From NCBI RefSeq assembly GCF_006575665.1, contig NZ_CP041253.1, positions 2,393,001-2,457,000 on the forward strand: a stretch of 64,000 nt of DNA, given 5' to 3'. Within the stretch, counting starts at the first letter, position 1; the number at the start of each line of letters is the position of its first letter. The notes under the pieces are model-generated. The model saw nothing but the letters and a program-made list of their open reading frames with translations, did no database searches and had not been told where the DNA came from. Shown here piece by piece: positions 1 through 64,000 of the stretch. The position numbers and the translations under genes were made by a program. Origin of the DNA: Echinicola soli (GTDB lineage: Bacteria > Bacteroidota > Bacteroidia > Cytophagales > Cyclobacteriaceae).

Positions 1-10
1 ATTTTGGAAT

Positions 11-28
11 ATCCCTGTTTTCAGGGAT
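11..28. other. short hairpin upstream of susC
   Basis: A perfect 7-bp stem (ATCCCTG/CAGGGAT) with a TTTT loop lies 147 bases before the SusC start. It is not followed directly by a T run, although six T's occur about 15 bases later. It could be the end of an upstream transcript or part of the susC leader. I found no convincing promoter between it and susC. Confidence 0.35.
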
Positions 29-174
29 GGAATAAGCTGGTTTTTTAGGAAAATTTGACCAAAGAAAATAAGAAAAGAATAATGGTGGGCAATTGACAGT
101 AAACCCAAATGGAGTAAACTCCCCGCTTTTATTCGGCTCTTAGCGAAAATCAATTCACTTAACTATTATCTAAA

Positions 175-3100
175 ATGTCAAACATGAAAAAACTTTTACG
201 CTGTTTCTTAGGAGCGGTATGTTTTCTCCTGTTCCATTTTCAAGTACTTGCCCAGGCCGTGAATGTATCCGGTACGGTGACAAGTGCCGATGATGGAGGG
301 ACTTTACCTGGAGCAAGTATCTTGGTGAAGGGGACCACCAGGGGTGTTACCACTGATGTGGACGGGAACTACCAGATCCAAGCTGAAAAAGGCGAAATTC
401 TGGTCTTCAGCTTTATCGGAATGATCGCCCAAGAACGGGAGGTGGGTGACCAAAACTCCATCAATGTGGCCTTGGAGACCGAGGCCAAATCGCTCGATGA
501 GGTGGTAGTGGTCGGCTACGGTACGCAGAAGCGAAGTGACCTTACAGGCGCGGTGTCCACGGTGGATACCAAGGTGCTCGAATCACGTCCTATTACCGAT
601 GTTGGAAGGGGCCTGCAGGGGACCACACCTGGATTGACGATTACCACTCCAAGTGGTCAGATTGGCCAAAATCCACAGATGAGGTTACGGGGCATGACAG
701 GTACATTGAGCAATTCAGGAGGGGCCCAGCCGTTGATCCTGGTGGATAATGTGGAGGTGCCGAACCTACAGCTGATCAATCCTGAAGATATTGAGTCTAT
801 TTCAGTTCTTAAGGATGCAGCATCGGCTTCTATCTATGGATCAAGAGGTGCTTGGGGGGTGATCCTGATCACCACCAAAAGCGGTAAGAAAGGGGAAGCG
901 CCCAAAGTGAGCTATTCCAATAACTTCTCTTGGGCGACACCTACTACGACTCCAGAAGTAGCTTCTGCGGCAGATGGTGCAGAAATGGCCCTTATTGCTA
1001 TTTCCAGAAGAGACCCTTCCCGAGATTATATTTCAGCTATCGGTATGAGGATAGACAGAGAGTCCATTGACCGGATCAGGGATTGGGATGCGCAGTATGG
1101 GGGAATGGACCTAGGAAATGAAATGGTATATGGACGGGATTTTGAAGAGAGAGACGGGGCATTGTATTTCTATCGGTCTTGGGATGCTGGTGATATGTTT
1201 ATGCGGGATTGGACACCCCAGCAAAAACATGATGTCTCCGTGTCCGGTGGCAGTGAAAAAACCAGCTACCGACTAGGGGTAGGTTATTTGGGTCAGAATG
1301 GTGTACTTAAAGTAAATCCGGATCAATTTAATCGTTACTCTGTCGACTTAAATGTCAATACTTCCGTAACGGATTGGATGGATGTACGCGGAAAGGTGCT
1401 GTACAGTAAGACCAAATTGACCAAGCCTTTTTACTTTTCCAGTGACACCTATGATCCATGGTATTATCTCTTCAGATGGCCAAAGATCTATCCGTATGGA
1501 ACCTATGAAGGCGAGCCGTTTAGAAGTGCACTTACAGAGGTACAGCAAGCCAAAATGAACGAGGAGAACACCTCGCTGAGCAGGATCAATCTCGGTACTA
1601 CAATCCGCCCAGTAAAAGGACTGAGCATAGATGCCAATTATACCTATGATGGTAATAATTACCATGAACATCGTACCGGGGGAGTTGTTTCTGGATATAA
1701 CTTTTGGGCTGGCCCCACTTTGGAAGCAGGTCCCTATACCAGTGCTTCTTACAATAGGGTAGAATATCGATCTTCCTGGAGCAATCGAAATGTAGGAAAA
1801 CTGTTTGGTACTTATGAAAAACAGTTGGGAGACCATGCATTGAAGTTTATGCTTGGTGGAGATATAGAAGCCTATGAATATTGGTACCAAAGTTCCCAAC
1901 GAAGGGACTTGATGGACTTGGACAAAGGAGAACTGGCTTTGGCCACAGGTGAGCAGTTTGTAGGAGGGGATAGGAATCAGTGGTCAACTGTTGGTGCTTT
2001 TGCCAGGGCAAACTACAATTACCAGGGCAAGTATTTTCTAGAGCTAAATGGAAGATATGACGGATCATCGAGGCTGTCTCCGACCAAACAGTGGGCCTTC
2101 TTCCCTTCTATGTCTGCTGGATACGTAGTGACTGAGGAGCCATTTATGGAATCAGTCACCGATGTGATGTCCTTCTTAAAGTTAAGGGCCTCATGGGGAG
2201 CCATTGGTAACCAGAATGCCTATTTGAGTGATATTTATAGGATCATGAGTTCTTATTCTTCAGGGTGGTTGATCGGTTCGGACAACCAATTGACCACAGG
2301 TACTCCCGGTGCCATTCCGACTTCCTTGACTTGGGAAACAGTGACCACATTGGACGTTGGTTTTGATACCCGTTTTTTTCAGGACAAACTAGGGATCACC
2401 TTTGATTGGTACCGTAGGACTACCAGTGACATGCACAGTGCCGGTGAAGTATTGCCGTCCAGTTATGGAACCGGTGCTCCAAAACAGAACTTTGGTGAGT
2501 TACAGACCACAGGATGGGAGCTGGCAGTAGATTATAGCCATTCCTTCTCTAACGGATTTAATCTATTTGCAACGGCTGTGGTTTCTGATTTTAAGGAGAA
2601 AGTCACAGAATATGCGGATAATACCAGTGTTTACTCCAACAGGCCAGGAAGGATGATAGGAGAGATTTGGGGATACGAAACCGATCGTTTGTTTACCGAG
2701 GACGATTTCGTGAAGGATGCCAATGGAGAATTTGTGTTGGATAATGGTAAATACGTCATGCAGGAAGGTATTGCCAACCAAGATGTATTCGAAGAAGGGT
2801 GGTTTTTCTTTGGTCCTGGGGATGTAAAATACAAGGACCTTAATGGTGATGGAGAAATTAATTTTGGGGCAAATACCGTGGATGACCATGGGGACCTCAA
2901 GGTGATCGGAAACTCCACCCCTAGGTACCAGTATGGCTTTAGGTTAGGAGGTGATTATAAAGGGATAGACTTTAGCTTCTTCGTCCAAGGTGTCGGAAAA
3001 AGGGATTTTTGGGCAAATGGTCCTATATTTATCCCGGGTTATCGGCCAGCTGAAGCGTGGTACCAGCACCAGCTGGATTATTGGACTCCCGATAATCCGG

Positions 3101-3432
3101 ACGCGTTCTACCCAACACCCTCGGATGCTGGTCAGCAACAGTCTCCTACCAATTTCAGACCCCAATCCAGGTATCTGTTAGACCTGTCCTATACCAGGTT
3201 GAAAAACGTCACTATAGGTTATTCCTTGCCTACTTCATTGATCAGTAGACTGAACATTGATAAGGTTAGGGTTTACTTCAGTGGGGAGAATTTGTTCGAG
3301 ATTGATAAACTGGACCTACCGGTGGATCCTGAGGTAGATTATACCAATGCGGGCTTAAATGACCCAAATACCTTTGGTAGGGTGTACCCTTACAGCAGAA
3401 CCCTTTCTTTCGGTTTACAGCTAACCTTATAA
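175..3432 (+). CDS. susC: SusC/RagA-family TonB-dependent outer membrane transporter
   Basis: Outer-membrane TonB-dependent transporter that, with the SusD lipoprotein encoded next to it, imports oligosaccharides or glycopeptides. A signal peptide ends near the LAQ at about residue 26. It is followed by a carboxypeptidase-like beta-sandwich (about 29-108, with LPGASILVKGT and DGNYQI), the DEVVVVGYGTQKRSDLTGAV TonB-box/plug start (about 108-127), the plug to about 230, and a long beta-barrel ending in the aromatic/hydrophobic SFGLQLTL. At 1085 residues it is a normal SusC length. No N-terminal STN domain is present, so signalling to an anti-sigma factor is unlikely. Translation may start at 175 or at a second ATG at 184, which gives a more typical MKKLL signal peptide. 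The stop is 11 bases before SusD. The substrate cannot be read from the protein; the downstream genes suggest amino-sugar or peptidoglycan fragments. Confidence 0.95.
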   Translation: MSNMKKLLRCFLGAVCFLLFHFQVLAQAVNVSGTVTSADDGGTLPGASILVKGTTRGVTTDVDGNYQIQAEKGEILVFSFIGMIAQEREVGDQNSINVALETEAKSLDEVVVVGYGTQKRSDLTGAVSTVDTKVLESRPITDVGRGLQGTTPGLTITTPSGQIGQNPQMRLRGMTGTLSNSGGAQPLILVDNVEVPNLQLINPEDIESISVLKDAASASIYGSRGAWGVILITTKSGKKGEAPKVSYSNNFSWATPTTTPEVASAADGAEMALIAISRRDPSRDYISAIGMRIDRESIDRIRDWDAQYGGMDLGNEMVYGRDFEERDGALYFYRSWDAGDMFMRDWTPQQKHDVSVSGGSEKTSYRLGVGYLGQNGVLKVNPDQFNRYSVDLNVNTSVTDWMDVRGKVLYSKTKLTKPFYFSSDTYDPWYYLFRWPKIYPYGTYEGEPFRSALTEVQQAKMNEENTSLSRINLGTTIRPVKGLSIDANYTYDGNNYHEHRTGGVVSGYNFWAGPTLEAGPYTSASYNRVEYRSSWSNRNVGKLFGTYEKQLGDHALKFMLGGDIEAYEYWYQSSQRRDLMDLDKGELALATGEQFVGGDRNQWSTVGAFARANYNYQGKYFLELNGRYDGSSRLSPTKQWAFFPSMSAGYVVTEEPFMESVTDVMSFLKLRASWGAIGNQNAYLSDIYRIMSSYSSGWLIGSDNQLTTGTPGAIPTSLTWETVTTLDVGFDTRFFQDKLGITFDWYRRTTSDMHSAGEVLPSSYGTGAPKQNFGELQTTGWELAVDYSHSFSNGFNLFATAVVSDFKEKVTEYADNTSVYSNRPGRMIGEIWGYETDRLFTEDDFVKDANGEFVLDNGKYVMQEGIANQDVFEEGWFFFGPGDVKYKDLNGDGEINFGANTVDDHGDLKVIGNSTPRYQYGFRLGGDYKGIDFSFFVQGVGKRDFWANGPIFIPGYRPAEAWYQHQLDYWTPDNPDAFYPTPSDAGQQQSPTNFRPQSRYLLDLSYTRLKNVTIGYSLPTSLISRLNIDKVRVYFSGENLFEIDKLDLPVDPEVDYTNAGLNDPNTFGRVYPYSRTLSFGLQLTL

Positions 3433-3443
3433 TTGACTGCATT

Positions 3444-5147
3444 ATGAAAACGAAAATATTAGCAATTGCAATAAGTTTGGTCACGTTGGTGGGGTGCGAA
3501 GAGTTCCTTGATAAACCACCCTTGGATCAATTGACAGATGAGACATACTGGACCAGTGAGAATAATGTACGTACTTTCTCCTGGGGTTTTTACACAGCTT
3601 ATTTTGGAGGATATGGCTCAGGGTACGCTTGGGGTAAATTCTTTGCGGGCCAAAGCCTTAACGATGATTTTGCACCAACAAATCCAGCTCAATTTAGGCA
3701 AAATGTACCGGCAACCCTTGGAAGTTGGTCATTTGCCTGGGTGAGGAAAGCCAATATTTACCTTGAAAAAATCCAGACAGTGCCCATGGATGAGGAAGCG
3801 ATCAACCATTGGTCCGGGGTGGCCCGGTTTTTCAGGGCCATGGAATACCATGACTTGGTAAAGCAGTTTGGAGATGTGCCCTGGTACGATCACGAATTGG
3901 ATGAAACCAATGAAGACGATCTTTATAGGCCACGGGATCCAAGGGACTTTGTGATGGACCGGGTGATGGAAGACCTGCAGTTTGCAGCAGAGAATGTACG
4001 GCAGAATGATGGTGATCCGGGACTGACAGTAAATAGAGATGTGGTCTTGGCGTTTATGTCAAGGATTATGCTTTATGAAGGCACTTGGCAAAAGTACCAT
4101 GAGGGCAACACAGAAAAAGCCCAAGTTTATCTGGAAGCCGCCAAGTGGGCCGCAAATGAACTGATCAGTGCCGGAAATTATTCTTTGGGAGATTATCGGA
4201 CGGTGTTCAACTCCCTCAACTTGGCTGGTAATCCGGAAGTGATCCTTTACCGGCACTATGAGCAGGGATTGATCACCCATGCACTAAACAGCTACAATAA
4301 CAAAGAACCCCAGTCCGGTGTGTCAAAAGACGCTGTTGAGAGCTACCTTGCCAGTGATGGTTTGCCGATCAGTTTATCCCCTTTGTACCAAGGTGACCGA
4401 GGCATAGAAAATATCATGGCCAATCGGGATGGAAGGATTTATGGCACCTTGGTGTCCGATGAGTTGAGGCTGAATGGCGTGATTTCCTATTTTTCGACAT
4501 CAGGCTATTCCATACTTAAATTCCTCAATGAAGAGATAAAAGACCTGCCTGAAGGAAGTTCTAACCTTAATTATACCGATTCTCCGGTAATGCGCTATGG
4601 TGAAGTGCTGATGAACTATGCTGAGGCAGCTGTAGAACTGGCCACTGTAGGAGGCCCGGCTTTGACACAAGCTGATTTGGATATGTCCATCAATGTACTC
4701 CGGGACCGTCCAGGAGTAGGAATACCTCATTTGACACTTGTGGGCAATGAGCCAGGTGTGAATGGGGTGGCTTATGATGATCCTGAGCGGGATCCTGATG
4801 TGCCTTCTTTGATTTGGGAAATAAGAAGGGAGCGCAGGATTGAACTGATGATGGAAGGCTTTCGGTTGGATGACCTGAAGCGTTGGGAAAAGCTGGAATA
4901 CAGCGATACCGAAGCCAACGAGGATATCAACCGCGGTGCTTGGATCGCCAAGGCAGATTACCCTGACCTACAAAGCAGTGTGACGCTAACTGATGGTGAG
5001 ACAGGCTATATCATTCCTGCTACAGCAGCGGCATCCCAAAGAAGGTTTGAAGATCCCAAAGTGTATTTGGATCCTATCCCCTTGGATCAAATCACTTTGT
5101 ATGAGCAGCATGGGGTGACCTTGGATCAAAATCCTGGCTGGGAGTAA
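3444..5147 (+). CDS. susD: SusD/RagB-family surface nutrient-binding lipoprotein
   Basis: Surface lipoprotein that caps the SusC barrel and binds the glycan. The signal peptide ends in a lipobox (LVTLVGC), making Cys18 the lipidated residue, followed by the family start EEFLDKPPLDQLTDETYW. The helical TPR-like scaffold is evident around 110-215, and the C-terminal half carries the usual SusD region IWEIRRERRIELMMEGFR (about 453-470), then DDLKRWEKLE. At 567 residues the length is typical. It is 11 bases downstream of SusC and so is almost certainly co-transcribed. A hairpin 105 bases past the stop could end the susCD transcript. Family assignment is secure; the ligand is unknown. Confidence 0.95.
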   Translation: MKTKILAIAISLVTLVGCEEFLDKPPLDQLTDETYWTSENNVRTFSWGFYTAYFGGYGSGYAWGKFFAGQSLNDDFAPTNPAQFRQNVPATLGSWSFAWVRKANIYLEKIQTVPMDEEAINHWSGVARFFRAMEYHDLVKQFGDVPWYDHELDETNEDDLYRPRDPRDFVMDRVMEDLQFAAENVRQNDGDPGLTVNRDVVLAFMSRIMLYEGTWQKYHEGNTEKAQVYLEAAKWAANELISAGNYSLGDYRTVFNSLNLAGNPEVILYRHYEQGLITHALNSYNNKEPQSGVSKDAVESYLASDGLPISLSPLYQGDRGIENIMANRDGRIYGTLVSDELRLNGVISYFSTSGYSILKFLNEEIKDLPEGSSNLNYTDSPVMRYGEVLMNYAEAAVELATVGGPALTQADLDMSINVLRDRPGVGIPHLTLVGNEPGVNGVAYDDPERDPDVPSLIWEIRRERRIELMMEGFRLDDLKRWEKLEYSDTEANEDINRGAWIAKADYPDLQSSVTLTDGETGYIIPATAAASQRRFEDPKVYLDPIPLDQITLYEQHGVTLDQNPGWE

Positions 5148-5186
5148 CCTTGGAGAGGTAAGTACAATGTATCAAGTATGTTTGTT

Positions 5187-5208
5187 CCTCCCTGCCGCGG
5201 CAGGGAGG
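5187..5208. repeat. 22-bp perfect palindrome
   Basis: Centred on CTGCCGCGGCAG, both halves match exactly over 11 bp each. It resembles the CTGCC...GGCAG core seen in the repeat at 8959-9088, which suggests one family of mobile palindromic elements. Confidence 0.7.
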
Positions 5209-5252
5209 TTAGGTGGATCGTAGCAAAGAGAAAATGCAGATAGCAAAAATGT

Positions 5253-5278
5253 AAGGCTGAGTCGGGAGACTCAGTCTT
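5253..5278 (+). terminator. possible terminator after susCD
   Basis: An 11-bp stem (arms 5253-5263 and 5268-5278, one G-T pair) with a GGGA loop and a short TTT at the end. The T run is weak, so termination may be partial. Confidence 0.45.
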
Positions 5279-5536
5279 TGTGCTCCCGCGGCAGAGACGG
5301 CGGGACAACGCTAAGACGTGATTGTACCGGGGCTCGGTTCTCTGCCCCGATACTAAGAAACATTGAGTCCCTGCCTGGGCACAGACCCCGTCATAACAAA
5401 GGAAAGCACAAAGTATCAAGTATGTTGTGCTTGGTGCAGGTGTTAGCTTATCGGCACGTCATTGCTTCACTTTGCTGGTCATTGCCTCGATGGGAAAGGG
5501 GGGAACTGGAAAAATAATTTTAAACTAAACTTAGAA

Positions 5537-5908
5537 ATGATGAAAAAAATAGGTTTGATTATAATGTTTACCTGTATAATAGCACTGGGTCATGATATAG
5601 CGGAGGCTAAAAGCCCACAAAAAGTTGATATGGTCCAAATGGGCAGTACTTGGTATGGTTGGTTTTTATATGATGCGGGAAGTGAAGAAATACAAGTCAA
5701 TGTAGTTTATGATGAGGCATTTGGAATTACCAGTGTTTCATTAAGCGGAAGTCAATATTATGCTGTTACATCCTACACGGGCACGGGATCAATTTATCAC
5801 AATTCCGAAATAGATTTGGTTGTCAATAACCTTGTTGTTTACTATACGATAAACGGAGCGCCTTCTGGACCAATTACCTATTCAGGTGAATTGGAACATG
5901 ATTATTAA
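5537..5908 (+). CDS. small secreted protein of unknown function
   Basis: A 123-residue protein that I do not recognise. The start is set at 5537 because it gives a clean signal peptide: MMKK, a hydrophobic core (IGLIIMFTCIIALG), then an AEA-type cleavage site near residue 24. A longer in-frame reading from 5462 would put 25 polar residues first and is unlikely. The mature part (about 100 residues) is rich in Tyr, Ser, Gly, Val and Ile and looks all-beta (for example GSTWYGWFLYDAGSEEIQ), with no cysteine. It lies between susD and the deacetylase and is followed at once by a strong terminator, so it is probably its own transcript or the end of one. It could be a small glycan-binding or cell-surface protein, but nothing in the sequence proves it. 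Confidence 0.6.
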   Translation: MMKKIGLIIMFTCIIALGHDIAEAKSPQKVDMVQMGSTWYGWFLYDAGSEEIQVNVVYDEAFGITSVSLSGSQYYAVTSYTGTGSIYHNSEIDLVVNNLVVYYTINGAPSGPITYSGELEHDY

Positions 5909-5937
5909 AGATGCAGGGGCACACCCCCGCATCTTTA
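5908..5937 (+). terminator. rho-independent terminator after the small secreted protein
   Basis: AAGATGC and GCATCTT arms enclose GGGG/CCCC with one mismatch and a CACA loop, followed by a short T-rich tail. The 5' arm overlaps the stop codon of the preceding gene. Confidence 0.65.
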
Positions 5938-6302
5938 TAGTGTTTAGCTTGCCTGGTTGCAAGGCCGGTCTCTGACTCAATATCAGTTCGGCTAATAAGG
6001 TGCCGGGTTGGGAGTAATAGGGAAGTACAACGTATTTAGTATGTTGTGCTGGGGCAAAGCCCCAGTACTTAAGTATCACTTGAGTCTCTGGCTAAGCTAC
6101 AAAATGGAGAACCATTGCGAAAGGAACGATAGTGGAGTGGGGCAATCTTGATTTTCAAACAGCAAGATTGCTTCCTCCTTTCAGTCGTCGCAATGACGAT
6201 ACATGGATGGCACTTTACACTATTCATTGAGTTGAATGTTTGTTTGGTATGCCCTTCTTTTGGTTATGAAAAGAGGGGCATTTTTAGGATTTTTATCCAA
6301 AT
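5938..6302. other. gene-free spacer with REP-like element
   Basis: No gene seen. It includes a hairpin at 6049-6065 (CTGGGGC AAA GCCCCAG) and the REP-like inverted repeat annotated at 6113-6198. The promoter of the following deacetylase gene should lie in the AT-rich last 90 bases, but no clear consensus was found. Confidence 0.5.
6113..6198. repeat. REP-like imperfect inverted repeat
   Basis: Outer arms CATTGCGA and TCGCAATG and inner arms GCAATCTTG and CAAGATTGC form a long nested hairpin. A related element is at 16252-16354, showing a dispersed family. Confidence 0.65.
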
Positions 6303-7109
6303 ATGTTGCTTAATCGAGATATAAATTATCATAAAATCCGGCTAGGTGTTGGTGTGCTGTGGATGATTTTGATGCAGTTCCAGGCATTTGGGCAAAACCA
6401 TGATCCCTATACGCTGTCTGAAGGAGCCATTATCAGGGGAAATCCTGATAATAAGCAATTGGCACTGATATTTACAGGCCATCATTATGCCGAAGGAGGA
6501 AGCTATATACTGCGGACATTGTCTCGTTATGGAATCAAAGCATCGTTTTTCTTTACCGGGAGTTTTTACAGAAATGAAGATTTCCGGCAGTTGATCCTGG
6601 ATATTAAGGAAGACGGACATTACCTGGGAGCCCATTCTGATAAGCACTTGCTGTATTGTGATTGGGATAACCGGGACAGTCTGTTGGTCAGCAAGGAGAT
6701 ATTTGAAGAGGATTTAAAAGGCAATTATGCGGAAATGGCAAAATGGGGAATTGAAAAGGCAGATACCAGGTATTTCCTACCGCCTTATGAATGGTACAAT
6801 GAGAAGATCAGTCAATGGACGAGGGGATTTGGCCTACAATTAATTAACTTCACTCCTGGCACCCGTTCCAATGCGGATTATACAGACCCTTCCATGGCCA
6901 ATTACGTAAGCAGTGAAGAAATCATTCATAGTATTTTGGATTATGAAGCCAAAGCAGACCTGAACGGTTTTTTGCTGTTACTGCATATCGGTGCAGGGCC
7001 GGAAAGAAAGGATAAATTTCATGAGAAATTACCTGAACTAATTGAAGCATTGCAAACAGAAAATTACCGGTTTACTACCGTTGACCAATTACTTAACACC
7101 ACCAATTGA
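6303..7109 (+). CDS. polysaccharide deacetylase-like (CE4/NodB fold) exported protein
   Basis: A 268-residue NodB-fold protein with an N-terminal hydrophobic export segment (about 12-30, ending FGQ). CE4 enzymes remove acetyl groups from GlcNAc or MurNAc using an Asp-His-His metal site. The His pair is present in HSDKH (H111 and H115), and the strand KASFFFTGSF matches the family. The usual TFDDG motif, however, is replaced by IFTGHH (about 56-61), so both the catalytic-base Asp and the metal-binding Asp are absent. H60/H61 could stand in as ligands, or the protein may have a different activity or only bind glycans. It ends 7 bases before the GH9 gene, so the two are surely co-transcribed and probably act together in the periplasm or at the surface. 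I have a recollection of homologues fused to GH9; this is unverified. Confidence 0.8.
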   Translation: MLLNRDINYHKIRLGVGVLWMILMQFQAFGQNHDPYTLSEGAIIRGNPDNKQLALIFTGHHYAEGGSYILRTLSRYGIKASFFFTGSFYRNEDFRQLILDIKEDGHYLGAHSDKHLLYCDWDNRDSLLVSKEIFEEDLKGNYAEMAKWGIEKADTRYFLPPYEWYNEKISQWTRGFGLQLINFTPGTRSNADYTDPSMANYVSSEEIIHSILDYEAKADLNGFLLLLHIGAGPERKDKFHEKLPELIEALQTENYRFTTVDQLLNTTN

Positions 7110-7116
7110 CTAATCC

Positions 7117-8901
7117 ATGATATTGATTTTACTTTACTTGGCAAGTTTTTTACATCCATTGGAAATTTCATCCCTGGTTCAAGATGAGGCGGTTTATTTT
7201 CGTGTCAATCAACTGGGGTATTTACCCGGGGATAGCAAAGTGGCGGTCGCTTTCAGTAAAAAGCCCATCCTGGGGAAAGTACAGTTGATCAACGAAACAA
7301 GTGGGGAAGTGGTGCTGGAAATCAAAGCTAAAAAAGACAAAACAGATCCTTGGGGTGATTTTGACCATTATTATTCCATAGATTTTTCAGAAGTGGCCAA
7401 GGAAGGCAGCTATAAGCTTCAAACCAAAAAATCCAATATCAGTTCTGATTCCTTCAGGATCGGAAAGGATGTGTATACCCACCAGCAGGAAACCTTGCTG
7501 GAATTTATGCGGCAGCAGCGGTGCGGCTATAATCCCACATTGGATATGGTCTGTCACCAGCGGGACGGGCGGTCATTTTTTGGACCGATGCCAGACAGTA
7601 CTTTTGTAGATGTCAGTGGAGGTTGGCACGACGCAGGTGACCAATTGAAATACTTGATCACTTCCAGTTATGCCACAGCCCATATGCTCCTGGCCTATGA
7701 AATGTATCCGGACCGCTTTCAGGATAAGGTAAATGCATTGGGCCAAACCGGGGAAAATGGTCTTCCCGATATCCTGGACGAAGCAAAGTGGGGGTTGGAC
7801 TGGATCCTGAAAATGCATCCTGAACCAGACCAGCTTTTTCATCAAGTGGCCGATGACCGTGACCATAAGGGATACAAAATCCCGGATCGGGACAATTCCG
7901 ACTACGGATGGGGAGAAAACAGCTACCGACCGGCCTATTTTGCCACCGGAGAACCGCAAGGGCTTCGGCAGTATAAGAGTGAAGCGACAGGAGTGGCTAA
8001 CATTGCCGGAAGAAGTGCAGCGGCGATGGCCCTGGCGGCAAGGGTTTGGCGGATGAAGGATCCTGCTTTTGCAGAAAAGTGCCAAAAGGCGGCCGTCAGT
8101 TTGTACGCCCTGGGCAGGGAAAAAGAAGGTTATCAGCAGGGCAACTCTTACAGTGCCCCTTACCGCTACAATGAATCCACCTGGGCAGATGATATGGAAT
8201 GGGGTGCAGCAGAGCTCTTTAAGACCACGGGCCAAAAGGAATACCTGGAGCAGGCCAAAAGCTATGCGTTGAAGAGCAATACCGCAGACTCCTGGACCAT
8301 GGTGGATTCCACAGATCATTATCGGCTTTATCCATTTATCAATATGGGACATTATGTCCTCCATGATCTGGTGGGCGAAGATTTTCAGAAACAATTGGAA
8401 AGCTATTACCTGGACGGCATACGCTACACCCTCAAGCGGGCCAACAAAAATCCTTTTAAGGTAGGCGTACCTTTTATTTGGTGTTCCAATAACCTGATGA
8501 CCGGGCTGATCACCCAGATGATATTATATGAAAAGATGAGCGGGGACCAGCAGTACAGCGGATACCTGGCCAGTCAGCGGGATTGGCTGTTTGGCAGAAA
8601 TCCCTGGGGGACGTCCATGTTCACCGGATTGCCCGCCAATGGAGAATATCCTGAGTCGGTACACACGAGCTTATATGTTTTGTTAGGGTTGAAGGTCCCG
8701 GGAGGATTGGTAGATGGACCAGTTTATACGTCCATTTACAATAATCTTCTCGGGCTTCATTTGCAGGAATCGGATGAATTTGCCGAATTTCAGAACGAGA
8801 AAGTGGTATACCATGATGATTCGGGAGATTACAGTACCAATGAACCCACAATGGACGGTACTGCCGGAGCGATTCTGATGATGACGCATTGGAGCAAGTG
8901 A
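7117..8901 (+). CDS. glycoside hydrolase family 9 enzyme with N-terminal Ig-like domain
   Basis: A 594-residue secreted GH9 enzyme. After a short export signal comes a CelD-type Ig-like domain (about 25-110, starting VYFRVNQLGYLPGDSKVAV), then the (alpha/alpha)6 barrel. The GH9 motif DVSGGWHDAGD places the paired Asp residues at D172 and D175. The second block is FGRNPWGTSMFTG, and the catalytic Glu is expected in STNEPTMDGTAG near the C-terminus. GH9 contains endoglucanases but also exo-glucosaminidases acting on chitosan oligosaccharides. Because it is 7 bases after a deacetylase-like gene and upstream of NagZ and NamZ functions, an amino-sugar substrate is at least as plausible as cellulose; that is inference. 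No cellulose-binding module or dockerin is present. Confidence 0.9.
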   Translation: MILILLYLASFLHPLEISSLVQDEAVYFRVNQLGYLPGDSKVAVAFSKKPILGKVQLINETSGEVVLEIKAKKDKTDPWGDFDHYYSIDFSEVAKEGSYKLQTKKSNISSDSFRIGKDVYTHQQETLLEFMRQQRCGYNPTLDMVCHQRDGRSFFGPMPDSTFVDVSGGWHDAGDQLKYLITSSYATAHMLLAYEMYPDRFQDKVNALGQTGENGLPDILDEAKWGLDWILKMHPEPDQLFHQVADDRDHKGYKIPDRDNSDYGWGENSYRPAYFATGEPQGLRQYKSEATGVANIAGRSAAAMALAARVWRMKDPAFAEKCQKAAVSLYALGREKEGYQQGNSYSAPYRYNESTWADDMEWGAAELFKTTGQKEYLEQAKSYALKSNTADSWTMVDSTDHYRLYPFINMGHYVLHDLVGEDFQKQLESYYLDGIRYTLKRANKNPFKVGVPFIWCSNNLMTGLITQMILYEKMSGDQQYSGYLASQRDWLFGRNPWGTSMFTGLPANGEYPESVHTSLYVLLGLKVPGGLVDGPVYTSIYNNLLGLHLQESDEFAEFQNEKVVYHDDSGDYSTNEPTMDGTAGAILMMTHWSK

Positions 8902-8958
8902 GATTGGAAGATTTTAAGTTTGGAAAGTTGAAAAATTGGCAGGTTAAGCGGGGTCGTT

Positions 8959-9088
8959 TGTCATCCCGACAAAGGGAGGGGGCTCTTTCGGTAATCCTTA
9001 CAGGAAGAGATCCCTCGTTACCTCGGGAGGACAATTTAAACACGTCATCCCGAGCACCTGCCTTGCCGGTAGGCAGGGAGTCGAGGGA
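8959..9088. repeat. GTCATCCCGA-type dispersed repeat
   Basis: Two copies of GTCATCCCGA (about 8960 and 9041) surround GGGATC-like and CTCGGGAGG segments, and the right part contains CTGCCTTGCCGGTAGGCAG, a hairpin. This makes up most of the 225-bp spacer between GH9 and the GH3 fusion. It has no coding potential. Confidence 0.55.
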
Positions 9089-9126
9089 TAGACATTGAAT
9101 AAGAAAAAGATTAAACATAATAAACA

Positions 9127-12096
9127 ATGAAATACCATTTATTAAAGAGCGGGTTGCTGAGTTTACTGTTGCTGGCGGGAATTGGAAAGGCCGAGGCGCA
9201 GACGGATTCCCCGGAGACCGGTGTCCCTTTTTTACGGGCTGAAAGCACTTGGGCGGATTCCGTTTTTAAAACCCTGAGTCCGGGGGAGCGAATCGCCCAG
9301 CTCATTATGATTCCGGTCTATTCCAACCGGGACCGAAGCTATGAGGATTCCATAGCGCAGCTAGTGGAGCAGTACAAAGTGGGTGGTCTGATCTTTTTTC
9401 AGGGAGGCCCGGGCAGACAGGCGAGCATGACCAATCGTTACCAGCGGATCAGCGATGTGCCACTGATGGTTTCCATTGATGCGGAATGGGGCCTTGGAAT
9501 GCGACTGGACAGCACTATGAGTTTTCCTTATCAAATGGCTCTCGGAGGCATTGAGGATGAAGTGCTGATTTATAAAATGGGCAAGGAGATCGCCCGACAA
9601 TGTAAGCGGATAGGTGTCAATGTCAATTTTGCCCCTGTTGTGGACATCAATAATAATGCAAACAACCCCGTGATCGGCTTCCGGTCATTTGGAGAAGAAA
9701 AGGAAAATGTCACCGCTAAGGCGATGGCCTATATGAAAGGGATGCAGGATGAGCATGTACTGGCCAATGCCAAGCATTTTCCAGGCCATGGGGATACGGA
9801 TGTGGATTCCCATGTCGGCTTACCATTGATCAGCTTTTCACGTGAGCGGTTGGAAAATACAGAGCTTTATCCATTCAAAGAACTGATGGATAATGGCCTT
9901 GGCAGTGTGATGGTGGCACATATGAGTATTCCTGTGCTGGATGATACGCCTAATCTTGCTTCGACACTTTCCAAACCCATCGTAACGGATTTGCTTAAGG
10001 GAGAGATGGGGTATGAAGGATTGGTATTTACCGATGCGCTGAACATGCAAGGAGTGGCCAAGTTCTATCCTCCGGGGATCGTAGATGTCAAAGCCTTATT
10101 GGCGGGAAATGATATGCTGCTTAATACCATGGATGTAAAAACCACCATACAGGAGGTTAAGAAAGCCATTCAAAATGGAGAAATCACCCAGGAAGAGGTG
10201 GACAGGCGTGTGATGAAAGTACTGAAGGCAAAGGACTGGCAGGGCTTAAGTGACTATACACCGGTCTCCATGGAGCATATCCATGAAGATTTGAATACTT
10301 CCGAAGCCCGCTATCTGAACAGACAATTGGTGGAGGCTTCCATTACTTTGCTGAGAAATGAAAAGGAAATCTTGCCCATAAAGAATCTTGCTGAAGAAAA
10401 GCCGGCATATGTAGCACTTGGTGCTGAGGAGGAAACCGCTTTTCAGAAGGGGCTAAACAGGTATGTTGAGGCTGATCAATTCTTCGTACCGAAAGAAACT
10501 TCTTTATCCAAGCTGGAAGACCTGCTGGAGGAACTTCAGGATTATTCCAAAGTCATTGTTGGTGTTCATAATTTAGGCCTGAAAGCAAGTGTGAAGAATT
10601 TTGGGATTACCGCCGAAATGAATGTTTTCCTGAAGGAATTGATCCATACGAAGTCTACGGTGGTGGCCGTATTTGGTAATGTATACAGTTTGGATAAGCT
10701 GGAGGATCTGGAGAAGGCTTCTGCGGTGATCGCTGCTTATCAGGAGTCCGAGCTGACCCAGGATGTGGCCTCACAGCTTGTTTTCGGAGGAGTGGGAGCC
10801 AAAGGGAAATTACCTGTCACCATTAATCGTCATTTTAAGACCGGTGATGGACTTGTCACAAAAGAGGGTTTTCGTTTTTCCTATGTAGAGCCCGAAGCGG
10901 TGGGAATTGCCGAACAGGATTTGGATGGTATTCAAACGTTGGTGGAGCAGGCCATACATGAAAAGGCTATTCCCGGTGCGTCGGTGTTGGTGGCTAAAGA
11001 TGGTAAAGTGTTTTACCAAAAAGCATTTGGCTACCATACCTATGAAAAGGAAGTTCCTGTACAGATTACCGATTTATATGACCTGGCTTCTGTGACGAAA
11101 ATCAGTACTGCGCTTGCCGCGCTGATGGAATTGCGTGGGGATGGTAAATTTGATGAAAACAAGACCTTAGGTACTTACCTGCCCATGGCCAGAGGAACCA
11201 ATAAAGAAGATTTAGTCTATCGGGACATTCTGACCCATCAGGCAGGATTGACTTCCTGGATTGCCTTTTGGAAAAGCACGGTAAGAAAAAATGGCTCGTT
11301 CAAATGGTTTACGTTCAAGGACCTACCAAGCAAACGTTTTCCAATAAAAGTGGCTGATCATCTTTATATCCATCGCCACTATGCCGATAAGATCTACAAG
11401 GAAATCATGAAGTCCCCTGTTAGCGCAGAAAAGAAATATGTCTACAGTGACCTTTCCTTTATCCTGGCTCCTAAAGTGGTGGAGAGTGTGACTGGACAAG
11501 GTTTTGTCGACTACCTGAATGAGACCATTTATGATCATTTGGGAGCTAGTACCTTGACCTTTAATCCTTATAAGCAATATCCCTTGGACAGAATCGTGCC
11601 TACAGAATATGATAGTTTGTTTAGGCGCCAGTTGCTGCACGGAACGGTGCACGATGAAGGAGCATCGATGCTTGGAGGAATCAGTGGACACGCAGGGCTT
11701 TTCGGCAATTCCAATGACCTGGCCAAGCTGATGCAGCTTTACCTGAATGATGGTGAGTATGCCGGAGAAACGTTGATCAAAGGGAATACCGTGAGTGAAT
11801 TTGGTAAATGCCAGTTTTGCCCGGGCAATTACCGGGCACTGGGTTTTGACCGTCCGAGGAAGCCAGGTGATCCTGAAGGGAATTCAGCGCCCAGTGCCCC
11901 TGCCAGTAGCTTTGGCCATACGGGATTTACGGGAACCTATGCCTGGGTGGATCCGGAAAATAAATTGGTTTATATCTTCCTGTCCAACAGGGTACATACT
12001 ACCCGGGAAAACACAAAGTTATATCAACTCAATACCCGTACCAATGTGCTGGAAGAGGTGTATCAGGCGATGAAGGGAGTAATGAGTATTGAGTAA
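9127..12096 (+). CDS. NagZ-type GH3 beta-N-acetylglucosaminidase fused to a beta-lactamase-family serine hydrolase
   Basis: A 989-residue two-enzyme protein with a signal peptide ending in AEAQ (about 25). Residues 35-370 are GH3 of the NagZ type: KHFPGHGDTDVDSHVGLP at 216-233 contains the NagZ Asp-His dyad (D227, H229) and FTDALNMQG gives the nucleophile D303. A middle domain (about 390-590) follows. Residues 600-985 form a serine beta-lactamase/class C-like domain with S655-V-T-K658, Y773-S-D775 and H931-T-G933. In Bacillus subtilis, NagZ and the serine amidase AmiE are separate proteins that work with NamZ on muropeptides. Here the two are one chain, and a NamZ homologue lies two genes downstream. 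The likely role is removal of GlcNAc and cleavage of the MurNAc-L-Ala bond, or an ester or peptide, in the periplasm or at the surface. The second activity is an inference. Confidence 0.88.
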   Translation: MKYHLLKSGLLSLLLLAGIGKAEAQTDSPETGVPFLRAESTWADSVFKTLSPGERIAQLIMIPVYSNRDRSYEDSIAQLVEQYKVGGLIFFQGGPGRQASMTNRYQRISDVPLMVSIDAEWGLGMRLDSTMSFPYQMALGGIEDEVLIYKMGKEIARQCKRIGVNVNFAPVVDINNNANNPVIGFRSFGEEKENVTAKAMAYMKGMQDEHVLANAKHFPGHGDTDVDSHVGLPLISFSRERLENTELYPFKELMDNGLGSVMVAHMSIPVLDDTPNLASTLSKPIVTDLLKGEMGYEGLVFTDALNMQGVAKFYPPGIVDVKALLAGNDMLLNTMDVKTTIQEVKKAIQNGEITQEEVDRRVMKVLKAKDWQGLSDYTPVSMEHIHEDLNTSEARYLNRQLVEASITLLRNEKEILPIKNLAEEKPAYVALGAEEETAFQKGLNRYVEADQFFVPKETSLSKLEDLLEELQDYSKVIVGVHNLGLKASVKNFGITAEMNVFLKELIHTKSTVVAVFGNVYSLDKLEDLEKASAVIAAYQESELTQDVASQLVFGGVGAKGKLPVTINRHFKTGDGLVTKEGFRFSYVEPEAVGIAEQDLDGIQTLVEQAIHEKAIPGASVLVAKDGKVFYQKAFGYHTYEKEVPVQITDLYDLASVTKISTALAALMELRGDGKFDENKTLGTYLPMARGTNKEDLVYRDILTHQAGLTSWIAFWKSTVRKNGSFKWFTFKDLPSKRFPIKVADHLYIHRHYADKIYKEIMKSPVSAEKKYVYSDLSFILAPKVVESVTGQGFVDYLNETIYDHLGASTLTFNPYKQYPLDRIVPTEYDSLFRRQLLHGTVHDEGASMLGGISGHAGLFGNSNDLAKLMQLYLNDGEYAGETLIKGNTVSEFGKCQFCPGNYRALGFDRPRKPGDPEGNSAPSAPASSFGHTGFTGTYAWVDPENKLVYIFLSNRVHTTRENTKLYQLNTRTNVLEEVYQAMKGVMSIE

Positions 12097-12437
12097 TGAG
12101 CATGTCAAGTGCAAGAGGGAAGTATTATGATTATGAGAGAGCAAAATATTAAGAGGAATAATAGCAGAAATAGATACGGCCTGCACTAACTCCGTAGGGC
12201 TTGTCTAGCACTAGATAGAGTAAAATCCACCGCGGCGGACATGGGTGAAATCCATGAAAATAGATGAAGTAAAGCAGTTTGGTATTAGCGGCGATGACTG
12301 CACCATTTACATTTCCTTTTCGCTAATACCCATGGCAAGTAATTACAAATCTCGAATGGTTTGGTTTCTATCAGTGTTGTAGGGACGTATCGACCATTTG
12401 CTAAATAACTTAATAACCAATAACCATTAACTAAACT
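12097..12437. other. 341-bp spacer, no gene
   Basis: No ORF or RNA recognised. It contains a GC-rich CCGCGGCGG core (about 12231-12239) and an ATGGGTGAAATCCAT palindrome just after. A stretch around 12207-12245 (TGTCTAGC...AGATAGAGT...CCGCG) resembles one at about 56640-56675, so this may be repeat remnants. The final 60 bases are AT-rich and probably hold the next promoter. Confidence 0.4.
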
Positions 12438-14273
12438 ATGAAAAATTTACTGGCATTGCTTCTGGTGATGCAGTTCGGGGTTGTCTTTGGCCAAAACTTC
12501 AAGTTTGCCTTTGTGACGGACACCCATATTGGTTCGCCCAATGGCGCTGCAGAGGAGGATTTGGAGAGAACTGTGGAGGATATTAATGCGCAAAATAACC
12601 TGGAATTTGTACTGCTCACCGGAGATATTACGGAGATGGGTACGGATGAAGAAATAGCGCGCGCAAAGGAAATTATTACCAAACTGAAAATTCCATTTTA
12701 TGTGATACCCGGTAATCATGATACCGGCTGGTCAGCATCGGGCGGGGTGAGTTTTATCAAGGCGTTTGGTTATGATAAGTTTGTGTTTGAGCATGAAGGG
12801 TACAAGTTTATCGGGACAGCTTCAGGGCCCTACGTCCGCATGTCTGATGGACATATCCCTAGGGATGCAGTGGTGTGGATGGATTCTGTTTTGGCAGCAA
12901 CACCCAAAGACCAGCGCATCATCAATGTGAACCATTATCCACTGGACAATAGCCTGGATAACTGGTTCGAACTCACTGATCGGCTGAAGGAATACAACAC
13001 CCAGTTTTCCATCTGTGGGCACGGACATCGGAATAAACCATATGATTTTGAAGGTATTCCCGGTATCATGGGAAGGTCCAACCTGAGAGCCAAAGATCAA
13101 GTGGGAGGATACAATATAGTAGAAATAAAAAATGACAAGGCGTATTTTTCAGAGAGAACCCCGGGTGAAGGCACTGCCGCTCCCTGGCGGAAAGTTGTGC
13201 TGGGAAGAAGGGATTATCAGGACAAAGAGGCTTACCAAAGACCTGATTTCAGTATAAACGAAACCTATGACCAGGTAAAAAGCAAATGGAGCTATCACTC
13301 CAATGCCAACGTGATCTCTACCCCCGTGGAAGCAAAGGGAAAAGTGGTTTTCGGGAACAGCCTGGGTAAAGTAGAAGCACTGTCCAGTCAAACTGGAGAA
13401 GTGCTCTGGGATTTTCAGACAGGTGCAGGAATATTTTCTTCTCCAGCGGTTTATGATGATTTGGTGATTTTGGGATCAGGTGATGGGAATATCTATGCAT
13501 TGGACTTGAGCAACGGCGAGCTGGTATGGAAGACGCCAACAGGGGCTTCAGTTTTGGGCTCTCCCATTGTGAAGGAAGGGGTTGTTTATATTGGTGGCAG
13601 TGATGGGAAATTTCGTTCCCTTAATGCTAAAAACGGAAAGGTGATTTGGGAGTATGAAGGAGTAGAAGGCCCTGTCGTGAGTAATCCATTGCTTTATAAG
13701 GATATGGTCATTTTCGGGGCTTGGGACAAGCACCTGTATGCCTTGGATATTGAAGACGGAGAGTTGGCCTGGAAGTGGGACAATGGCTCTGCCAACCGGA
13801 TGTATTCACCGGCCATGTGTATTCCTGTAGCAAATGATGGGGTAGTCTATATAGTAGCCCCAGACCGGTACATCACCGCTCTGGATGCTGTCGGCGGCAC
13901 CACATTGTGGAGAAGTAATGAAGCTACAGTAAGGGAGTCCATAGGAATGTCAGCAGACGGGAAATGGGTATATGGTAAAACGATGAACGATGAAATTGTG
14001 GCTTTTGAGGCAGGAAAAGAAACAGCCAAACTTGCCTGGCGGATGGACTGCGGGTTTGGCTATGAGCATGTGCCGTCGATGTTGGTAGAGAAAAGTGGCG
14101 CGGTTTACTTTGGTACTAAAAACAGTACGGTTTACAGTATCAATCCTGAAACCAGGAAAATCAATTGGGCCCATAAAATCGATAATTCCATGGCCAATAC
14201 GGTGAACGTGATTGATGATCATTCCCTGATTGTAGCGACGATGGACGGAAAGGTGGAGTCATTGGAGTTTTAG
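12438..14273 (+). CDS. calcineurin-like phosphoesterase with C-terminal PQQ-type beta-propeller
   Basis: A 611-residue exported protein (signal peptide to FGQ, residue 19). Residues 20-230 are a metallophosphoesterase: D28-T-H30, LTGD (about 62), PGNHD (about 93), NVNHYP and CGHGH supply the expected metal ligands. Residues 265-611 are a propeller of repeated strands such as GEVLWDF, GELVWKT, GKVIWEY and GELAWKW, each next to ALD or LNA loops, typical of PQQ/outer-membrane quinoprotein-like repeats. These propellers often mediate binding rather than redox chemistry. The gene lies between the NagZ fusion and NamZ. A possible role is removing phosphate from sugar phosphates or phosphodiesters linked to cell-wall polymers such as teichoic-acid-like chains; this is speculative. 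Confidence 0.88.
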   Translation: MKNLLALLLVMQFGVVFGQNFKFAFVTDTHIGSPNGAAEEDLERTVEDINAQNNLEFVLLTGDITEMGTDEEIARAKEIITKLKIPFYVIPGNHDTGWSASGGVSFIKAFGYDKFVFEHEGYKFIGTASGPYVRMSDGHIPRDAVVWMDSVLAATPKDQRIINVNHYPLDNSLDNWFELTDRLKEYNTQFSICGHGHRNKPYDFEGIPGIMGRSNLRAKDQVGGYNIVEIKNDKAYFSERTPGEGTAAPWRKVVLGRRDYQDKEAYQRPDFSINETYDQVKSKWSYHSNANVISTPVEAKGKVVFGNSLGKVEALSSQTGEVLWDFQTGAGIFSSPAVYDDLVILGSGDGNIYALDLSNGELVWKTPTGASVLGSPIVKEGVVYIGGSDGKFRSLNAKNGKVIWEYEGVEGPVVSNPLLYKDMVIFGAWDKHLYALDIEDGELAWKWDNGSANRMYSPAMCIPVANDGVVYIVAPDRYITALDAVGGTTLWRSNEATVRESIGMSADGKWVYGKTMNDEIVAFEAGKETAKLAWRMDCGFGYEHVPSMLVEKSGAVYFGTKNSTVYSINPETRKINWAHKIDNSMANTVNVIDDHSLIVATMDGKVESLEF

Positions 14274-14327
14274 AAATGAAGGTTGGAAGATTAAAAAGTT
14301 GTAAAGTAAAGTTTTAAAAGTGAAATC

Positions 14328-15623
14328 ATGATCAAAAATAACGTGCTAAATCCGGTGATCCTGTTTATAGCAGTAATCATCATCGGCAATGCCTGTCAAA
14401 ACAAATCAGGTAGAGAACAGGCGAAAGAGATTACTTCGGAAAAGCCAGAAAGGGTACTAATCGGAGCGGAAAGGCTGTTTGATGCAGAATTCTTCCCCTT
14501 GGTGAAAGGAAAAAAAGTGGCTTTGGTGACCAATCATACGGGTTTGCTGCCCGATGGCAGCCATATAGTGGATGTGCTGCACAAAAATGAAGAAGTGGAT
14601 TTGAAACTGCTTTTTGGTCCTGAACATGGGATCCGAGGTGATGAAGATACGCATGTAGCCGACGGCAAGGATAAAGATACCGGACTGCCGGTGGTTTCCC
14701 TGTATGGGGAAGTAAGAAAGCCGACACCGGAAATGCTGGAAGGTATTGACATCGTCCTTTTTGATATCCAGGATGTGGGGGCGCGGTTTTACACATATAT
14801 CGCCACCATGAACCATGTGCTGGAAGCTGCTGCTGAGCAAGGGATTCCATATGTGGTACTGGACAGGCCAAACGCTATAGGAGGAATCTATGTGGATGGT
14901 CCCGTGGGGGATAAACAAGAAGAACAGGTAATAGGGGTAGACCAGTTGCCCGTAGTACATGGAATGACCGTAGGGGAACTGGCACACATGTTTAATGAAG
15001 AGCGTAAGCTGGCAGGAATGCAGCAGGCTGATTTGACGGTGGTGAAGATGAAGCACTATGAGCGGGATATGTGGTATGATGAAACTGGACTGCCTTGGAT
15101 AAAGCCATCCCCTAATATGCTTACGCTGACCACTGCGACGCTGTATCCCATGACCTGCCTCTTGGAAGGAACCAATATATCAGAAGCCAGAGGAACACTG
15201 CATCCGTTTGAACATATAGGTGCGCCGTGGATTGATGGGGAATCGTTAAGTGATAAACTAACTGCTTATGGATTAGAAGGAGTGACTTTTGAGCCAAGCA
15301 AGTATGTGCCCGGAAAGGTGGTAGATGGTATAGAGATTTATCCGCCAAAATTTATGGGTGATACGTGTAACAGTGCCATGATTAACATTACGGCGAGAAA
15401 TAAGTTTGAATCGGCCAAAGCAGCAGTATATATGTTGGATGCGCTTTTTAAACAGTATCCGGATAAGTTGGAATGGAAGGGAAAAAGAATGGATGGCTTG
15501 TGGAAGACTGCAGCGGTGAGGCAGCAGATATTGGAAGGCAAATCACCAGAGGCAATCATTCAAGAATGGCAGGAAGGATTGCTTTATTTTAATGAACGAA
15601 GATCGGTGTATCTTATGTATTAA
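14328..15623 (+). CDS. NamZ-like exo-beta-N-acetylmuramidase (DUF1343, GH171), lipoprotein
   Basis: A 431-residue DUF1343 protein. The founding member, Bacillus subtilis NamZ (YbbC), releases MurNAc from the non-reducing end of peptidoglycan fragments. A lipobox (IIIGNAC) makes Cys23 a lipidation site, so it is membrane-anchored. Family signatures are VALVTNHTG (about 65-73), LLFGPEHGIRGD (about 95-106), VVSLYGEVRKPT and VLFDIQDVGARFYTY (about 143-157), PYVVLDRPN and EGTNISEARGT (about 280-290). The length is normal. It is 54 bases after the phosphoesterase and is followed by a strong terminator, so it closes the locus. Pairing with a NagZ-serine hydrolase fusion strongly supports a muropeptide-processing role. 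Confidence 0.85.
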   Translation: MIKNNVLNPVILFIAVIIIGNACQNKSGREQAKEITSEKPERVLIGAERLFDAEFFPLVKGKKVALVTNHTGLLPDGSHIVDVLHKNEEVDLKLLFGPEHGIRGDEDTHVADGKDKDTGLPVVSLYGEVRKPTPEMLEGIDIVLFDIQDVGARFYTYIATMNHVLEAAAEQGIPYVVLDRPNAIGGIYVDGPVGDKQEEQVIGVDQLPVVHGMTVGELAHMFNEERKLAGMQQADLTVVKMKHYERDMWYDETGLPWIKPSPNMLTLTTATLYPMTCLLEGTNISEARGTLHPFEHIGAPWIDGESLSDKLTAYGLEGVTFEPSKYVPGKVVDGIEIYPPKFMGDTCNSAMINITARNKFESAKAAVYMLDALFKQYPDKLEWKGKRMDGLWKTAAVRQQILEGKSPEAIIQEWQEGLLYFNERRSVYLMY

Positions 15624-15651
15624 AAGGTTAACCTTTAGCATTATCAAATTA

Positions 15652-15687
15652 AAAACCATGCGCTATTCCGCATGGTTTTTTTCTTTT
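15652..15687 (+). terminator. rho-independent terminator after namZ-like gene
   Basis: An 11-bp perfect stem (AAAACCATGCG/CGCATGGTTTT) with a CTATTC loop, followed by a T-rich tail. It marks the 3' end of the glycan locus. Confidence 0.85.
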
Positions 15688-15691
15688 TGAT

Positions 15692-16100
15692 CTATATGGA
15701 ATACTGTGGGTAAATTAACCAAGGGACTCTCCCACTTGTGCGGATAGATCAGGGAAATAGTTTTGTTCCTACGGCACAAAGCCCTCTCAAGGCAACCTGA
15801 TTTTACCAAGCTTAAATGCCTAGCTGCATTGGCCAGGACTCCCTTCTCACTATTTTAGCCGGCAGAAGTGTCAGCAGGGATGCTCCTTAGGAGCATTGGC
15901 TTGGGTAACAGATATTGGATACAGATTCTAACAGTGCCGTATTTACTGACCATGGGCAAGGAAAACATATATGATTATTGACTGCATCAGGAGCATGGGT
16001 ACCCCATTCATCAGTCCACGCGATTCTTTGATTTCCATAGTCCGCCAGCACTCAGTTTACCCATCGTAAATCATATAGAACCAATAATTTATTCTTTACT
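15692..16100 (-). repeat. ~400-bp dispersed element, copy 1
   Basis: Reading the minus strand, this matches 37857-38259 on the plus strand over nearly its whole length with scattered substitutions and small indels. Shared blocks include GTGCCGTAGGAACAAAACTA, the CCTGGTAAAATCAGGTTGCC region, TGTCAGCAGGGATG (on the plus strand here) and CAGTTTACCCAT at the end. Both ends carry GGGTAAA in inverted orientation (about 15708-15714 and, as TTTACCC, about 16049-16055). Internal hairpins occur, such as ATGCTCC TTA GGAGCAT at 15880-15896. No ORF. It could be a non-autonomous mobile element or a structured RNA-like repeat. Confidence 0.8.
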
Positions 16101-16251
16101 ATGAATTGATCCGACAGATGGAATAGTGAAACTATGGATCAAGCGGAAAAGCTGGGGGGGATTAGGGTTAGTTTCGATTGCACGCAGATGATGCAGATTA
16201 ATAAGATTTACGCTGATTTTTTATAATAAACGCGATTTAAAATACACAATT

Positions 16252-16354
16252 CATTGCGAGGAAGTATAGCCTGTCCCGAGCTATCGGGAACGTGGCAATC
16301 CCGTATTAAGAAAACGAGATTGCTTCACTCCGTTGCTCTGCATTCGTAATGACG
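16252..16354. repeat. REP-like element, second copy
   Basis: Shares CATTGCGA, GGCAATC, GAGATTGCTTC and the TAATGACG end with the element at 6113-6198. An internal CCCGA GCTA TCGGG hairpin is present. Confidence 0.6.
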
Positions 16355-16690
16355 GATTTATACTGATTTTATAATCTACACATTCCTATTGCTAAATTAA
16401 AGAGAAATATGCTTACCAAAACCACCTGGAAATCTCTCATCTTCCAGAAATACTGCATGGTCCTCAAAATGTGCTAAAAAGGAGGCAAGCGAAAAAGTTG
16501 AGGGCATGAATCCCTTTATTTTATTAGGATTTCTTTTTTGTTTTTTTGCCACAAAGATTCTAAGACCCAAAGCTGTTTGTTTTCCATGAAATTTGGAATC
16601 CGCCTACAAAACACTTCGTGTCTTGGCGGCTTCGTGGCGACATACCAAATGAATATAAATCTTCTCCCGCCCCCAGAAATATTGCTTGAT

Positions 16691-16747
16691 CTGAAACTAT
16701 GGCTTTACCCTGAAACTATGGCTTTACCCTGAAACTATGGCTTTACC
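16691..16747. repeat. three perfect tandem copies of a 19-bp unit
   Basis: The unit CTGAAACTATGGCTTTACC occurs three times without change, then a degenerate partial copy (CCGAAAATATG). There are no spacers, so it is not CRISPR. Confidence 0.9.
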
Positions 16748-16992
16748 CCGAAAATATGCATTAGCCTATCTGTTGCGACCTGAAATTACTTCAAAATCAG
16801 CCGCTACGCTTTAGTTTTCGGTTTTACCTGGCTACTAAATTCTTAATGCATAATTCGAGTTAAAATAGAGTCGGAAGGGGGTAAAAAAGCCGTATTGGAT
16901 ATTCCAATGATCTGGATATCGTTTTTTTTGGAAAGTAGAAATGTATTGTTCTCAGTAGGGGATAGCTAGCCAGGAAACCATTTCTGTTTACA

Positions 16993-17577
16993 TCAGGCTA
17001 GGTTATTATCTGCTAACCAATCAGACTTATTCTCTTTAAGTATTTTGGCAGGGATACCTCCGATAACACAATTTTGGTCAGTAAATGATTTGTTGACCAC
17101 CGCATTGGCGCCTATGGTGCAGGAATCTCCAATTTGGATATCTCCAAAAAGCTTAGCTCCTGGCCCGATATATACATTTTTTCCGATCTTTGGAGCTTCA
17201 GGAGACCCTGCGCTTGCTCCAATATTGACACAGGCATGTATGCGGCAGTTTTCACCTATTGTTGCATTCTTGCTTATGATGATTGTACCGTAATGCGGTA
17301 ATGAAAGTCCCTTGGAACAAACATTGGCAGGGATAGTGAAGCCTAGTTTGACACCTAATGTCTTATACTTATAAAAATAGTAACCATATAGGATTTTTGA
17401 GAGCGGCTTGTTTTTGTTGTTTTTGTGGTATTCACACTTTCTGAGGGTCACAATGAACTTCCAGCGAGGATTGGATAGTTTGGCCACCAGACGATTTTTT
17501 ACAGAATTGATTTTGATCCCCATGGATAGGGCGTCCTGCTTTATATAATCGTTGTAGTCATTTTTTGTCTTGATCAT
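16993..17577 (-). CDS. left-handed beta-helix (hexapeptide) acyltransferase, serine acetyltransferase-like
   Basis: A 194-residue protein with hexapeptide repeats in its C-terminal half (ATIGENCRI, IGKNVYIGPGAKLFG, IQIGDSCTIGANAVV) ending in GGIPAKIL, as in CysE/WbbJ-type acetyltransferases. The basic N-terminal half is that of glycan or cell-envelope acetyltransferases (LRKCEYHKNN... KILYGYYFYKYKTLGVKLGFTIP). The start at 17577 is preferred over an in-frame start at 17703, because the longer version would add 42 non-homologous-looking residues, overlap the GH15 gene and span a terminator hairpin. The His in IHACVNIGA is the expected catalytic residue. Likely O-acetylation of a surface sugar or serine; the acceptor is unknown. 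Confidence 0.8.
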   Translation of the reverse strand: MIKTKNDYNDYIKQDALSMGIKINSVKNRLVAKLSNPRWKFIVTLRKCEYHKNNKNKPLSKILYGYYFYKYKTLGVKLGFTIPANVCSKGLSLPHYGTIIISKNATIGENCRIHACVNIGASAGSPEAPKIGKNVYIGPGAKLFGDIQIGDSCTIGANAVVNKSFTDQNCVIGGIPAKILKENKSDWLADNNLA

Positions 17578-17600
17578 GTTGTTGGTGTGGATTCTAAAAG

Positions 17601-17620
17601 GCCCTTGAAAACTCAAGGGC
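17601..17620 (-). terminator. hairpin between GH15 and the acyltransferase genes
   Basis: A perfect 8-bp stem (GCCCTTGA/TCAAGGGC) with a 4-base loop, followed on the minus strand by CTTTTAG. A plausible weak terminator or attenuator after the GH15 gene. Confidence 0.55.
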
Positions 17621-17653
17621 ACTTGGAAGTAATTTACGTATACTAATAGACCA

Positions 17654-19444
17654 TTACAGGAAGTTTGGTTTATCCAGTTTTTGACCAATCCGGTAGGCTG
17701 CATTCATTAGCCCCACGTGGCTATAAGCTTGAGGGAAGTTGCCCCACTGGCTACCTGTTTTATGATCGACATCCTCTGAGAAGAGCTGAAGGTGGTTGCA
17801 GTATTTGGTGAGGGTCTCGAAGCCTTCCACCGCTTCATCTAGGCGATTCACACAGGCGAGTGCTTCGATGTACCAAAAAGCACAAATCAGAAATGTGGTC
17901 TCCGGCACGCCAAAATCATCCATGTGCTTATAGCGGTAAAACAGGTAATCTTTGGCCAAGAGATCCTTCTCAAGCATTTTCAAATGATTGTTAGCGCGCT
18001 CAATGTCATTGCCAAAATATCCCATGGTGATCAGCTGTAAGGTGCTGGCATCCATGTTTTTGGTGCCAATGGCTTGCGAATAGGCTTTCATTTCAGGGAC
18101 ATAGCATGCCTCTATTTTTTCGATCGACTGTAACCTGAGCTTTTCTGCCTTTTCTTTCATGGAGTCATCCTGAAGACGATCGGCGATTTTGATAGCAGCA
18201 CATGATCCTGCCCAGTGGAAAATAAAGGTATAGCAGTGTTCCTGCGCCAAATTCCTGAACTCCCAAAGGCCTGCATCTTTCTCATTCATGGTCTCCTCTA
18301 TTTTATCCAAGAGGTTATGGATAAAAGGTGCCGAGTGGCTTTTTTCAGATTCAATAAACCGTTTATCAGCATAAAGAGGTAAAAGACTTACCAATACCTG
18401 GCCGTAAAGGTCGTTTTGGATGTGTGTGTAGGCTTGATTGCCAAACCGCACGGGCTGGTTGTCAAGGTATCCTGATAGATCACTGAGCTCTTCTTCCAAT
18501 AGTGCAGAACCGGTAATGGAATAGAGCGGTTGGTAGCGGCCATTGGCATTGGTGGGCAAGTTTTGGATGTATTCAAAATACCTTTCCAATTCTTGGAAGT
18601 GCCCAAGTGAGTTAAATACATTTAAGGTATAGTAGCTATCTCGGATCCAGCAGTAGCGATAGTCCCAGTTCCTGGTAGAACCAGGCGATTCCGGCAGACT
18701 GGTGGTGGAGGCCGCAATGATGGCTCCGGTATCTTCAAACTGGTGTATTTTAAGTGCAAGAGCAGATCTAACTACCAGTTTTTGGTAGAAGTGTGGTATA
18801 CTGGTAGATTTGATCCATTCCCGCCAATACTGGGTGGTGGCTTGCAAAAAGCGTTCAGCGGTACTCTCCACAGGTGCTTCCAACGGTTGGCCATAGGTAA
18901 AAAACAAGTAAATGGGACGCTGCAACCTGAATGCCCGGTCTTCCATGATGTAGTTTACCGAACAATTTGCGGTAAGTCGTACTTCTTGTTCAGCACCCAA
19001 AAATTCAATATGGTTGCTGTTCATGCTAGGCCGGAGTTTCTTTTTTCCTCTATTGGTGACCGGCTTACAGTTGATTTTGATCTTTGGTTCACCTGAGATG
19101 GGCTCGATTTTTCTGACCACCATCAGTGGTTTGTGGTAGCGTTCAAAATTCATGAATCGCGGGGCAAAATCCGTTACTGAGTAAGCCTCTTCGCCATTAT
19201 CCAACATGACGGTGGTTTTAAGAATATTGGTGTTTTCAAGGTATTCTTGCTGGGTAGTAAAAGCACTGGATTCTGGTAAAATGCTGAATTCTCCTCCTTT
19301 TTCTCTATCCAGCATTCCTCCAAAAATGAAGTCACTGTCAAAGCGTGGAAAGCAGAGCCAGCTAATATTGGTGTTTTTTTCAATGTGGGCGATATAAGCA
19401 CAGTTTCCGATCAGCCCTGTACCATAAAGATGTCTTTTTGTCAT
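17654..19444 (-). CDS. glycoside hydrolase family 15 protein (glucoamylase/trehalase-like)
   Basis: A 596-residue cytoplasmic-looking GH15 enzyme with no signal peptide. Residues 1-210 are the beta-sandwich N-domain typical of bacterial GH15 (start LYGTGLIGNCAYIAHI, then ISWLCFPRFDS). The (alpha/alpha)6 barrel carries W260-D-Y-R-Y-C-W-I-R-D269, the family substrate-site motif, and ends in GNFPQAYSHVGLMNAA, also diagnostic. Bacterial members hydrolyse alpha-glucosides or trehalose; which one cannot be told from sequence. It stands alone on the minus strand, 76 bases upstream of the acyltransferase, with a hairpin between, and is not visibly part of the plus-strand glycan locus. Confidence 0.9.
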   Translation of the reverse strand: MTKRHLYGTGLIGNCAYIAHIEKNTNISWLCFPRFDSDFIFGGMLDREKGGEFSILPESSAFTTQQEYLENTNILKTTVMLDNGEEAYSVTDFAPRFMNFERYHKPLMVVRKIEPISGEPKIKINCKPVTNRGKKKLRPSMNSNHIEFLGAEQEVRLTANCSVNYIMEDRAFRLQRPIYLFFTYGQPLEAPVESTAERFLQATTQYWREWIKSTSIPHFYQKLVVRSALALKIHQFEDTGAIIAASTTSLPESPGSTRNWDYRYCWIRDSYYTLNVFNSLGHFQELERYFEYIQNLPTNANGRYQPLYSITGSALLEEELSDLSGYLDNQPVRFGNQAYTHIQNDLYGQVLVSLLPLYADKRFIESEKSHSAPFIHNLLDKIEETMNEKDAGLWEFRNLAQEHCYTFIFHWAGSCAAIKIADRLQDDSMKEKAEKLRLQSIEKIEACYVPEMKAYSQAIGTKNMDASTLQLITMGYFGNDIERANNHLKMLEKDLLAKDYLFYRYKHMDDFGVPETTFLICAFWYIEALACVNRLDEAVEGFETLTKYCNHLQLFSEDVDHKTGSQWGNFPQAYSHVGLMNAAYRIGQKLDKPNFL

Positions 19445-19833
19445 AAATTTTAGGTTGAATGGTGTAAAAAAGTAGGCAAGTTTGGGTTAGCGCTGAATAT
19501 AGTAAAAAAATGAAAAGGTAAGAAGGTTGTGTGGTTGAAATGTTGTAAGACTTGAAAGTTGGCCATGTTCAATAACGCTTAATCGACGTCCAACTTCAGC
19601 CAGATAAATACATTGATTGTGCTATAGGTGACCATAAGGCTTAAGTTCCTGTTGGATCTTTGGGATATCGCCATAGCTAATTCCGACCATTTTTGCTTCA
19701 TCAATTACCAAGGAACTTCTAATACATCTTATCGTTGGGAACTAGTAATAATCTAAAACAGTCTTTTCTTGATACTTACTGCCAACTATTTGTTATTTTA
19801 TTCTTTGCTCTAGTGAATTACAGATACTGAATA
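19445..19833. other. 389-bp spacer, no intact gene
   Basis: No complete gene. On the minus strand around 19585-19740, two adjacent frames give coding-like strings (VIDEAKMVGISYGDIPKI, then, one frame over, STINVFIWLKLDVD before a stop). This could be a frameshifted C-terminal gene remnant but is too short to call. The left part has a GTTGGAA/GTTGAAA-rich stretch also seen in other spacers. Confidence 0.35.
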
Positions 19834-20478
19834 CTACCTTTTCCCTTCATAGGGTACATAAACTACTTTTTTGGTTTCAAAGAACTCTTCTTTGAAATAG
19901 TCATCAAGGTGATAAGTGACATAGGAGATGGGTAACTCTTCCATTTCTTCATCCACATCGCCACCTTTCAGGTAGAGGATGCCATTGGTAAACTCATTGA
20001 AATCTTCTTTTTTAAACTTACCTTTCACCCAAGGATAGAAATTGGCCATGCGCGTGACCGCTCTGCTGACGACAAAATCATATTTTCGCTGGAGTGATTC
20101 AGCTCTTGCTTGTTGCGCTTCCACATTGCTTAGCGTTAGGGCTTTAGCGATATCTTTTACCACGGTGATTTTCTTGCCGATGGAGTCAACAAGGTGAAAG
20201 TTCGTCCCAGGAAATAGAATGGCCAATGGGATGCCGGGAAAACCACCTCCTGTGCCAATGTCCAGCACCCAAGTGCCGGGTTCAAACTGCATGACTTTGG
20301 CAATTCCCAGAGAATGCAGAACATGGTGGAGGTAAAAAGCATCCATGTCTTTTCGGCTGATGACATTGATTTTCTGGTTCCATTCCCGATAGAGGTCTCC
20401 CAAAGCTGCGAATTGTTCCTTTTGCTTTTCGGAAAGTTCCGGAAAATAGGATAGTATCAGATCTAATTCCTGGTTCAT
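19834..20478 (-). CDS. rsmG: 16S rRNA (guanine527-N7) methyltransferase
   Basis: A 214-residue RsmG (GidB), which methylates G527 of 16S rRNA using S-adenosylmethionine. The SAM-binding loop is VLDIGTGGGFPGIPL at 71-85, followed by the acidic HLVDS strand, and FVVSRAVTRM is the RsmG-specific segment (about 131-140). The N-terminal part ends in a typical KINVISRKD (37-44). Length is normal. It lies downstream of the sigma factor on the same strand with a 107-bp gap. Loss of this gene gives low-level streptomycin resistance in other bacteria. Confidence 0.95.
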   Translation of the reverse strand: MNQELDLILSYFPELSEKQKEQFAALGDLYREWNQKINVISRKDMDAFYLHHVLHSLGIAKVMQFEPGTWVLDIGTGGGFPGIPLAILFPGTNFHLVDSIGKKITVVKDIAKALTLSNVEAQQARAESLQRKYDFVVSRAVTRMANFYPWVKGKFKKEDFNEFTNGILYLKGGDVDEEMEELPISYVTYHLDDYFKEEFFETKKVVYVPYEGKR

Positions 20479-20585
20479 ATGTATTGTGGACGTAATTAAA
20501 TTTACTGGCTTAAGGAGCTAGGTTTTGAAGGTGAAAAGAGAATGTATTGAAACCAATAGTTTCTTCCCTTTAAAAGCCAAAGCCT

Positions 20586-21197
20586 TTAAATGTATTTTTG
20601 CTTTCCTTGGGCAATTTCATAAAGGAGTTCACGTGAACGGTGCAGTTGAGCTTTTACCGTTCCCAGTGGTTTGTCCAGTTCTTGAGCAATTTCATCATAG
20701 GACAGTTCATCAAAATACCTCAACTTTACCAGTTTACGGTATTTCGCTGGAAGTTTGTCTACGAAAATACGTACCATTTCGATCCGTTGGGTTTTGATGA
20801 ACTCATCCTGAGGGTTGTTGTCATCATCTTCCACGTCTATGTTGACCGAATTCCCACCGTCATCAGTGAGGGTATTGTTCAGGCTCATGGTCTTGAGCTT
20901 TTTCTTGCGGATAAAATCGATCGTATTATTCGTGGCGATCCGAAAAAGCCAAGTACTAAAGGTATAATCTTTCTTAAACTTGTGTAAATTTCTGAAGGCC
21001 TTGGCAAAAGCTTCCATGGTAAGATCCTCCGCATCATCAGCATCACGGATCATTTTTAAGATCATAAAATAAACCGCCTTTTTATAGCGCTTCATGAGCG
21101 TGGCGTAAGCTTGCTGGTCTTTTTGGTCTACAGCTTGGTCTATTAAGTCAAAATCTTCTAGTGCTTTATCTGAGAACCCTCTTTCGTTTATTTCCAT
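20586..21197 (-). CDS. RNA polymerase sigma factor, ECF (sigma-70) family
   Basis: A 203-residue sigma factor with region 2 (about 27-95: the DAEDLTMEAFAKAF core and the STWLFRIATNNTIDFIRKKK -10 recognition helix) and region 4 (about 145-197: PAKYRKLVKLRYFDELSYDEIA, then a helix-turn-helix with LGTVKAQLHRSRELL). An acidic linker (DVEDDDNNPQDE) joins them. No anti-sigma gene is adjacent. Its start codon overlaps the last 10 bases of the GT2 gene, so both are translated from one message. Conserved stand-alone ECF factors of this type are widespread in Bacteroidota; the regulon here is unknown. Confidence 0.93.
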   Translation of the reverse strand: MEINERGFSDKALEDFDLIDQAVDQKDQQAYATLMKRYKKAVYFMILKMIRDADDAEDLTMEAFAKAFRNLHKFKKDYTFSTWLFRIATNNTIDFIRKKKLKTMSLNNTLTDDGGNSVNIDVEDDDNNPQDEFIKTQRIEMVRIFVDKLPAKYRKLVKLRYFDELSYDEIAQELDKPLGTVKAQLHRSRELLYEIAQGKQKYI

Positions 21198-22339
21198 CTA
21201 ACTGTCTTTGATAGGTAACCTTTCGCCCCAATAATCCAAAAATAACTTAAATACATTAAATCGAAAAACATGGTCCATAACACTTTCTTCTGACCTTCGA
21301 TTTTTTTAATGGCTCTATTGAATGTGGAAAACTGAAGCAATGCCCTTGTAAGTATTATACTGACAATAACGACAATTGGTTCCCACTTTTGCGTAATACT
21401 GATCAAAACTATGGATGTAGCCCAAAAAAACAAATGACTTATTGCATAAAGTCCAATTTTAGCTTTATCGGTGGCCTTATAGTATTTCCCCGCTTGATAG
21501 TGTCTTGTCTTCTGTATATAATATTCTTTAAAGGTCTTTTTGGGAATCGAGCGTGTAATGCCTTCGGGGTGGATGACCACCGCGGTGTTGTTCTTTTTGG
21601 CGTGTCGATTGACATAAAGGTCATCATCGCCACCGAGGATTTGCCAGAGGTTTTTAAAGGCTTTTTGATCCATGAAGTACTTTCGCCGGTAGGCCAGGTT
21701 ACGTCCGACACCCATATATGGTGCGTTCCAAAGTGCAAAAGAAAAATATTGGATTGCGGTAAACCATGTTTCATATTGGATGAGGGCATTCAAAAAGCCC
21801 TTGGCCCTGTCATAGCCTCCATAGCCCAGTGAAAATGTCTTCTCAGCATTTCTAATGGGATGGGTCATTCGTCTGATCCAGTTTTCGGACACAGGAAGGC
21901 AGTCGGCATCGGTCAGCAAGAGAATATCGTATTTGGCGACTTTGATGCCTAAGGTAAGCGCATATTTTTTTGCCGTTACATGCTCAGGAGTGTATTCGAT
22001 GGTGACGGTGCGGAGCATAGGGTATTCTTTCATCATCTGCTCCAGGAGAAGCCGTGTGTCATCATAGGACCTGTCATTAATGATCAGCACTTCGAAGGCA
22101 GGGTAATTTTGCTCGAAAAGCAATGGAATGAGCTTTCGGAGGTTATGTACTTCGTTATGTGCGGCAATCACAATGCTTACGCCTTCTTGGTTTTGGTCGG
22201 CTGTAGCACCACTTTGGTCATGATAAAAATAGCTTAATTTGCCGTAAATGAACAAAAAGTAGATTATTTGTATGAATGTAGCAGCTCCGAAAATGAGCCA
22301 GAGCAAATCGATGATCATGTGTCGTTTGGATTTCCTCAC
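21188..22339 (-). CDS. family 2 glycosyltransferase, membrane-associated
   Basis: A 383-residue GT2 enzyme. An N-terminal transmembrane helix (about 8-30) is followed by the GT-A fold: VSIVIAAHNEVHNL (about 53-66), EVLIINDRSYDDT, and the nucleotide-sugar metal motif in LLLTDADCLP (about 140-149). The acceptor-site QxxRW-like role may be taken by QKTRHYQAGKY. Two hydrophobic segments near 305-345 anchor the C-terminus. It resembles processive or polyprenol-type cell-surface transferases. It is the first gene of a minus-strand unit with the sigma factor (10-base overlap) and is divergent from tgt. Confidence 0.88.
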   Translation of the reverse strand: MRKSKRHMIIDLLWLIFGAATFIQIIYFLFIYGKLSYFYHDQSGATADQNQEGVSIVIAAHNEVHNLRKLIPLLFEQNYPAFEVLIINDRSYDDTRLLLEQMMKEYPMLRTVTIEYTPEHVTAKKYALTLGIKVAKYDILLLTDADCLPVSENWIRRMTHPIRNAEKTFSLGYGGYDRAKGFLNALIQYETWFTAIQYFSFALWNAPYMGVGRNLAYRRKYFMDQKAFKNLWQILGGDDDLYVNRHAKKNNTAVVIHPEGITRSIPKKTFKEYYIQKTRHYQAGKYYKATDKAKIGLYAISHLFFWATSIVLISITQKWEPIVVIVSIILTRALLQFSTFNRAIKKIEGQKKVLWTMFFDLMYLSYFWIIGAKGYLSKTVRWK

Positions 22340-22451
22340 AAAGATAAAATCAAAAACAGCAACTCTTTTACCGATAAGCTTATATTTTTGTGGAGAAATA
22401 GATAACTAAATCAGCGCAAGGTCGTTTGACTTTGTCTGAAAAGCATGATTG

Positions 22452-23582
22452 ATGAAATTCATTCTCGAAAATACAGACCAAAAGAGCAAAGCAAGGACGG
22501 GAGTGGTCAAAACTGACCATGGAGATATTCAGACGCCTATATTTATGCCGGTAGGTACCGCTGGTTCGGTAAAGGCGGTTCATCAGCGGGAACTTACCTA
22601 TGACATCAAGGCCCAAATAATTTTGGGAAATACCTATCACCTGTATTTGCGTCCTGGCTTGGATGTGCTGGAAAAAGCAGGTGGGTTGCATAAGTTTAAC
22701 GGCTGGAATAAGCCGATTCTTACCGATAGTGGTGGTTATCAGGTGTTTTCCTTGGCGGGTACACGGAAAATTACCGAGGAAGGAGTGTTGTTTAAGTCCC
22801 ATATTGATGGCTCTAAACATAAATTCACGCCCGAAAATGTCATGGATATCCAGCGGAGTATTGGTGCGGATATTATCATGGCATTTGATGAGTGCACACC
22901 TTACCCGTGCGAATTTGGCTATGCCAGAAAATCCATGGAAATGACCCATCGTTGGCTGAAGCGGTGTATTGACCAAGTGGATAGCACTTCCGGAAAATAC
23001 GGGTACAGCCAGGCATTATTCCCGATTGTGCAGGGAAGCGTTTACAAGGACCTGAGAAAACAATCAGCGGAATTTGTAGCGTCTTGTGGGCGTGATGGAA
23101 ATGCCATTGGGGGATTGTCAGTGGGTGAGCCGGCCGAAATGATGTACGAAATGACCGAGCTGGTTACCGATATACTTCCCGGTGATAAGCCAAGATACCT
23201 TATGGGGGTGGGGACTCCTGCCAATATTCTGGAATGCATCGCCCTGGGAGTGGATATGTTTGACTGTGTCATGCCTACCCGTAATGCCCGAAATGGCATG
23301 CTTTTTACCTCCGAGGGATTCATGAACATGCGGAACGAAAAGTGGAAAGATGATTTTTCTCCCATTGATCCCAATATCAACAGTTATGTAAGTAGTTTCT
23401 ATTCCAGGGCTTATCTTCGCCATCTTACCGTGAGCAAGGAGATTTTGGCCGCCCAAATAGCGAGTGTTCACAACCTTAGTTTTTACCTTTGGCTCGTAGA
23501 TGAGGCAAGGGAAAAAATCAAGGCCGGAGAATTTGCGGTTTGGAAAGATGAGATGGTAAAAAAAGTAAGCAGACGGTTATGA
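22452..23582 (+). CDS. tgt: tRNA-guanine transglycosylase (queuosine pathway)
   Basis: Exchanges guanine-34 for preQ1 in tRNAs with GUN anticodons. 376 residues from the ATG at 22452, preferred over a TTG three bases earlier. Signatures: TPIFMPVGTAGSVKAV, LTDSGGYQVFSLA with the catalytic-acid region, GGLSVGEP, and MFDCVMPTRNARNG with the nucleophile Asp. In E. coli the enzyme has a zinc site of three Cys in a CxCxxC motif plus a His. Here the aligned residues are I309, S311 and S314, so the Cys ligands are gone although the surrounding YSRAYLRHL is kept. I believe other Bacteroidota enzymes show the same change. It overlaps the permease gene by 4 bases (ATGA). Confidence 0.96.
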   Translation: MKFILENTDQKSKARTGVVKTDHGDIQTPIFMPVGTAGSVKAVHQRELTYDIKAQIILGNTYHLYLRPGLDVLEKAGGLHKFNGWNKPILTDSGGYQVFSLAGTRKITEEGVLFKSHIDGSKHKFTPENVMDIQRSIGADIIMAFDECTPYPCEFGYARKSMEMTHRWLKRCIDQVDSTSGKYGYSQALFPIVQGSVYKDLRKQSAEFVASCGRDGNAIGGLSVGEPAEMMYEMTELVTDILPGDKPRYLMGVGTPANILECIALGVDMFDCVMPTRNARNGMLFTSEGFMNMRNEKWKDDFSPIDPNINSYVSSFYSRAYLRHLTVSKEILAAQIASVHNLSFYLWLVDEAREKIKAGEFAVWKDEMVKKVSRRL

Positions 23583-24655
23583 TAAAATTACTGGATAAAC
23601 TGATCATTAAGGATTTTCTGAAAACCTACTTTTTTGTGGTGTTGATGCTGATCTTAATTGTATTGGTGTTGGACTTCACAGAGAAGAATGATGATTTTAT
23701 CCGTAATAATGTGCCCACGGGGGAGATTATGAAGTACATGTTTAATTATGGCCTGTACCTCAATAACCTGCTGACGCCGATTACGGTGTTTATTTCAGTG
23801 ATTTTTATTACTTCCCGCATGGCAGGAAGGACAGAAATAGTGGCCATACTGAGTAGTGGCGTGAGCTTTATGCGGATGTTAAGGCCTTTTTTGATCGGTG
23901 CTTCCATGATCGCATTGGCAAGTTTTCTGCTCAATGGCTGGGTGCTTCCGGGAGCCACTGCCGGGGTGTATAACTTTAAGATGGAGTACCTTGAGGATGA
24001 TGCCCAATACAACTATCAAAATCTCCATGTAAAAGTGGCTCCTGACGTGTATGCGTACATCAGTAAATATTATACCGGGCCTAAAACAGGCTATACTTTT
24101 ACACTGGAACATATCGAAGATGGTAAGCTGATCTCGAAGCTTTCTGCAGATCGTATCGTCTGGGATACTGCTGTCAATGCCTGGGAGGTTCGAAATTATA
24201 AAATCCGGACATTAGAGGATATGGGGGAAGGGTATCAAGTGGGAGAGGAAATGGATACGGTGCTTTCCATTACCCCTGCGGATTTTGACCTTCCGCCCAA
24301 TCACCACGAAACTTTAGACCTGCCGGAGTTGAGCAGGCAAATAAAAGTCTTGGAAGATCGTGGTGCGGATAATGTGAATTTTTATAAGATAGAGCGTTAT
24401 GTGCGATTTATGTCGCCTTTTGCAGCCATCATTCTGACCTTTATAGGGGTGATTGTCGCCTCCAAAAAAACGCGTGGTGGATCAGGGTTTAAGATAGCCT
24501 TGGGCTTCTTGTTGGCTTTTGTTTATATCATTTTGTTTTTATTGTCCAGGACATTTGCCGAAGCCGGTACACCTTATCCGATATTGGCAGTTTGGTCGCC
24601 CAATATCATCTTTGCCCTCACAGGGCTGGTGATGTATAAGACGATTCCACGGTAA
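23579..24655 (+). CDS. LptF/LptG (YjgP/YjgQ) family lipopolysaccharide export permease
   Basis: A 358-residue inner-membrane permease of the LPS transport ABC complex. It has six likely membrane helices, three N-terminal (about 15-35, 58-80, 100-125) and three C-terminal (about 280-300, 307-328, 335-352), enclosing a periplasmic beta-jellyroll region (about 130-265). Family marks are LDKLIIKDFLKTYFFVVLMLI at the start and the SPFAAIILTFIGVIVASKK segment. It overlaps tgt by 4 bases, so is translationally coupled. LptF and LptG cannot be told apart here; the partner gene is not in the window. An OstA/LptA-like gene is at 46305. Confidence 0.9.
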   Translation: MIKLLDKLIIKDFLKTYFFVVLMLILIVLVLDFTEKNDDFIRNNVPTGEIMKYMFNYGLYLNNLLTPITVFISVIFITSRMAGRTEIVAILSSGVSFMRMLRPFLIGASMIALASFLLNGWVLPGATAGVYNFKMEYLEDDAQYNYQNLHVKVAPDVYAYISKYYTGPKTGYTFTLEHIEDGKLISKLSADRIVWDTAVNAWEVRNYKIRTLEDMGEGYQVGEEMDTVLSITPADFDLPPNHHETLDLPELSRQIKVLEDRGADNVNFYKIERYVRFMSPFAAIILTFIGVIVASKKTRGGSGFKIALGFLLAFVYIILFLLSRTFAEAGTPYPILAVWSPNIIFALTGLVMYKTIPR

Positions 24656-24741
24656 CGGATTGAGCGATCCATTGGAATACGAAGAGAGAAGTACGAGGTA
24701 CGAAGTAGTAGCCAGCACAAGTAAGCAAGTTAAACCTGGAT

Positions 24742-26140
24742 TATCAATGTCGTTTAGTTAAGGATTTTTTTTAATTTTTGGGTAAGAAAAGGGAGCGTAG
24801 TTTTTTTGAAAGAAATCTGACAACGAGAAAGTCCTTTTCCTTTTCGGAGGACTTTTTAAAACTATTAAAAAACAATATAGAAAATGGATTGACACGAGAC
24901 AGGTTCCGTACGACTAACAAAGCATTTGTTCGCCAGCGGTGTTTGGGGTTTACTGATCTTATCTACTTTATGTTAGGTTTAGGTAAATCCAGTGTTCAGC
25001 AAGAGCTGGATGATTTTTTTTCGGATAAATTGGTCAGCTGTTCCAAAGGAGCTTTCAGTCAGCAGCGATCCAAACTAAACCCCAAGGTGTTTACCTGGCT
25101 GAATGGAAAACAATGTTCTTTTTATTATAATAAAGCCAGCCATGTCCGTAGATGGAAAGGTTTTCGGCTTATAGGTATTGACGGCAGTACTCTGCAGCTT
25201 CCTTACAGTAAAGAACTGGCAAAAGGTTTTGGCCAGTTCGAAACCCGGACTGAAAACGGCAGAAAAGTAGTCCTGGCCCGTGTTTCCCAAGCCTACGATG
25301 TACTCAATCAAATCAGCATAGATGCCAAAATCAAGCATTACAGGACAAGTGAACTTTCTCTCTGTGAAAGTCACCTTCCCTGTCTGGGGCAGGGAGACCT
25401 GCTTATAATGGATCGGGCCTATGCGGCCTTTTGGCTCATGTCCTCATTGGTTCAGCAACAAAAATCTTTTGTCATCAGGGTAAAGGCAAACAGGTGGAAA
25501 CAGGCAAAGGCATTTTTAGCATCTACCCAAAAACAGCAGTTAATAGAGGTCTCCCCTTCCAAAGAGGCCATATACAGGTGTAAGGAAAGGAATATTTCTA
25601 CTGAGGCACTCAAATTAAGACTGGTACGGGTACCGATTGAATCAGGAGAAGACCATATATTGGTAACCAACCTGGTTGACCATAAAAAGTACCCTGTCAA
25701 GGAAATCCGTGAGCTTTATAGGAAAAGATGGCCTGTTGAAGAGTCGTTCAAACTACTGAAAACCAGGGCGGAACTTGAAAACCTGAGCGGAAAGACGGCC
25801 AGGGCCGTTCTCCAAGATTTTAACAGCATCATTCTCAGGGCCAACTTGAGCAACATCCTCAGTAAAACACTTACCAAAAAAGGGGGTGACTACTGTAACA
25901 AAAAACGGAAAAATACTTATCAGATCAACAGAACCCAGGCTTATCGTAAAACCAAACCTATACTTGATCAACTGAACAAAGGGATCGACAAAATCATCGG
26001 AAAAATATCCGATTACGCTTTCAAACTATTGCTTCAGCTTGAAATAGTGCGGCCCAACAGGTCAGTTCCAAGAATAAAAAGGTATAGCGCTAGACCCAGC
26101 AATTTTATAACTTATAATCCTTAACTAAACGACATTGATA
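24742..26140 (+). mobile_element. IS4-family insertion sequence, apparently complete
   Basis: A ~1.4-kb element with 25-bp perfect terminal inverted repeats (24742-24766 and 26116-26140, starting TATCAATGTCG) around one intact transposase. The inverted similarity continues imperfectly for about 11 bases outwards (AACCTGGA vs TTCAGGTT), so the true ends may be near 24731 and 26151. No clear target duplication could be fixed for that reason. It sits between the permease gene and ispE, interrupting no recognisable gene. Confidence 0.85.
24778..26124 (+). CDS. IS4-family DDE transposase
   Basis: A 448-residue transposase with the catalytic triad in IGIDGST (D135), LLIMDRAYA (D212) and the IS4 signature Y314-x2-R317-x3-E321-x6-K328 (in YRKRWPVEESFKLLK). 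The C-terminal region is basic and ends in RYSARPSNFITYNP. The start is a TTG at 24778, the only initiation codon upstream of the conserved N-terminal part; translation of transposases from weak starts is common. The frame is intact, so the element may still be active. No second copy occurs in the window. Confidence 0.92.
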   Translation: MGKKRERSFFERNLTTRKSFSFSEDFLKLLKNNIENGLTRDRFRTTNKAFVRQRCLGFTDLIYFMLGLGKSSVQQELDDFFSDKLVSCSKGAFSQQRSKLNPKVFTWLNGKQCSFYYNKASHVRRWKGFRLIGIDGSTLQLPYSKELAKGFGQFETRTENGRKVVLARVSQAYDVLNQISIDAKIKHYRTSELSLCESHLPCLGQGDLLIMDRAYAAFWLMSSLVQQQKSFVIRVKANRWKQAKAFLASTQKQQLIEVSPSKEAIYRCKERNISTEALKLRLVRVPIESGEDHILVTNLVDHKKYPVKEIRELYRKRWPVEESFKLLKTRAELENLSGKTARAVLQDFNSIILRANLSNILSKTLTKKGGDYCNKKRKNTYQINRTQAYRKTKPILDQLNKGIDKIIGKISDYAFKLLLQLEIVRPNRSVPRIKRYSARPSNFITYNP

Positions 26141-26155
26141 TTTCAGGTTAAATAG

Positions 26156-26179
26156 TCCCGCGTCGGAAACGACGGGACA
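26156..26179 (-). terminator. hairpin downstream of ispE
   Basis: GTCC(CG)CGTCG/CGACGGGAC with a GAAA tetraloop lies just past the ispE stop, between ispE and the IS element. It has the same GTCCCG...CGGGAC pattern as the inverted repeat near 5283-5306, so it may be a dispersed repeat that also acts as a terminator. No T run. Confidence 0.4.
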
Positions 26180-26204
26180 GCATGGATGGTTGTTCCGCTG
26201 TTAA

Positions 26205-27011
26205 CTACATCTTTCCAACAAAAGTAAAGTAGCTCTCTGGCCATTTTCCAAGGGACGTTTCTTTATCAAAAAGTCCAAAAACAGTGGAGCCCGAACCAGA
26301 CATGGCTGCATAAAAAGCACCTTTTTCGTAGAGTTTCTCTTTTATCTGCGCTATTTCTGGATGTTTCACAAGGATGCTGGCTTCAAAATCATTGACTAGC
26401 CGATCTTTCCATAGGCAGCGGTCAGCAATGATCTCTTTAAGGTCAAATTCAGGAAGTTTGGGCGTTACACCTGCATACGCTTCCTTCGTACCAATGTGGA
26501 CGTTTGGATTGATCAGGATGATATGGCAGCCGTTTAGATCGATGTTGATATCTTCGAGGATTTCTCCTCTTCCGGTGGCTATCTTAGGGATGTTTTCGAT
26601 AAAAAACGGGCAGTCGCTGCCGAGCTGGGCAGCATAGTCTTCCAGGAACCAGTCTTCCAGGTGAAGGTCAAACATGGTGTTCATCATGGAAATGGCAAAT
26701 GCTGCATCTGCAGATCCTCCTCCAAGTCCTGCTCCCATAGGGATGGCTTTATGGAGGTGGAAGTGGACATGAGGTAGGTCATTAAAGTCCCTTCTCATAA
26801 GCTTAAAAGCCTTGAGGATCAGGTTGTCTTTCTCTGCGCCGGGAATAGGAAGCCCTGTGCTTTTAAAGGATGTTTTATCTGCAAAGGTAATTTCCAGGGC
26901 ATCGTGGAGCGGAACAGGCACCATGCAGGTGGTAATATCATGATAACCATCCATCCTTTTGCCAGTGATGGATAAACCCAAGTTGATCTTTGCGTTTGGA
27001 AATAACACCAT
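26205..27011 (-). CDS. ispE: 4-diphosphocytidyl-2-C-methyl-D-erythritol kinase
   Basis: GHMP-family kinase of the MEP (non-mevalonate) isoprenoid pathway; phosphorylates CDP-methylerythritol. 268 residues. Signatures: FPNAKINLGLSITGKRMDGYHDI (N-terminal substrate site), the glycine-rich ATP loop PMGAGLGGGSADAAFA (about 91-106), and AAMSGSGSTVFGLF near the C-terminus (about 235-248). Length is slightly below the usual 280-290 but all motifs are present. It is monocistronic here, transcribed towards the IS element, and divergent from the ilv operon across a 0.65-kb spacer. Confidence 0.95.
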   Translation of the reverse strand: MVLFPNAKINLGLSITGKRMDGYHDITTCMVPVPLHDALEITFADKTSFKSTGLPIPGAEKDNLILKAFKLMRRDFNDLPHVHFHLHKAIPMGAGLGGGSADAAFAISMMNTMFDLHLEDWFLEDYAAQLGSDCPFFIENIPKIATGRGEILEDINIDLNGCHIILINPNVHIGTKEAYAGVTPKLPEFDLKEIIADRCLWKDRLVNDFEASILVKHPEIAQIKEKLYEKGAFYAAMSGSGSTVFGLFDKETSLGKWPESYFTFVGKM

Positions 27012-27508
27012 TTTTAAGATTTTAAAGCCTTCGGAGGTAAAGATAATAGGGAATGGAGAAAAAGTGTAGGTTAAACAGCACCAATTTCGTGTTTAGTAAA
27101 ACCGTATGGTTGTTGAAAATAAATGACTCAAAACAGTTAGAAAGGGAGTATTAATTTTTGCGTTTTTTGCAAAGTGTCGCTATTGTGTCGGTGTTTAGTC
27201 TAAAAATATCCTTAAATATTGGTTTCACTGATCTATTTTCAGGTTTTTTTTAAGAAAAAATTAATTTTTTTGGAAATCAGAAGAAAATTTCGAAAATTGA
27301 AAAAATGTTTTTCTAATAAAACATAAAAAAGCGTATTGCATAAAAAAGCTACCTGAAACTGAAGTGTTTTGTTAGGTATGCAATAGTTTAATTTTTATTT
27401 CATTTTAAAAAAAGAAATAAAATATTGTAAGTCTCAAAATAGGGTTTTACTTTTGTTAAGCAATTAGAAAAGATCAAAGATAAGATACCACTAAACACAC
27501 ATAAAAGC
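27012..27508. other. AT-rich intergenic region with the ilv promoter
   Basis: No gene. Very AT-rich (poly-A/T tracts around 27240-27430), as expected for a strong promoter or curved DNA between divergent genes. It carries the predicted ilv promoter at 27425-27455 and the start of the leader transcript. Confidence 0.6.
27425..27455 (+). promoter_or_regulatory. predicted promoter of the ilv/leu operon
   Basis: TTG at 27425-27427 and TACTTTTG at 27448-27455, 20 bases apart, match the Bacteroidota housekeeping consensus TTG-N19-ish-TAnnTTTG. Transcription would begin about 27460, some 48 bases before the leader peptide. Confidence 0.6.
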
Positions 27509-27568
27509 ATGTTCAGAATAGTCAGCGTCATTAACCTTATTGTCATTCTCATTTATAACTGTAAGTGA
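27509..27568 (+). CDS. branched-chain amino-acid leader peptide (attenuator)
   Basis: A 19-codon ORF, MFRIVSVINLIVILIYNCK, in which 10 residues are Ile, Val or Leu, the end products of the operon that follows. Composition, position (after the promoter, 35 bases before a terminator) and overlap with a competing hairpin are those of a classical transcription-attenuation leader such as ilvL. When charged Ile/Val/Leu tRNAs are scarce, the ribosome should stall at codons 4-15 and let the antiterminator form. The peptide itself probably has no function. I am confident of the architecture; its activity in a Bacteroidota host is not shown by sequence alone. Confidence 0.85.
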   Translation: MFRIVSVINLIVILIYNCK

Positions 27569-27614
27569 GGCGCTAGACTATTGTAAGACATCCATAAAGC
27601 AATAAAGTGCCTCA
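27566..27614 (+). promoter_or_regulatory. predicted antiterminator structure of the ilv attenuator
   Basis: TGAGGCGCT (27566-27574), which includes the leader stop codon, can pair over 9 positions (one G-U) with AGTGCCTCA (27606-27614), the 5' arm of the terminator. A ribosome at the stop codon would mask the first strand and favour termination; a ribosome stalled upstream would leave it free. Confidence 0.75.
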
Positions 27615-27635
27615 TATCGTGAGGCACTTTTTTTT
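27604..27635 (+). terminator. attenuator terminator upstream of ilvD
   Basis: An 11-bp perfect stem (AAAGTGCCTCA/TGAGGCACTTT), a TATCG loop and a run of eight T's, located 31 bases before ilvD. A strong intrinsic terminator in front of the operon makes sense only as a regulated attenuator. Confidence 0.9.
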
Positions 27636-27665
27636 ATAAGGAAATAACAGAAGATTGTATAAATA

Positions 27666-29348
27666 ATGAGCGATTTGAAGAAATATAGTTGGGAAATCAG
27701 TGATAATGAAGAAAATCCAGCGGCAATGGCCATGCTATATGCGACTGGAATCACTGATAAAAAGATGAAGCAGCCTTTTGTAGGTGTGGCAAGCTGTGGG
27801 TATGAAAGTAACCCATGTAACATGCACCTTAACAGTTTTGCGGAGGACATTAAGGTCTCTACAAACCAAGCGGATCTTTCAGGCTTTATTTTTAATACCA
27901 TTGGTATTTCCGATGGCCAGTCCATGGGGACTTCAGGGATGCGGTATAGTCTTCCTTCCAGGGAGGTGATTGCTGATTCCATAGAGTCATTCATTTTGGG
28001 GCATAGCTTTGATGGAGTAGTGACCATTCCAGGATGTGATAAGAACATGCCGGGTGTGGTGATGGGAATGCTTCGTGTAAATCGTCCAGGGATCATGGTC
28101 TTTGGAGGAACGATCAGATCTGGAAACTACAAGGGGGAGAAACTGAATATTGTTTCGGCTTTTGAAGCATATGGCAAGCGGATCAATGGGCAGATTTCTG
28201 ATGAGGATTACATGGGGGTAATCAAAAATGCCTGTCCAGGTGCCGGCGCATGTGGCGGGATGTACACTGCAAATACAATGTCTTCGGCCATCGAAGCTAT
28301 GGGATTATCGCTGCCTTTCAGTTCTTCCTATCCAGCTACTTCTAAAGAAAAGCGAGAGGAATGCAAAAACATCGGTAAATATATCAAGCAGCTGTTGGCA
28401 CTGGATATCAAACCAAAGGATATCATCACCAAAAAGAGCTTGGAAAATGCCGTACGTGTTACCGTGGCACTTGGTGGTAGTACCAATGCGGCCCTTCACA
28501 TCTTGGCGATTGCCAGAACAGCAGGAATTGATTTTACCCTCGAGGACTTTAAGCGAATCAATGCCGAGACTCCTGTGCTGGGTGATTTTAAGCCAAGTGG
28601 GAAATTCATGATGGAAGACCTTTATGAAATGGGCGGCTTACCAGCTTTCTTGAAATACTTCTTAAATGAAGGATTGCTTCATGGTGATTGCCTTACGGTA
28701 ACGGGCAAAACCATGGCCGAGAACTTAGCTGACATAGAGCCAGTAAAAGCCTCCAAAGACAGTGTTATCCATCCTATAGAGGATCCAATCAAAGAATCTG
28801 GTCACTTGTGTGTGCTTCATGGTAACTTGGCACCCGAAGGGGCCGTGGCCAAAATTTCCGGAAAAGAAGGGAAGTCCTTCACTGGAACAGCCAAGGTGTT
28901 TGACGATGAGCCTTCTGCCAACGCGGCCATGAAAAACAAGGAGATCCAAAAAGGGGATGTGGTAGTCATCCGTTATGTGGGACCAAAAGGTGGGCCGGGA
29001 ATGCCGGAAATGCTGAAGCCTACTTCCATTATCATTGGTGCGGGGCTGGGCTCGGACGTGGCACTGATCACTGACGGTCGATTTTCTGGCGGTACGCATG
29101 GATTTGTGGTAGGACACGTCACACCGGAGGCCTATCTGGGGGGACCGATCGGATTGATCGAGGATGGCGATAAGATCACCATCGACGCGGAGACATTGGA
29201 AATCAATGTGGACGTGAGCGAAGAGGCGTTTGCCGAACGGAAGAAAAACTGGAAAAACAAAGACTTGAGCCATCTCCAAGGAACGTTAAAGAAATATGTC
29301 CAATTGGTGTCTACAGCGTCTGAGGGTTGTGTTACTGACAAACAGTGA
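27666..29348 (+). CDS. ilvD: dihydroxy-acid dehydratase
   Basis: Converts 2,3-dihydroxy-isovalerate or -methylvalerate to the 2-oxo acids, the shared third step of valine and isoleucine synthesis. 560 residues, iron-sulphur enzyme. Cluster and active-site motifs: the ANPCNMHL-like block with SNPCNMHLN (about 50-58), [16 protein letters not shown] (about 118-133), [19 protein letters not shown] (about 189-207), the ADGRFSGG-like [11 protein letters not shown] (about 466-476), and GHVTPEA. It is the first gene of the operon, directly after the attenuator, and is followed 53 bases later by ilvB. Confidence 0.97.
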
Positions 29349-29401
29349 GGCAATAGACCAACCAACATAAGACTTAAACCTCAAATATAATTTAATTACA
29401 C

Positions 29402-31096
29402 ATGAAAGATTCGAGAATCAGAGGAGCTGAGATCGTGATCAAATCCCTGGTAGCTGAAAATTGTGATTACATTTTTGGTTATCCTGGAGGTGCCATCATG
29501 CCAGTATATGATGCACTCTATGATTACGCGGACCAAATCAAACATGTACTGACAAGACATGAGCAAGGAGCCATCCATGCCGCACAAGGGTATGCACGAG
29601 TCTCCGGTAAAGTCGGCGTCTGCATGGCTACTTCAGGGCCTGGAGCTACCAACCTAATCACAGGGATAGCTGATGCCCAGATTGATAGCACTCCTCTGGT
29701 CTGCATCACTGGCCAAGTGGCTTCACAGCTGTTAGGTACAGATGCTTTCCAGGAAACCGATGTAGTGGGATTCTCTATGCCGGGGACCAAGTGGAATATT
29801 CAGGTGAGGAAGGCGGAGGATATTGCCCCGGCCATTGCGAAAGGTTTTCATATAGCACGTTCAGGAAGGCCGGGACCGGTACTGATAGATATTACTAAGG
29901 ATGCACAAAATGAGCTGTTCGAATTTAATTATGTGCCTTGTCTGGGAATCAGGTCTTACCGACCTTATCCCAAAGTAAAGGACAGTGAAATCGCCGCAGC
30001 TGCTGAAGTCATCAATGCCGCCAAGAAACCTTACTTGCTTTTTGGGCAAGGAGTTGTAATTGGTAAGGCTGAGGAAGAACTCAAGGCATTTTTGGATAAA
30101 ACCGGGATTCCCGCAGCTTGTACCCTTCTAGGTTCAGGTGCACTTACAGAAGACCATCCCCAATATGTCGGCAAGCTAGGAATGCACGGTAACTATGCTC
30201 CCAATTTGCTGACCAACCAATGTGATGTACTGATCGCGGTGGGGATGCGTTTTGATGATCGGGTAACCGGTGATCTGAAGCGGTATGCCAAGCAGGCAAA
30301 GGTGGTCCACCTGGAGCTGGACAATGCAGAGATCAATAAGAATGTAAAGTGCGAAGTATCCGTGCTGGGAGATTGTAAAGAAAGCCTTCCCTTGCTTACC
30401 GAGAAGGTGAACCAAAATGCCCATGCAGCTTGGCTGAGCGAATTCAGGACGCTAGAGGAGAAAGAAAAGAGCGCTGTAGTTTCCCTTGATCTATTGCCTA
30501 CCAAGACCGGACTTACCATGGGAGAGGTGATCCGCTATATCAACGATTACAAGAAAGACGATGCAATATTGGTGACTGACGTAGGGCAGCATCAGATGAT
30601 TGCCTGGAGGTACTTTAAATTTAAGACCACAAGAACACAGGTGACCTCTGGTGGTTTGGGTACCATGGGCTTTAGTCTTCCAGCTGCACTGGGAGCGCAG
30701 CTTGCAGATGTAAACCGGCAGGTAATCTGTGTGGTGGGCGATGGAGGTATCCAGATGACCATTCAGGAACTAGGGACCATCATGCAGACCAAAGCACCGG
30801 TAAAGGTAGTCTTGCTGAACAATGACTTCCTCGGAATGGTACGACAGTGGCAACAGTTGTTCTTTGATAAGCGTTATTCATTCACTGAGCTGGATAATCC
30901 TGATTTTATCAAAATCGCTGAAGCCTATAATATGAAGGCCACCAAAGTGACCGAAAGGGATAACCTGAAGGATACGGTAGCAGAGATGATGGTTCATGAA
31001 GGCCCTTATTTTCTGGAAGTAGTGGTAGAGAAAGAAGACAACGTATTCCCGATGATCCCTACTGGATGTTCTGTGGAAGAAGTAAGGTTAAGCTGA
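29402..31096 (+). CDS. ilvB: acetolactate synthase large (catalytic) subunit
   Basis: Thiamine-diphosphate enzyme that joins two pyruvates to acetolactate or pyruvate and 2-oxobutyrate to acetohydroxybutyrate. 564 residues. Signatures: FGYPGGAIMPVYDAL with the catalytic Glu in RHEQGAIHAAQGYAR (about 46-60), SGPGATNLITGIADA, and the ThDP-binding GDGG...NN motif (VVGDGGIQMTIQELGTI ... NNDFLGMVRQWQ, about 443-481). It pairs with the ilvN regulatory subunit 66 bases downstream, and is the usual site of valine feedback inhibition. Confidence 0.97.
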   Translation: MKDSRIRGAEIVIKSLVAENCDYIFGYPGGAIMPVYDALYDYADQIKHVLTRHEQGAIHAAQGYARVSGKVGVCMATSGPGATNLITGIADAQIDSTPLVCITGQVASQLLGTDAFQETDVVGFSMPGTKWNIQVRKAEDIAPAIAKGFHIARSGRPGPVLIDITKDAQNELFEFNYVPCLGIRSYRPYPKVKDSEIAAAAEVINAAKKPYLLFGQGVVIGKAEEELKAFLDKTGIPAACTLLGSGALTEDHPQYVGKLGMHGNYAPNLLTNQCDVLIAVGMRFDDRVTGDLKRYAKQAKVVHLELDNAEINKNVKCEVSVLGDCKESLPLLTEKVNQNAHAAWLSEFRTLEEKEKSAVVSLDLLPTKTGLTMGEVIRYINDYKKDDAILVTDVGQHQMIAWRYFKFKTTRTQVTSGGLGTMGFSLPAALGAQLADVNRQVICVVGDGGIQMTIQELGTIMQTKAPVKVVLLNNDFLGMVRQWQQLFFDKRYSFTELDNPDFIKIAEAYNMKATKVTERDNLKDTVAEMMVHEGPYFLEVVVEKEDNVFPMIPTGCSVEEVRLS

Positions 31097-31162
31097 TCTG
31101 CCAAAATCCGGTCAGTAGAAGTAAGAGTCCAATACCCGTTTTAAGATACTAGATACTAAAAT

Positions 31163-31666
31163 ATGAATCGATATACTGTATCCCTTTTTACCGAAAATTT
31201 CATTGGTATCCTGAATAGAGTTACCTTGATCTTTACAAGAAGGGGAGTGAATATAGATGCCCTTACTGCTTCAGAAAGTAAGGAAGATGGTGTGCACAGG
31301 ATTACTATTGAAGTGACCACTACGGAAGATCAGGTCATTCAGATCGTCAAGCAAACCGAGAAGATCATTGATGTGATCAAGTCGTTTTATTATAAGGATG
31401 ACGAAGTGGTGTACCAGGAAATTGCCCTGTACAAAATACCGATCAGCAGTCTTGACCCGGGTTTGGAGAAAGTGATCAGGCAGTACAATGCCCGCATCAT
31501 ATCCGCCGAGAAAGAATTTGTGGTGATCGAAATGACCGGCCATAAAGAAGACACCAAGGCCCTACTGGAGATTTTAAAGGATTTCAACATCCTCGAATTT
31601 GCCAGATCAGGTAGGGTGGCCGTGGCCAAACCAATGGGAACAATTGAACAATATTTGAATAATTAA
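31163..31666 (+). CDS. ilvN: acetolactate synthase small (regulatory) subunit
   Basis: A 167-residue regulatory partner of IlvB. The N-terminal ACT domain (about 3-75) starts YTVSLFTENFIGILNRVTLIFTR... and continues RGVNIDALTASES, the valine-binding part in other species. The C-terminal domain (about 85-160) includes EFVVIEMTGHKED and LEFARSGRVAVAK. Length is normal for the short type. It follows ilvB and precedes ilvC by 11 bases. A direct repeat GATACTA GATACTA ends 3 bases before its start codon. Confidence 0.95.
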   Translation: MNRYTVSLFTENFIGILNRVTLIFTRRGVNIDALTASESKEDGVHRITIEVTTTEDQVIQIVKQTEKIIDVIKSFYYKDDEVVYQEIALYKIPISSLDPGLEKVIRQYNARIISAEKEFVVIEMTGHKEDTKALLEILKDFNILEFARSGRVAVAKPMGTIEQYLNN

Positions 31667-31677
31667 AATTAGAAACA

Positions 31678-32721
31678 ATGAAACTGAAATTCGGAACAGT
31701 TGAAGAAGATGTAGTAACAAGAGAAGAATTCCCTCTTGAGAAAGCCAGAGAAGTGCTTAAAGACGAAGTGATTGCCGTACTCGGTTATGGTGTGCAAGGT
31801 CCCGGCCAAGCCCTAAACCTTAAAGACAACGGCTTTAATGTCATCGTCGGCCAACGTAAAAACTCCAAGACCTGGGACAAGGCTGTAGCCGATGGCTGGG
31901 TTCCTGGCGAAACGCTTTTTGAGCTGGAAGAGGCTTGTGAAAAAGGTACTATCCTTCAATTCTTACTTTCTGATGCAGGTCAAATTGCATTGTGGCCAAC
32001 AGTTAAGAAGCACCTTGCTCCTGGAAAAGCCCTTTACTTTTCCCATGGTTTTGGAGTGACGTACAATGATCAAACAGGAATCGTGCCGCCAGAAGACGTA
32101 GACGTGATCTTGGTCGCTCCTAAAGGGTCTGGTACTTCCTTGAGAAGAATGTTTGTAGAAGGTAGAGGGTTGAACTCTTCTTTTGCAATCTATCAGGATG
32201 CCACTGGCAAAGCAAGAGAAAGAGTCATTGCACTTGGTATCGGCGTAGGTTCAGGATATTTGTTCGAAACCGACTTCTACAGAGAGGTGACTTCTGACCT
32301 TACTGGTGAAAGAGGTACCTTGATGGGTGCTATCCAGGGAATCTTTGCTGCCCAGTACGAAGTGTTGAGAGATAATGGTCACTCTCCATCTGAAGCATTT
32401 AACGAGACAGTGGAAGAGCTGACACAAAGCTTGATGCCACTCGTGGCTGAAAACGGCATGGACTGGATGTATGCCAACTGCTCTACGACTGCCCAAAGAG
32501 GTGCCCTTGATTGGTGGAAGCCTTTTAGAGATGCTTCCAAGCCAGTATTTGAGCAACTGTACAAAAGTGTAAAAGATGGCAAAGAAGCAGCTAAATCCAT
32601 TGAATCAAACAGTAAAGCAGACTACAGAGAGAAGTTAGAAGTAGAGCTGAAAGAGCTAAGAGAGTCTGAAATGTGGAAGGCAGGTGCTACTGTTCGTAAG
32701 CTGAGACCAGAGAATAACTAA
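31678..32721 (+). CDS. ilvC: ketol-acid reductoisomerase
   Basis: NADPH-dependent isomeroreductase, the second common step of Val/Ile synthesis. 347 residues. The Rossmann motif is VLGYGVQGPGQALNL (about 34-48), followed by IVGQRKNSKTWDKA, the NADPH-phosphate contact region. FSHGFGV and VAPKGSGTSLR form the active site, and the knotted C-terminal domain carries SDLTGERGTLMG and YANCSTTAQRGALDW. The spacer after it (163 bases) contains two hairpins before leuC. Confidence 0.97.
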   Translation: MKLKFGTVEEDVVTREEFPLEKAREVLKDEVIAVLGYGVQGPGQALNLKDNGFNVIVGQRKNSKTWDKAVADGWVPGETLFELEEACEKGTILQFLLSDAGQIALWPTVKKHLAPGKALYFSHGFGVTYNDQTGIVPPEDVDVILVAPKGSGTSLRRMFVEGRGLNSSFAIYQDATGKARERVIALGIGVGSGYLFETDFYREVTSDLTGERGTLMGAIQGIFAAQYEVLRDNGHSPSEAFNETVEELTQSLMPLVAENGMDWMYANCSTTAQRGALDWWKPFRDASKPVFEQLYKSVKDGKEAAKSIESNSKADYREKLEVELKELRESEMWKAGATVRKLRPENN

Positions 32722-32733
32722 TTTAAACTTGGC

Positions 32734-32859
32734 GGAAAGTCTAACAATGGGAATTAAAACTAACTCCTGTTGTGTTACTTATTATAGACTTTCCCGAAGG
32801 TGGACTTTTGGGAGGAATAGGTGAAAATTGGAGATGTTTTGTACCTGTTCCTCCCGAAC
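32734..32859 (+). promoter_or_regulatory. two hairpins between ilvC and leuC
   Basis: First hairpin: perfect 10-bp arms GGAAAGTCTA (32734-32743) and TAGACTTTCC (32785-32794). Second: 15-bp arms with two mismatches (32808-32822 with 32843-32858, core GGGAGGAA/TTCCTCCC), ending 26 bases before the leuC start. Neither is followed by a T run. They may protect or separate the ilv and leu parts of the message or modulate leuC translation. Confidence 0.5.
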
Positions 32860-32884
32860 TTTATGACGATTGACAACAGAAGCG

Positions 32885-34282
32885 ATGGAAAAGAAAACAT
32901 TATTTGACAAAGTATGGGACGAACACGTAGTCAAAACCGTTCCGGGTGGGCCTGATGTGTTTTTCATAGATAAGCATTTTATCCATGAAGTCACCAGTCC
33001 TGTGGCATTCCTTAACCTTGAAAACCGAGGTAACAATGTGCTCTTTCCCGAGCGCACGGTAGCCACTCCTGATCACAACGTACCGACCATCGATCAGGAC
33101 AAAACCATTAAAGATAAGCTTTCCCGCATGCAGGTGGAAAAGCTGCGCGAAAATTGTAGCAAATACGGAATTGAACTGCACGACTTGGGGACAGACCACC
33201 ATGGTATCGTGCACGTTATTGGCCCGGAATTGGGCATTACCCAGCCCGGTATGACCATTGTTTGTGGTGATAGCCATACTTCTACACACGGTGCTTTTGG
33301 GGCGATAGCCTTCGGAATCGGTACCAGTGAGGTGGAAATGGTATTTGCTTCGCAATGTATCATGCAGTCCAAGCCTAAACGTATGCGGATTACCGTAAAC
33401 GGTGAGCCTGGAAAGGGAGTGACCTCTAAAGATATTATCCTTTACATCATCTCGAAAATCTCGGCCAGTGGCGGTACCGGATATTTTATCGAATATGCAG
33501 GTTCGGCCATTCAAAGCCTCAGCATGGAAGCAAGGATGACCATCTGTAACATGAGTATCGAGATGGGAGCCAGAGGTGGATTGATCGCACCCGATGAGGT
33601 GACTTTTGATTACCTAAAAGGAAAAGAACATGCCCCGAAAGGTGAAGATTGGGATAAAGCAGTAGCATACTGGAAATCCCTGAAAACCGACGAGGGTGCT
33701 GAATTTGATTTGGAATATACCTATGATGCCGAGGACATCGAGCCGATGATTACTTACGGCACCAATCCTGGTATGGGCATCAAGATTAAAGATATCATTC
33801 CTACCACTGAAGGTATGGAAGGAAGCAACAAAAAAACCTACCTGAAGTCATTGGATTACATGGGCTTTCAGCCTGGTGAGCCTATCAAAGGTAAAAAGAT
33901 TGATTATGTCTTCGTGGGAAGCTGTACCAATGGCCGAATCGAGGATATCCGTGCAGTAGCGGAATTTGTGAAAGGAAAGAAAAAGGCGGAGAATATCACT
34001 GCTTGGATCGTGCCCGGTTCTAGAGAAGTGGAAAACCAAGCCATTGAAGAAGGGCTGGTAACTATCCTTGAAGAAGCAGGTTTCAAATTGCGACAGCCGG
34101 GCTGTTCTGCCTGTCTGGCCATGAACGACGATAAGATTCCTGCAGGTAAATACGCTGTGTCTACCTCCAATAGGAATTTTGAAGGCCGTCAGGGACCAGG
34201 AGCAAGGACCTTACTGGCGTCACCATTGACAGTAGCGGCTGTGGCCATTACCGGTGAAGTGGCAGATCCTCGTGAAGTTTAA
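32885..34282 (+). CDS. leuC: 3-isopropylmalate/(R)-2-methylmalate dehydratase large subunit
   Basis: Aconitase-family [4Fe-4S] subunit that isomerises 2- to 3-isopropylmalate and, in the citramalate route, citramalate to methylmalate. 465 residues from the ATG at 32885, chosen over a TTG at 32870. Cluster Cys residues lie in FVGSCTNGR (about 342-350) and [11 protein letters not shown] (about 402-412), and [15 protein letters not shown] is the aconitase signature (about 125-139). It is followed 18 bases later by leuD. Confidence 0.97.
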
Positions 34283-34300
34283 TTAAAAATCGATCTAAAA

Positions 34301-34894
34301 ATGGCTTACGATAAGTTCAATTTATTAAAAAGTACTGTGGTTCCGTTGCCTACTGAGAATGTGGATACGGACCAAATCATCCCTGCAAGGTTTCTGAAAG
34401 CTACCGAAAGGAAAGGTTTCGGAGAAGGCTTGTTCAGGGATTGGAGATATGACAGCGAAGGAAATCCGAAAGCTGACTTTGTGCTGAATGACCCTACTTA
34501 CTCCGGTAAAGTATTGGTAGCTGGTAAAAATTTCGGGTCAGGCTCCAGCCGCGAGCACGCTGCTTGGGCGATTTATGATTATGGATTTAGATGTGTAGTG
34601 TCCAGCTTCTTTGCAGATATCTTTAAAAACAACGCCCTGAACGTTGGTATTCTGCCGGTGACAATTACTCCGGAATTTTTGGATGAGATTTTCGCAGAAG
34701 TGGAGAAAGATCCTGCTACGGAAGTGGAAGTGGATATCGCCAAACAGACTATCACCCTTCTTAGTACAGGAAGTTCAGAATCTTTTGATATCAACTCTTA
34801 CAAGAAACAAAACATGCAAAATGGTTTTGATGATATCGACTACTTGCTGAACATGAAAGATCAGATCGTTGAATTCGAAACAACGAGAAAATAA
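34301..34894 (+). CDS. leuD: 3-isopropylmalate/(R)-2-methylmalate dehydratase small subunit
   Basis: A 197-residue swivelling domain partner of LeuC. Signatures: VPLPTENVDTDQIIPARFLK (about 13-32), VLVAGKNFGSGSSREHAAWAIYDYGF (about 72-97), and FFADIFKNNALNVGILPV. Length and order are normal. It is followed by a strong 15-bp hairpin and then the CimA-like gene. Confidence 0.97.
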   Translation: MAYDKFNLLKSTVVPLPTENVDTDQIIPARFLKATERKGFGEGLFRDWRYDSEGNPKADFVLNDPTYSGKVLVAGKNFGSGSSREHAAWAIYDYGFRCVVSSFFADIFKNNALNVGILPVTITPEFLDEIFAEVEKDPATEVEVDIAKQTITLLSTGSSESFDINSYKKQNMQNGFDDIDYLLNMKDQIVEFETTRK

Positions 34895-34910
34895 CGAGTC
34901 TAGCAATGTT

Positions 34911-34947
34911 TATTCAAGCCATGGTGACCTATACCATGGCTTGAATA
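34911..34947 (+). promoter_or_regulatory. 15-bp perfect hairpin between leuD and the cimA-like gene
   Basis: Arms 34911-34925 and 34933-34947 (containing AAGCCATGGT/ACCATGGCTT) pair perfectly around a 7-base loop. No T run follows, so it is more likely an mRNA-stability, processing or protein-binding site than a terminator. Confidence 0.65.
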
Positions 34948-34996
34948 CCTTATTCGTCTAGCTACTTGATACTCAATACTAGATACTAATATAATC

Positions 34997-36580
34997 ATGC
35001 GTCTTGATAAGAAAATAGAAATCATGGATACCACACTGAGGGATGGTGAACAGACCTCAGGGGTGTCCTTTCTGCCTTCTGAAAAACTCCAGATAGCTAA
35101 ATTGCTGCTGGAGGAGTTGAAGGTGGACAGGATCGAAGTGGCATCCGCAAGGGTTTCTGAGGGAGAGCTTGAGGGGGTAAAGAAAATTACGCATTGGGCT
35201 GCCGAAAAAGGATACTTGGACAAGGTAGAAGTCTTGGGGTTTGTGGATACACCGGCTTCGGTGGATTGGCTGACAGAAGCAGGAGCCAAAGTCCTTAACC
35301 TCCTAACCAAAGGTTCCCTTAACCACCTCACCCACCAGCTTAAGAAAACACCTGAACAACATTTTTCCGATATCCAAAAGTGCATTGCTTATGCTGACGA
35401 AAAGGATATTGCTGTGAATGTCTACCTGGAAGATTGGAGTAGCGGAATGCGCCACTCCAGGGATTATACCTTAAAGCTGATTGCTTTTTTAGCAGGACAA
35501 AAGGTGAAAAGGATCATGTTGCCGGATACTTTGGGGATTTTGAAGCCTTCCGAAGTAGCGGAATTTGTGGGGGTGGTAAGCAGTTCTTTTCCTGATGTGC
35601 ACCTTGATTTTCATGCACACAATGACTATGACCTATCTGTGGCCAATGTCATGGAGGCCGTTGCCAATGGGGCTTCTGGCGTCCATACCACTGTAAATGG
35701 CCTTGGAGAGCGAGCAGGTAATGCTCCATTAGAGAGCATTGTGGCCACTATTACTGATTTTACAGGAGTCAAACTGAATGTCCAAGAAAATAAAATCTAC
35801 CGTATCAGTAAATTGGTGGAGCAGTTTTCAGGGCTTCATATTCCTTCCAATAAGCCAGTGGTGGGAGAAAATGTCTTCACCCAGACAGCTGGTATCCATG
35901 CTGATGGGGATAATAAGAAAAATCTTTATTTCAACGATCTTTTACCTGAGCGATTTGGCCGTACCAGGAAATATGCCTTGGGCAAAACTTCGGGCAAAGC
36001 CAATATCCTCAAAAACCTGATGGAGCTGGGCATCGAACTGGAACCGGAAGAGTTGAGCAAGGTGACCCAAAAGATCATTGAGCTGGGAGATCGCAAGGAG
36101 CGCGTGACTACTGAGGACCTTCCTTATATCATTTCCGATGTGCTTCAGAATAACTCCATTAAGAAGGACATCAGCATCGAAGGGTATCACATGACCCATT
36201 CCAAGGGCCTCAAGCCTACCGTGCAGCTGAAGCTGAAATTTAATGACCAATTTTATGAGGCACATGCCTCAGGAAATGGCCAGTTTGATTCTTTTATGCT
36301 GGCATTGCACAAGATTTATAAATCACTCAATAAGAAGCTTCCCAAACTGACCGATTTCAGTGTGAGTATTCCTCCTGGGGGTAAAACGGATGCTTTTGTG
36401 GAAACCGTCATCACCTGGGAATACGGAAGGATTATCAAGACTAAAGGGCTGGACAGCGACCAGACCGTGGCTGCCATGATGGCCACCGAAAAAATGCTCA
36501 ATATCATCGAACAAATCAATACAGGTAAACCAGAAAATAAAAATTTGTATGGAAATGAATATAGCGCTGCTACCAGGTGA
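34997..36580 (+). CDS. cimA: citramalate synthase-like enzyme (CimA/LeuA family) with C-terminal allosteric domain
   Basis: A 527-residue DRE-TIM aldolase that condenses acetyl-CoA with a 2-oxo acid. Barrel motifs: [15 protein letters not shown] (11-25), [10 protein letters not shown] (48-57), [14 protein letters not shown] and [13 protein letters not shown]; residues about 390-515 are the LeuA regulatory domain with IPPGGKTDA. Standard LeuA has EAGFP where this has VASARVS, and the whole N-terminal half resembles Leptospira interrogans CimA. The three residues reported to make that enzyme pyruvate-specific (Leu81, Leu104, Tyr144) fall on L80, L103 and Y143 here. So citramalate from pyruvate is the likely product, though a 2-isopropylmalate role cannot be excluded because no other leuA is in the window. 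It overlaps leuB by 32 bases. Confidence 0.82.
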
Positions 36581-37616
36581 TGGTATCGGCCCTGAAGTGA
36601 TCGAACAAGCGGTAAAAGTGGTCAAAGCCGTAGGAAAGAAATTTGGCCATACCATTACTTTTAAAGAAGCCGTAGTGGGGGCGGCAGCCATCGATGCCAC
36701 TGGCAATCCTTATCCTGATGAGACTCATGAGGTATGTCTACAGGCGGACGCAGTATTGTTCGGTGCCATTGGAGATCCCAAATACGACAATGACCCCAAG
36801 GCAAAAGTAAGACCTGAACAAGGGCTGCTGGCCATGAGAAAGAAACTGGGGCTTTTTTCCAACGTACGACCTACATTCACTTTCCCTTCATTGATCCATA
36901 AGTCGCCTTTGAAGAAAGAGCGAATCGAAGGTACTGATTTTGTGTTCTTGAGAGAGTTGACAGGTGGTATTTACTTTGGTGAGCCTAGAGGCCGAAATGA
37001 GCAAGGTACCAAGGCTTTTGATACCAATGTGTACACCAAAGAAGAAATCACGCGATTGGCACGAATGGGCTTTGAGTTTGCCCAGAAGAGGAGAAAATTA
37101 TTGACCTGTGTGGATAAAGCCAACGTATTGGCCACTTCCCGTCTGTGGAGAGAAACCGTACAGGAGCTGGAACCAGAATATCCAGATGTAAAAGTGGAGT
37201 ATGAGTTTGTGGATGCCGTAGCCATGCGACTCATCCAGTGGCCAAAAGCCTATGATGTGTTGATTACCGAAAACCTCTTTGGTGATATCCTTACAGATGA
37301 GGCCAGTGTGATCAGTGGATCCATGGGGCTGATGCCTTCTGCTTCCTTGGGAAGCGATGTGAAGCTGTTTGAACCTATCCATGGTTCTTATCCCCAGGCT
37401 GCCGGAAAAGACATTGCCAATCCATTGGCGACAGTGCTTTCTGCTGCGATGATGTTTGAGTATGCTTTTGACTTGAAAGACGAAGCCAAGGCTATTTCTG
37501 ACGTAGTTAACCTTTCACTGGCCGAAGGTGTGGTGACTGAAGATATCGCCGAAGAGAGCAAACCAAGCAAAACCTCTGAAGTAGGAGATTGGTTGGCTGA
37601 GCAGATTTTGAAGTAA
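36549..37616 (+). CDS. leuB: 3-isopropylmalate dehydrogenase (also citramalate-route dehydrogenase)
   Basis: A 355-residue NAD-dependent decarboxylating dehydrogenase. Signatures: [12 protein letters not shown] (about 6-17), [21 protein letters not shown] (substrate loop), [15 protein letters not shown] (about 137-151), [45 protein letters not shown], and [18 protein letters not shown]. It is the last gene of the operon. Translation may start at 36549 or at an ATG 6 bases later; both overlap the upstream gene, implying coupling. A strong terminator follows 31 bases after the stop. Confidence 0.97.
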
Positions 37617-37646
37617 TTGAGATTTAGTTGATATGAATAGTTGAAG

Positions 37647-37677
37647 ACGGAGCCTGATTTTGGGTTCCGTTTTTTTT
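37647..37677 (+). terminator. terminator of the ilv/leu operon
   Basis: An 8-bp stem (ACGGAGCC/GGTTCCGT with one G-U) around a TGATTTTG loop, followed by eight T's. Confidence 0.85.
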
Positions 37678-37856
37678 AGCTGATATTTAAGCTGCTGATT
37701 AACAGTGATAAACAAGAGCGCTGTCGTAGCCATCTAAATTATATTGATGATTTATCATCGGGGGACTTGGATACGAATAAATGTTGGAATACTGGTATTT
37801 GAGATATGAATTGATTTTTGGTATTTCAAAAATATGATTATACGCTTTTCTGCCAG
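37678..37856. other. spacer before the repeat element
   Basis: No gene or motif recognised; AT-rich. Confidence 0.4.
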
Positions 37857-38259
37857 TTAAAGAATATTGGTTCTCTATGATTTACTATGGGTAAACTGAG
37901 CGCTAGCGGGCTATGGAGATCGAAGAATCGCGTGGACTGATGAATTGGGTGCTCATGTTCCTGATACAGTCGATAATGATATATGTTTTCCTTACCCATG
38001 GTCAGTACCTACGGCACTGTTAGGATGCTGTATCCAATTTCTGTTACCAAGCTAATGCTCCTAATGGCGCATCCCTGCTGACACTTCTGTCGGTAAAATA
38101 GTGAGGAGGGAGTCCTGGCCAATGCCGCTGGGCATTTAAGCCTGGTAAAATCAGGTTGCCTCCAGGGGGCTTTGTGCCGTAGGAACAAAACTATTCCCCT
38201 GATCTATCCGCACAAGAGGGACAGTCCCGTGGATAATTTACCCACAGTATTCAATATAG
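37857..38259 (+). repeat. ~400-bp dispersed element, copy 2
   Basis: Inverted relative to copy 1 at 15692-16100 and alignable over almost its full length. It has internal hairpins, for example AATGCC GCTG GGCATT at 38121-38136, GGGTAAA-type ends in inverted orientation (GGGTAAA near 37889, TTTACCC near 38238), and no ORF of useful length. It lies just downstream of the ilv/leu terminator; copy 1 likewise lies just past the namZ-like terminator. Confidence 0.8.
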
Positions 38260-38362
38260 AACCTTAAAAAAAATAGATAAGAAAGATGAGGCTTACCCAT
38301 TTTATAGACTTCAGGGATGAACATAGATCCGAGTACATTAATGAAATCTGTAAGGTAAAATA

Positions 38363-38407
38363 GTGCCTTAGCGACTTTTCGGCAGATCGTCGATAGCGCC
38401 AAGGCAC
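38363..38407. repeat. inverted repeat downstream of fabI
   Basis: GTGCCTTAGCG and CGCCAAGGCAC arms (10 of 11 pairs) with an inner CGAC/GTCG pair. It lies 10 bases past the fabI stop and could terminate fabI, but it also resembles the GCCACAAAG/CTTCGTGGC repeat type at 16546-16638. Confidence 0.5.
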
Positions 38408-38417
38408 CAAGGCTCCA

Positions 38418-39233
38418 TTATTTATCGGAAAACTTTTCCATAATTTCTTCTGAAATACCCGTGCTCGAATATCCCCCATCGTGATAGAGGTTCTGCATGG
38501 TGACCATTCTGGTGAAGTCAGAGAATAACGAAACGATGTATTCTGCACAAGCTTCAGCAGATGCATTTCCTAATGGGGATACCGAGTCAGCAAAATTGTA
38601 GAAAGCATCAAATCCACCGATACCTGACCCTGCTGTCGTTACTGTTGGAGACTGGGAAATGGTGTTTACACGTACCTTTTTACTTTTACCGAATCGGTAA
38701 CCAAAGCCCCTTGCAATACTTTCCAAAAGTGCTTTGGCGTCAGCCATGTCCGTATAAAAAGGGAATACACGCTGGGAAGCGATATAAGAAAGCCCTACGA
38801 TCGATCCCCATTCGTTCATGAGGTCTTTTTTCTCTGCTACTTGCATCATTTTGTGAAAAGATATAGCAGAAACGTCATAGGACTTCATCGCCCAATCATA
38901 GTTCAGATCGCCGTAAGCTCGTCCTTTTCGGATATTGGGGGACATTCCTATGGAGTGCAATAGAAAGTCAAAGTTGCCTCCCAAGTATTCCTTGGCTTCA
39001 TCATATAGTTTTTCAAGGTCCTCCACAGAAGTAGCGTCAGCTGGGATGACGATGGTGTCACATTCTTTTGCCAGTTCGTTGATGGCACCCATTCTCATGG
39101 CGATAGGGGCATTGGTGAGCACGAACTTAGCTCCCTGTTCCTTGGCTTTCAGTGCGGTTTTCCAGGCAATGGAGTTTTCGTCCAGTGCGCCGGTGATGAT
39201 TCCTTTTTTTCCTTTCAGTAGGTTCTCAGGCAT
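38418..39233 (-). CDS. fabI: enoyl-[acyl-carrier-protein] reductase (NADH)
   Basis: Last reduction step of fatty-acid elongation. 271 residues of short-chain dehydrogenase fold. The FabI-type cofactor loop is GKKGIITGALDENSIAW (8-24) rather than the classic GxxxGxG. The catalytic pair Y160 and K167 (YTDMADAK) and upstream Y150 have FabI spacing. LLHSIGMSP and NTISQSPTVTTAGSGI form the active-site cover. It is the usual target of triclosan and isoniazid-type inhibitors. Monocistronic on the minus strand. Confidence 0.96.
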   Translation of the reverse strand: MPENLLKGKKGIITGALDENSIAWKTALKAKEQGAKFVLTNAPIAMRMGAINELAKECDTIVIPADATSVEDLEKLYDEAKEYLGGNFDFLLHSIGMSPNIRKGRAYGDLNYDWAMKSYDVSAISFHKMMQVAEKKDLMNEWGSIVGLSYIASQRVFPFYTDMADAKALLESIARGFGYRFGKSKKVRVNTISQSPTVTTAGSGIGGFDAFYNFADSVSPLGNASAEACAEYIVSLFSDFTRMVTMQNLYHDGGYSSTGISEEIMEKFSDK

Positions 39234-39364
39234 GATTTATCTTTAAATTGATTATTCTCTAATTGCTAAGTGGTAAAATTAATTAAATTTTCACCTTTTC
39301 TAACTGTATCTTGCTGAATATTGCCTTTTCAGGTGCTTCAAATTGAATCTAACGTACCAATGGG

Positions 39365-39696
39365 CTATTTGTCCGGGATAAACTGTAAGAGTTCTTCTAG
39401 CTCGTAATTTGAGAAGTTGTTTTTCGTGGATTTATCATAGATAGAAAGCAAATAAATGATGTCATTGTCAACAATAACATTGGTTATTGTTTCGCTCCAC
39501 CTGACTTACCTTTACCTTTGGATTTGATGGCTAAGCGGATTTTGAAGCAATTTTTTCCAATGGAAGTTCCTTGTTGTGGGCGTTTTTTTAGTTTCTGGAC
39601 CAGATCAAATAATTTGGATTTTTAGTGAAGGATATTTTTGATTAGTTTCTTAGTTTGACGTTCAAAAACTTCTATGGTTTTGACTTTATAGTTCAT
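39365..39696 (-). pseudogene. RelE/ParE-like toxin pseudogene with two frameshifts
   Basis: Read on the minus strand from an ATG at 39696: MNYKVKTIEVFERQTKKLIKN, then a +1 shift to PSLKSKLFDLVQKLKKRP and QGTSIGKNCFKIRLAIKSKGKGKSGG, then a second shift to TITNVIVDNDIIYLLSIYDK and a C-terminal YELEELLQFIPDK before the stop. This is the pattern of a RelE-type mRNA interferase (KLIKKYPSLK..., CFKIRL, and the YLLSIYDKS end). Each shift causes an early stop, so no functional toxin can be made. It overlaps the upstream antitoxin remnant by 11 bases, as in intact modules. Confidence 0.75.
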
Positions 39697-39892
39697 CAAG
39701 GAAGTCTTCTGCATCACGGGTTTGTTTTTCCCCTGAGCAAATGAGTTTCATTTCTTTTACAGCCTACCTGATTTCACTCATGAACTCAGCTTTGCTATCT
39801 GTAAGTTGCTTCGTTTTAACATAGGGCAAACCTTTGAGCACTTCCAGTAAGTGTAGGGCTTTGTAGTCCTGTATGTCTAATAAGACCTTCAT
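39686..39892 (-). pseudogene. antitoxin pseudogene with in-frame stop
   Basis: From an ATG at 39892, the frame reads MKVLLDIQDYKALHLLEVLK, GLPYVKTKQLTDSKAEFMSE, IR, a TAG stop at codon 43, then AVKEMKLICSGEKQTRDAED and FLDEL before the normal stop. This is the small antitoxin type that precedes RelE/ParE-like toxins in Bacteroidota (MKVLLDI start, AEDLL-like end). The single nonsense codon truncates it. Confidence 0.75.
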
Positions 39893-40069
39893 GACTTTTT
39901 TAATAGCTGTCCATTTTTTCTTTTTGCTACACTAAAATAATGAAAAGAGTTCTGCAATGAAAGAAGATGTTTTTCCACAAACCATAACTTTTGGCAATTG
40001 CCTCAATAAGAGCTTTTAGATTCAGATTCTAAGACGTAGAATCCGGGTTAAACATCAAATTGAGTGGTC
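39893..40069. other. spacer between antitoxin remnant and recN
   Basis: Nothing recognised; contains only AT-rich sequence with a short AGATTCAGATTCTAAGACGTAGAATC inverted-repeat-like stretch near 40016. Confidence 0.3.
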
Positions 40070-41722
40070 TTACTCTCCCAATAGGTCCATGGCACTTTGT
40101 ACAGCACTTTCAGAAGGATTGGCTCCTGCGATCATTTTGGCAATTTCTGTTATTCGCTCTTCCTGGTTCAAGGCGCGGATTTTACTAATGGTTTTGGCCG
40201 CACTGTTGTCTTTGTACACGAAATAGTGCTTGTCCCCTTTTGCAGCGACCTGTGGAAGGTGACTGATAGAGATGACTTGGTGCCTTTTGGCAATTTCCTG
40301 CATCATCTTGACCATTTGGAGGGCTACTTCACCGGAGATTCCTGTGTCGATTTCATCAAAAATCAACGTTGGCAAGGCGACCTTATCGGCCATGATGTAC
40401 TTGATGGCAAACATCAGTCTGGAGAATTCCCCACCTGAAGCCACTTGGCGGATCGGTTGGGGTTTTACTCCTTTATTGGCTGTGAAGAGAATTTCCACTT
40501 CATCCATGCCAGTGGCGATCGGATCGACATTCTGATGGGATATTTCAAGAGTGGCGTTCTCCATGCCTAAATTGGCCAACAGTACTGTGATTTCCTTAGC
40601 AAATCCCTTGAAGCATTTTTGGCGCTTTTGGGAAAGTAGTTGCCCAGCTTGGGAAAGTGTCTGCCAAGCGTTTTCAGTGTCGGATTTTAACTGCTCCAAT
40701 TCCTCATCGAGGTTGCCGATCTGAAAGGCTTTGTCAGCCAATTCTTTTTCCAATGTCATCAGCTCTTCTACTGTTTGTACACCATGCTTTTTTTGGAGTT
40801 GGTAGATTTTGCTGAGGCGTTCCCTGATTTCTTCCAATTTGTCAAAATCTACTTCGACTTTGCTATCCTCATCTTCCAGCGTGGCGGCAATATCGTTCAC
40901 TTCAATACACACACTGTCAAATCGCTCTCTGAGCTCATTAAAGCGGTTACTGTACCTGGTCAGTTGCTGAAATCCTTGATTGATCTGCATCAGCAGGGCG
41001 GAGACTCCTATCTCATCACCTTGGAGCAATTGGAGGTTTTCGTTGATTTTGGACTTGATTTCCTCGGCATTGTCCAAGACTTCCTGTTCGTTTTCCAGTA
41101 TTTCCTGTTCTCCATCTTGAAGTTGTAGCGCAGAAAGCTCCTCTAGCTGAAACTGGTTGAAATCGGCTTCTTTACGTAATTCTCCTGCTTCATGAAGGAG
41201 CTTTTCGTATGCTTTCCGTGATTTTTTATAGGCTTTGAAGGCCGTCGAATAGTGCTCTTTTTCCGATTGGGTACTAGCATAAGCGTCGATCAGACCCAGC
41301 TGGTATTCGCCTGCGGCCAAAAGCAGGGTGTCGTGCTGGGAATGAATGTCCATCAATGACTTGCCCAGGGATTTGAGGATGTCCAGTTTTACGGGAGTGT
41401 CATTGACAAAGGCCCTTGATTTTCCTGAAGGGGAGATTTCCCTGCGAATGATACATTGGACTTCATAGTCTAGGTCTTCAGCTTGGAAGTAACTTTCCAG
41501 ACCATAATTACCGATCTCAAAAACCCCTTCAATAATGCATTTTTTTTCGTCATCGAAAAGTGCTTTGGTGTCCGCCCGGTTCCCGAGTAGTAGTCCGATA
41601 GCGCCGAGCATGATGGATTTACCGGCTCCTGTTTCTCCGGTAATCATGTTCAGTGCTGGGGATGGCCCCATTTCCAGCGATTCGATCAGTGCATAGTTTG
41701 TAATGCTCAGGTTCTTTAGCAT
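40070..41722 (-). CDS. recN: DNA repair protein RecN
   Basis: A 550-residue SMC-like ATPase for double-strand-break repair. Walker A GETGAGKS at 29-36, a long coiled coil (about 150-370, with heptad-rich EEL/LEKEL segments), ABC signature VASGGEFSRLMFAIKYI (about 436-452) and Walker B LIFDEIDTGISGEVA (about 462-476). Length is normal. It is the last gene of a minus-strand block that also holds DUF4835, coaBC, rpoZ and bamD, with 161 bases to DUF4835. Confidence 0.96.
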   Translation of the reverse strand: MLKNLSITNYALIESLEMGPSPALNMITGETGAGKSIMLGAIGLLLGNRADTKALFDDEKKCIIEGVFEIGNYGLESYFQAEDLDYEVQCIIRREISPSGKSRAFVNDTPVKLDILKSLGKSLMDIHSQHDTLLLAAGEYQLGLIDAYASTQSEKEHYSTAFKAYKKSRKAYEKLLHEAGELRKEADFNQFQLEELSALQLQDGEQEILENEQEVLDNAEEIKSKINENLQLLQGDEIGVSALLMQINQGFQQLTRYSNRFNELRERFDSVCIEVNDIAATLEDEDSKVEVDFDKLEEIRERLSKIYQLQKKHGVQTVEELMTLEKELADKAFQIGNLDEELEQLKSDTENAWQTLSQAGQLLSQKRQKCFKGFAKEITVLLANLGMENATLEISHQNVDPIATGMDEVEILFTANKGVKPQPIRQVASGGEFSRLMFAIKYIMADKVALPTLIFDEIDTGISGEVALQMVKMMQEIAKRHQVISISHLPQVAAKGDKHYFVYKDNSAAKTISKIRALNQEERITEIAKMIAGANPSESAVQSAMDLLGE

Positions 41723-41883
41723 AAAATAAAATCGGTTTTCAGCTTAGCGAATGTAAAGTTACGAGGAATTTTATCGTTGTAAAGTTGAAAGGTGGTAAGG
41801 TTGGAAAGGTTTACCGTGAAATTGCAAACATCTTGTTCTCAATCCCATGCCTTATTACCGGCAGCACACTCCATTATTCCCCT

Positions 41884-42783
41884 TTACAGGATGTCATTGT
41901 ATTTTCTGGCGTTGTTAGGGTCCACTTGTAGGAGGTAATCCACCGCTTGTTCCTTGATCTCCAATGGGGCATTTTTGAGTACTTTAGCGATTTCGTCTGA
42001 TTTCGCATCCATAAAGGAAATGGTCAAAATACTGTTTGGTTGTATGTTATTGACATCTGCAAGGTTACTTAGGGCCTTCAATATGTTTTGATAGGCTTCT
42101 TCGGGATTTTTGCTCAGCATGTCAAGTCCCCGGCGATGATATAGATAAAAGGCTTCACGAATCGCCCTGGTAACTTGTGAACTGTAAAGTTCATCTATTA
42201 GCCAGTATCGGTTTCGTCGATTACTGGGATCTTGTTCCCAGCCGAGTTTTGAGGATTGAAGGGCATTGGAGACAATGTTATTGGCAATTTCGAAATACGG
42301 CTCACCTCCTTCGGGAGAAAAGGTGTCGTAGTCAATCCCGATCACGATGTAGGCATAATAGGCTAGCAGGGAAGTGATTTCATTCAGGTAGGAATAGCGG
42401 TTAAATTCCATTGGCTGGGATTCCTTGAACTCAAAATTCCAGTTCCTGTCTACAAAATTCAAGGTAAGGGTTTCATAGCTGGTGCCATATACCGGTCGGA
42501 CAGCTTGGATCTGAACAGTAGCTTCAAAATACCCCACTTGAGGCATGTCGTTAATGGTGACAAGCATGTTTCCTTTGATCTTTTCAGTGGCGTCAAATTG
42601 ATCGCTGGTCCAGCTTCGCCCATTGAGGAACTGTTCAAAGGAGTTTTTCATTTGATCAAAGATATCCTTGTTTTGGGTCCTGGCACGTTCACTGTTGATG
42701 GTGACGGTGAAGTTTAGCTCCTGTGCCGTCACTTGGAAGGTGGTGAATAAAAGTAAAAAGAGTAAAAAGAGGTTATTTCTCAT
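41884..42783 (-). CDS. DUF4835 family exported protein
   Basis: A 299-residue protein from the ATG at 42783 (a TTG nine bases earlier is less likely). A clear signal peptide ends VTAQ (about residue 18). Then comes the family start ELNFTVTINSERARTQNKDIF (about 20-40), in which strand-rich and helical segments alternate, and a C-terminal region ending LLQVDPNNARKYNDIL. DUF4835 is conserved in Bacteroidota and typically sits beside coaBC, bamD and recN as here. Its function is not known to me. Export and context with BamD hint at an envelope role. Confidence 0.85.
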   Translation of the reverse strand: MRNNLFLLFLLLFTTFQVTAQELNFTVTINSERARTQNKDIFDQMKNSFEQFLNGRSWTSDQFDATEKIKGNMLVTINDMPQVGYFEATVQIQAVRPVYGTSYETLTLNFVDRNWNFEFKESQPMEFNRYSYLNEITSLLAYYAYIVIGIDYDTFSPEGGEPYFEIANNIVSNALQSSKLGWEQDPSNRRNRYWLIDELYSSQVTRAIREAFYLYHRRGLDMLSKNPEEAYQNILKALSNLADVNNIQPNSILTISFMDAKSDEIAKVLKNAPLEIKEQAVDYLLQVDPNNARKYNDIL

Positions 42784-42838
42784 ATGCTCCAAATGTTGCC
42801 CTTAAATATAAAAAAATAAAGTCGGAATAAGCTTTCCG

Positions 42839-44038
42839 CTAAAGGTCTTTTACGATGTTGTCCACGATCAAAGCCGCCACATCCACTTTGGCTAATAATG
42901 GGGAGGCTTCTTTTTTGCCGGTTTTATGGTAGATGGTGATTTTATTGGTATCATGCTTAAAACCTGCTCCTTTATCCTTCATGGAATTGAGCACTATGAA
43001 ATCAAAGTTCTTTTTCTTCAGCTTTTCCAGGGCATTTTCTTCCTCTTGGTTGGTCTCCAGGGCAAATCCCACATGGTATTGTTCTGCGGACTTATTTTTT
43101 CCAAGCGTAGCGGCGATGTCAATATTCTTTTTTAGGGAAATGCTCAGGTCATCGCTTGATTTCTTGATTTTCTCTTTGGACTGATCCGCTGGCGCATAAT
43201 CAGCTACTGCCGCAGCAAAAACACTGATCTTTGTGGTACGATGAGCTTTTTGGGCTGCTTCAAACATTTCCCGTGCACTTATTACGTGGATGGTGGTGAT
43301 GTTGGGATGACGGGCTGTCTCTTGCGATGGTCCCATGACAAGGGTAACCTTTGCCCCTCTTTTGGCCATGTTTTCAGCAATGGCCACCCCCATTTTCCCA
43401 CTGGAGTGATTGCCGATGTATCGCACTGGATCAATAGCCTCGTGGGTCGGCCCGGCGGTCACCAAAGCGGTTTGACCATTTAGGTCATTGGAGGTGTGAA
43501 AGTGCGTAATCACCCTTTCCAGGATATGTTCAGGCTCCATCATTCTTCCTTGACCACTTAGTCCACTGGCAAGTTCCCCACTTTCAGCATCCAAAAGGAT
43601 GTTGCCGTAGGTTTTTACAGTAGCGAGGTTGGTGGTTACGGAAGAATGCCGGTACATGTCCAAATCCATGGCGGGAGCCAACATCACAGGACATCTGGCC
43701 GACAGGTAAGTGGCGGTAAGCAGGTTATCGGAATTGCCGTTGGCAAGTTTCGAAAGGGTGCTGGCACTTAATGGGGCAATAATAAAAAGGTCTGCCCAAA
43801 GGCCAAGTTCTACATGATTGTTCCATTCTCCTGTTTCATCCTTGTGAAATTGATGATGGACAGGTCTCTTGGATAGGGTCGAAAGGGTAAGGGGGGGGAT
43901 GAAATCAAGAGCAGAAGTACTCATGATGATCTGTACTTCTGCTCCTTCTTTGACCAGTAACCTGGTCAGGTGAGCTGCTTTGTAGGCGGCAATACTGCCT
44001 GTAATACCCAGTAATATGCGTTTGCCCTGCAGCTGCAT
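42839..44038 (-). CDS. coaBC: bifunctional phosphopantothenoylcysteine decarboxylase/phosphopantothenate-cysteine ligase
   Basis: Two consecutive steps of coenzyme A synthesis in one 399-residue chain. The CoaC domain (1-180) starts GKRILLGITGSIAAYKAAHL, has an FMN-binding flavodoxin-like fold, and the active-site motif reads PAMDLDMY where E. coli has PAMNxxMW. The CoaB domain (about 185-399) starts GQTALVTAGPTHEAIDPVRYIGNHSSGKMG, with the Rossmann core and the KKNFDFIVLNS CTP-binding region. It follows rpoZ by 6 bases, so the two are probably co-transcribed. Confidence 0.95.
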   Translation of the reverse strand: MQLQGKRILLGITGSIAAYKAAHLTRLLVKEGAEVQIIMSTSALDFIPPLTLSTLSKRPVHHQFHKDETGEWNNHVELGLWADLFIIAPLSASTLSKLANGNSDNLLTATYLSARCPVMLAPAMDLDMYRHSSVTTNLATVKTYGNILLDAESGELASGLSGQGRMMEPEHILERVITHFHTSNDLNGQTALVTAGPTHEAIDPVRYIGNHSSGKMGVAIAENMAKRGAKVTLVMGPSQETARHPNITTIHVISAREMFEAAQKAHRTTKISVFAAAVADYAPADQSKEKIKKSSDDLSISLKKNIDIAATLGKNKSAEQYHVGFALETNQEEENALEKLKKKNFDFIVLNSMKDKGAGFKHDTNKITIYHKTGKKEASPLLAKVDVAALIVDNIVKDL

Positions 44039-44044
44039 CTGCTA

Positions 44045-44365
44045 TTATAGTTCTTCTTCGCTTTCCTCTTCAGGCCTTCTGAAGTGTACTTTTCCTTCCA
44101 TGTATTCTTCCATCGCCAGCGTAGAAGGTTTTGGCATTCTTTCATAAAACTTGGAGATTTCGATTTGTTCTTTGTTTTCGAACACTTCTTCCAAGTTGTC
44201 CACAGTAGAAGCAAACTCGGACAATTTAGTGTTGAGTTCTTCTTTAGTGGCCAAAGAGATTTGTTTTGCTCTTTGGGAAACGATGTGGATGGACTCATAC
44301 AAGTTACCGGATACATCGGCTACTTTGTCCAAGTCTCTAGTGATAATTGAAGGATTAACTGCCAT
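44045..44365 (-). CDS. rpoZ: RNA polymerase omega subunit (Bacteroidota type)
   Basis: A 106-residue RpoZ from the ATG at 44365 (MAVNPSIITRDLDKVADVSGN); a TTG nine bases upstream is less likely. The conserved NLYESIHIVSQRAKQI (about 21-36) is the omega core that clamps beta-prime. The acidic tail RRPEEESEEEL is typical for this phylum. It sits between bamD and coaBC. Confidence 0.9.
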   Translation of the reverse strand: MAVNPSIITRDLDKVADVSGNLYESIHIVSQRAKQISLATKEELNTKLSEFASTVDNLEEVFENKEQIEISKFYERMPKPSTLAMEEYMEGKVHFRRPEEESEEEL

Positions 44366-44388
44366 ATGATTCAATTGTTTGTTTTCTC

Positions 44389-45342
44389 TTATTTATTGGA
44401 ATTGGCTCCTGTTTCAGGAGTGACTGCTTGCTCTAGCTCTTGTTTTTCGTCCGCTTCCTTTTGTTGCTTTTCTCTCGCCTCTTGCTCTAGCTTCCTGATC
44501 TCATCGTATTGTTTTTTCATCTTTTGATGAGAGGCAAGCTCTTCTTTGGTTTCTTCCATTAAGGATGTTACCTCGTTTTTGTATCCGCTTTTGGGATATT
44601 TACGTTGGAATTCATCACCAAATTCAAGTGCTTGGTTGAGGCGTTCTTCCTTTTTGTTGAAAATGCTTCGCTCAGCATAGGCTGAGCTGACTTCTACCAG
44701 CTTATAAGCAAGCTCTTCGTTATGTTCACTGTTTGGGTAGGAGTTTGCAAAATTCTGGAAGTTTACGATACAAGCCAAGTAAAACTGACCGGGGAACAAG
44801 CCTTCTGTCAGGCGGTAATACATGCTGGCTTCTTCATAAGCTTTTTTCTCAAAGCGTGACTGAAGGTTTTCTATCATGCCCATAGCCCTTTCATAAGAAT
44901 CGGACCTTGGGAAACGGTTGATGAATTGCTGAATTGCAGCTACGGCTTCCCGACTACTCTTTTGATCCAAGTTGTAATCTGGCGCATCTAGGTAAAGCGA
45001 ATAGGCATGCATGAAAAGTGCTTCTTCCGCCAGTGGGCTTCGGCTAAAGCTTTCATAAAAAGTATTGAAATAGCTGGCTGCCTCAATGTAACGCTTTAGT
45101 CTAAAATGCGCATAGGCATAATTAAACTGAGCCAGTTCGGATTTCTCACTCCCTCGAATGACAGGTAGTACCTTATCATAAAGGATTATGGCCTTATTAT
45201 ACTCTCCTTCTTCGTAATATTCATTGGCAGCGGTATATACTTCGTCCCAGTTTGTGCTTTTTTCTAGTTTGTAGAATTTTCCACAAGCGCCAAGGGTCAT
45301 TACCATTGCCAAGAGCAATATATGTCTAATTGTATTCTTCAT
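44389..45342 (-). CDS. bamD: outer-membrane assembly lipoprotein BamD
   Basis: A TPR lipoprotein of the beta-barrel assembly machine. The start is the ATG at 45342, because it gives a signal peptide with lipobox (VMTLGAC, Cys20). An earlier in-frame start would add 14 residues before it. TPR-like helices run from about 30 to 235 (YEEGEYNKAIILYDKVLP; YAYAHFRLKRYIEAASYF; LAEEALFMHAYSLYL). The C-terminal 50 residues are a charged coiled coil (EEKQ-rich). It is 23 bases before rpoZ on the same strand. Confidence 0.92.
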   Translation of the reverse strand: MKNTIRHILLLAMVMTLGACGKFYKLEKSTNWDEVYTAANEYYEEGEYNKAIILYDKVLPVIRGSEKSELAQFNYAYAHFRLKRYIEAASYFNTFYESFSRSPLAEEALFMHAYSLYLDAPDYNLDQKSSREAVAAIQQFINRFPRSDSYERAMGMIENLQSRFEKKAYEEASMYYRLTEGLFPGQFYLACIVNFQNFANSYPNSEHNEELAYKLVEVSSAYAERSIFNKKEERLNQALEFGDEFQRKYPKSGYKNEVTSLMEETKEELASHQKMKKQYDEIRKLEQEAREKQQKEADEKQELEQAVTPETGANSNK

Positions 45343-45411
45343 ATTTTCAATCTGCAAATATAAGGGAATTTGGTTCGGTATCAAAGTTACTTTGGAGTGA
45401 TGTATGGAGAC

Positions 45412-46128
45412 TTATTTTTTGACAACGAGCTTTTTGGTAACTATATTTTTCCCGTTTACCATAAGTGTGTAAAAATAAACTCCAGGATTAAAATCACTCA
45501 CGTTGATGAGTACGGTTTTTTGTTGGGGGGAGAGGGTGAGCTCTTCGATAGGGTTGCCGATAAAACTATTGATGAGCAGCTTGATGTTCGCATTGGGATT
45601 TTTTATTTGATAGTCGATTTGCGCAATTCTATTGCTGGGGTTAGGGTAGACGCTTCCAAACGAGATGTCTTTATGATTAACGGCTTCATCATCCTTTGGC
45701 GCAAAGGTTTCATACACGCCTTCTATGATGAAAACATCTCTTAGGTTAGCGGTATTGGAGAAATGCAGGTCAAAGGTACCCTTGGTCTCTGTAATTCCCA
45801 GTTTGAATTCAATATACAAATCAGTAAATACTTCGTTTGGCTCTAAGGTGACCATAATTTTGGAGATGTCCTTTCTGGGATCCAAACAATTGTCTCCTAT
45901 GCAAACTTTGATGTCTTGGGAAGAACCGATTTCTCCTCTCATAAACTTCATGATGTACTCTTTCTTCTCGTTGGAAGTGTTTTGAAGGATAATGGATTTA
46001 CGCTGAATATCGTCAATTTTACCTGTAAACTGTATCTTTTCGCTTAAGACATGCACTTGCTGGGCTTCAGCTGTTGTTAGCTGAAAAAACATGAAAACAA
46101 AAATGAATAGCGATAAAAAATTTTTCAT
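45412..46128 (-). CDS. secreted protein with T9SS type A C-terminal sorting domain
   Basis: A 238-residue exported protein (signal peptide ends AEAQ near 22). The central part is an unknown beta-rich domain with two cysteines (KVCIGDNCLDPRK). The last 80 residues are a type IX secretion sorting domain: SFGSVYPNPSNRIAQIDYQI, GNPIEELTL, FNPGVYFYTLMVNGKNIVTKKLVVKK. It should therefore be carried across the outer membrane and possibly attached to the cell surface. Its role is unknown. It is upstream of bamD on the same strand, 69 bases away. Confidence 0.85.
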   Translation of the reverse strand: MKNFLSLFIFVFMFFQLTTAEAQQVHVLSEKIQFTGKIDDIQRKSIILQNTSNEKKEYIMKFMRGEIGSSQDIKVCIGDNCLDPRKDISKIMVTLEPNEVFTDLYIEFKLGITETKGTFDLHFSNTANLRDVFIIEGVYETFAPKDDEAVNHKDISFGSVYPNPSNRIAQIDYQIKNPNANIKLLINSFIGNPIEELTLSPQQKTVLINVSDFNPGVYFYTLMVNGKNIVTKKLVVKK

Positions 46129-46304
46129 GTAGATGCTCTATCGATATGATATTCGTTTAAGTGTGTGACTTTCTAAATCTTATACGTATAAAAATACCGA
46201 TTTGGTTCGTGCTTTTAAAGGAAAGTGGGTTAAAAAATGTTAACCCCTTTAAAATTTTTTTTAAGCGGTAGCGTTTGTTAAAAATTGTTAAGTCGAAAAC
46301 GAGC

Positions 46305-47954
46305 TTATTGTTGGACTTTATCCCGCTCCTTTAGCCAATTATTAATGATGACTTGTATGTCATCTTCATCAGGGTAAGGGATGCGTATATTAGGTTCGTG
46401 AAAGAGATTTTGGGGATTTTCGGGTTGTTTTTTTGGCGTTCGCCATTCCAACACCATCTCCAATGTAGGGCGTTCTTCAGCTCTCCAGACAAAGCCCTCA
46501 AGCTTAGAGTTCTCCTCATTTAGCATATGTGGAGGAGTGAATGATGCCTCAGGATTAATGGTATGGTTGATTTTGACCACATTGCCATTTTCGAAATGCA
46601 TGAAGATCTTGCCACATAGTAGCGAGTTGACTCCTTGGAGTGTGGTGTCATTTTCAAGGGCGAAATAAAGTGACTCTCCGTTGCCTTCCACTTCCAGTCT
46701 GCTCATATCGCCATCCTCAAAGTATCCAATCATCTGACGGCCTTTGATCTGGTTAAAATTGGCAATGGTGTCGGCGGTGATGGCGAAGGCATTGTCTTTC
46801 AGAAAAGCCCGGTCAATATCTTCATTGGCAATGAGAAAGTGGATGCTGTCAGCGGAAATTTGGCTTTTATTGTTCCATAGCAAAGGATCACCATAGAGGA
46901 AAATGGTGGAGTCGGCATACATGTACACCGTGGAATCAGCCCTTCCTGACATTTCCCCCTTGATCATATTGGTATTTGGATAGGCCAGCATGTGGCGGTT
47001 TACTGCCGTTTCACTATCCTGACTGATCAGGGTGTCTGCTGTCATGTACATAGTGTCTGCTTCAAAATACTTCTGCACCAGTGCATTCCCGTAAACTTCT
47101 GAATATTTCTTCTCCTCCCAATACTTGCCTACATCTCCAAATATTTCGATGTTTCGTTCTTTATTGAAGATGCTGACATTGTCTTTGCCTTCGTAATATT
47201 TTTTGTTTTCGTCATAAAAAAGCTCATCCCCTGTGACCTTGCTGGTTTCATTCTCTACATCGCCTTCATAAAACCTGAACTGCTTGTTTTGGGTGTCATA
47301 ATAGCTCCCTTTTTTGGCGTTGAGTTCATCACCTTTTTCTGACCGGATATTGGTGAGTCCTTCGGTTTCGGCGATTTTGGGGACGGTGAAATAATAGAGA
47401 ATATTTGATTTTAGGGTGTATTCAGGGTTGACCAAAATGACATTATCCGTAAAGGTGATTTTTTCCTCTTGGGTTTCATATAGTCCTTTTTGGCTGGTGA
47501 GTACATTGGTACTGTCCACTACTTTCCCAAAGTTAAAGTAGTCGGCTACTCCCGATCTTCTATTGTAATCCAAAAAGTCGGTGTACAAGGTTGTTCCAGC
47601 TTTTACGAATACAACGTCATCACGTAATTTTGCCAAATAAGTATTGCCATTATAATCGGCATAGAAGCAGGTAATGGTGACGGTATCCTTCGGGTTTTCT
47701 ATTCGGACATTGCCAAAAAGTTCAGACTTATTGCCATTTTGGTCATAATAAGCAGAGTCACAATAGATGGTAAACTCTCTTTGTTTCATGATGATGTTGC
47801 CGTACACCTTTTGTATTTGAGTGGCTTCGACCCTATGGATGCTGTCAGCTTTGTTTAAGCCAAGAAAATCCCTTGATTGCTGTGCATTGGAAAGGTGGGC
47901 ACTGAAAATTAAACAGCATAGAGTAAGTAAATATGTGAGGGTCTTTTTTAGCAT
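46305..47954 (-). CDS. OstA/LptA-like exported protein
   Basis: A 549-residue periplasmic or outer-membrane protein from the ATG at 47954 (seven residues shorter than the longest reading), with a signal peptide ending SNAQQ. Repeated beta-strand units (YGNIIMKQREFTIYCDSAYYD, ELFGNVRIENPKD, NILYYFTVPK, EIFGDVGKYWEE) match the OstA/LptA beta-jellyroll used to pass lipopolysaccharide across the periplasm. Bacteroidota members of this type are much longer than E. coli LptA (185 residues), as here. It is divergent from tilS with only 49 bases between the starts. Confidence 0.85.
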   Translation of the reverse strand: MLKKTLTYLLTLCCLIFSAHLSNAQQSRDFLGLNKADSIHRVEATQIQKVYGNIIMKQREFTIYCDSAYYDQNGNKSELFGNVRIENPKDTVTITCFYADYNGNTYLAKLRDDVVFVKAGTTLYTDFLDYNRRSGVADYFNFGKVVDSTNVLTSQKGLYETQEEKITFTDNVILVNPEYTLKSNILYYFTVPKIAETEGLTNIRSEKGDELNAKKGSYYDTQNKQFRFYEGDVENETSKVTGDELFYDENKKYYEGKDNVSIFNKERNIEIFGDVGKYWEEKKYSEVYGNALVQKYFEADTMYMTADTLISQDSETAVNRHMLAYPNTNMIKGEMSGRADSTVYMYADSTIFLYGDPLLWNNKSQISADSIHFLIANEDIDRAFLKDNAFAITADTIANFNQIKGRQMIGYFEDGDMSRLEVEGNGESLYFALENDTTLQGVNSLLCGKIFMHFENGNVVKINHTINPEASFTPPHMLNEENSKLEGFVWRAEERPTLEMVLEWRTPKKQPENPQNLFHEPNIRIPYPDEDDIQVIINNWLKERDKVQQ

Positions 47955-48003
47955 TTGGAAAGTTATCAACGACAAAATTAATCAAAAATGGTATTTTTGG
48001 GTT

Positions 48004-49326
48004 ATGCTCGATCAGTTTATCAGTCATATACGGACAAAAAATATTTTAGATACCTCAAAGCCTTATTTGTTGGCGACAAGCGGTGGCGTTGATAGTGTGG
48101 CTTTGGCCTGGCTGCTGAAGAAAGCGGGGATTGGTTTCAGAATCGCCCATTGCAACTTTGGTCTGCGAGGTGAGGAAAGCGACGGAGATGAAAAGTTTGT
48201 AAGGGAATTGGCAGAAAAACTTGGTGCAGCTATTTCAGTGCAGCGTTTTGATACCCAACACCACGCCTCCACTAACGGGATATCCACCCAAATGGCCGCC
48301 AGGGATTTACGTTATGCGTGGTTTGAGGCGTTAAAGCAGCAGTATAAACTTTGTGGGATTATTGTGGCTCACCACGCTGACGATCAGTTGGAAACGATTT
48401 TGCTTAACCTGATGCGTGGGACAGGAATCGAAGGAGTGTATGGTATGGCCGAAATCAGGGAGCATGTGATCAGGCCCTTATTGCCTTTTACCCGTCAGCA
48501 GCTGGAAGCCTTTATGGTAAGCGAGCAGCTTTCATGGAGAGAGGACAGCTCGAACAGCCAAAGTAATTATAAGCGAAATTTCCTCCGCAATGAAGTGCTG
48601 CCACTGATGAAGTCACATGATGACCATGTGGAGGAGAAACTTCACATGAGTTTTGATAGGCTAAAAGATACTGGTAAAGCGTTCTTCTATTTGTTTGACC
48701 AGTGGAAAAGGCAGACGATCAAACGGGAGGGACAGGTACTATTTCTGGAAAAGGCTTCCTTGGAGACTGTGCCAGGAAAGTCCAGTCTGCTTTATTACTG
48801 GTTACGTGATTATGGGTTTAACCCTTCCCAAATAGAGGACATGCTGACTGTGCTTTGGTCAGATGAAGTGGGACAGCGGTTTGAATCAGGTAATTTCATG
48901 GTCAATATAGACAGGGATCATTTGCTGTTAGGTGAAAAACTAGCTCCTTTTGCTGAGTTTGACCTTGCCAAAACTGATCTGGAACTGTCTTTTGAAGGAA
49001 AGGTATACGATATATTGGTGATGGAGGGAGATGTGGCCGTGGATGTAAAGAAAGTAAACGCGATGCTGGACAGGAATAGCTTGGTGTTTCCATTGAAATT
49101 AAGGAAATGGAAGGAGGGGGATCGTTTTAGGCCGCTGGGGATGAAAAAGTTTAAGAAAATAAGCGATTTTTTAATAGATTTGAAAGTACCTGTAATTATC
49201 AAAAATAACGTGAAGGTACTTTGCGATGCCAGCGGGGAAGTGGTTTGGGTAGTGGGATACCGGGTGGATGATCGTTTTAAGCTTACTTCCGCCACCAATG
49301 AGGTCATGTATTTTAAGTTAAAATAA
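48004..49326 (+). CDS. tilS: tRNA(Ile)-lysidine synthetase
   Basis: Adds lysine to C34 of the tRNA-Ile CAU anticodon, so that it reads AUA. 440 residues from the ATG at 48004; an in-frame start at 47821 is rejected because its 61 extra residues lie over the divergent gene. The PP-loop is SGGVDS at 26-31, followed by AHHADDQLETILLNLMRGTGIEG (about 119-141) and the C-terminal domain with RKWKEGDRFRPLGMKKFKKISDFL (about 366-389). The next gene begins 7 bases later. Confidence 0.95.
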   Translation: MLDQFISHIRTKNILDTSKPYLLATSGGVDSVALAWLLKKAGIGFRIAHCNFGLRGEESDGDEKFVRELAEKLGAAISVQRFDTQHHASTNGISTQMAARDLRYAWFEALKQQYKLCGIIVAHHADDQLETILLNLMRGTGIEGVYGMAEIREHVIRPLLPFTRQQLEAFMVSEQLSWREDSSNSQSNYKRNFLRNEVLPLMKSHDDHVEEKLHMSFDRLKDTGKAFFYLFDQWKRQTIKREGQVLFLEKASLETVPGKSSLLYYWLRDYGFNPSQIEDMLTVLWSDEVGQRFESGNFMVNIDRDHLLLGEKLAPFAEFDLAKTDLELSFEGKVYDILVMEGDVAVDVKKVNAMLDRNSLVFPLKLRKWKEGDRFRPLGMKKFKKISDFLIDLKVPVIIKNNVKVLCDASGEVVWVVGYRVDDRFKLTSATNEVMYFKLK

Positions 49327-49333
49327 TAAATTT

Positions 49334-49849
49334 ATGCTTAATCCTTTTAAAAGGACTTACACTGAAGGGGAATTGAAGATTTTTGAGTTTCTAGCAAAGA
49401 CTCAATTTTTTAATCATTTAAAGTATGCGGAAATGTACAGGTTCCTTCCGGCGATCCATTATCGAAAATATAGCAAGGATGAAGTTGTTTTTTTTAGAAA
49501 TGATCCTAGTCAGGCATTATATATAGTAAAAGGAGGTGTCGTGTCGTTGAATGTCGATATCAGGGAAAATTTTGAGACTATTTATAAAGTTCGGGAAGGA
49601 GTGGCCTTTGGTGAAAACTCCCTGCTGGACAATGCCAAGCGGATCTATACCGCAGTGGTAGAATCCGAAGAGGCGGAGCTTATGGTGATTCCCAACTATG
49701 CGATCAAAGAAATTTTTGACAGCTCACCCAAGGTGAAGGCCAAGATGCTCACTTCGCTAGCTACTTATTATGACAATAGAAATTATCAGCTTTTTTCATC
49801 CTACCGCAAATCATTTGGTTTCTTTAATCTAAGCCAGATGTTTGAGTAG
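49334..49849 (+). CDS. cyclic-nucleotide-binding domain protein without DNA-binding domain
   Basis: A 171-residue Crp-fold protein. Residues about 30-130 carry the beta-roll (YSKDEVVFFRNDPSQALYIVKGGVVSLN, then VAFGENSLLDNAKRIYTAVV with the phosphate-binding cassette F-G-E-x-S). The remaining 40 residues hold no helix-turn-helix, unlike full Crp/Fnr proteins, so it may act as a stand-alone nucleotide sensor. The gene is 7 bases after tilS, so is probably co-transcribed. Confidence 0.85.
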   Translation: MLNPFKRTYTEGELKIFEFLAKTQFFNHLKYAEMYRFLPAIHYRKYSKDEVVFFRNDPSQALYIVKGGVVSLNVDIRENFETIYKVREGVAFGENSLLDNAKRIYTAVVESEEAELMVIPNYAIKEIFDSSPKVKAKMLTSLATYYDNRNYQLFSSYRKSFGFFNLSQMFE

Positions 49850-50288
49850 AATCAAGTATCAAGTTTCGGGAAAAGAACAATGACATACTTATTCAGTGAT
49901 CCAGTACTGATAGGCTTTGAGCCTCTGCCCCAATAGAAAGGACTTAGGTATCCCGATGGGACAATGTGGTGCATGTGAATCACTTGTTGCCAATAGGAGG
50001 ATTAAGATGTGTTTAATTTTATTGGACGAATTGAGTTGGTGTCTCAACGTCGACTGTCCCCTGGCGCAGCCACCAGTATAACGGCCAATTATCGGAGACC
50101 TATTACTGATCGCGGCCACCACCCCAAAACCTTTCAACTTTTATACCTTCCAACCTTCCAACACTAAAAATCCCCCATCCTTTAACAATCTTCAACTAAT
50201 CAATTGATTGCTTTAAATAATACCCATTCTTTAATATCTTAGCGGAGCTTTTAAAAAATCTACAAATTAATTAAACAAATCATACATC
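49850..50288. other. 439-bp spacer, no gene
   Basis: No credible gene. A GTATCAAGT motif follows the upstream stop, and a CTTTCAACTTTTATACCTTCCAACC stretch near 50130-50165 is the complement of the GGTTGGAAGGT-type motif found in other spacers. The last 80 bases are AT-rich and should hold the mdh promoter. Confidence 0.4.
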
Positions 50289-51227
50289 ATGACTAAAGTA
50301 ACCGTAGTTGGAGCTGGTAATGTGGGCGCTACTTGTGCTGACGTATTGGCTTACAGAGAAATTGCTGAAGAGATCGTTTTGGTAGATATCAAAGAAGGTG
50401 TAGCCGAAGGTAAGGCACTTGATATTTGGCAGAAAGCTCCTATCAATGCTTATGACAGCAGAACAGTAGGAAGCACGAATGATTACACCAAAACAGCAGG
50501 ATCTGATGTCGTAGTGATCACTTCAGGATTGCCCCGTAAGCCAGGCATGACGCGTGACGACCTGATCGAGACCAACGCAGGTATCGTGAAGTCTGTAACC
50601 GAAAATGTGGTTAAGCATTCTCCAGATGCGATCATTATCATCGTTTCCAATCCATTGGACGTGATGACCTATCAGGCGCATATCACTTCCAAACTTCCTC
50701 GTACAAAAGTAATCGGGATGGCAGGTATCTTGGATACCGCACGTTACCGTGCATTTTTAGCTGAAGCACTTGATGTGTCTCCAAAAGAAATTCAGGCTAT
50801 CTTGATGGGCGGTCATGGTGATACCATGGTGCCACTTCCAAGATATACCACCGTAGCAGGTATCCCTGTAACAGAACTTATCGAAAAGGATAAGCTTGAT
50901 GCGATCATCGAAAGAACCAAATTCGGCGGGGGTGAGCTGGTGAAGCTGATGGGTACTTCTGCATGGTATGCGCCCGGTTCTGCTGCCGCTCAGATGGTAG
51001 AAGCAATCCTCAAAAACCAACGAAGAGTATTCCCTGTTTGTGTGAAACTGGACGGCGAATACGGAATTGACGATTGCTACCTCGGTGTTCCTGTAATTCT
51101 TGGCAAAAACGGTATCGAAAAAGTGATCGAACTGGACTTGAATGATGACGAAAAGGCACTGCTGGAAACTTCCAGAAAGCATGTGAAAGAAGTGATGGCC
51201 GTACTTGATAGCGTCGGCTCAAAATAA
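50289..51227 (+). CDS. mdh: malate dehydrogenase
   Basis: A 312-residue NAD-dependent LDH-like malate dehydrogenase of the citric-acid cycle. Rossmann motif VVGAGNVGATCAD (5-17), with the NAD-ribose Asp in VLVDIKEG. Malate specificity is shown by Arg in SGLPRKPGMTRDDL (about 80-93). The catalytic dyad is in DTARYRAFLA (Asp, Arg) and MGGHGDTMVPL (His, about 175). Monocistronic, with its own terminator. Confidence 0.97.
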   Translation: MTKVTVVGAGNVGATCADVLAYREIAEEIVLVDIKEGVAEGKALDIWQKAPINAYDSRTVGSTNDYTKTAGSDVVVITSGLPRKPGMTRDDLIETNAGIVKSVTENVVKHSPDAIIIIVSNPLDVMTYQAHITSKLPRTKVIGMAGILDTARYRAFLAEALDVSPKEIQAILMGGHGDTMVPLPRYTTVAGIPVTELIEKDKLDAIIERTKFGGGELVKLMGTSAWYAPGSAAAQMVEAILKNQRRVFPVCVKLDGEYGIDDCYLGVPVILGKNGIEKVIELDLNDDEKALLETSRKHVKEVMAVLDSVGSK

Positions 51228-51263
51228 GCATCTTCTGTTCAGCGTGAATGGAATCAGTTAATG

Positions 51264-51297
51264 AAATCCCGGCACTGGCCGGGATTTTTGTTTTTTT
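51264..51297 (+). terminator. terminator after mdh
   Basis: A 10-bp perfect stem (AAATCCCGGC/GCCGGGATTT) with an ACTG loop, followed by T-rich sequence. Confidence 0.9.
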
Positions 51298-51376
51298 AAA
51301 GCCCTATTTATTTGTAAGAACATTTTCATGTCTTTATTTTACATCTATAAGTAAATAACATTTTCACTGGTTGAGT

Positions 51377-54100
51377 ATGCTAAAGCGTTTATTAGTAGTC
51401 CTGTTGGTTCTTTTGATTGGTTTGACCGGTTATCTTTTCTATACTTCCAGGGCATTTACAGGTGAATTGGATGCCATTGATTTGGTGTCCGATGACGCCA
51501 TTTTTGTTTTTGAAACCAAAGAGCCGGTAAAGGTCTGGAACCAATTGGTAAGCCAACCTATCTGGCAGCGCTTATCTGCTGTGCCTTCGCTGAAGGATGT
51601 GGAAAATCAACTGGTCGTGCTGGATAGTCTTACAGGAAAGGGAGGGAAGTTGGAGAGTACACTTAGCGGAAATAAGTTCATTGTCTCCCTGCATCCAACT
51701 GCTAAGTCGGAGTTTGATTTTTTGTTTTTGGTAGCCTTTGAGGATAAAGGCCAGGATCAATTTATCCAGTCTATTAGCGATAAAGTAAAGCCTGGACAAA
51801 TCCAGTCAAGGAGCCACAGCGGTGAGACGATCTATGAGTATAAAAGTCCAGACCGTAATACTACCCTGTCCTATGCGATGTTGGAAAATGTGGTGGTGGC
51901 CAGTTACAATTCCTTTTTGATAGAGGAGGCTATTCGGTATGTCCAGTCAGATCATCTGAAGAGCTTTAAGGATGCCTATAAAGAGCTTTATGCTTCCCAA
52001 AATGAATCGAAAGATGGCTTGGGCCTATTTAGACTTGGCAGTGCGGGCGTCTCCAGTTTTATGAATGGAATAGCCCAAAAAGAACAATTGGATTTTTCCA
52101 ATAACTTTTCGCAGCACCACTTGTCGGCAAATTTGGAATTGAAGTTTGCCGAAAACAAGATTTTCTTGGATGGATTCACGTTTTATAAAGATGGCAATGA
52201 AGTGAATTTTTCCAATGACAAGAAAGGAGGAGGCAGTCTCTTCAGTAATTTTATTTCCAATAGAACAGCGGTTTATTATCAGTACAACGTAAATGAAATT
52301 AGTCAGATAGCGCAAATTGGGAATGCTGCTTTTGAGCCGAAGAATACCTTGATGGGAGAAGTGGATAAAAACCTTAAGCAGCAGGGCTTTTTAGAGAATC
52401 TGAGTGGTGAAGTAGGGTATATGGTATTGGAAAAACTGCCCAATTCAGATACAGATAAAGTGCTGATATTGAAGGCTACGGATCCTGAAAAAGGACTGGA
52501 TCTTTTGAAGGGATTTACGCTAAACCTCAACCAGGGAGATTCCTCCAAACTACTGAGTGATCATTATAAGGAGCAGGAACTGTTTTTGATCAACCAACCG
52601 GAGTTTCCGGCCCATTTGTTTAACGGACAGTTCCTGGGTTTTTCGCATACTTACATCACCCAATATCAGGATATGCTCGTCCTGGGAAACACCACGAAGG
52701 CGATAAAGATATTTGTAGACGATATTTACAATGACAATACTTGGGGAAGGTCCCTGAACCAACGTCGTTTTCTGGAAGGAGTGTCCAAAAATGCCGGGTT
52801 TAATTTTATCATTAATATTCCTCGTTTTTGGAATACACTTTTGGAGACGAGCTCTCCGCATTGGAAGGGACTATTTCAGAAGTATGCGCCACAGTTGAAA
52901 TCCATTGACCTGATGGCCCTGCAGCTGAGTGAGATCGGGGACGAGCAATATGTCAATTTGGAACTTGGCTATAATCTTAAGCCGATAAAGTCGGTGAAGG
53001 ATATTGTACTGACCGAAAGCATGGGACTTCAGTTTAGCGAGCCACTGACGTTTGGGCCCAAGACGCTTGAAAACTTTAATGATAAAAGCACCGATTTTGT
53101 GGTTCAGGATGCTTCCAATGTGATTCACTTTTTCAATGATGAGGGAGAGCGCATCTTTTCCAAACACGTGGAAGGCAAGATCAAAGGGGATGTTTTTCAG
53201 ATTGATTATTATAAAAACGGAAAACTCCAGCTGGTTTTCGCGACGGAAAGCATGATCTACGCATTTGACCGCTTAGGGACCGCTTTGCCGGATTATCCTA
53301 TCCGGTTGCCTCAGCAAGAAGCAGTGACCCATATGAGTTTGGTGGATTATAACCATACACGTGATTACCGGTATTTTGTCGCTACCACCAATGGCGACCT
53401 TTATATTTTCGATAAGCGTGGCAATAACCTGGAAGGCTGGACACCTCGTGAGACTTCTGGAACCTTAGCGGCTCCTCCTGCTCACCATCGCCTTTCAGGA
53501 GTAGGAGATTATATGGTTTCGCTCAATAGAAATGGCGAGCTGTATATCCTGAACAGGAGGGGGGAATTACAGACAGGGGCACCAATCAACCTAGGTGAGG
53601 GAGTATCCAGTGACTATGCGCTTATCCAGCGCGGTGACAAAGGCGACACCCAAATCGTGACCGTAACGGCAGAAGGTGAAGTCATCCGCGTTAACTTCCG
53701 GGGGGAGCTAACCTACAGAGACCAACTACTCCGGCCTGATAGGAACACCCGGTTTTCGCTGGTGAAGGACCAAATGGGAGACCGGTATTATTTTGTAGTA
53801 CAGGAATACAATAAAATCACCGTACTGGACAGTGAGCTTGAAGTGGTTTTTGAAAAAAATATGGTTTCTGAAAACCTGGACTATCAGTTCTTCAGCTTTG
53901 GCGGGGATAAGAATATTTTTGTGGTCATCGATCGGGTGCAGGAATTTATATTCTTATATAACTTGGAGGGAGAGCTGCTGAATACCAGGCCACTTGATGG
54001 CAGTCATAAAGTGGAAATCAAATATTCAGGAAGTAAAAATGAGTACACTATCTATGCCATTCACCAAAATCAGTTTTCCGCCTATAAGCTTCCGTTATGA
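51377..54100 (+). CDS. large membrane-anchored protein with C-terminal propeller-like region, unknown function
   Basis: A 907-residue protein with one N-terminal membrane helix (about 1-22, MLKRLLVVLLVLLIGLTGYL) and the rest outside the cytoplasm. The start is the ATG at 51377; a TTG 6 bases upstream is possible. Residues 25-560 are alternating helix/strand, resembling DUF3352-like proteins. Residues 570-900 have repeats such as DNEG-ERIFSK, TNGDLYIFDKRGNNL, RNGELYILNRRGELQ, AEGEVIRVNFRGEL and LDSELEVVFEKN, spaced about 45 apart, as in a beta-propeller. It is followed 58 bases later by an MscS channel gene. I cannot assign a function. Confidence 0.7.
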   Translation: MLKRLLVVLLVLLIGLTGYLFYTSRAFTGELDAIDLVSDDAIFVFETKEPVKVWNQLVSQPIWQRLSAVPSLKDVENQLVVLDSLTGKGGKLESTLSGNKFIVSLHPTAKSEFDFLFLVAFEDKGQDQFIQSISDKVKPGQIQSRSHSGETIYEYKSPDRNTTLSYAMLENVVVASYNSFLIEEAIRYVQSDHLKSFKDAYKELYASQNESKDGLGLFRLGSAGVSSFMNGIAQKEQLDFSNNFSQHHLSANLELKFAENKIFLDGFTFYKDGNEVNFSNDKKGGGSLFSNFISNRTAVYYQYNVNEISQIAQIGNAAFEPKNTLMGEVDKNLKQQGFLENLSGEVGYMVLEKLPNSDTDKVLILKATDPEKGLDLLKGFTLNLNQGDSSKLLSDHYKEQELFLINQPEFPAHLFNGQFLGFSHTYITQYQDMLVLGNTTKAIKIFVDDIYNDNTWGRSLNQRRFLEGVSKNAGFNFIINIPRFWNTLLETSSPHWKGLFQKYAPQLKSIDLMALQLSEIGDEQYVNLELGYNLKPIKSVKDIVLTESMGLQFSEPLTFGPKTLENFNDKSTDFVVQDASNVIHFFNDEGERIFSKHVEGKIKGDVFQIDYYKNGKLQLVFATESMIYAFDRLGTALPDYPIRLPQQEAVTHMSLVDYNHTRDYRYFVATTNGDLYIFDKRGNNLEGWTPRETSGTLAAPPAHHRLSGVGDYMVSLNRNGELYILNRRGELQTGAPINLGEGVSSDYALIQRGDKGDTQIVTVTAEGEVIRVNFRGELTYRDQLLRPDRNTRFSLVKDQMGDRYYFVVQEYNKITVLDSELEVVFEKNMVSENLDYQFFSFGGDKNIFVVIDRVQEFIFLYNLEGELLNTRPLDGSHKVEIKYSGSKNEYTIYAIHQNQFSAYKLPL

Positions 54101-54158
54101 TCGTGGGTTGTTATCCATGTAAATGTGTAGTTTTGCGAAGAATATAAAAATACTAATC

Positions 54159-55820
54159 ATGGCGTCGAGATTTGGATTGATTTTACTTGGACTGACTCTT
54201 TTAGTAAGTAATCGTCTTTTTGGGTTTGATGGGAGGATCAATGAGGATTTTCCCCAAATAGAAGACACTGCTTCCTACGTTAATCTGTCTACTCCTTATA
54301 CCACCACGCTTACTTTTTTCCTAAACCTGGAAGAAGAGAATTTTAAACCAGAAAATGCAGCAAAAACCTTAGGGGGGAATTTAACTCCCGAGCAAGCCAG
54401 AAAGCAGGTGGTCAAGCTAAAGCAGGTTTTTGATGGGCAAGGGGTGTTTGTGGATGTCGAGCAGGTGCCCAATGAAGCAAATTTCACAGATTCTACCAGG
54501 AGCTATCAGGCCAAATACTTCTATGAGAATAACAGGCTCCCGAAAATTTTCTTGGAGAAAACAGGGGATAAGTGGAAGTTTTCCAGCTATTCTGTTACCA
54601 AAATCAATGAACTTCATAAGGAAACCTACCCTTATGGCACGGCCAAATTGCTAAACCTACTGCCCAAAATCGGACAGCAGGTTTACTTCGGCCTGCACTT
54701 GTGGCAACTGTGTGGGATGTTTTTGTTGGTGCTTTTTGTGTTTATGGCGCATAAGCTGTTTACATTCATTGTGGATAGGGGGATGTTTCATGTTTCGCTG
54801 AAACTTGGCTATAAGCAAGTGGCAGAGACATATCTTCTTCCGGTGGCGAGGGTGATCAGTATCTATTTTGTGGTACTGTTGGTGGATATATTCATTCGTG
54901 TATTGCAGCTGCCGATAGAGGTGGTTTCATGGATTGTGATTTTACTGAATGCTGTCAAGCCACTTATCATTACCATAGTTTTTTATAAATTGGCTGACCT
55001 GCTCTCTGCCTACTTTGAAAGACAGGCCGATAAAACCGAGTCCAATCTAGATGACCAGTTGGTGCCGCTGATCAGAAAGACGCTGAAGGCTTTTATCATT
55101 ATCGTTGGATCACTTTTTATCTTGAAAGATGGTTTGCAAGTGGACATCTGGCCATTCCTGACGGGGTTGTCCATTGGTGGTTTGGCATTTGCTTTGGCCG
55201 CGCAAGATACAATCAAGAATTTCTTCGGATCGGTGATGATTTTCATCGATAAGCCTTTCCAGGTGGGAGATTGGATTACCAGTGGAGATGTGGACGGTAC
55301 AGTGGAGGAAGTAGGATTTCGTTCCACACGGGTACGGACATTCAGGAATTCCCTGATGTACATTCCCAATGGCCGTATAGCAGACGCCACGGTCGATAAC
55401 CATGGTCTGCGGCAGTACCGAAGATTTTATACGACCATTACCATCACTTACGGTACACCGCCGGAGCTGATCGATGTGTTTGTAAAAGGGCTGCGTGAAA
55501 TTGTCAAAAACCATCCCCAGACCAGAAAAGATTACTACAACGTGTACTTTAACAATATGTCTGCTTATAGCTTGGACATCATGTTCTATGTGTTTTTTGA
55601 GGTGCCTACTTGGGGGGACGAGTTACAGGGAAGACATGAAATCCTGCTCAAAATTGTCAAGCTGGCAAACGAATTGGGTGTGAATTTTGCCTTCCCTACA
55701 CAGACCTTGCATATGGAGACATTCCCGGAGAAGAAAGGACTGTCGCCTATATATGAAGATAATGTGGACGCCTATAAGAAGCGATTGGATGCTTTTATCC
55801 AGAAGGAAATGAATAAGTAA
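54159..55820 (+). CDS. MscS-family mechanosensitive ion channel with extra N-terminal domain
   Basis: A 553-residue channel. The start at 54159 gives a signal-like helix (about 3-20) and is preferred over 54123. Residues 25-185 are a periplasmic-type domain (LTFFLNLEEENFKPENAAKTL, LTPEQARKQVVKLKQVFDGQG). Membrane helices lie at about 190-210, 230-250 and 270-295. The pore-lining TM3 and beta domain follow: GLSIGGLAFALAAQDTIKNFF, GSVMIFIDKPFQVGDWI and VEEVGFRSTRVRTFRNSL (about 335-400), the MscS signature. It releases solutes on osmotic downshock. It ends 1 base before the convergent TVP38 gene. Confidence 0.92.
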   Translation: MASRFGLILLGLTLLVSNRLFGFDGRINEDFPQIEDTASYVNLSTPYTTTLTFFLNLEEENFKPENAAKTLGGNLTPEQARKQVVKLKQVFDGQGVFVDVEQVPNEANFTDSTRSYQAKYFYENNRLPKIFLEKTGDKWKFSSYSVTKINELHKETYPYGTAKLLNLLPKIGQQVYFGLHLWQLCGMFLLVLFVFMAHKLFTFIVDRGMFHVSLKLGYKQVAETYLLPVARVISIYFVVLLVDIFIRVLQLPIEVVSWIVILLNAVKPLIITIVFYKLADLLSAYFERQADKTESNLDDQLVPLIRKTLKAFIIIVGSLFILKDGLQVDIWPFLTGLSIGGLAFALAAQDTIKNFFGSVMIFIDKPFQVGDWITSGDVDGTVEEVGFRSTRVRTFRNSLMYIPNGRIADATVDNHGLRQYRRFYTTITITYGTPPELIDVFVKGLREIVKNHPQTRKDYYNVYFNNMSAYSLDIMFYVFFEVPTWGDELQGRHEILLKIVKLANELGVNFAFPTQTLHMETFPEKKGLSPIYEDNVDAYKKRLDAFIQKEMNK

Positions 55821-55821
55821 A

Positions 55822-56520
55822 TTATTTGACAGGGGATCTAAAGAACCGACCGATTCCCCAAATGCTCACAGCAAGCAGCACCATAAATAGCAATAGCTGC
55901 GCAGTGTCGGTTCTATTGTCCAAGGCCTCCGTGAGTGAGCTGGCTGCCAGTCCCAATCCGAAAGCCATGAGTGTCCGAGGAAGCATACCGAAAAATCCGT
56001 AAAGAAGGATGTTTTTCCAGCCTGCTTTGATCATGGCAAAAAGGATGTTGGACAGGGCAAATGGGATGACAGGACTGATCCTGGTGAAGAAGATCAGGCT
56101 GCCCATTTCACTGCCCTTTTTATGGACGATGGCTTTTGCTTTGGGGTAATTGTCCAGCAATATCTCAAAACTGTTTTTATCCAATGTTAAGCCCACAAAG
56201 TATCCGAGCAAACTTGCCAGCGAATAGGCAATGGTGACAGCTGGTAATGCCGGCCAGCCCCACCAGTATCCCGCGAGGATGGCAAGGATGGTCGTAGGGC
56301 ATAATGCCAAGCCCATCATCATTGTGCCAGCAAGTATCAGGAGCAGATATAGGCCAGGTTGAACCATATTTGGGATTTCTTGGTGATGATAGGCATAACT
56401 GACCAAGAGCATGCTGCCCAAGGCAGGGACCACCATTACCCAAAGCACCGAAATAGCCATGAGAGGATTTTGACGGTAGAGGGATTTGATATTGGTTAAG
56501 AAAGTAATGTATCGAGCCAT
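55822..56520 (-). CDS. TVP38/TMEM64 (DedA-related) membrane protein
   Basis: A 232-residue polytopic protein with about six helices. The family signature lies at about 115-175: FVGLTLDKNSFEILLD, then SLIFFTRISPVIPFALSNILFA and the GWKNILLYGFFGMLPRTL segment. DedA-superfamily proteins act in lipid scrambling or proton-driven transport; the exact role here is unknown. It converges on the MscS gene, with 1 base between stop codons. Confidence 0.88.
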   Translation of the reverse strand: MARYITFLTNIKSLYRQNPLMAISVLWVMVVPALGSMLLVSYAYHHQEIPNMVQPGLYLLLILAGTMMMGLALCPTTILAILAGYWWGWPALPAVTIAYSLASLLGYFVGLTLDKNSFEILLDNYPKAKAIVHKKGSEMGSLIFFTRISPVIPFALSNILFAMIKAGWKNILLYGFFGMLPRTLMAFGLGLAASSLTEALDNRTDTAQLLLFMVLLAVSIWGIGRFFRSPVK

Positions 56521-56979
56521 GGATAGATGAAATCTTCCTCCAAATTAGGTAAAATTGTTTGGTTAACTGGAAGACTACTGTTCTCAGAAGGGCAAACACT
56601 TCTAAAAGAGCCAGTAAAATGATATCTGCCTGAGAGGACCTGTCTAGCCAGATAGAGTCAAGGCCTCCGCGCCATCCTTGGCTTCTACCTTGTCCGACAA
56701 ACTCGCCGTGGCGAGTGCCCAACTCCAATCTCCTGAACTTGGAGCATTGTGGAATGCCTTTGGCACGAGCCCTTTCAGGATGGATTGTTGGAGACAAATC
56801 CCAGGGTAGGTCGCAGCTTGTATGTCATCTAGCCGCGATGAGAGCGTCTCGTAATTAACCTGAATCTTACAAAGTCGGGTTCGCTTAAGTATTTTTCAGG
56901 TTTTATTGGTCTGGATAAGAGGAAATTTATTTTCTTTGGTTTACGTTCATGAGCCAAAGAAGAAATAAACGATAACAAT
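56521..56979. other. 459-bp spacer, no gene
   Basis: No gene supported. It holds a CTCGCC GTG GCGAG hairpin near 56701-56714 and a stretch at about 56640-56675 like that at 12207-12245. The end before the next gene is AT-rich. No riboswitch consensus was recognised upstream of the sulphur-amino-acid gene that follows. Confidence 0.4.
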
Positions 56980-58125
56980 ATGAAATTCGGAACCAAAGTC
57001 ATTCATGCCGGAGTAGAACCAGACCCTACCACCGGAGCGATCATGACCCCTATTTTTCAAACATCCACTTACGTGCAAAAGTCCCCTGGGCAGCATAAAG
57101 GATTTGAATACTCGAGAACCCATAATCCCACCCGTGATGCCCTCCAAAAGAGCATTGCTGCGCTGGAAAACGGCAAGCATGGGCTCTGCTTTTCTTCAGG
57201 AATGGGAGCGATAGATGCGGTCATCAAATTGCTCAGCCCTGGAGATGAAGTGATCAGTACCAACGATCTCTATGGCGGCACGTATCGGATATTTACAAAA
57301 GTCTTTGCCAAGTATGGCATTAAGTTTCACTTTGTGTCCATGGACGACCCATCCTCCATCGAGAAATACATCAATGACAAAACACGATTGATCTGGGCTG
57401 AAACCCCAACCAATCCGATGATGAACATCATCGATATCAAAGCCTTGTCCAATATCGCTGAAAAGCATGATCTGGTGCTGGGAGTAGACAATACTTTTGC
57501 GACACCTTACCTGCAAAATCCATTGGAACTGGGAGCTGATTTGGTGATGCATTCTGTGACGAAGTACTTGGCGGGCCACTCCGATGTGGTGATGGGAGCC
57601 CTGGTCGTCAATGACGACCGTTTGGCGGAAGACCTAGCCTTTATACAGAATTCCTGCGGCGCCACACCTGGTCCCCAGGATTGTTTTTTGGTGCTGAGAG
57701 GCATTAAGACGCTGCACCTTCGGATGGAGCGGCACTGCCAAAATGGTAAGACTATCGCCGGTTACCTCAGGCATCATCCCAAAGTAGATAAGGTATATTG
57801 GCCAGGCTTTGAGGATCACCCTAATCATCTCATCGCCGCCGGTCAAATGCGGGATTTTGGGGGGATGATCAGTTTTTCCATTGTCGGAGATAGGCAAGAA
57901 GATGCGATGAAGGTATTGGAAAACCTGCACTATTTTTCCCTTGCGGAATCTTTGGGAGGCGTGGAGTCTCTTTGTGGCCATCCTGCATCCATGACCCATG
58001 CGAGTATTCCCAAGGCAGAGAGGGAAAAAGTGGGATTGACAGATTCCCTGATTCGTTTGAGTGTTGGTGTGGAGGATGCTGAGGATCTTAAAAATGACCT
58101 CGCGGCTGCATTGGATTTGATTTAA
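56980..58125 (+). CDS. metB: cystathionine gamma-synthase-type PLP enzyme
   Basis: A 381-residue trans-sulphuration enzyme. Family marks: YSRTHNPTRDALQ, ALENGKHGLCFSSGMGAI (about 61-78), NDLYGGTYRI, and the PLP lysine K195 in HSVTKYLAGHSDVVMGA. The C-terminal GGMISF and GVESLCGHPASMTHASIP blocks (about 295-345) are those of MetB/cystathionine gamma-lyase. Between MetB, MetC-like lyase and methionine gamma-lyase the first is preferred on overall resemblance, not proof. Monocistronic. It converges on the minus-strand unknown gene 4 bases later. Confidence 0.85.
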   Translation: MKFGTKVIHAGVEPDPTTGAIMTPIFQTSTYVQKSPGQHKGFEYSRTHNPTRDALQKSIAALENGKHGLCFSSGMGAIDAVIKLLSPGDEVISTNDLYGGTYRIFTKVFAKYGIKFHFVSMDDPSSIEKYINDKTRLIWAETPTNPMMNIIDIKALSNIAEKHDLVLGVDNTFATPYLQNPLELGADLVMHSVTKYLAGHSDVVMGALVVNDDRLAEDLAFIQNSCGATPGPQDCFLVLRGIKTLHLRMERHCQNGKTIAGYLRHHPKVDKVYWPGFEDHPNHLIAAGQMRDFGGMISFSIVGDRQEDAMKVLENLHYFSLAESLGGVESLCGHPASMTHASIPKAEREKVGLTDSLIRLSVGVEDAEDLKNDLAAALDLI

Positions 58126-58129
58126 TTTC

Positions 58130-58969
58130 CTATCCCAAGATATCGGAAAAGAGATGTTGACATTGGCTGACTGCTTTGGCAGTCAGCTTTTTTTTGTTGC
58201 TCTTTAGTTTTTTAAGGAGTGTCTGGTATTTTTTAGAGGGGATATCTTCTGCTTCCGAAAGGCTAAAGGTGAGGTGCTGCAGAAAGAGATGGTTTTGGTA
58301 CCACTTGTACAGTAACTGGCTCAGGTCATTCATATACGTATGAATGAGGTCCGTAAAGGTGGCGTTTAAGCCAGATACCATACGGATGTTTTCCAAGCTG
58401 ATGATTAATTGTAAACCTTCATAGATGTCTTTGATTTCTTTTGCTTCTAGCTGCTTTTCGCTGTCAAATTTAAAAAAAGCCAGTTCCTCATTGATCAGCT
58501 GTGTGGTTGCGGTATTGATTTGAAGAGGCCTGAGCTGCTTGCTGTGGTCAAAAGCCTGTTTGTAAAGTTCTTCCCATATTTTGGTAGGGGTGGCGAAGAT
58601 CTCATCGTATGCATCTGCATAGATGAGATCCCTGTCCTTCAATAACTTCTTCTTGTAGCTGGTAAAATGAATCCCAGAGGTGACTGTTTCTTCTTCTAAT
58701 GCCTGTATCACCAATTTGATGTGCAATACTTTCTTAAGGCTCTTGAAAAGAGTCTTATAGGGAGCGAAGAGGGTGAATTTTAGCTTTTCTTCATTAAAGT
58801 GAATCCTGCTTATTAACTCAATATAGATCTCGAGAAAGATTAACTTTTCTTCCAGCTCTACAGCCTTTTTGGACTTAAAGAGCTTGGTCAAATCGGTGAA
58901 CAGCCGCTTAGCCAACGTATATTGTTGGTCAAATGACTGGAAAACAGGAGAGACGTTTTGAACCTGCAT
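58130..58969 (-). CDS. all-helical protein of unknown function
   Basis: A 279-residue cytoplasmic protein with no signal peptide, no cysteine-rich site and high Lys/Leu/Glu content. Helices dominate, with a coiled-coil-like stretch LTKLFKSKKAVELEEKLIFLEI (about 27-48) and a C-terminal basic helix LKKLKSNKKKLTAKAVSQ. Spaced Lys and His residues make a CHAD-like polyphosphate-binding fold conceivable, but I cannot confirm it. It lies 6 bases downstream of the Smr gene, so is part of that transcript. Confidence 0.65.
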   Translation of the reverse strand: MQVQNVSPVFQSFDQQYTLAKRLFTDLTKLFKSKKAVELEEKLIFLEIYIELISRIHFNEEKLKFTLFAPYKTLFKSLKKVLHIKLVIQALEEETVTSGIHFTSYKKKLLKDRDLIYADAYDEIFATPTKIWEELYKQAFDHSKQLRPLQINTATTQLINEELAFFKFDSEKQLEAKEIKDIYEGLQLIISLENIRMVSGLNATFTDLIHTYMNDLSQLLYKWYQNHLFLQHLTFSLSEAEDIPSKKYQTLLKKLKSNKKKLTAKAVSQCQHLFSDILG

Positions 58970-58975
58970 AGGCGT

Positions 58976-59932
58976 TTAGTTTATACGAACAAGGGTAGCC
59001 CCATATCCAAAGCGGTTCTTTTGGGTATCTTGAAAGTACTTAATATTTCCCAATTGACTGAGGTATTTGTGGATTTCTTTTCGCAAAACACCATTGCCAA
59101 TCCCATGGATAAAGGAAATTTCGTCCATTCCCGAGGCGATGGCATAGTTTAAGTTCTTCTCAAAAGTCTCCATCTGTAGCCGCAGCATCTCGCTGTTGCT
59201 CATGAATTCATGGTCATCTGCCAGCTTTTCGATATGTAGGTCAATCTCCTTGTCAGGTCGTTTGAATTGTTTTTCAACGGGTTGTGCACTAGCGTTGTTC
59301 AGTTCTTGGTTGAGTTGGTTGATGTCCAGTGATTTGGTCTGGTGGTCCAGCGGGAAAAGGTAACTTTTCTTGCCCGTAACTGGTGCGTTCTGTTGGCTCT
59401 TGAAAAAAGAGGAGGCTTTAAATTTTACCTTTTTTTCAAAAGCCGGCATTGTCTTTTCCGCTTTGTGGTTAATGGGAATAAAGCGAAAAAAGAGTTCTGG
59501 CCATTTTTCAAACTGTGGAATGGCTTTTTCATCAATTTTTTGGCTGGTCTTGGCTGAGAAGTTTCCCGATGCCAATGTCCTGGAGTTATCGCCAAACACT
59601 TCAGAAGCCATGAAAAGGTAATCTTTGTCCGTATTATTGATCAGATGGACGCTGAGGTCTTTGTCATTTAACGGGACATAGCTGATGAACAGCCCTGTTT
59701 GAGGTTGATGGCTTTTGACAGTCGCAAGCGATTCTGCCTTGGAAGGAGCGCCGCTTTTCTCTTTACCAAAATACTCTTTTTCGGTTTGATGGATTACGAC
59801 CACCTCGTTTTTCATGGCCGGGATTTTAAATCCATCCTCTATTTCGATTTCAATCCTTCCGCTTCCGGATATTTTGGTAATCGTACCTTCTTCATTTCCG
59901 TGCAGCAGCCGCACTTTATCTCCGATGTTCAT
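58976..59932 (-). CDS. DUF2027 and Smr-domain protein
   Basis: A 318-residue protein. N-terminus (1-60) is a KOW-like strand set (IGDKVRLLHGNEEGTITKIS). The middle (about 75-170) is the DUF2027 jellyroll, and a linker rich in charged residues follows. The C-terminal Smr domain (about 225-318) has IDLHIEKL, then FIHGIGNGVLRKEI (the HGxGxG nicking-endonuclease motif) and the RFGYGATLV end. Smr domains occur in MutS2 and act on branched DNA or on stalled mRNA. It shares a 4-base overlap with the photolyase gene, consistent with a DNA-repair unit. Confidence 0.85.
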   Translation of the reverse strand: MNIGDKVRLLHGNEEGTITKISGSGRIEIEIEDGFKIPAMKNEVVVIHQTEKEYFGKEKSGAPSKAESLATVKSHQPQTGLFISYVPLNDKDLSVHLINNTDKDYLFMASEVFGDNSRTLASGNFSAKTSQKIDEKAIPQFEKWPELFFRFIPINHKAEKTMPAFEKKVKFKASSFFKSQQNAPVTGKKSYLFPLDHQTKSLDINQLNQELNNASAQPVEKQFKRPDKEIDLHIEKLADDHEFMSNSEMLRLQMETFEKNLNYAIASGMDEISFIHGIGNGVLRKEIHKYLSQLGNIKYFQDTQKNRFGYGATLVRIN

Positions 59933-61224
59933 TTGTCCAATGCTGATTTATACGTTTCAAGTGCCCTTTCACGAGCTTTTTTGTGATCTACCATGGGGGC
60001 TGGATATTGGTCAGTGCCAAATTCCTTGACCCATTTTTTGATGTAATTGAGGTCTTTGTCAAATTTCTTTACTTGGGATGCCGGGTTAAATATCCTAAAG
60101 TACGGCTGGGCATCGGTGCCTGTTCCTGCGGCCCATTGCCAGTTGCCATTGTTGGACGCCAGTTCATAGTCCAGCAATTTTTTTGCAAAATACGCTTCTC
60201 CCCAACGCCAGTCAATTAAAAGATGCTTTGTTAAAAAACTTGCCGTAATCATTCTTACCCTGTTGTGCATGTGTCCGGTGGCGTTTAGCTCACGCATACC
60301 TGCATCTACGATGGGATAGCCCGTATTTCCTTCGCACCATTTCTCGAATTCTTCCTCATCGTTGCGCCAGGGAATATTGTCGTATTTTTTCTTAAAGGAT
60401 TCGGTAACGACATGTGGGTTATGGAAAAGGATCATCATAAAAAACTCCCGCCAGATCAATTCGCTCAAGTATGTTTCATTTAGCTTATCGGCTTCAAGGG
60501 CAAGTTTCCTGACACTGATGGTGCCAAAACGTAGATGGATGCCAAGATGTGAAGTTTTGTCCTGCGCAGGAAAATCCCGCGTTTCATCATAATTTCTGAT
60601 GATTGGTTTGTTGATTTCCAATGGAGGAATTGCGATGTCCGTTTCGATGAAGCCCAGCTCCCTGAGTGTTGGGAAATCGAAGGGGGCGGTTTGGTGTAAT
60701 TGTTTGAGGTTTGGTTCAAGAAGTGCGGGGGCATTTGCTTTGAATTTTTTTAACCATGCATTTTTATAAGGGGTGTAAACTTTATAGAAATCCCCGCTTT
60801 CATTAAGGATTTCATTCTTTTCGTAAATGATCTGGTCCTTGAAGTCCAAAAAGTCGATTTTCCGCTCATGGAGAAATTTATCGACTTCTTTGTCCCTTGA
60901 GATGGCATAGGGTTCATAATCCCTGTTGGTATAGACAGCGGTGATGGGATACTCCTCGACAAGCTGTTCAAAAATGGCCATTGGCTTGCCTGTTTTTATC
61001 AACAGCGACGAACCCTGGGCTTTTAGTTCTTCCTGTAGTTTCTGAAGTTGGTGGTGAATAAATGCTACGCGGCCATCTTTTTTGTCCTCCAATTCTTCTA
61101 GGATGTCCGTATCAAAAATAAATAGTGGTAAAACATTCTCCTCATTCTGACAGGCATAAAACAGCCCCGTGTTGTCGTCCAAACGCAGGTCTCTCCGCAT
61201 CCAAAAAAGGGTAATTTTTTTCAT
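59929..61224 (-). CDS. phrB: deoxyribodipyrimidine photolyase/cryptochrome
   Basis: A 431-residue photolyase, counted from the ATG at 61224 (MKKITLFWMRRDLRLDDN), which is the usual N-terminus; a seven-residue extension is unlikely. The N-terminal antenna domain (1-130) has VLPLFIFD, and the FAD domain carries LIWREFFMMILF, PIVDAGMRELNATGHMHNRVRM (about 316-337) and NGNWQWAAGTGTDAQPYFRIFNP-type segments (about 375-397), the photolyase class I signature. It uses light to reverse pyrimidine dimers. It overlaps the Smr gene by 4 bases. Confidence 0.93.
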   Translation of the reverse strand: MKKITLFWMRRDLRLDDNTGLFYACQNEENVLPLFIFDTDILEELEDKKDGRVAFIHHQLQKLQEELKAQGSSLLIKTGKPMAIFEQLVEEYPITAVYTNRDYEPYAISRDKEVDKFLHERKIDFLDFKDQIIYEKNEILNESGDFYKVYTPYKNAWLKKFKANAPALLEPNLKQLHQTAPFDFPTLRELGFIETDIAIPPLEINKPIIRNYDETRDFPAQDKTSHLGIHLRFGTISVRKLALEADKLNETYLSELIWREFFMMILFHNPHVVTESFKKKYDNIPWRNDEEEFEKWCEGNTGYPIVDAGMRELNATGHMHNRVRMITASFLTKHLLIDWRWGEAYFAKKLLDYELASNNGNWQWAAGTGTDAQPYFRIFNPASQVKKFDKDLNYIKKWVKEFGTDQYPAPMVDHKKARERALETYKSALDK

Positions 61225-61303
61225 TGATCTTAAAGGTTTAAGCATCCAAAGGTTATAAGGATATGGTAAGTTCTATTTTCCTGTTTATAACCTATATAAC
61301 CCC

Positions 61304-64000
61304 TTAATTGTTTGGTCCTTTTTCGGTGCTTTGCTCCTCTGGTTTAGTTTCGATGATGTTTATTTTCAGGGAGTCGGAAGGAGTGTTGGGCATTTCCGGA
61401 TCGGGTAGTTTGTTCTCTTCCTGATAAGTGTCCCGTAGGAAATCATCCGAATCGTTTATAAGCAGCCGTTCCTTTTTCTTCTTTTTGCCCAGGTTCTGGA
61501 ATAGCTCCTTGAATGAACTGAAGAGGAGTGTTTGGGATAGGGATACACCATACGTGTTGACCCGGTCGGCAAGTTGCAGGGAAGTGAAAGTGTTGAAATT
61601 GTTTCTGTTGTAAATGCGTATGCGGTAACGGCCGTCATCTGTCAAGAGGTATTCAGCCTGCCAGTCACCGGCGATACTTCCCAGGTCGGCATTTCCTTGG
61701 GGATCGGTGAAGCTACCGTCCCTGCTGACCCGTAATCTACCGTCCAAAAAGGTATAGGCCACACTTAGCTGAAAGGTCTCCAGGGCCGTTTCATCCAGCG
61801 ATGCCAAGTCGATATTGATTTCCAGGTTTTGGTCTACTTGCGAAATCAGGGCATTGAGCTGGGAAGATACCAGCTGGCTGAGATTGGAGAAGCCGATCCC
61901 CGCACTGTTAAACTGGCCCTCCGGAGAGAACCTTCGCAGCATGATAAGGGAAAATACCTGACGGTTTTTTTCCTGCTCATCATTGGCGATACGATTTTTA
62001 AATGCTGATATGGTTGTCTGTGCTTCACCATCCGGGAATTCGGAAAAGTCAAAGTCAAAGTTGATTTCTGGTGACATTAGTGGTCCGTCCAAGTCCATGA
62101 TGACCTGAACAGGATACCTTCTGTACAGCTGTGCGTCCTCAAACTCTGAAGAAGTTTGGCTGTTTTGTAAACTGGTGAGCGAGACATTTTCCTTATAAGT
62201 AGCTGTAATGTCCATAATTCCCCCATATGGATCGCCAAACCACGAGATCCTTCCGCCCGGTTTGATGTTAAATTGGCGGTTGATAATGTTGTATAGGGAG
62301 AAATTGTATTTTGCATCGACGATTTCATAATTTCCTGTCATGTTGAAATTGCCTTGCGTGTCAATGTTCAGCGTGAGGTTTCCGCGTCCCCGTCCTTGGA
62401 TGTTTTCGCCCGTTCTTGGGTCAATCTGGATTTCAGTGTACGCATCAGGGGTGACATCCAGTACAAAATTCATTCGGACATTTTTGATTTCCAGCTTCTC
62501 TACCGTTTCCTCGATGTTGATTTGCCGAGTGGTGTCGCGGACGTTGATGATATTGATAAACTCTTCTTGGGCTTGGTTTTCAGTGGAGCCCAAGGGGATG
62601 AAAATTTCCGTTTTAGGCTGCGTGGTGGCCCTCGCGGTGATGTCCAGGTTTTGTGCTGCACCAAAAATATCCAAAGTGCCGCTGGCAAAAGCGGTTCCAT
62701 AAAAGAGACTATTGTCCTCCAGGGAAGTGTTCAGCACTTGGAAGTTATTTAAACTGGACGAGATGTCCAGGATGAAATCACTGAAGCCATCGTGGGCAAT
62801 ACCTCCCGTCATCCGTGCAGTGTTGCCTTGGGGATCTGCGATATTGAGGCCTTTAAAGCTTATCTCATTTGGTGTGAAGGTGATGTTGCCATCTACGGTG
62901 TAGCGCGTGTTAAGATAGTTGACGCGCACGGTGCCGCCGACAAGGGTGCCGACGCCTTGTACGATGGGCTGGGCCACCGTTCCTGACACATCGATGTCCC
63001 CAGAGGCTGTTCCGCTAAATTCCGTCAGGTAATCCGAAAGAAAGGGTTCCAAGATGTCAAGCTTGGTTTCGCTGAAATCCCCTTTAAGGGACAATTGATC
63101 ATTTTGGGTGTTGATGAAGCCTGTGACTTCAATGTTTTTTTGTGCTTCCCGTGTATTGGTCAGGCTGAGGTTTATTTTGTCGTTCTCAAAGTAGGTGGCC
63201 GCTTCTACGTTTCCTATCAAGAAGTTATTGACGGACAGGCTGTCCAGTACCAGGCTTCCATATGCCCCTGTCCGCTGCATGAAATTGTTAAAGGCAAAGA
63301 TCCCATTGGCCGTACCACTGTACGTTCTGGTCGCAAAAGTATTGATGAAGTCAAGGTTTACATCGTTAATCTCAAAACTCAGGATTTCGTCCGGATTTTC
63401 ATTGATACGGCCATTGAGTGCGAGAAACTGCCCATTGTTGGAGAGTTTTAAATTGTCCACATCGATCCGGTCTTGGGAAATGATGATGGAGTTTTCAGGG
63501 TCAAACTCCCAATAATTATCCAATATCTTGATGTCTGAAGGGGCAAAGACGATGGAAGTTTGGTCCTTTGACAGCTCTATTTGACTTTTAATTTGTGCAT
63601 AGCTATTGGTGTTCAATTGGTCTATGCCCAGATTGAAGTCAATAGCTGATTCATCCCAGATGGCTTCCATGCTGAGGTTGTTGAACACAATGTCCGGCGT
63701 CAGCTGCTGTTCTTTGGAGTTTATATAACATGCCGCCAATACTTCCCGCGAATTCTTGATTTTTGCCGTGTTAAAGTCCAGGTCATTTTGGAGAAAGAGC
63801 TTGTTGTCATATTGGATGGTGTCAATGCCAGCATAGAAGTTAAAGATGGTGTTTTCGGCGGTCTGGTAAAAGGCTCCTTCCACAGAGGTGTTTTTGGAGA
63901 TGTAAAGGGAGGGCTCGAAGAGCTGCAAGATGGGGTTAATATCGTGCAAGCTCATGTTGATGTCAATATTGTATTGATTGAGGTCATCGATGCGGCCGCT
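61304..64000 (-). CDS. TamB/AsmA-like translocation and assembly protein, C-terminal part (partial)
   Basis: At least 898 residues, continuing past the right edge: the frame is open from 64000, and an ATG at 63955 lies inside it rather than at a start. The final about 450 residues are the TamB (DUF490) domain: GTASGDIDVSGTVAQPIVQGVGTLVGG, IFGAAQNLDITARATTQ, NYEIVDAKYNFSLYNI, and the LDGPLMSPEINFDFDF and RVSRDG-type end. TamB spans the envelope and helps lipid transport and outer-membrane assembly. The C-terminal 60 residues are charged and Bacteroidota-specific. About half of a typical full-length gene is missing from the window. Confidence 0.88.
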   Translation of the reverse strand, partial: SGRIDDLNQYNIDINMSLHDINPILQLFEPSLYISKNTSVEGAFYQTAENTIFNFYAGIDTIQYDNKLFLQNDLDFNTAKIKNSREVLAACYINSKEQQLTPDIVFNNLSMEAIWDESAIDFNLGIDQLNTNSYAQIKSQIELSKDQTSIVFAPSDIKILDNYWEFDPENSIIISQDRIDVDNLKLSNNGQFLALNGRINENPDEILSFEINDVNLDFINTFATRTYSGTANGIFAFNNFMQRTGAYGSLVLDSLSVNNFLIGNVEAATYFENDKINLSLTNTREAQKNIEVTGFINTQNDQLSLKGDFSETKLDILEPFLSDYLTEFSGTASGDIDVSGTVAQPIVQGVGTLVGGTVRVNYLNTRYTVDGNITFTPNEISFKGLNIADPQGNTARMTGGIAHDGFSDFILDISSSLNNFQVLNTSLEDNSLFYGTAFASGTLDIFGAAQNLDITARATTQPKTEIFIPLGSTENQAQEEFINIINVRDTTRQINIEETVEKLEIKNVRMNFVLDVTPDAYTEIQIDPRTGENIQGRGRGNLTLNIDTQGNFNMTGNYEIVDAKYNFSLYNIINRQFNIKPGGRISWFGDPYGGIMDITATYKENVSLTSLQNSQTSSEFEDAQLYRRYPVQVIMDLDGPLMSPEINFDFDFSEFPDGEAQTTISAFKNRIANDEQEKNRQVFSLIMLRRFSPEGQFNSAGIGFSNLSQLVSSQLNALISQVDQNLEINIDLASLDETALETFQLSVAYTFLDGRLRVSRDGSFTDPQGNADLGSIAGDWQAEYLLTDDGRYRIRIYNRNNFNTFTSLQLADRVNTYGVSLSQTLLFSSFKELFQNLGKKKKKERLLINDSDDFLRDTYQEENKLPDPEMPNTPSDSLKINIIETKPEEQSTEKGPNN

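Follow-up and report, generated by a model that had tools for sequence, protein, structure and literature searches.

Does the short open reading frame (ORF) upstream of ilvD in Echinicola soli belong to a classical attenuator, in which the supply of Ile, Val and Leu decides whether a joint ilv/leu operon is transcribed? A sequence-only reading had proposed this for the window, i.e., the 64,000-nt (64-kb) stretch of DNA analysed here, which comes from a genome assembled as one contig of 5,550,304 bases. Enteric attenuators (the trp, his, leu, and ilv leaders) are ribosome-mediated and built from four RNA segments, numbered 1-4, that form 1:2, 2:3, and 3:4 pairings. We concluded from sequence and comparison that the locus is a predicted ribosome-mediated transcription attenuator of this textbook kind, with a probability of about 0.9.

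Leader, terminator and downstream operon

The ORF (27509-27568, plus strand) encodes the leader peptide MFRIVSVINLIVILIYNCK and ends in a stop codon; ten of its 19 residues are Ile, Val or Leu (5 Ile, 3 Val, and 2 Leu), exactly as the sequence-only reading had stated. The stop codon is followed after 35 nt by a hairpin (27604-27630, loop of 3 nt) and a run of eight T's (27628-27635, plus strand), the first of which can pair in the hairpin too. The spacing and the T's agree with the earlier description, whereas the stem, given there as 11 bp, was counted at 12 pairs. Also as claimed, the ORF directly precedes ilvD, which starts at 27666, 97 nt from the leader stop codon, with the terminator in between. 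Folding of the 179-nt leader gave a z-score of -4.36, and none of 200 shuffled sequences was equally stable. Bacteroidota-type promoters follow the consensus TTTG / TAnnTTTG. On the plus strand, ATTG at 27424-27427, inside ten invariant columns (AAATATTGTA) of 16 aligned upstream regions, is a possible -33 element, and TACTTTTG at 27448-27455, with similar boxes across the 16 regions, is a possible -7 element; transcription would start near 27461. Further upstream, a 448-aa ORF at 24778-26124 looks transposase-like by eye and adjoins a gene on the other strand that was named ispE-like, also by eye.

The structural genes downstream all lie on the plus strand. Most of them scored above the cut-off of an NCBIfam model: ilvD, the first structural gene (27666-29348, TIGR00110), ilvB for the acetolactate synthase large subunit (29402-31096, TIGR00118), ilvC (31678-32721, TIGR00465), leuC (32870-34282, TIGR00170), leuD (34301-34894, TIGR00171), and leuB (36549-37616, TIGR00169). 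The gene at 31163-31666 (167 aa) matched no NCBIfam model under the strict limit used (1e-40); by size and position it is probably ilvN, encoding the small subunit of acetolactate synthase. The gene at 34997-36580 (527 aa) is isopropylmalate/citramalate synthase-like (leuA-like), with NF042433 (citramalate synthase) as its best NCBIfam match at 673.9 bits, below the cut-off of 950; its product may be an isopropylmalate synthase, a citramalate synthase, or both. We infer that the leader controls the whole 10-kb operon. Between leuD and the leuA-like gene there is a 16-bp inverted repeat with a loop of 5 (34911-34947), and near it a sigma-70-like promoter match (34966-34995) from a scan whose promoter and terminator matches were no commoner than in shuffled DNA. 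The operon could be divided at this point.

Alternative pairings and folding model

The proposal of a classical attenuator gained support from mutually exclusive pairings, which are absent from the earlier description. All segments are on the plus strand. The outer part of segment 1, AUAGUCAGCGUC (27518-27529, codons 4-7), is complementary to 27569-27581, and its inner part, CUCAUUUAU (27548-27556, codons 14-16), pairs in the predicted fold with the leader end and segment 2. Segment 2, AGUGAGGCGCUA (27564-27575), contains the leader stop codon and forms the 5' arm of the antiterminator; it overlaps 27569-27581, with which the outer portion of segment 1 pairs in the predicted fold. Segment 3, AAGUGCCUCAU (27605-27615), is common to the antiterminator and the terminator, and segment 4, GUGAGGCACUU (27619-27629), is the 3' arm of the terminator hairpin.

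Conservation of the pairings was scored in 60 aligned leaders; since these rows are related and the first of them supplied the structure, the figures are biased in its favour. Pairing 2:3 was formed in 99.3% of 540 cells (slid controls at most 48.0%), 3:4 in 99.0% of 600 (at most 60.2%), and 1:2 in 87.9% of 720 (at most 54.5%), the last divided into 90.0% for the first six bases of the outer part and 85.8% for the six pairs of the inner part. Cells changed on both sides numbered 5 for 3:4 against a shuffle mean of 0.3, and 1 for 2:3 against 0.0, segments 2 and 3 being near-invariant within the aligned leaders. The corresponding count for 1:2 was 15 against a mean of 6.8 (sd 2.1), with one slid version giving 18; two of the five measures for 1:2, namely both-side-changed pairs (3) and pair types (13), were no better than in shuffles. 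In three Echinicola a synonymous GTC to GTT change in the leader is accompanied by a G to A change in its partner, and between Cytophagales genera segments 2, 3, and 4 change together. The alternative pairings are present at this locus and conserved, as judged by comparison of the aligned leaders.

The 2:3 duplex of the window reaches -16.9 kcal/mol, and none of 40 shuffles was as good. In 65 of 85 distinct leaders the duplex outperformed its shuffles (fraction at most 0.025 of 40); the other 20 comprise 13 from family f34 (another class), four from family f19 (same class), and three from Cytophagales. Since only 1/14 f34 leaders and 2/6 f19 leaders passed, the case outside Cytophagales is one of leader plus terminator, with weak evidence for an antiterminator.

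The switch was modelled by masking the RNA up to the front edge of the ribosome, with the polymerase placed just beyond segment 3. For the window, the modelled probability of 2:3 was 0.82-0.89 with the A site at codons 2-15, 0.61 at codon 16, 0.17 at codon 17, and 0 at every position from codon 18 up to the stop. The ten Ile/Val/Leu codons all fall within codons 4-15, and the switch lies between codons 15 and 18. Without a ribosome, 1:2 formed with a modelled probability of 0.86. When segment 4 was included, the terminator took 0.96-0.98 at equilibrium in every ribosome state, and the choice must therefore be kinetic. A looser measure, in which any upstream partner of segment 3 counts, was applied to 85 leaders. 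Its mean was 0.79 with the ribosome on Ile/Val/Leu codons, 0.15 with it at the stop, and 0.67 in its absence; the last value suggests that protection by a 1:2 hairpin is not a general feature of these leaders. With limits set at ≥0.5 on Ile/Val/Leu codons and ≤0.2 at the stop, 58 of the 85 leaders lay within both. The window (0.87 on Ile/Val/Leu codons, 0.23 at the stop, and 0.27 without a ribosome) fell narrowly outside the second limit.

Leaders upstream of ilvD in relatives

We searched 175 regions upstream of ilvD with a detector for an ORF of 8-45 codons that has at least six Ile/Val/Leu in ten codons and a stop near a hairpin with a T tract; a miss means that nothing was found upstream of that particular ilvD. 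The regions are those of the window, 29 relatives (IlvD matched in 30 of 39 genomes, its own included), 73 named loci, and 72 genomes of a phylum sample (IlvD matches at E ≤ 1e-150 in 73 of 178 genomes, its own included). The named loci come from one scan and cover close relatives only, mostly Algoriphagus, and five of them (L030, L031, L032, L056, and L099) duplicate other loci in the set. The detector was positive in 114/175 real regions, as against 1/175 reverse complements and 8/875 dinucleotide shuffles. All 11 Echinicola carry the Ile/Val/Leu ORF and the terminator before ilvD. Elsewhere in the family, seven of 12 other genera have the pattern and five are without it; it was further found in 70/73 named loci and in 2/7 from the rest of the order, a count that includes L026; the match in L026, a 41-residue ORF without 2:3 pairing, is probably spurious and is kept in all counts. 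The named loci that failed are L079, with only 142 nt of upstream sequence, and L094 and L095, with a score of 5. In the phylum sample 24 of 72 regions were positive and 48 were without the pattern; the positives fall in f1 (2/4), f19 (7/15), and f34 (15/18), with 0/35 elsewhere.

Leader sequences diverge widely, for example MYKVVILLSVIILIGF in Algoriphagus, MLSTVISLVIIRVIGITYRPGKALC in f34, and MQISIIITSVVVVNVIHTSASGML in f19. The sequence-only reading expected an Ile/Val/Leu-rich ORF with drifting codons in relatives and would have been refuted by the lack of such an ORF; in the genus and in close genera the ORF recurred and its codons drifted. The segment 2 motif was searched in four genomes (G000, the genome of the window, with G003, G002, and G011). 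At 0-1 mismatch it occurred solely at ilvD, in three Echinicola; at 2 mismatches there were a few extra copies in G000, G003, and G011, and the backward control likewise gave a few. The ilvD copy of G011 is itself at 2 mismatches.

Pooled over 11 Echinicola leaders, pS was 0.273 versus a pN of 0.082 (pN/pS 0.30), and at the ten Ile/Val/Leu positions the sole residue of another kind is a Phe in place of Leu10, in one species. RNA pairing constrains the leader bases as well, beside coding. We concluded from this comparison that purifying selection acts on the ORF; the pN/pS ratio gives indirect support for translation of the leader. In 57 leaders GTC, CTC, and ATT make up 78, 37, and 87% of the Val, Leu, and Ile codons, respectively, versus 19, 13, and 44% in ilvD of the same loci; with the first GTC of each leader removed, the GTC share of Val drops to 53% of 43. 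This bias is due in part to pairing constraints and shared descent. The leaders may in addition be tuned by under-used codons.

Proposed mechanism, alternatives and known systems

In the proposed mechanism, the polymerase would start near 27461 and a ribosome would translate the leader. A shortage of charged Ile-, Val-, or Leu-tRNA would stall the ribosome on one of the Ile/Val/Leu codons (within codons 4-15), where it would cover segment 1. Segment 2 would then be free to pair with segment 3 while segment 4 has yet to be synthesized, and transcription would read through from ilvD to leuB. When Ile, Val, and Leu are all plentiful, the ribosome would reach the stop codon and cover segment 2, so that 3:4 would form and transcription would end after about 175 nt. 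In the window species an untranslated leader is predicted to terminate as well, because segment 1 would hold segment 2.

A terminator with an alternative pairing would serve other systems equally, and the locus might be a premature terminator under an RNA-binding protein, a metabolite riboswitch, or a T-box, with the ORF incidental. We consider this improbable: a search of Rfam, including T-boxes, riboswitches, and proteobacterial leaders, gave 0 matches at the gathering threshold in the window and weak matches only at the locus (the best low-threshold leader match, Phe_leader, scored 19.5 bits versus 55), the ORF shows purifying selection, and it is the Ile/Val/Leu content, not the sequence, that is kept between genera. 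The leader might instead act on translation; it could, for instance, be an upstream ORF by which ribosomes are either delivered to ilvD or kept away from it. Short leader genes close to structural genes have been proposed to aid reinitiation, the peak for Bacteroidetes lying at 11-14 bp (PMC4833913). The 97 nt from the leader stop to ilvD, with a terminator between, are far beyond that distance and make such a role very improbable. Hydrophobic short ORFs do arise in AT-rich DNA: among 1588 ORFs of 8-45 codons with distinct stops in the 64-kb window (850 on the plus and 738 on the minus strand), 24 have at least seven Ile/Val/Leu in ten codons and three have eight. ORFs whose stop lies shortly before a terminator-like hairpin had 51 distinct stops on the plus strand and 23 on the minus strand; the leader is the only one of them to score 8, with runners-up of 6 and 7, respectively. 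That such an ORF stands beside an unrelated terminator by chance is hardly credible, given the joint pattern in 114/175 real regions versus 8/875 shuffles and the conserved pairing.

As a predicted ribosome-mediated attenuator, the locus resembles the enteric ones in its amino-acid-rich leader peptide, its predicted 1:2, 2:3, and 3:4 pairings, and a terminator before the first structural gene. It differs in belonging to another phylum, in having no obvious Shine-Dalgarno site, and in heading a joint ilvD-B-N-C-leuC-D-A-B operon; no sequence similarity is to be expected. The comparative attenuator predictions of Vitreschak (2004) and Lopatovskaya (2010) reportedly mention Bacteroidetes/Chlorobi among the predicted carriers. 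The sequence-only reading had called a clear case in this phylum less well described; such leaders are indeed thinly documented, yet there is precedent in Flavobacterium psychrophilum of the same phylum, for which "strong clues" of leader-peptide attenuation before amino-acid biosynthesis operons were described in 2021, in a passage on attenuation that does not name an ilv leader (PMC9723704). For Bacteroides thetaiotaomicron, short ORFs have been noted that resemble attenuating leader peptides (PMC7366714). Corynebacterium ilvBNC is likewise described as a branched-chain amino-acid operon controlled by an attenuator or upstream ORF, but it belongs to Actinobacteria, has another gene order, and has been studied experimentally (PMC11857589, PMC10272879). 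No ilv attenuator of Cytophagales was among the matches listed from the open-licence literature.

A putative sister leader, MKQFNTQYWWWQMELLTGKNS, with a terminator of -18.6 kcal/mol lies upstream of trpE in the same genome (G000, L186 1285-1350). A Trp-Trp-Trp leader precedes trpE in all six Echinicola genomes tested (the others being L181-L185), with terminators of -18.6 to -19.4 kcal/mol. On the match strand of 3.4-3.6 kb loci from six Echinicola, no conserved His-, Thr/Ile-, or Phe-rich leader was found near hisG, the homoserine dehydrogenase gene, or pheA.

With regard to the tRNAs, none of the 150 scored among 267 genome tRNA candidates was tRNA-Ile(GAU). A tandem array of three tRNA-like copies, whose anticodon arms are rebuilt and which ARAGORN cannot assign, lies between two normal tRNA-Val(TAC) genes (L209 1500-2065, i.e., G000:C1 about 519500-520480, minus strand). 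The altered arm occurs four times in G000 and twice in G003 (1-2 mismatches); the remaining 37 of the 39 searched genomes lack it.

The predicted attenuator of the joint ilv/leu operon is convincing. It is new as a member and ordinary in mechanism, and is of moderate interest: a specialist would find it neat and not startling, given a textbook mechanism and the precedent in the phylum. The leader class is absent from Rfam, and its members follow one plan while differing greatly in sequence. Attenuation of branched-chain operons might be old, widespread, and largely uncatalogued in Bacteroidota, reaching from Cytophagales to f19 and f34, a tentative view with the odds somewhat against it. To our knowledge, Bacteroidota are mostly without Shine-Dalgarno sites, and attenuation that is old and widespread would imply close transcription-translation coupling in such bacteria. 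If the attenuator reading is true, a 10-kb ilv/leu operon in Cytophagales would be linked to tRNA charging, and transcription-translation coupling in Bacteroidota could be tested cleanly at this locus.
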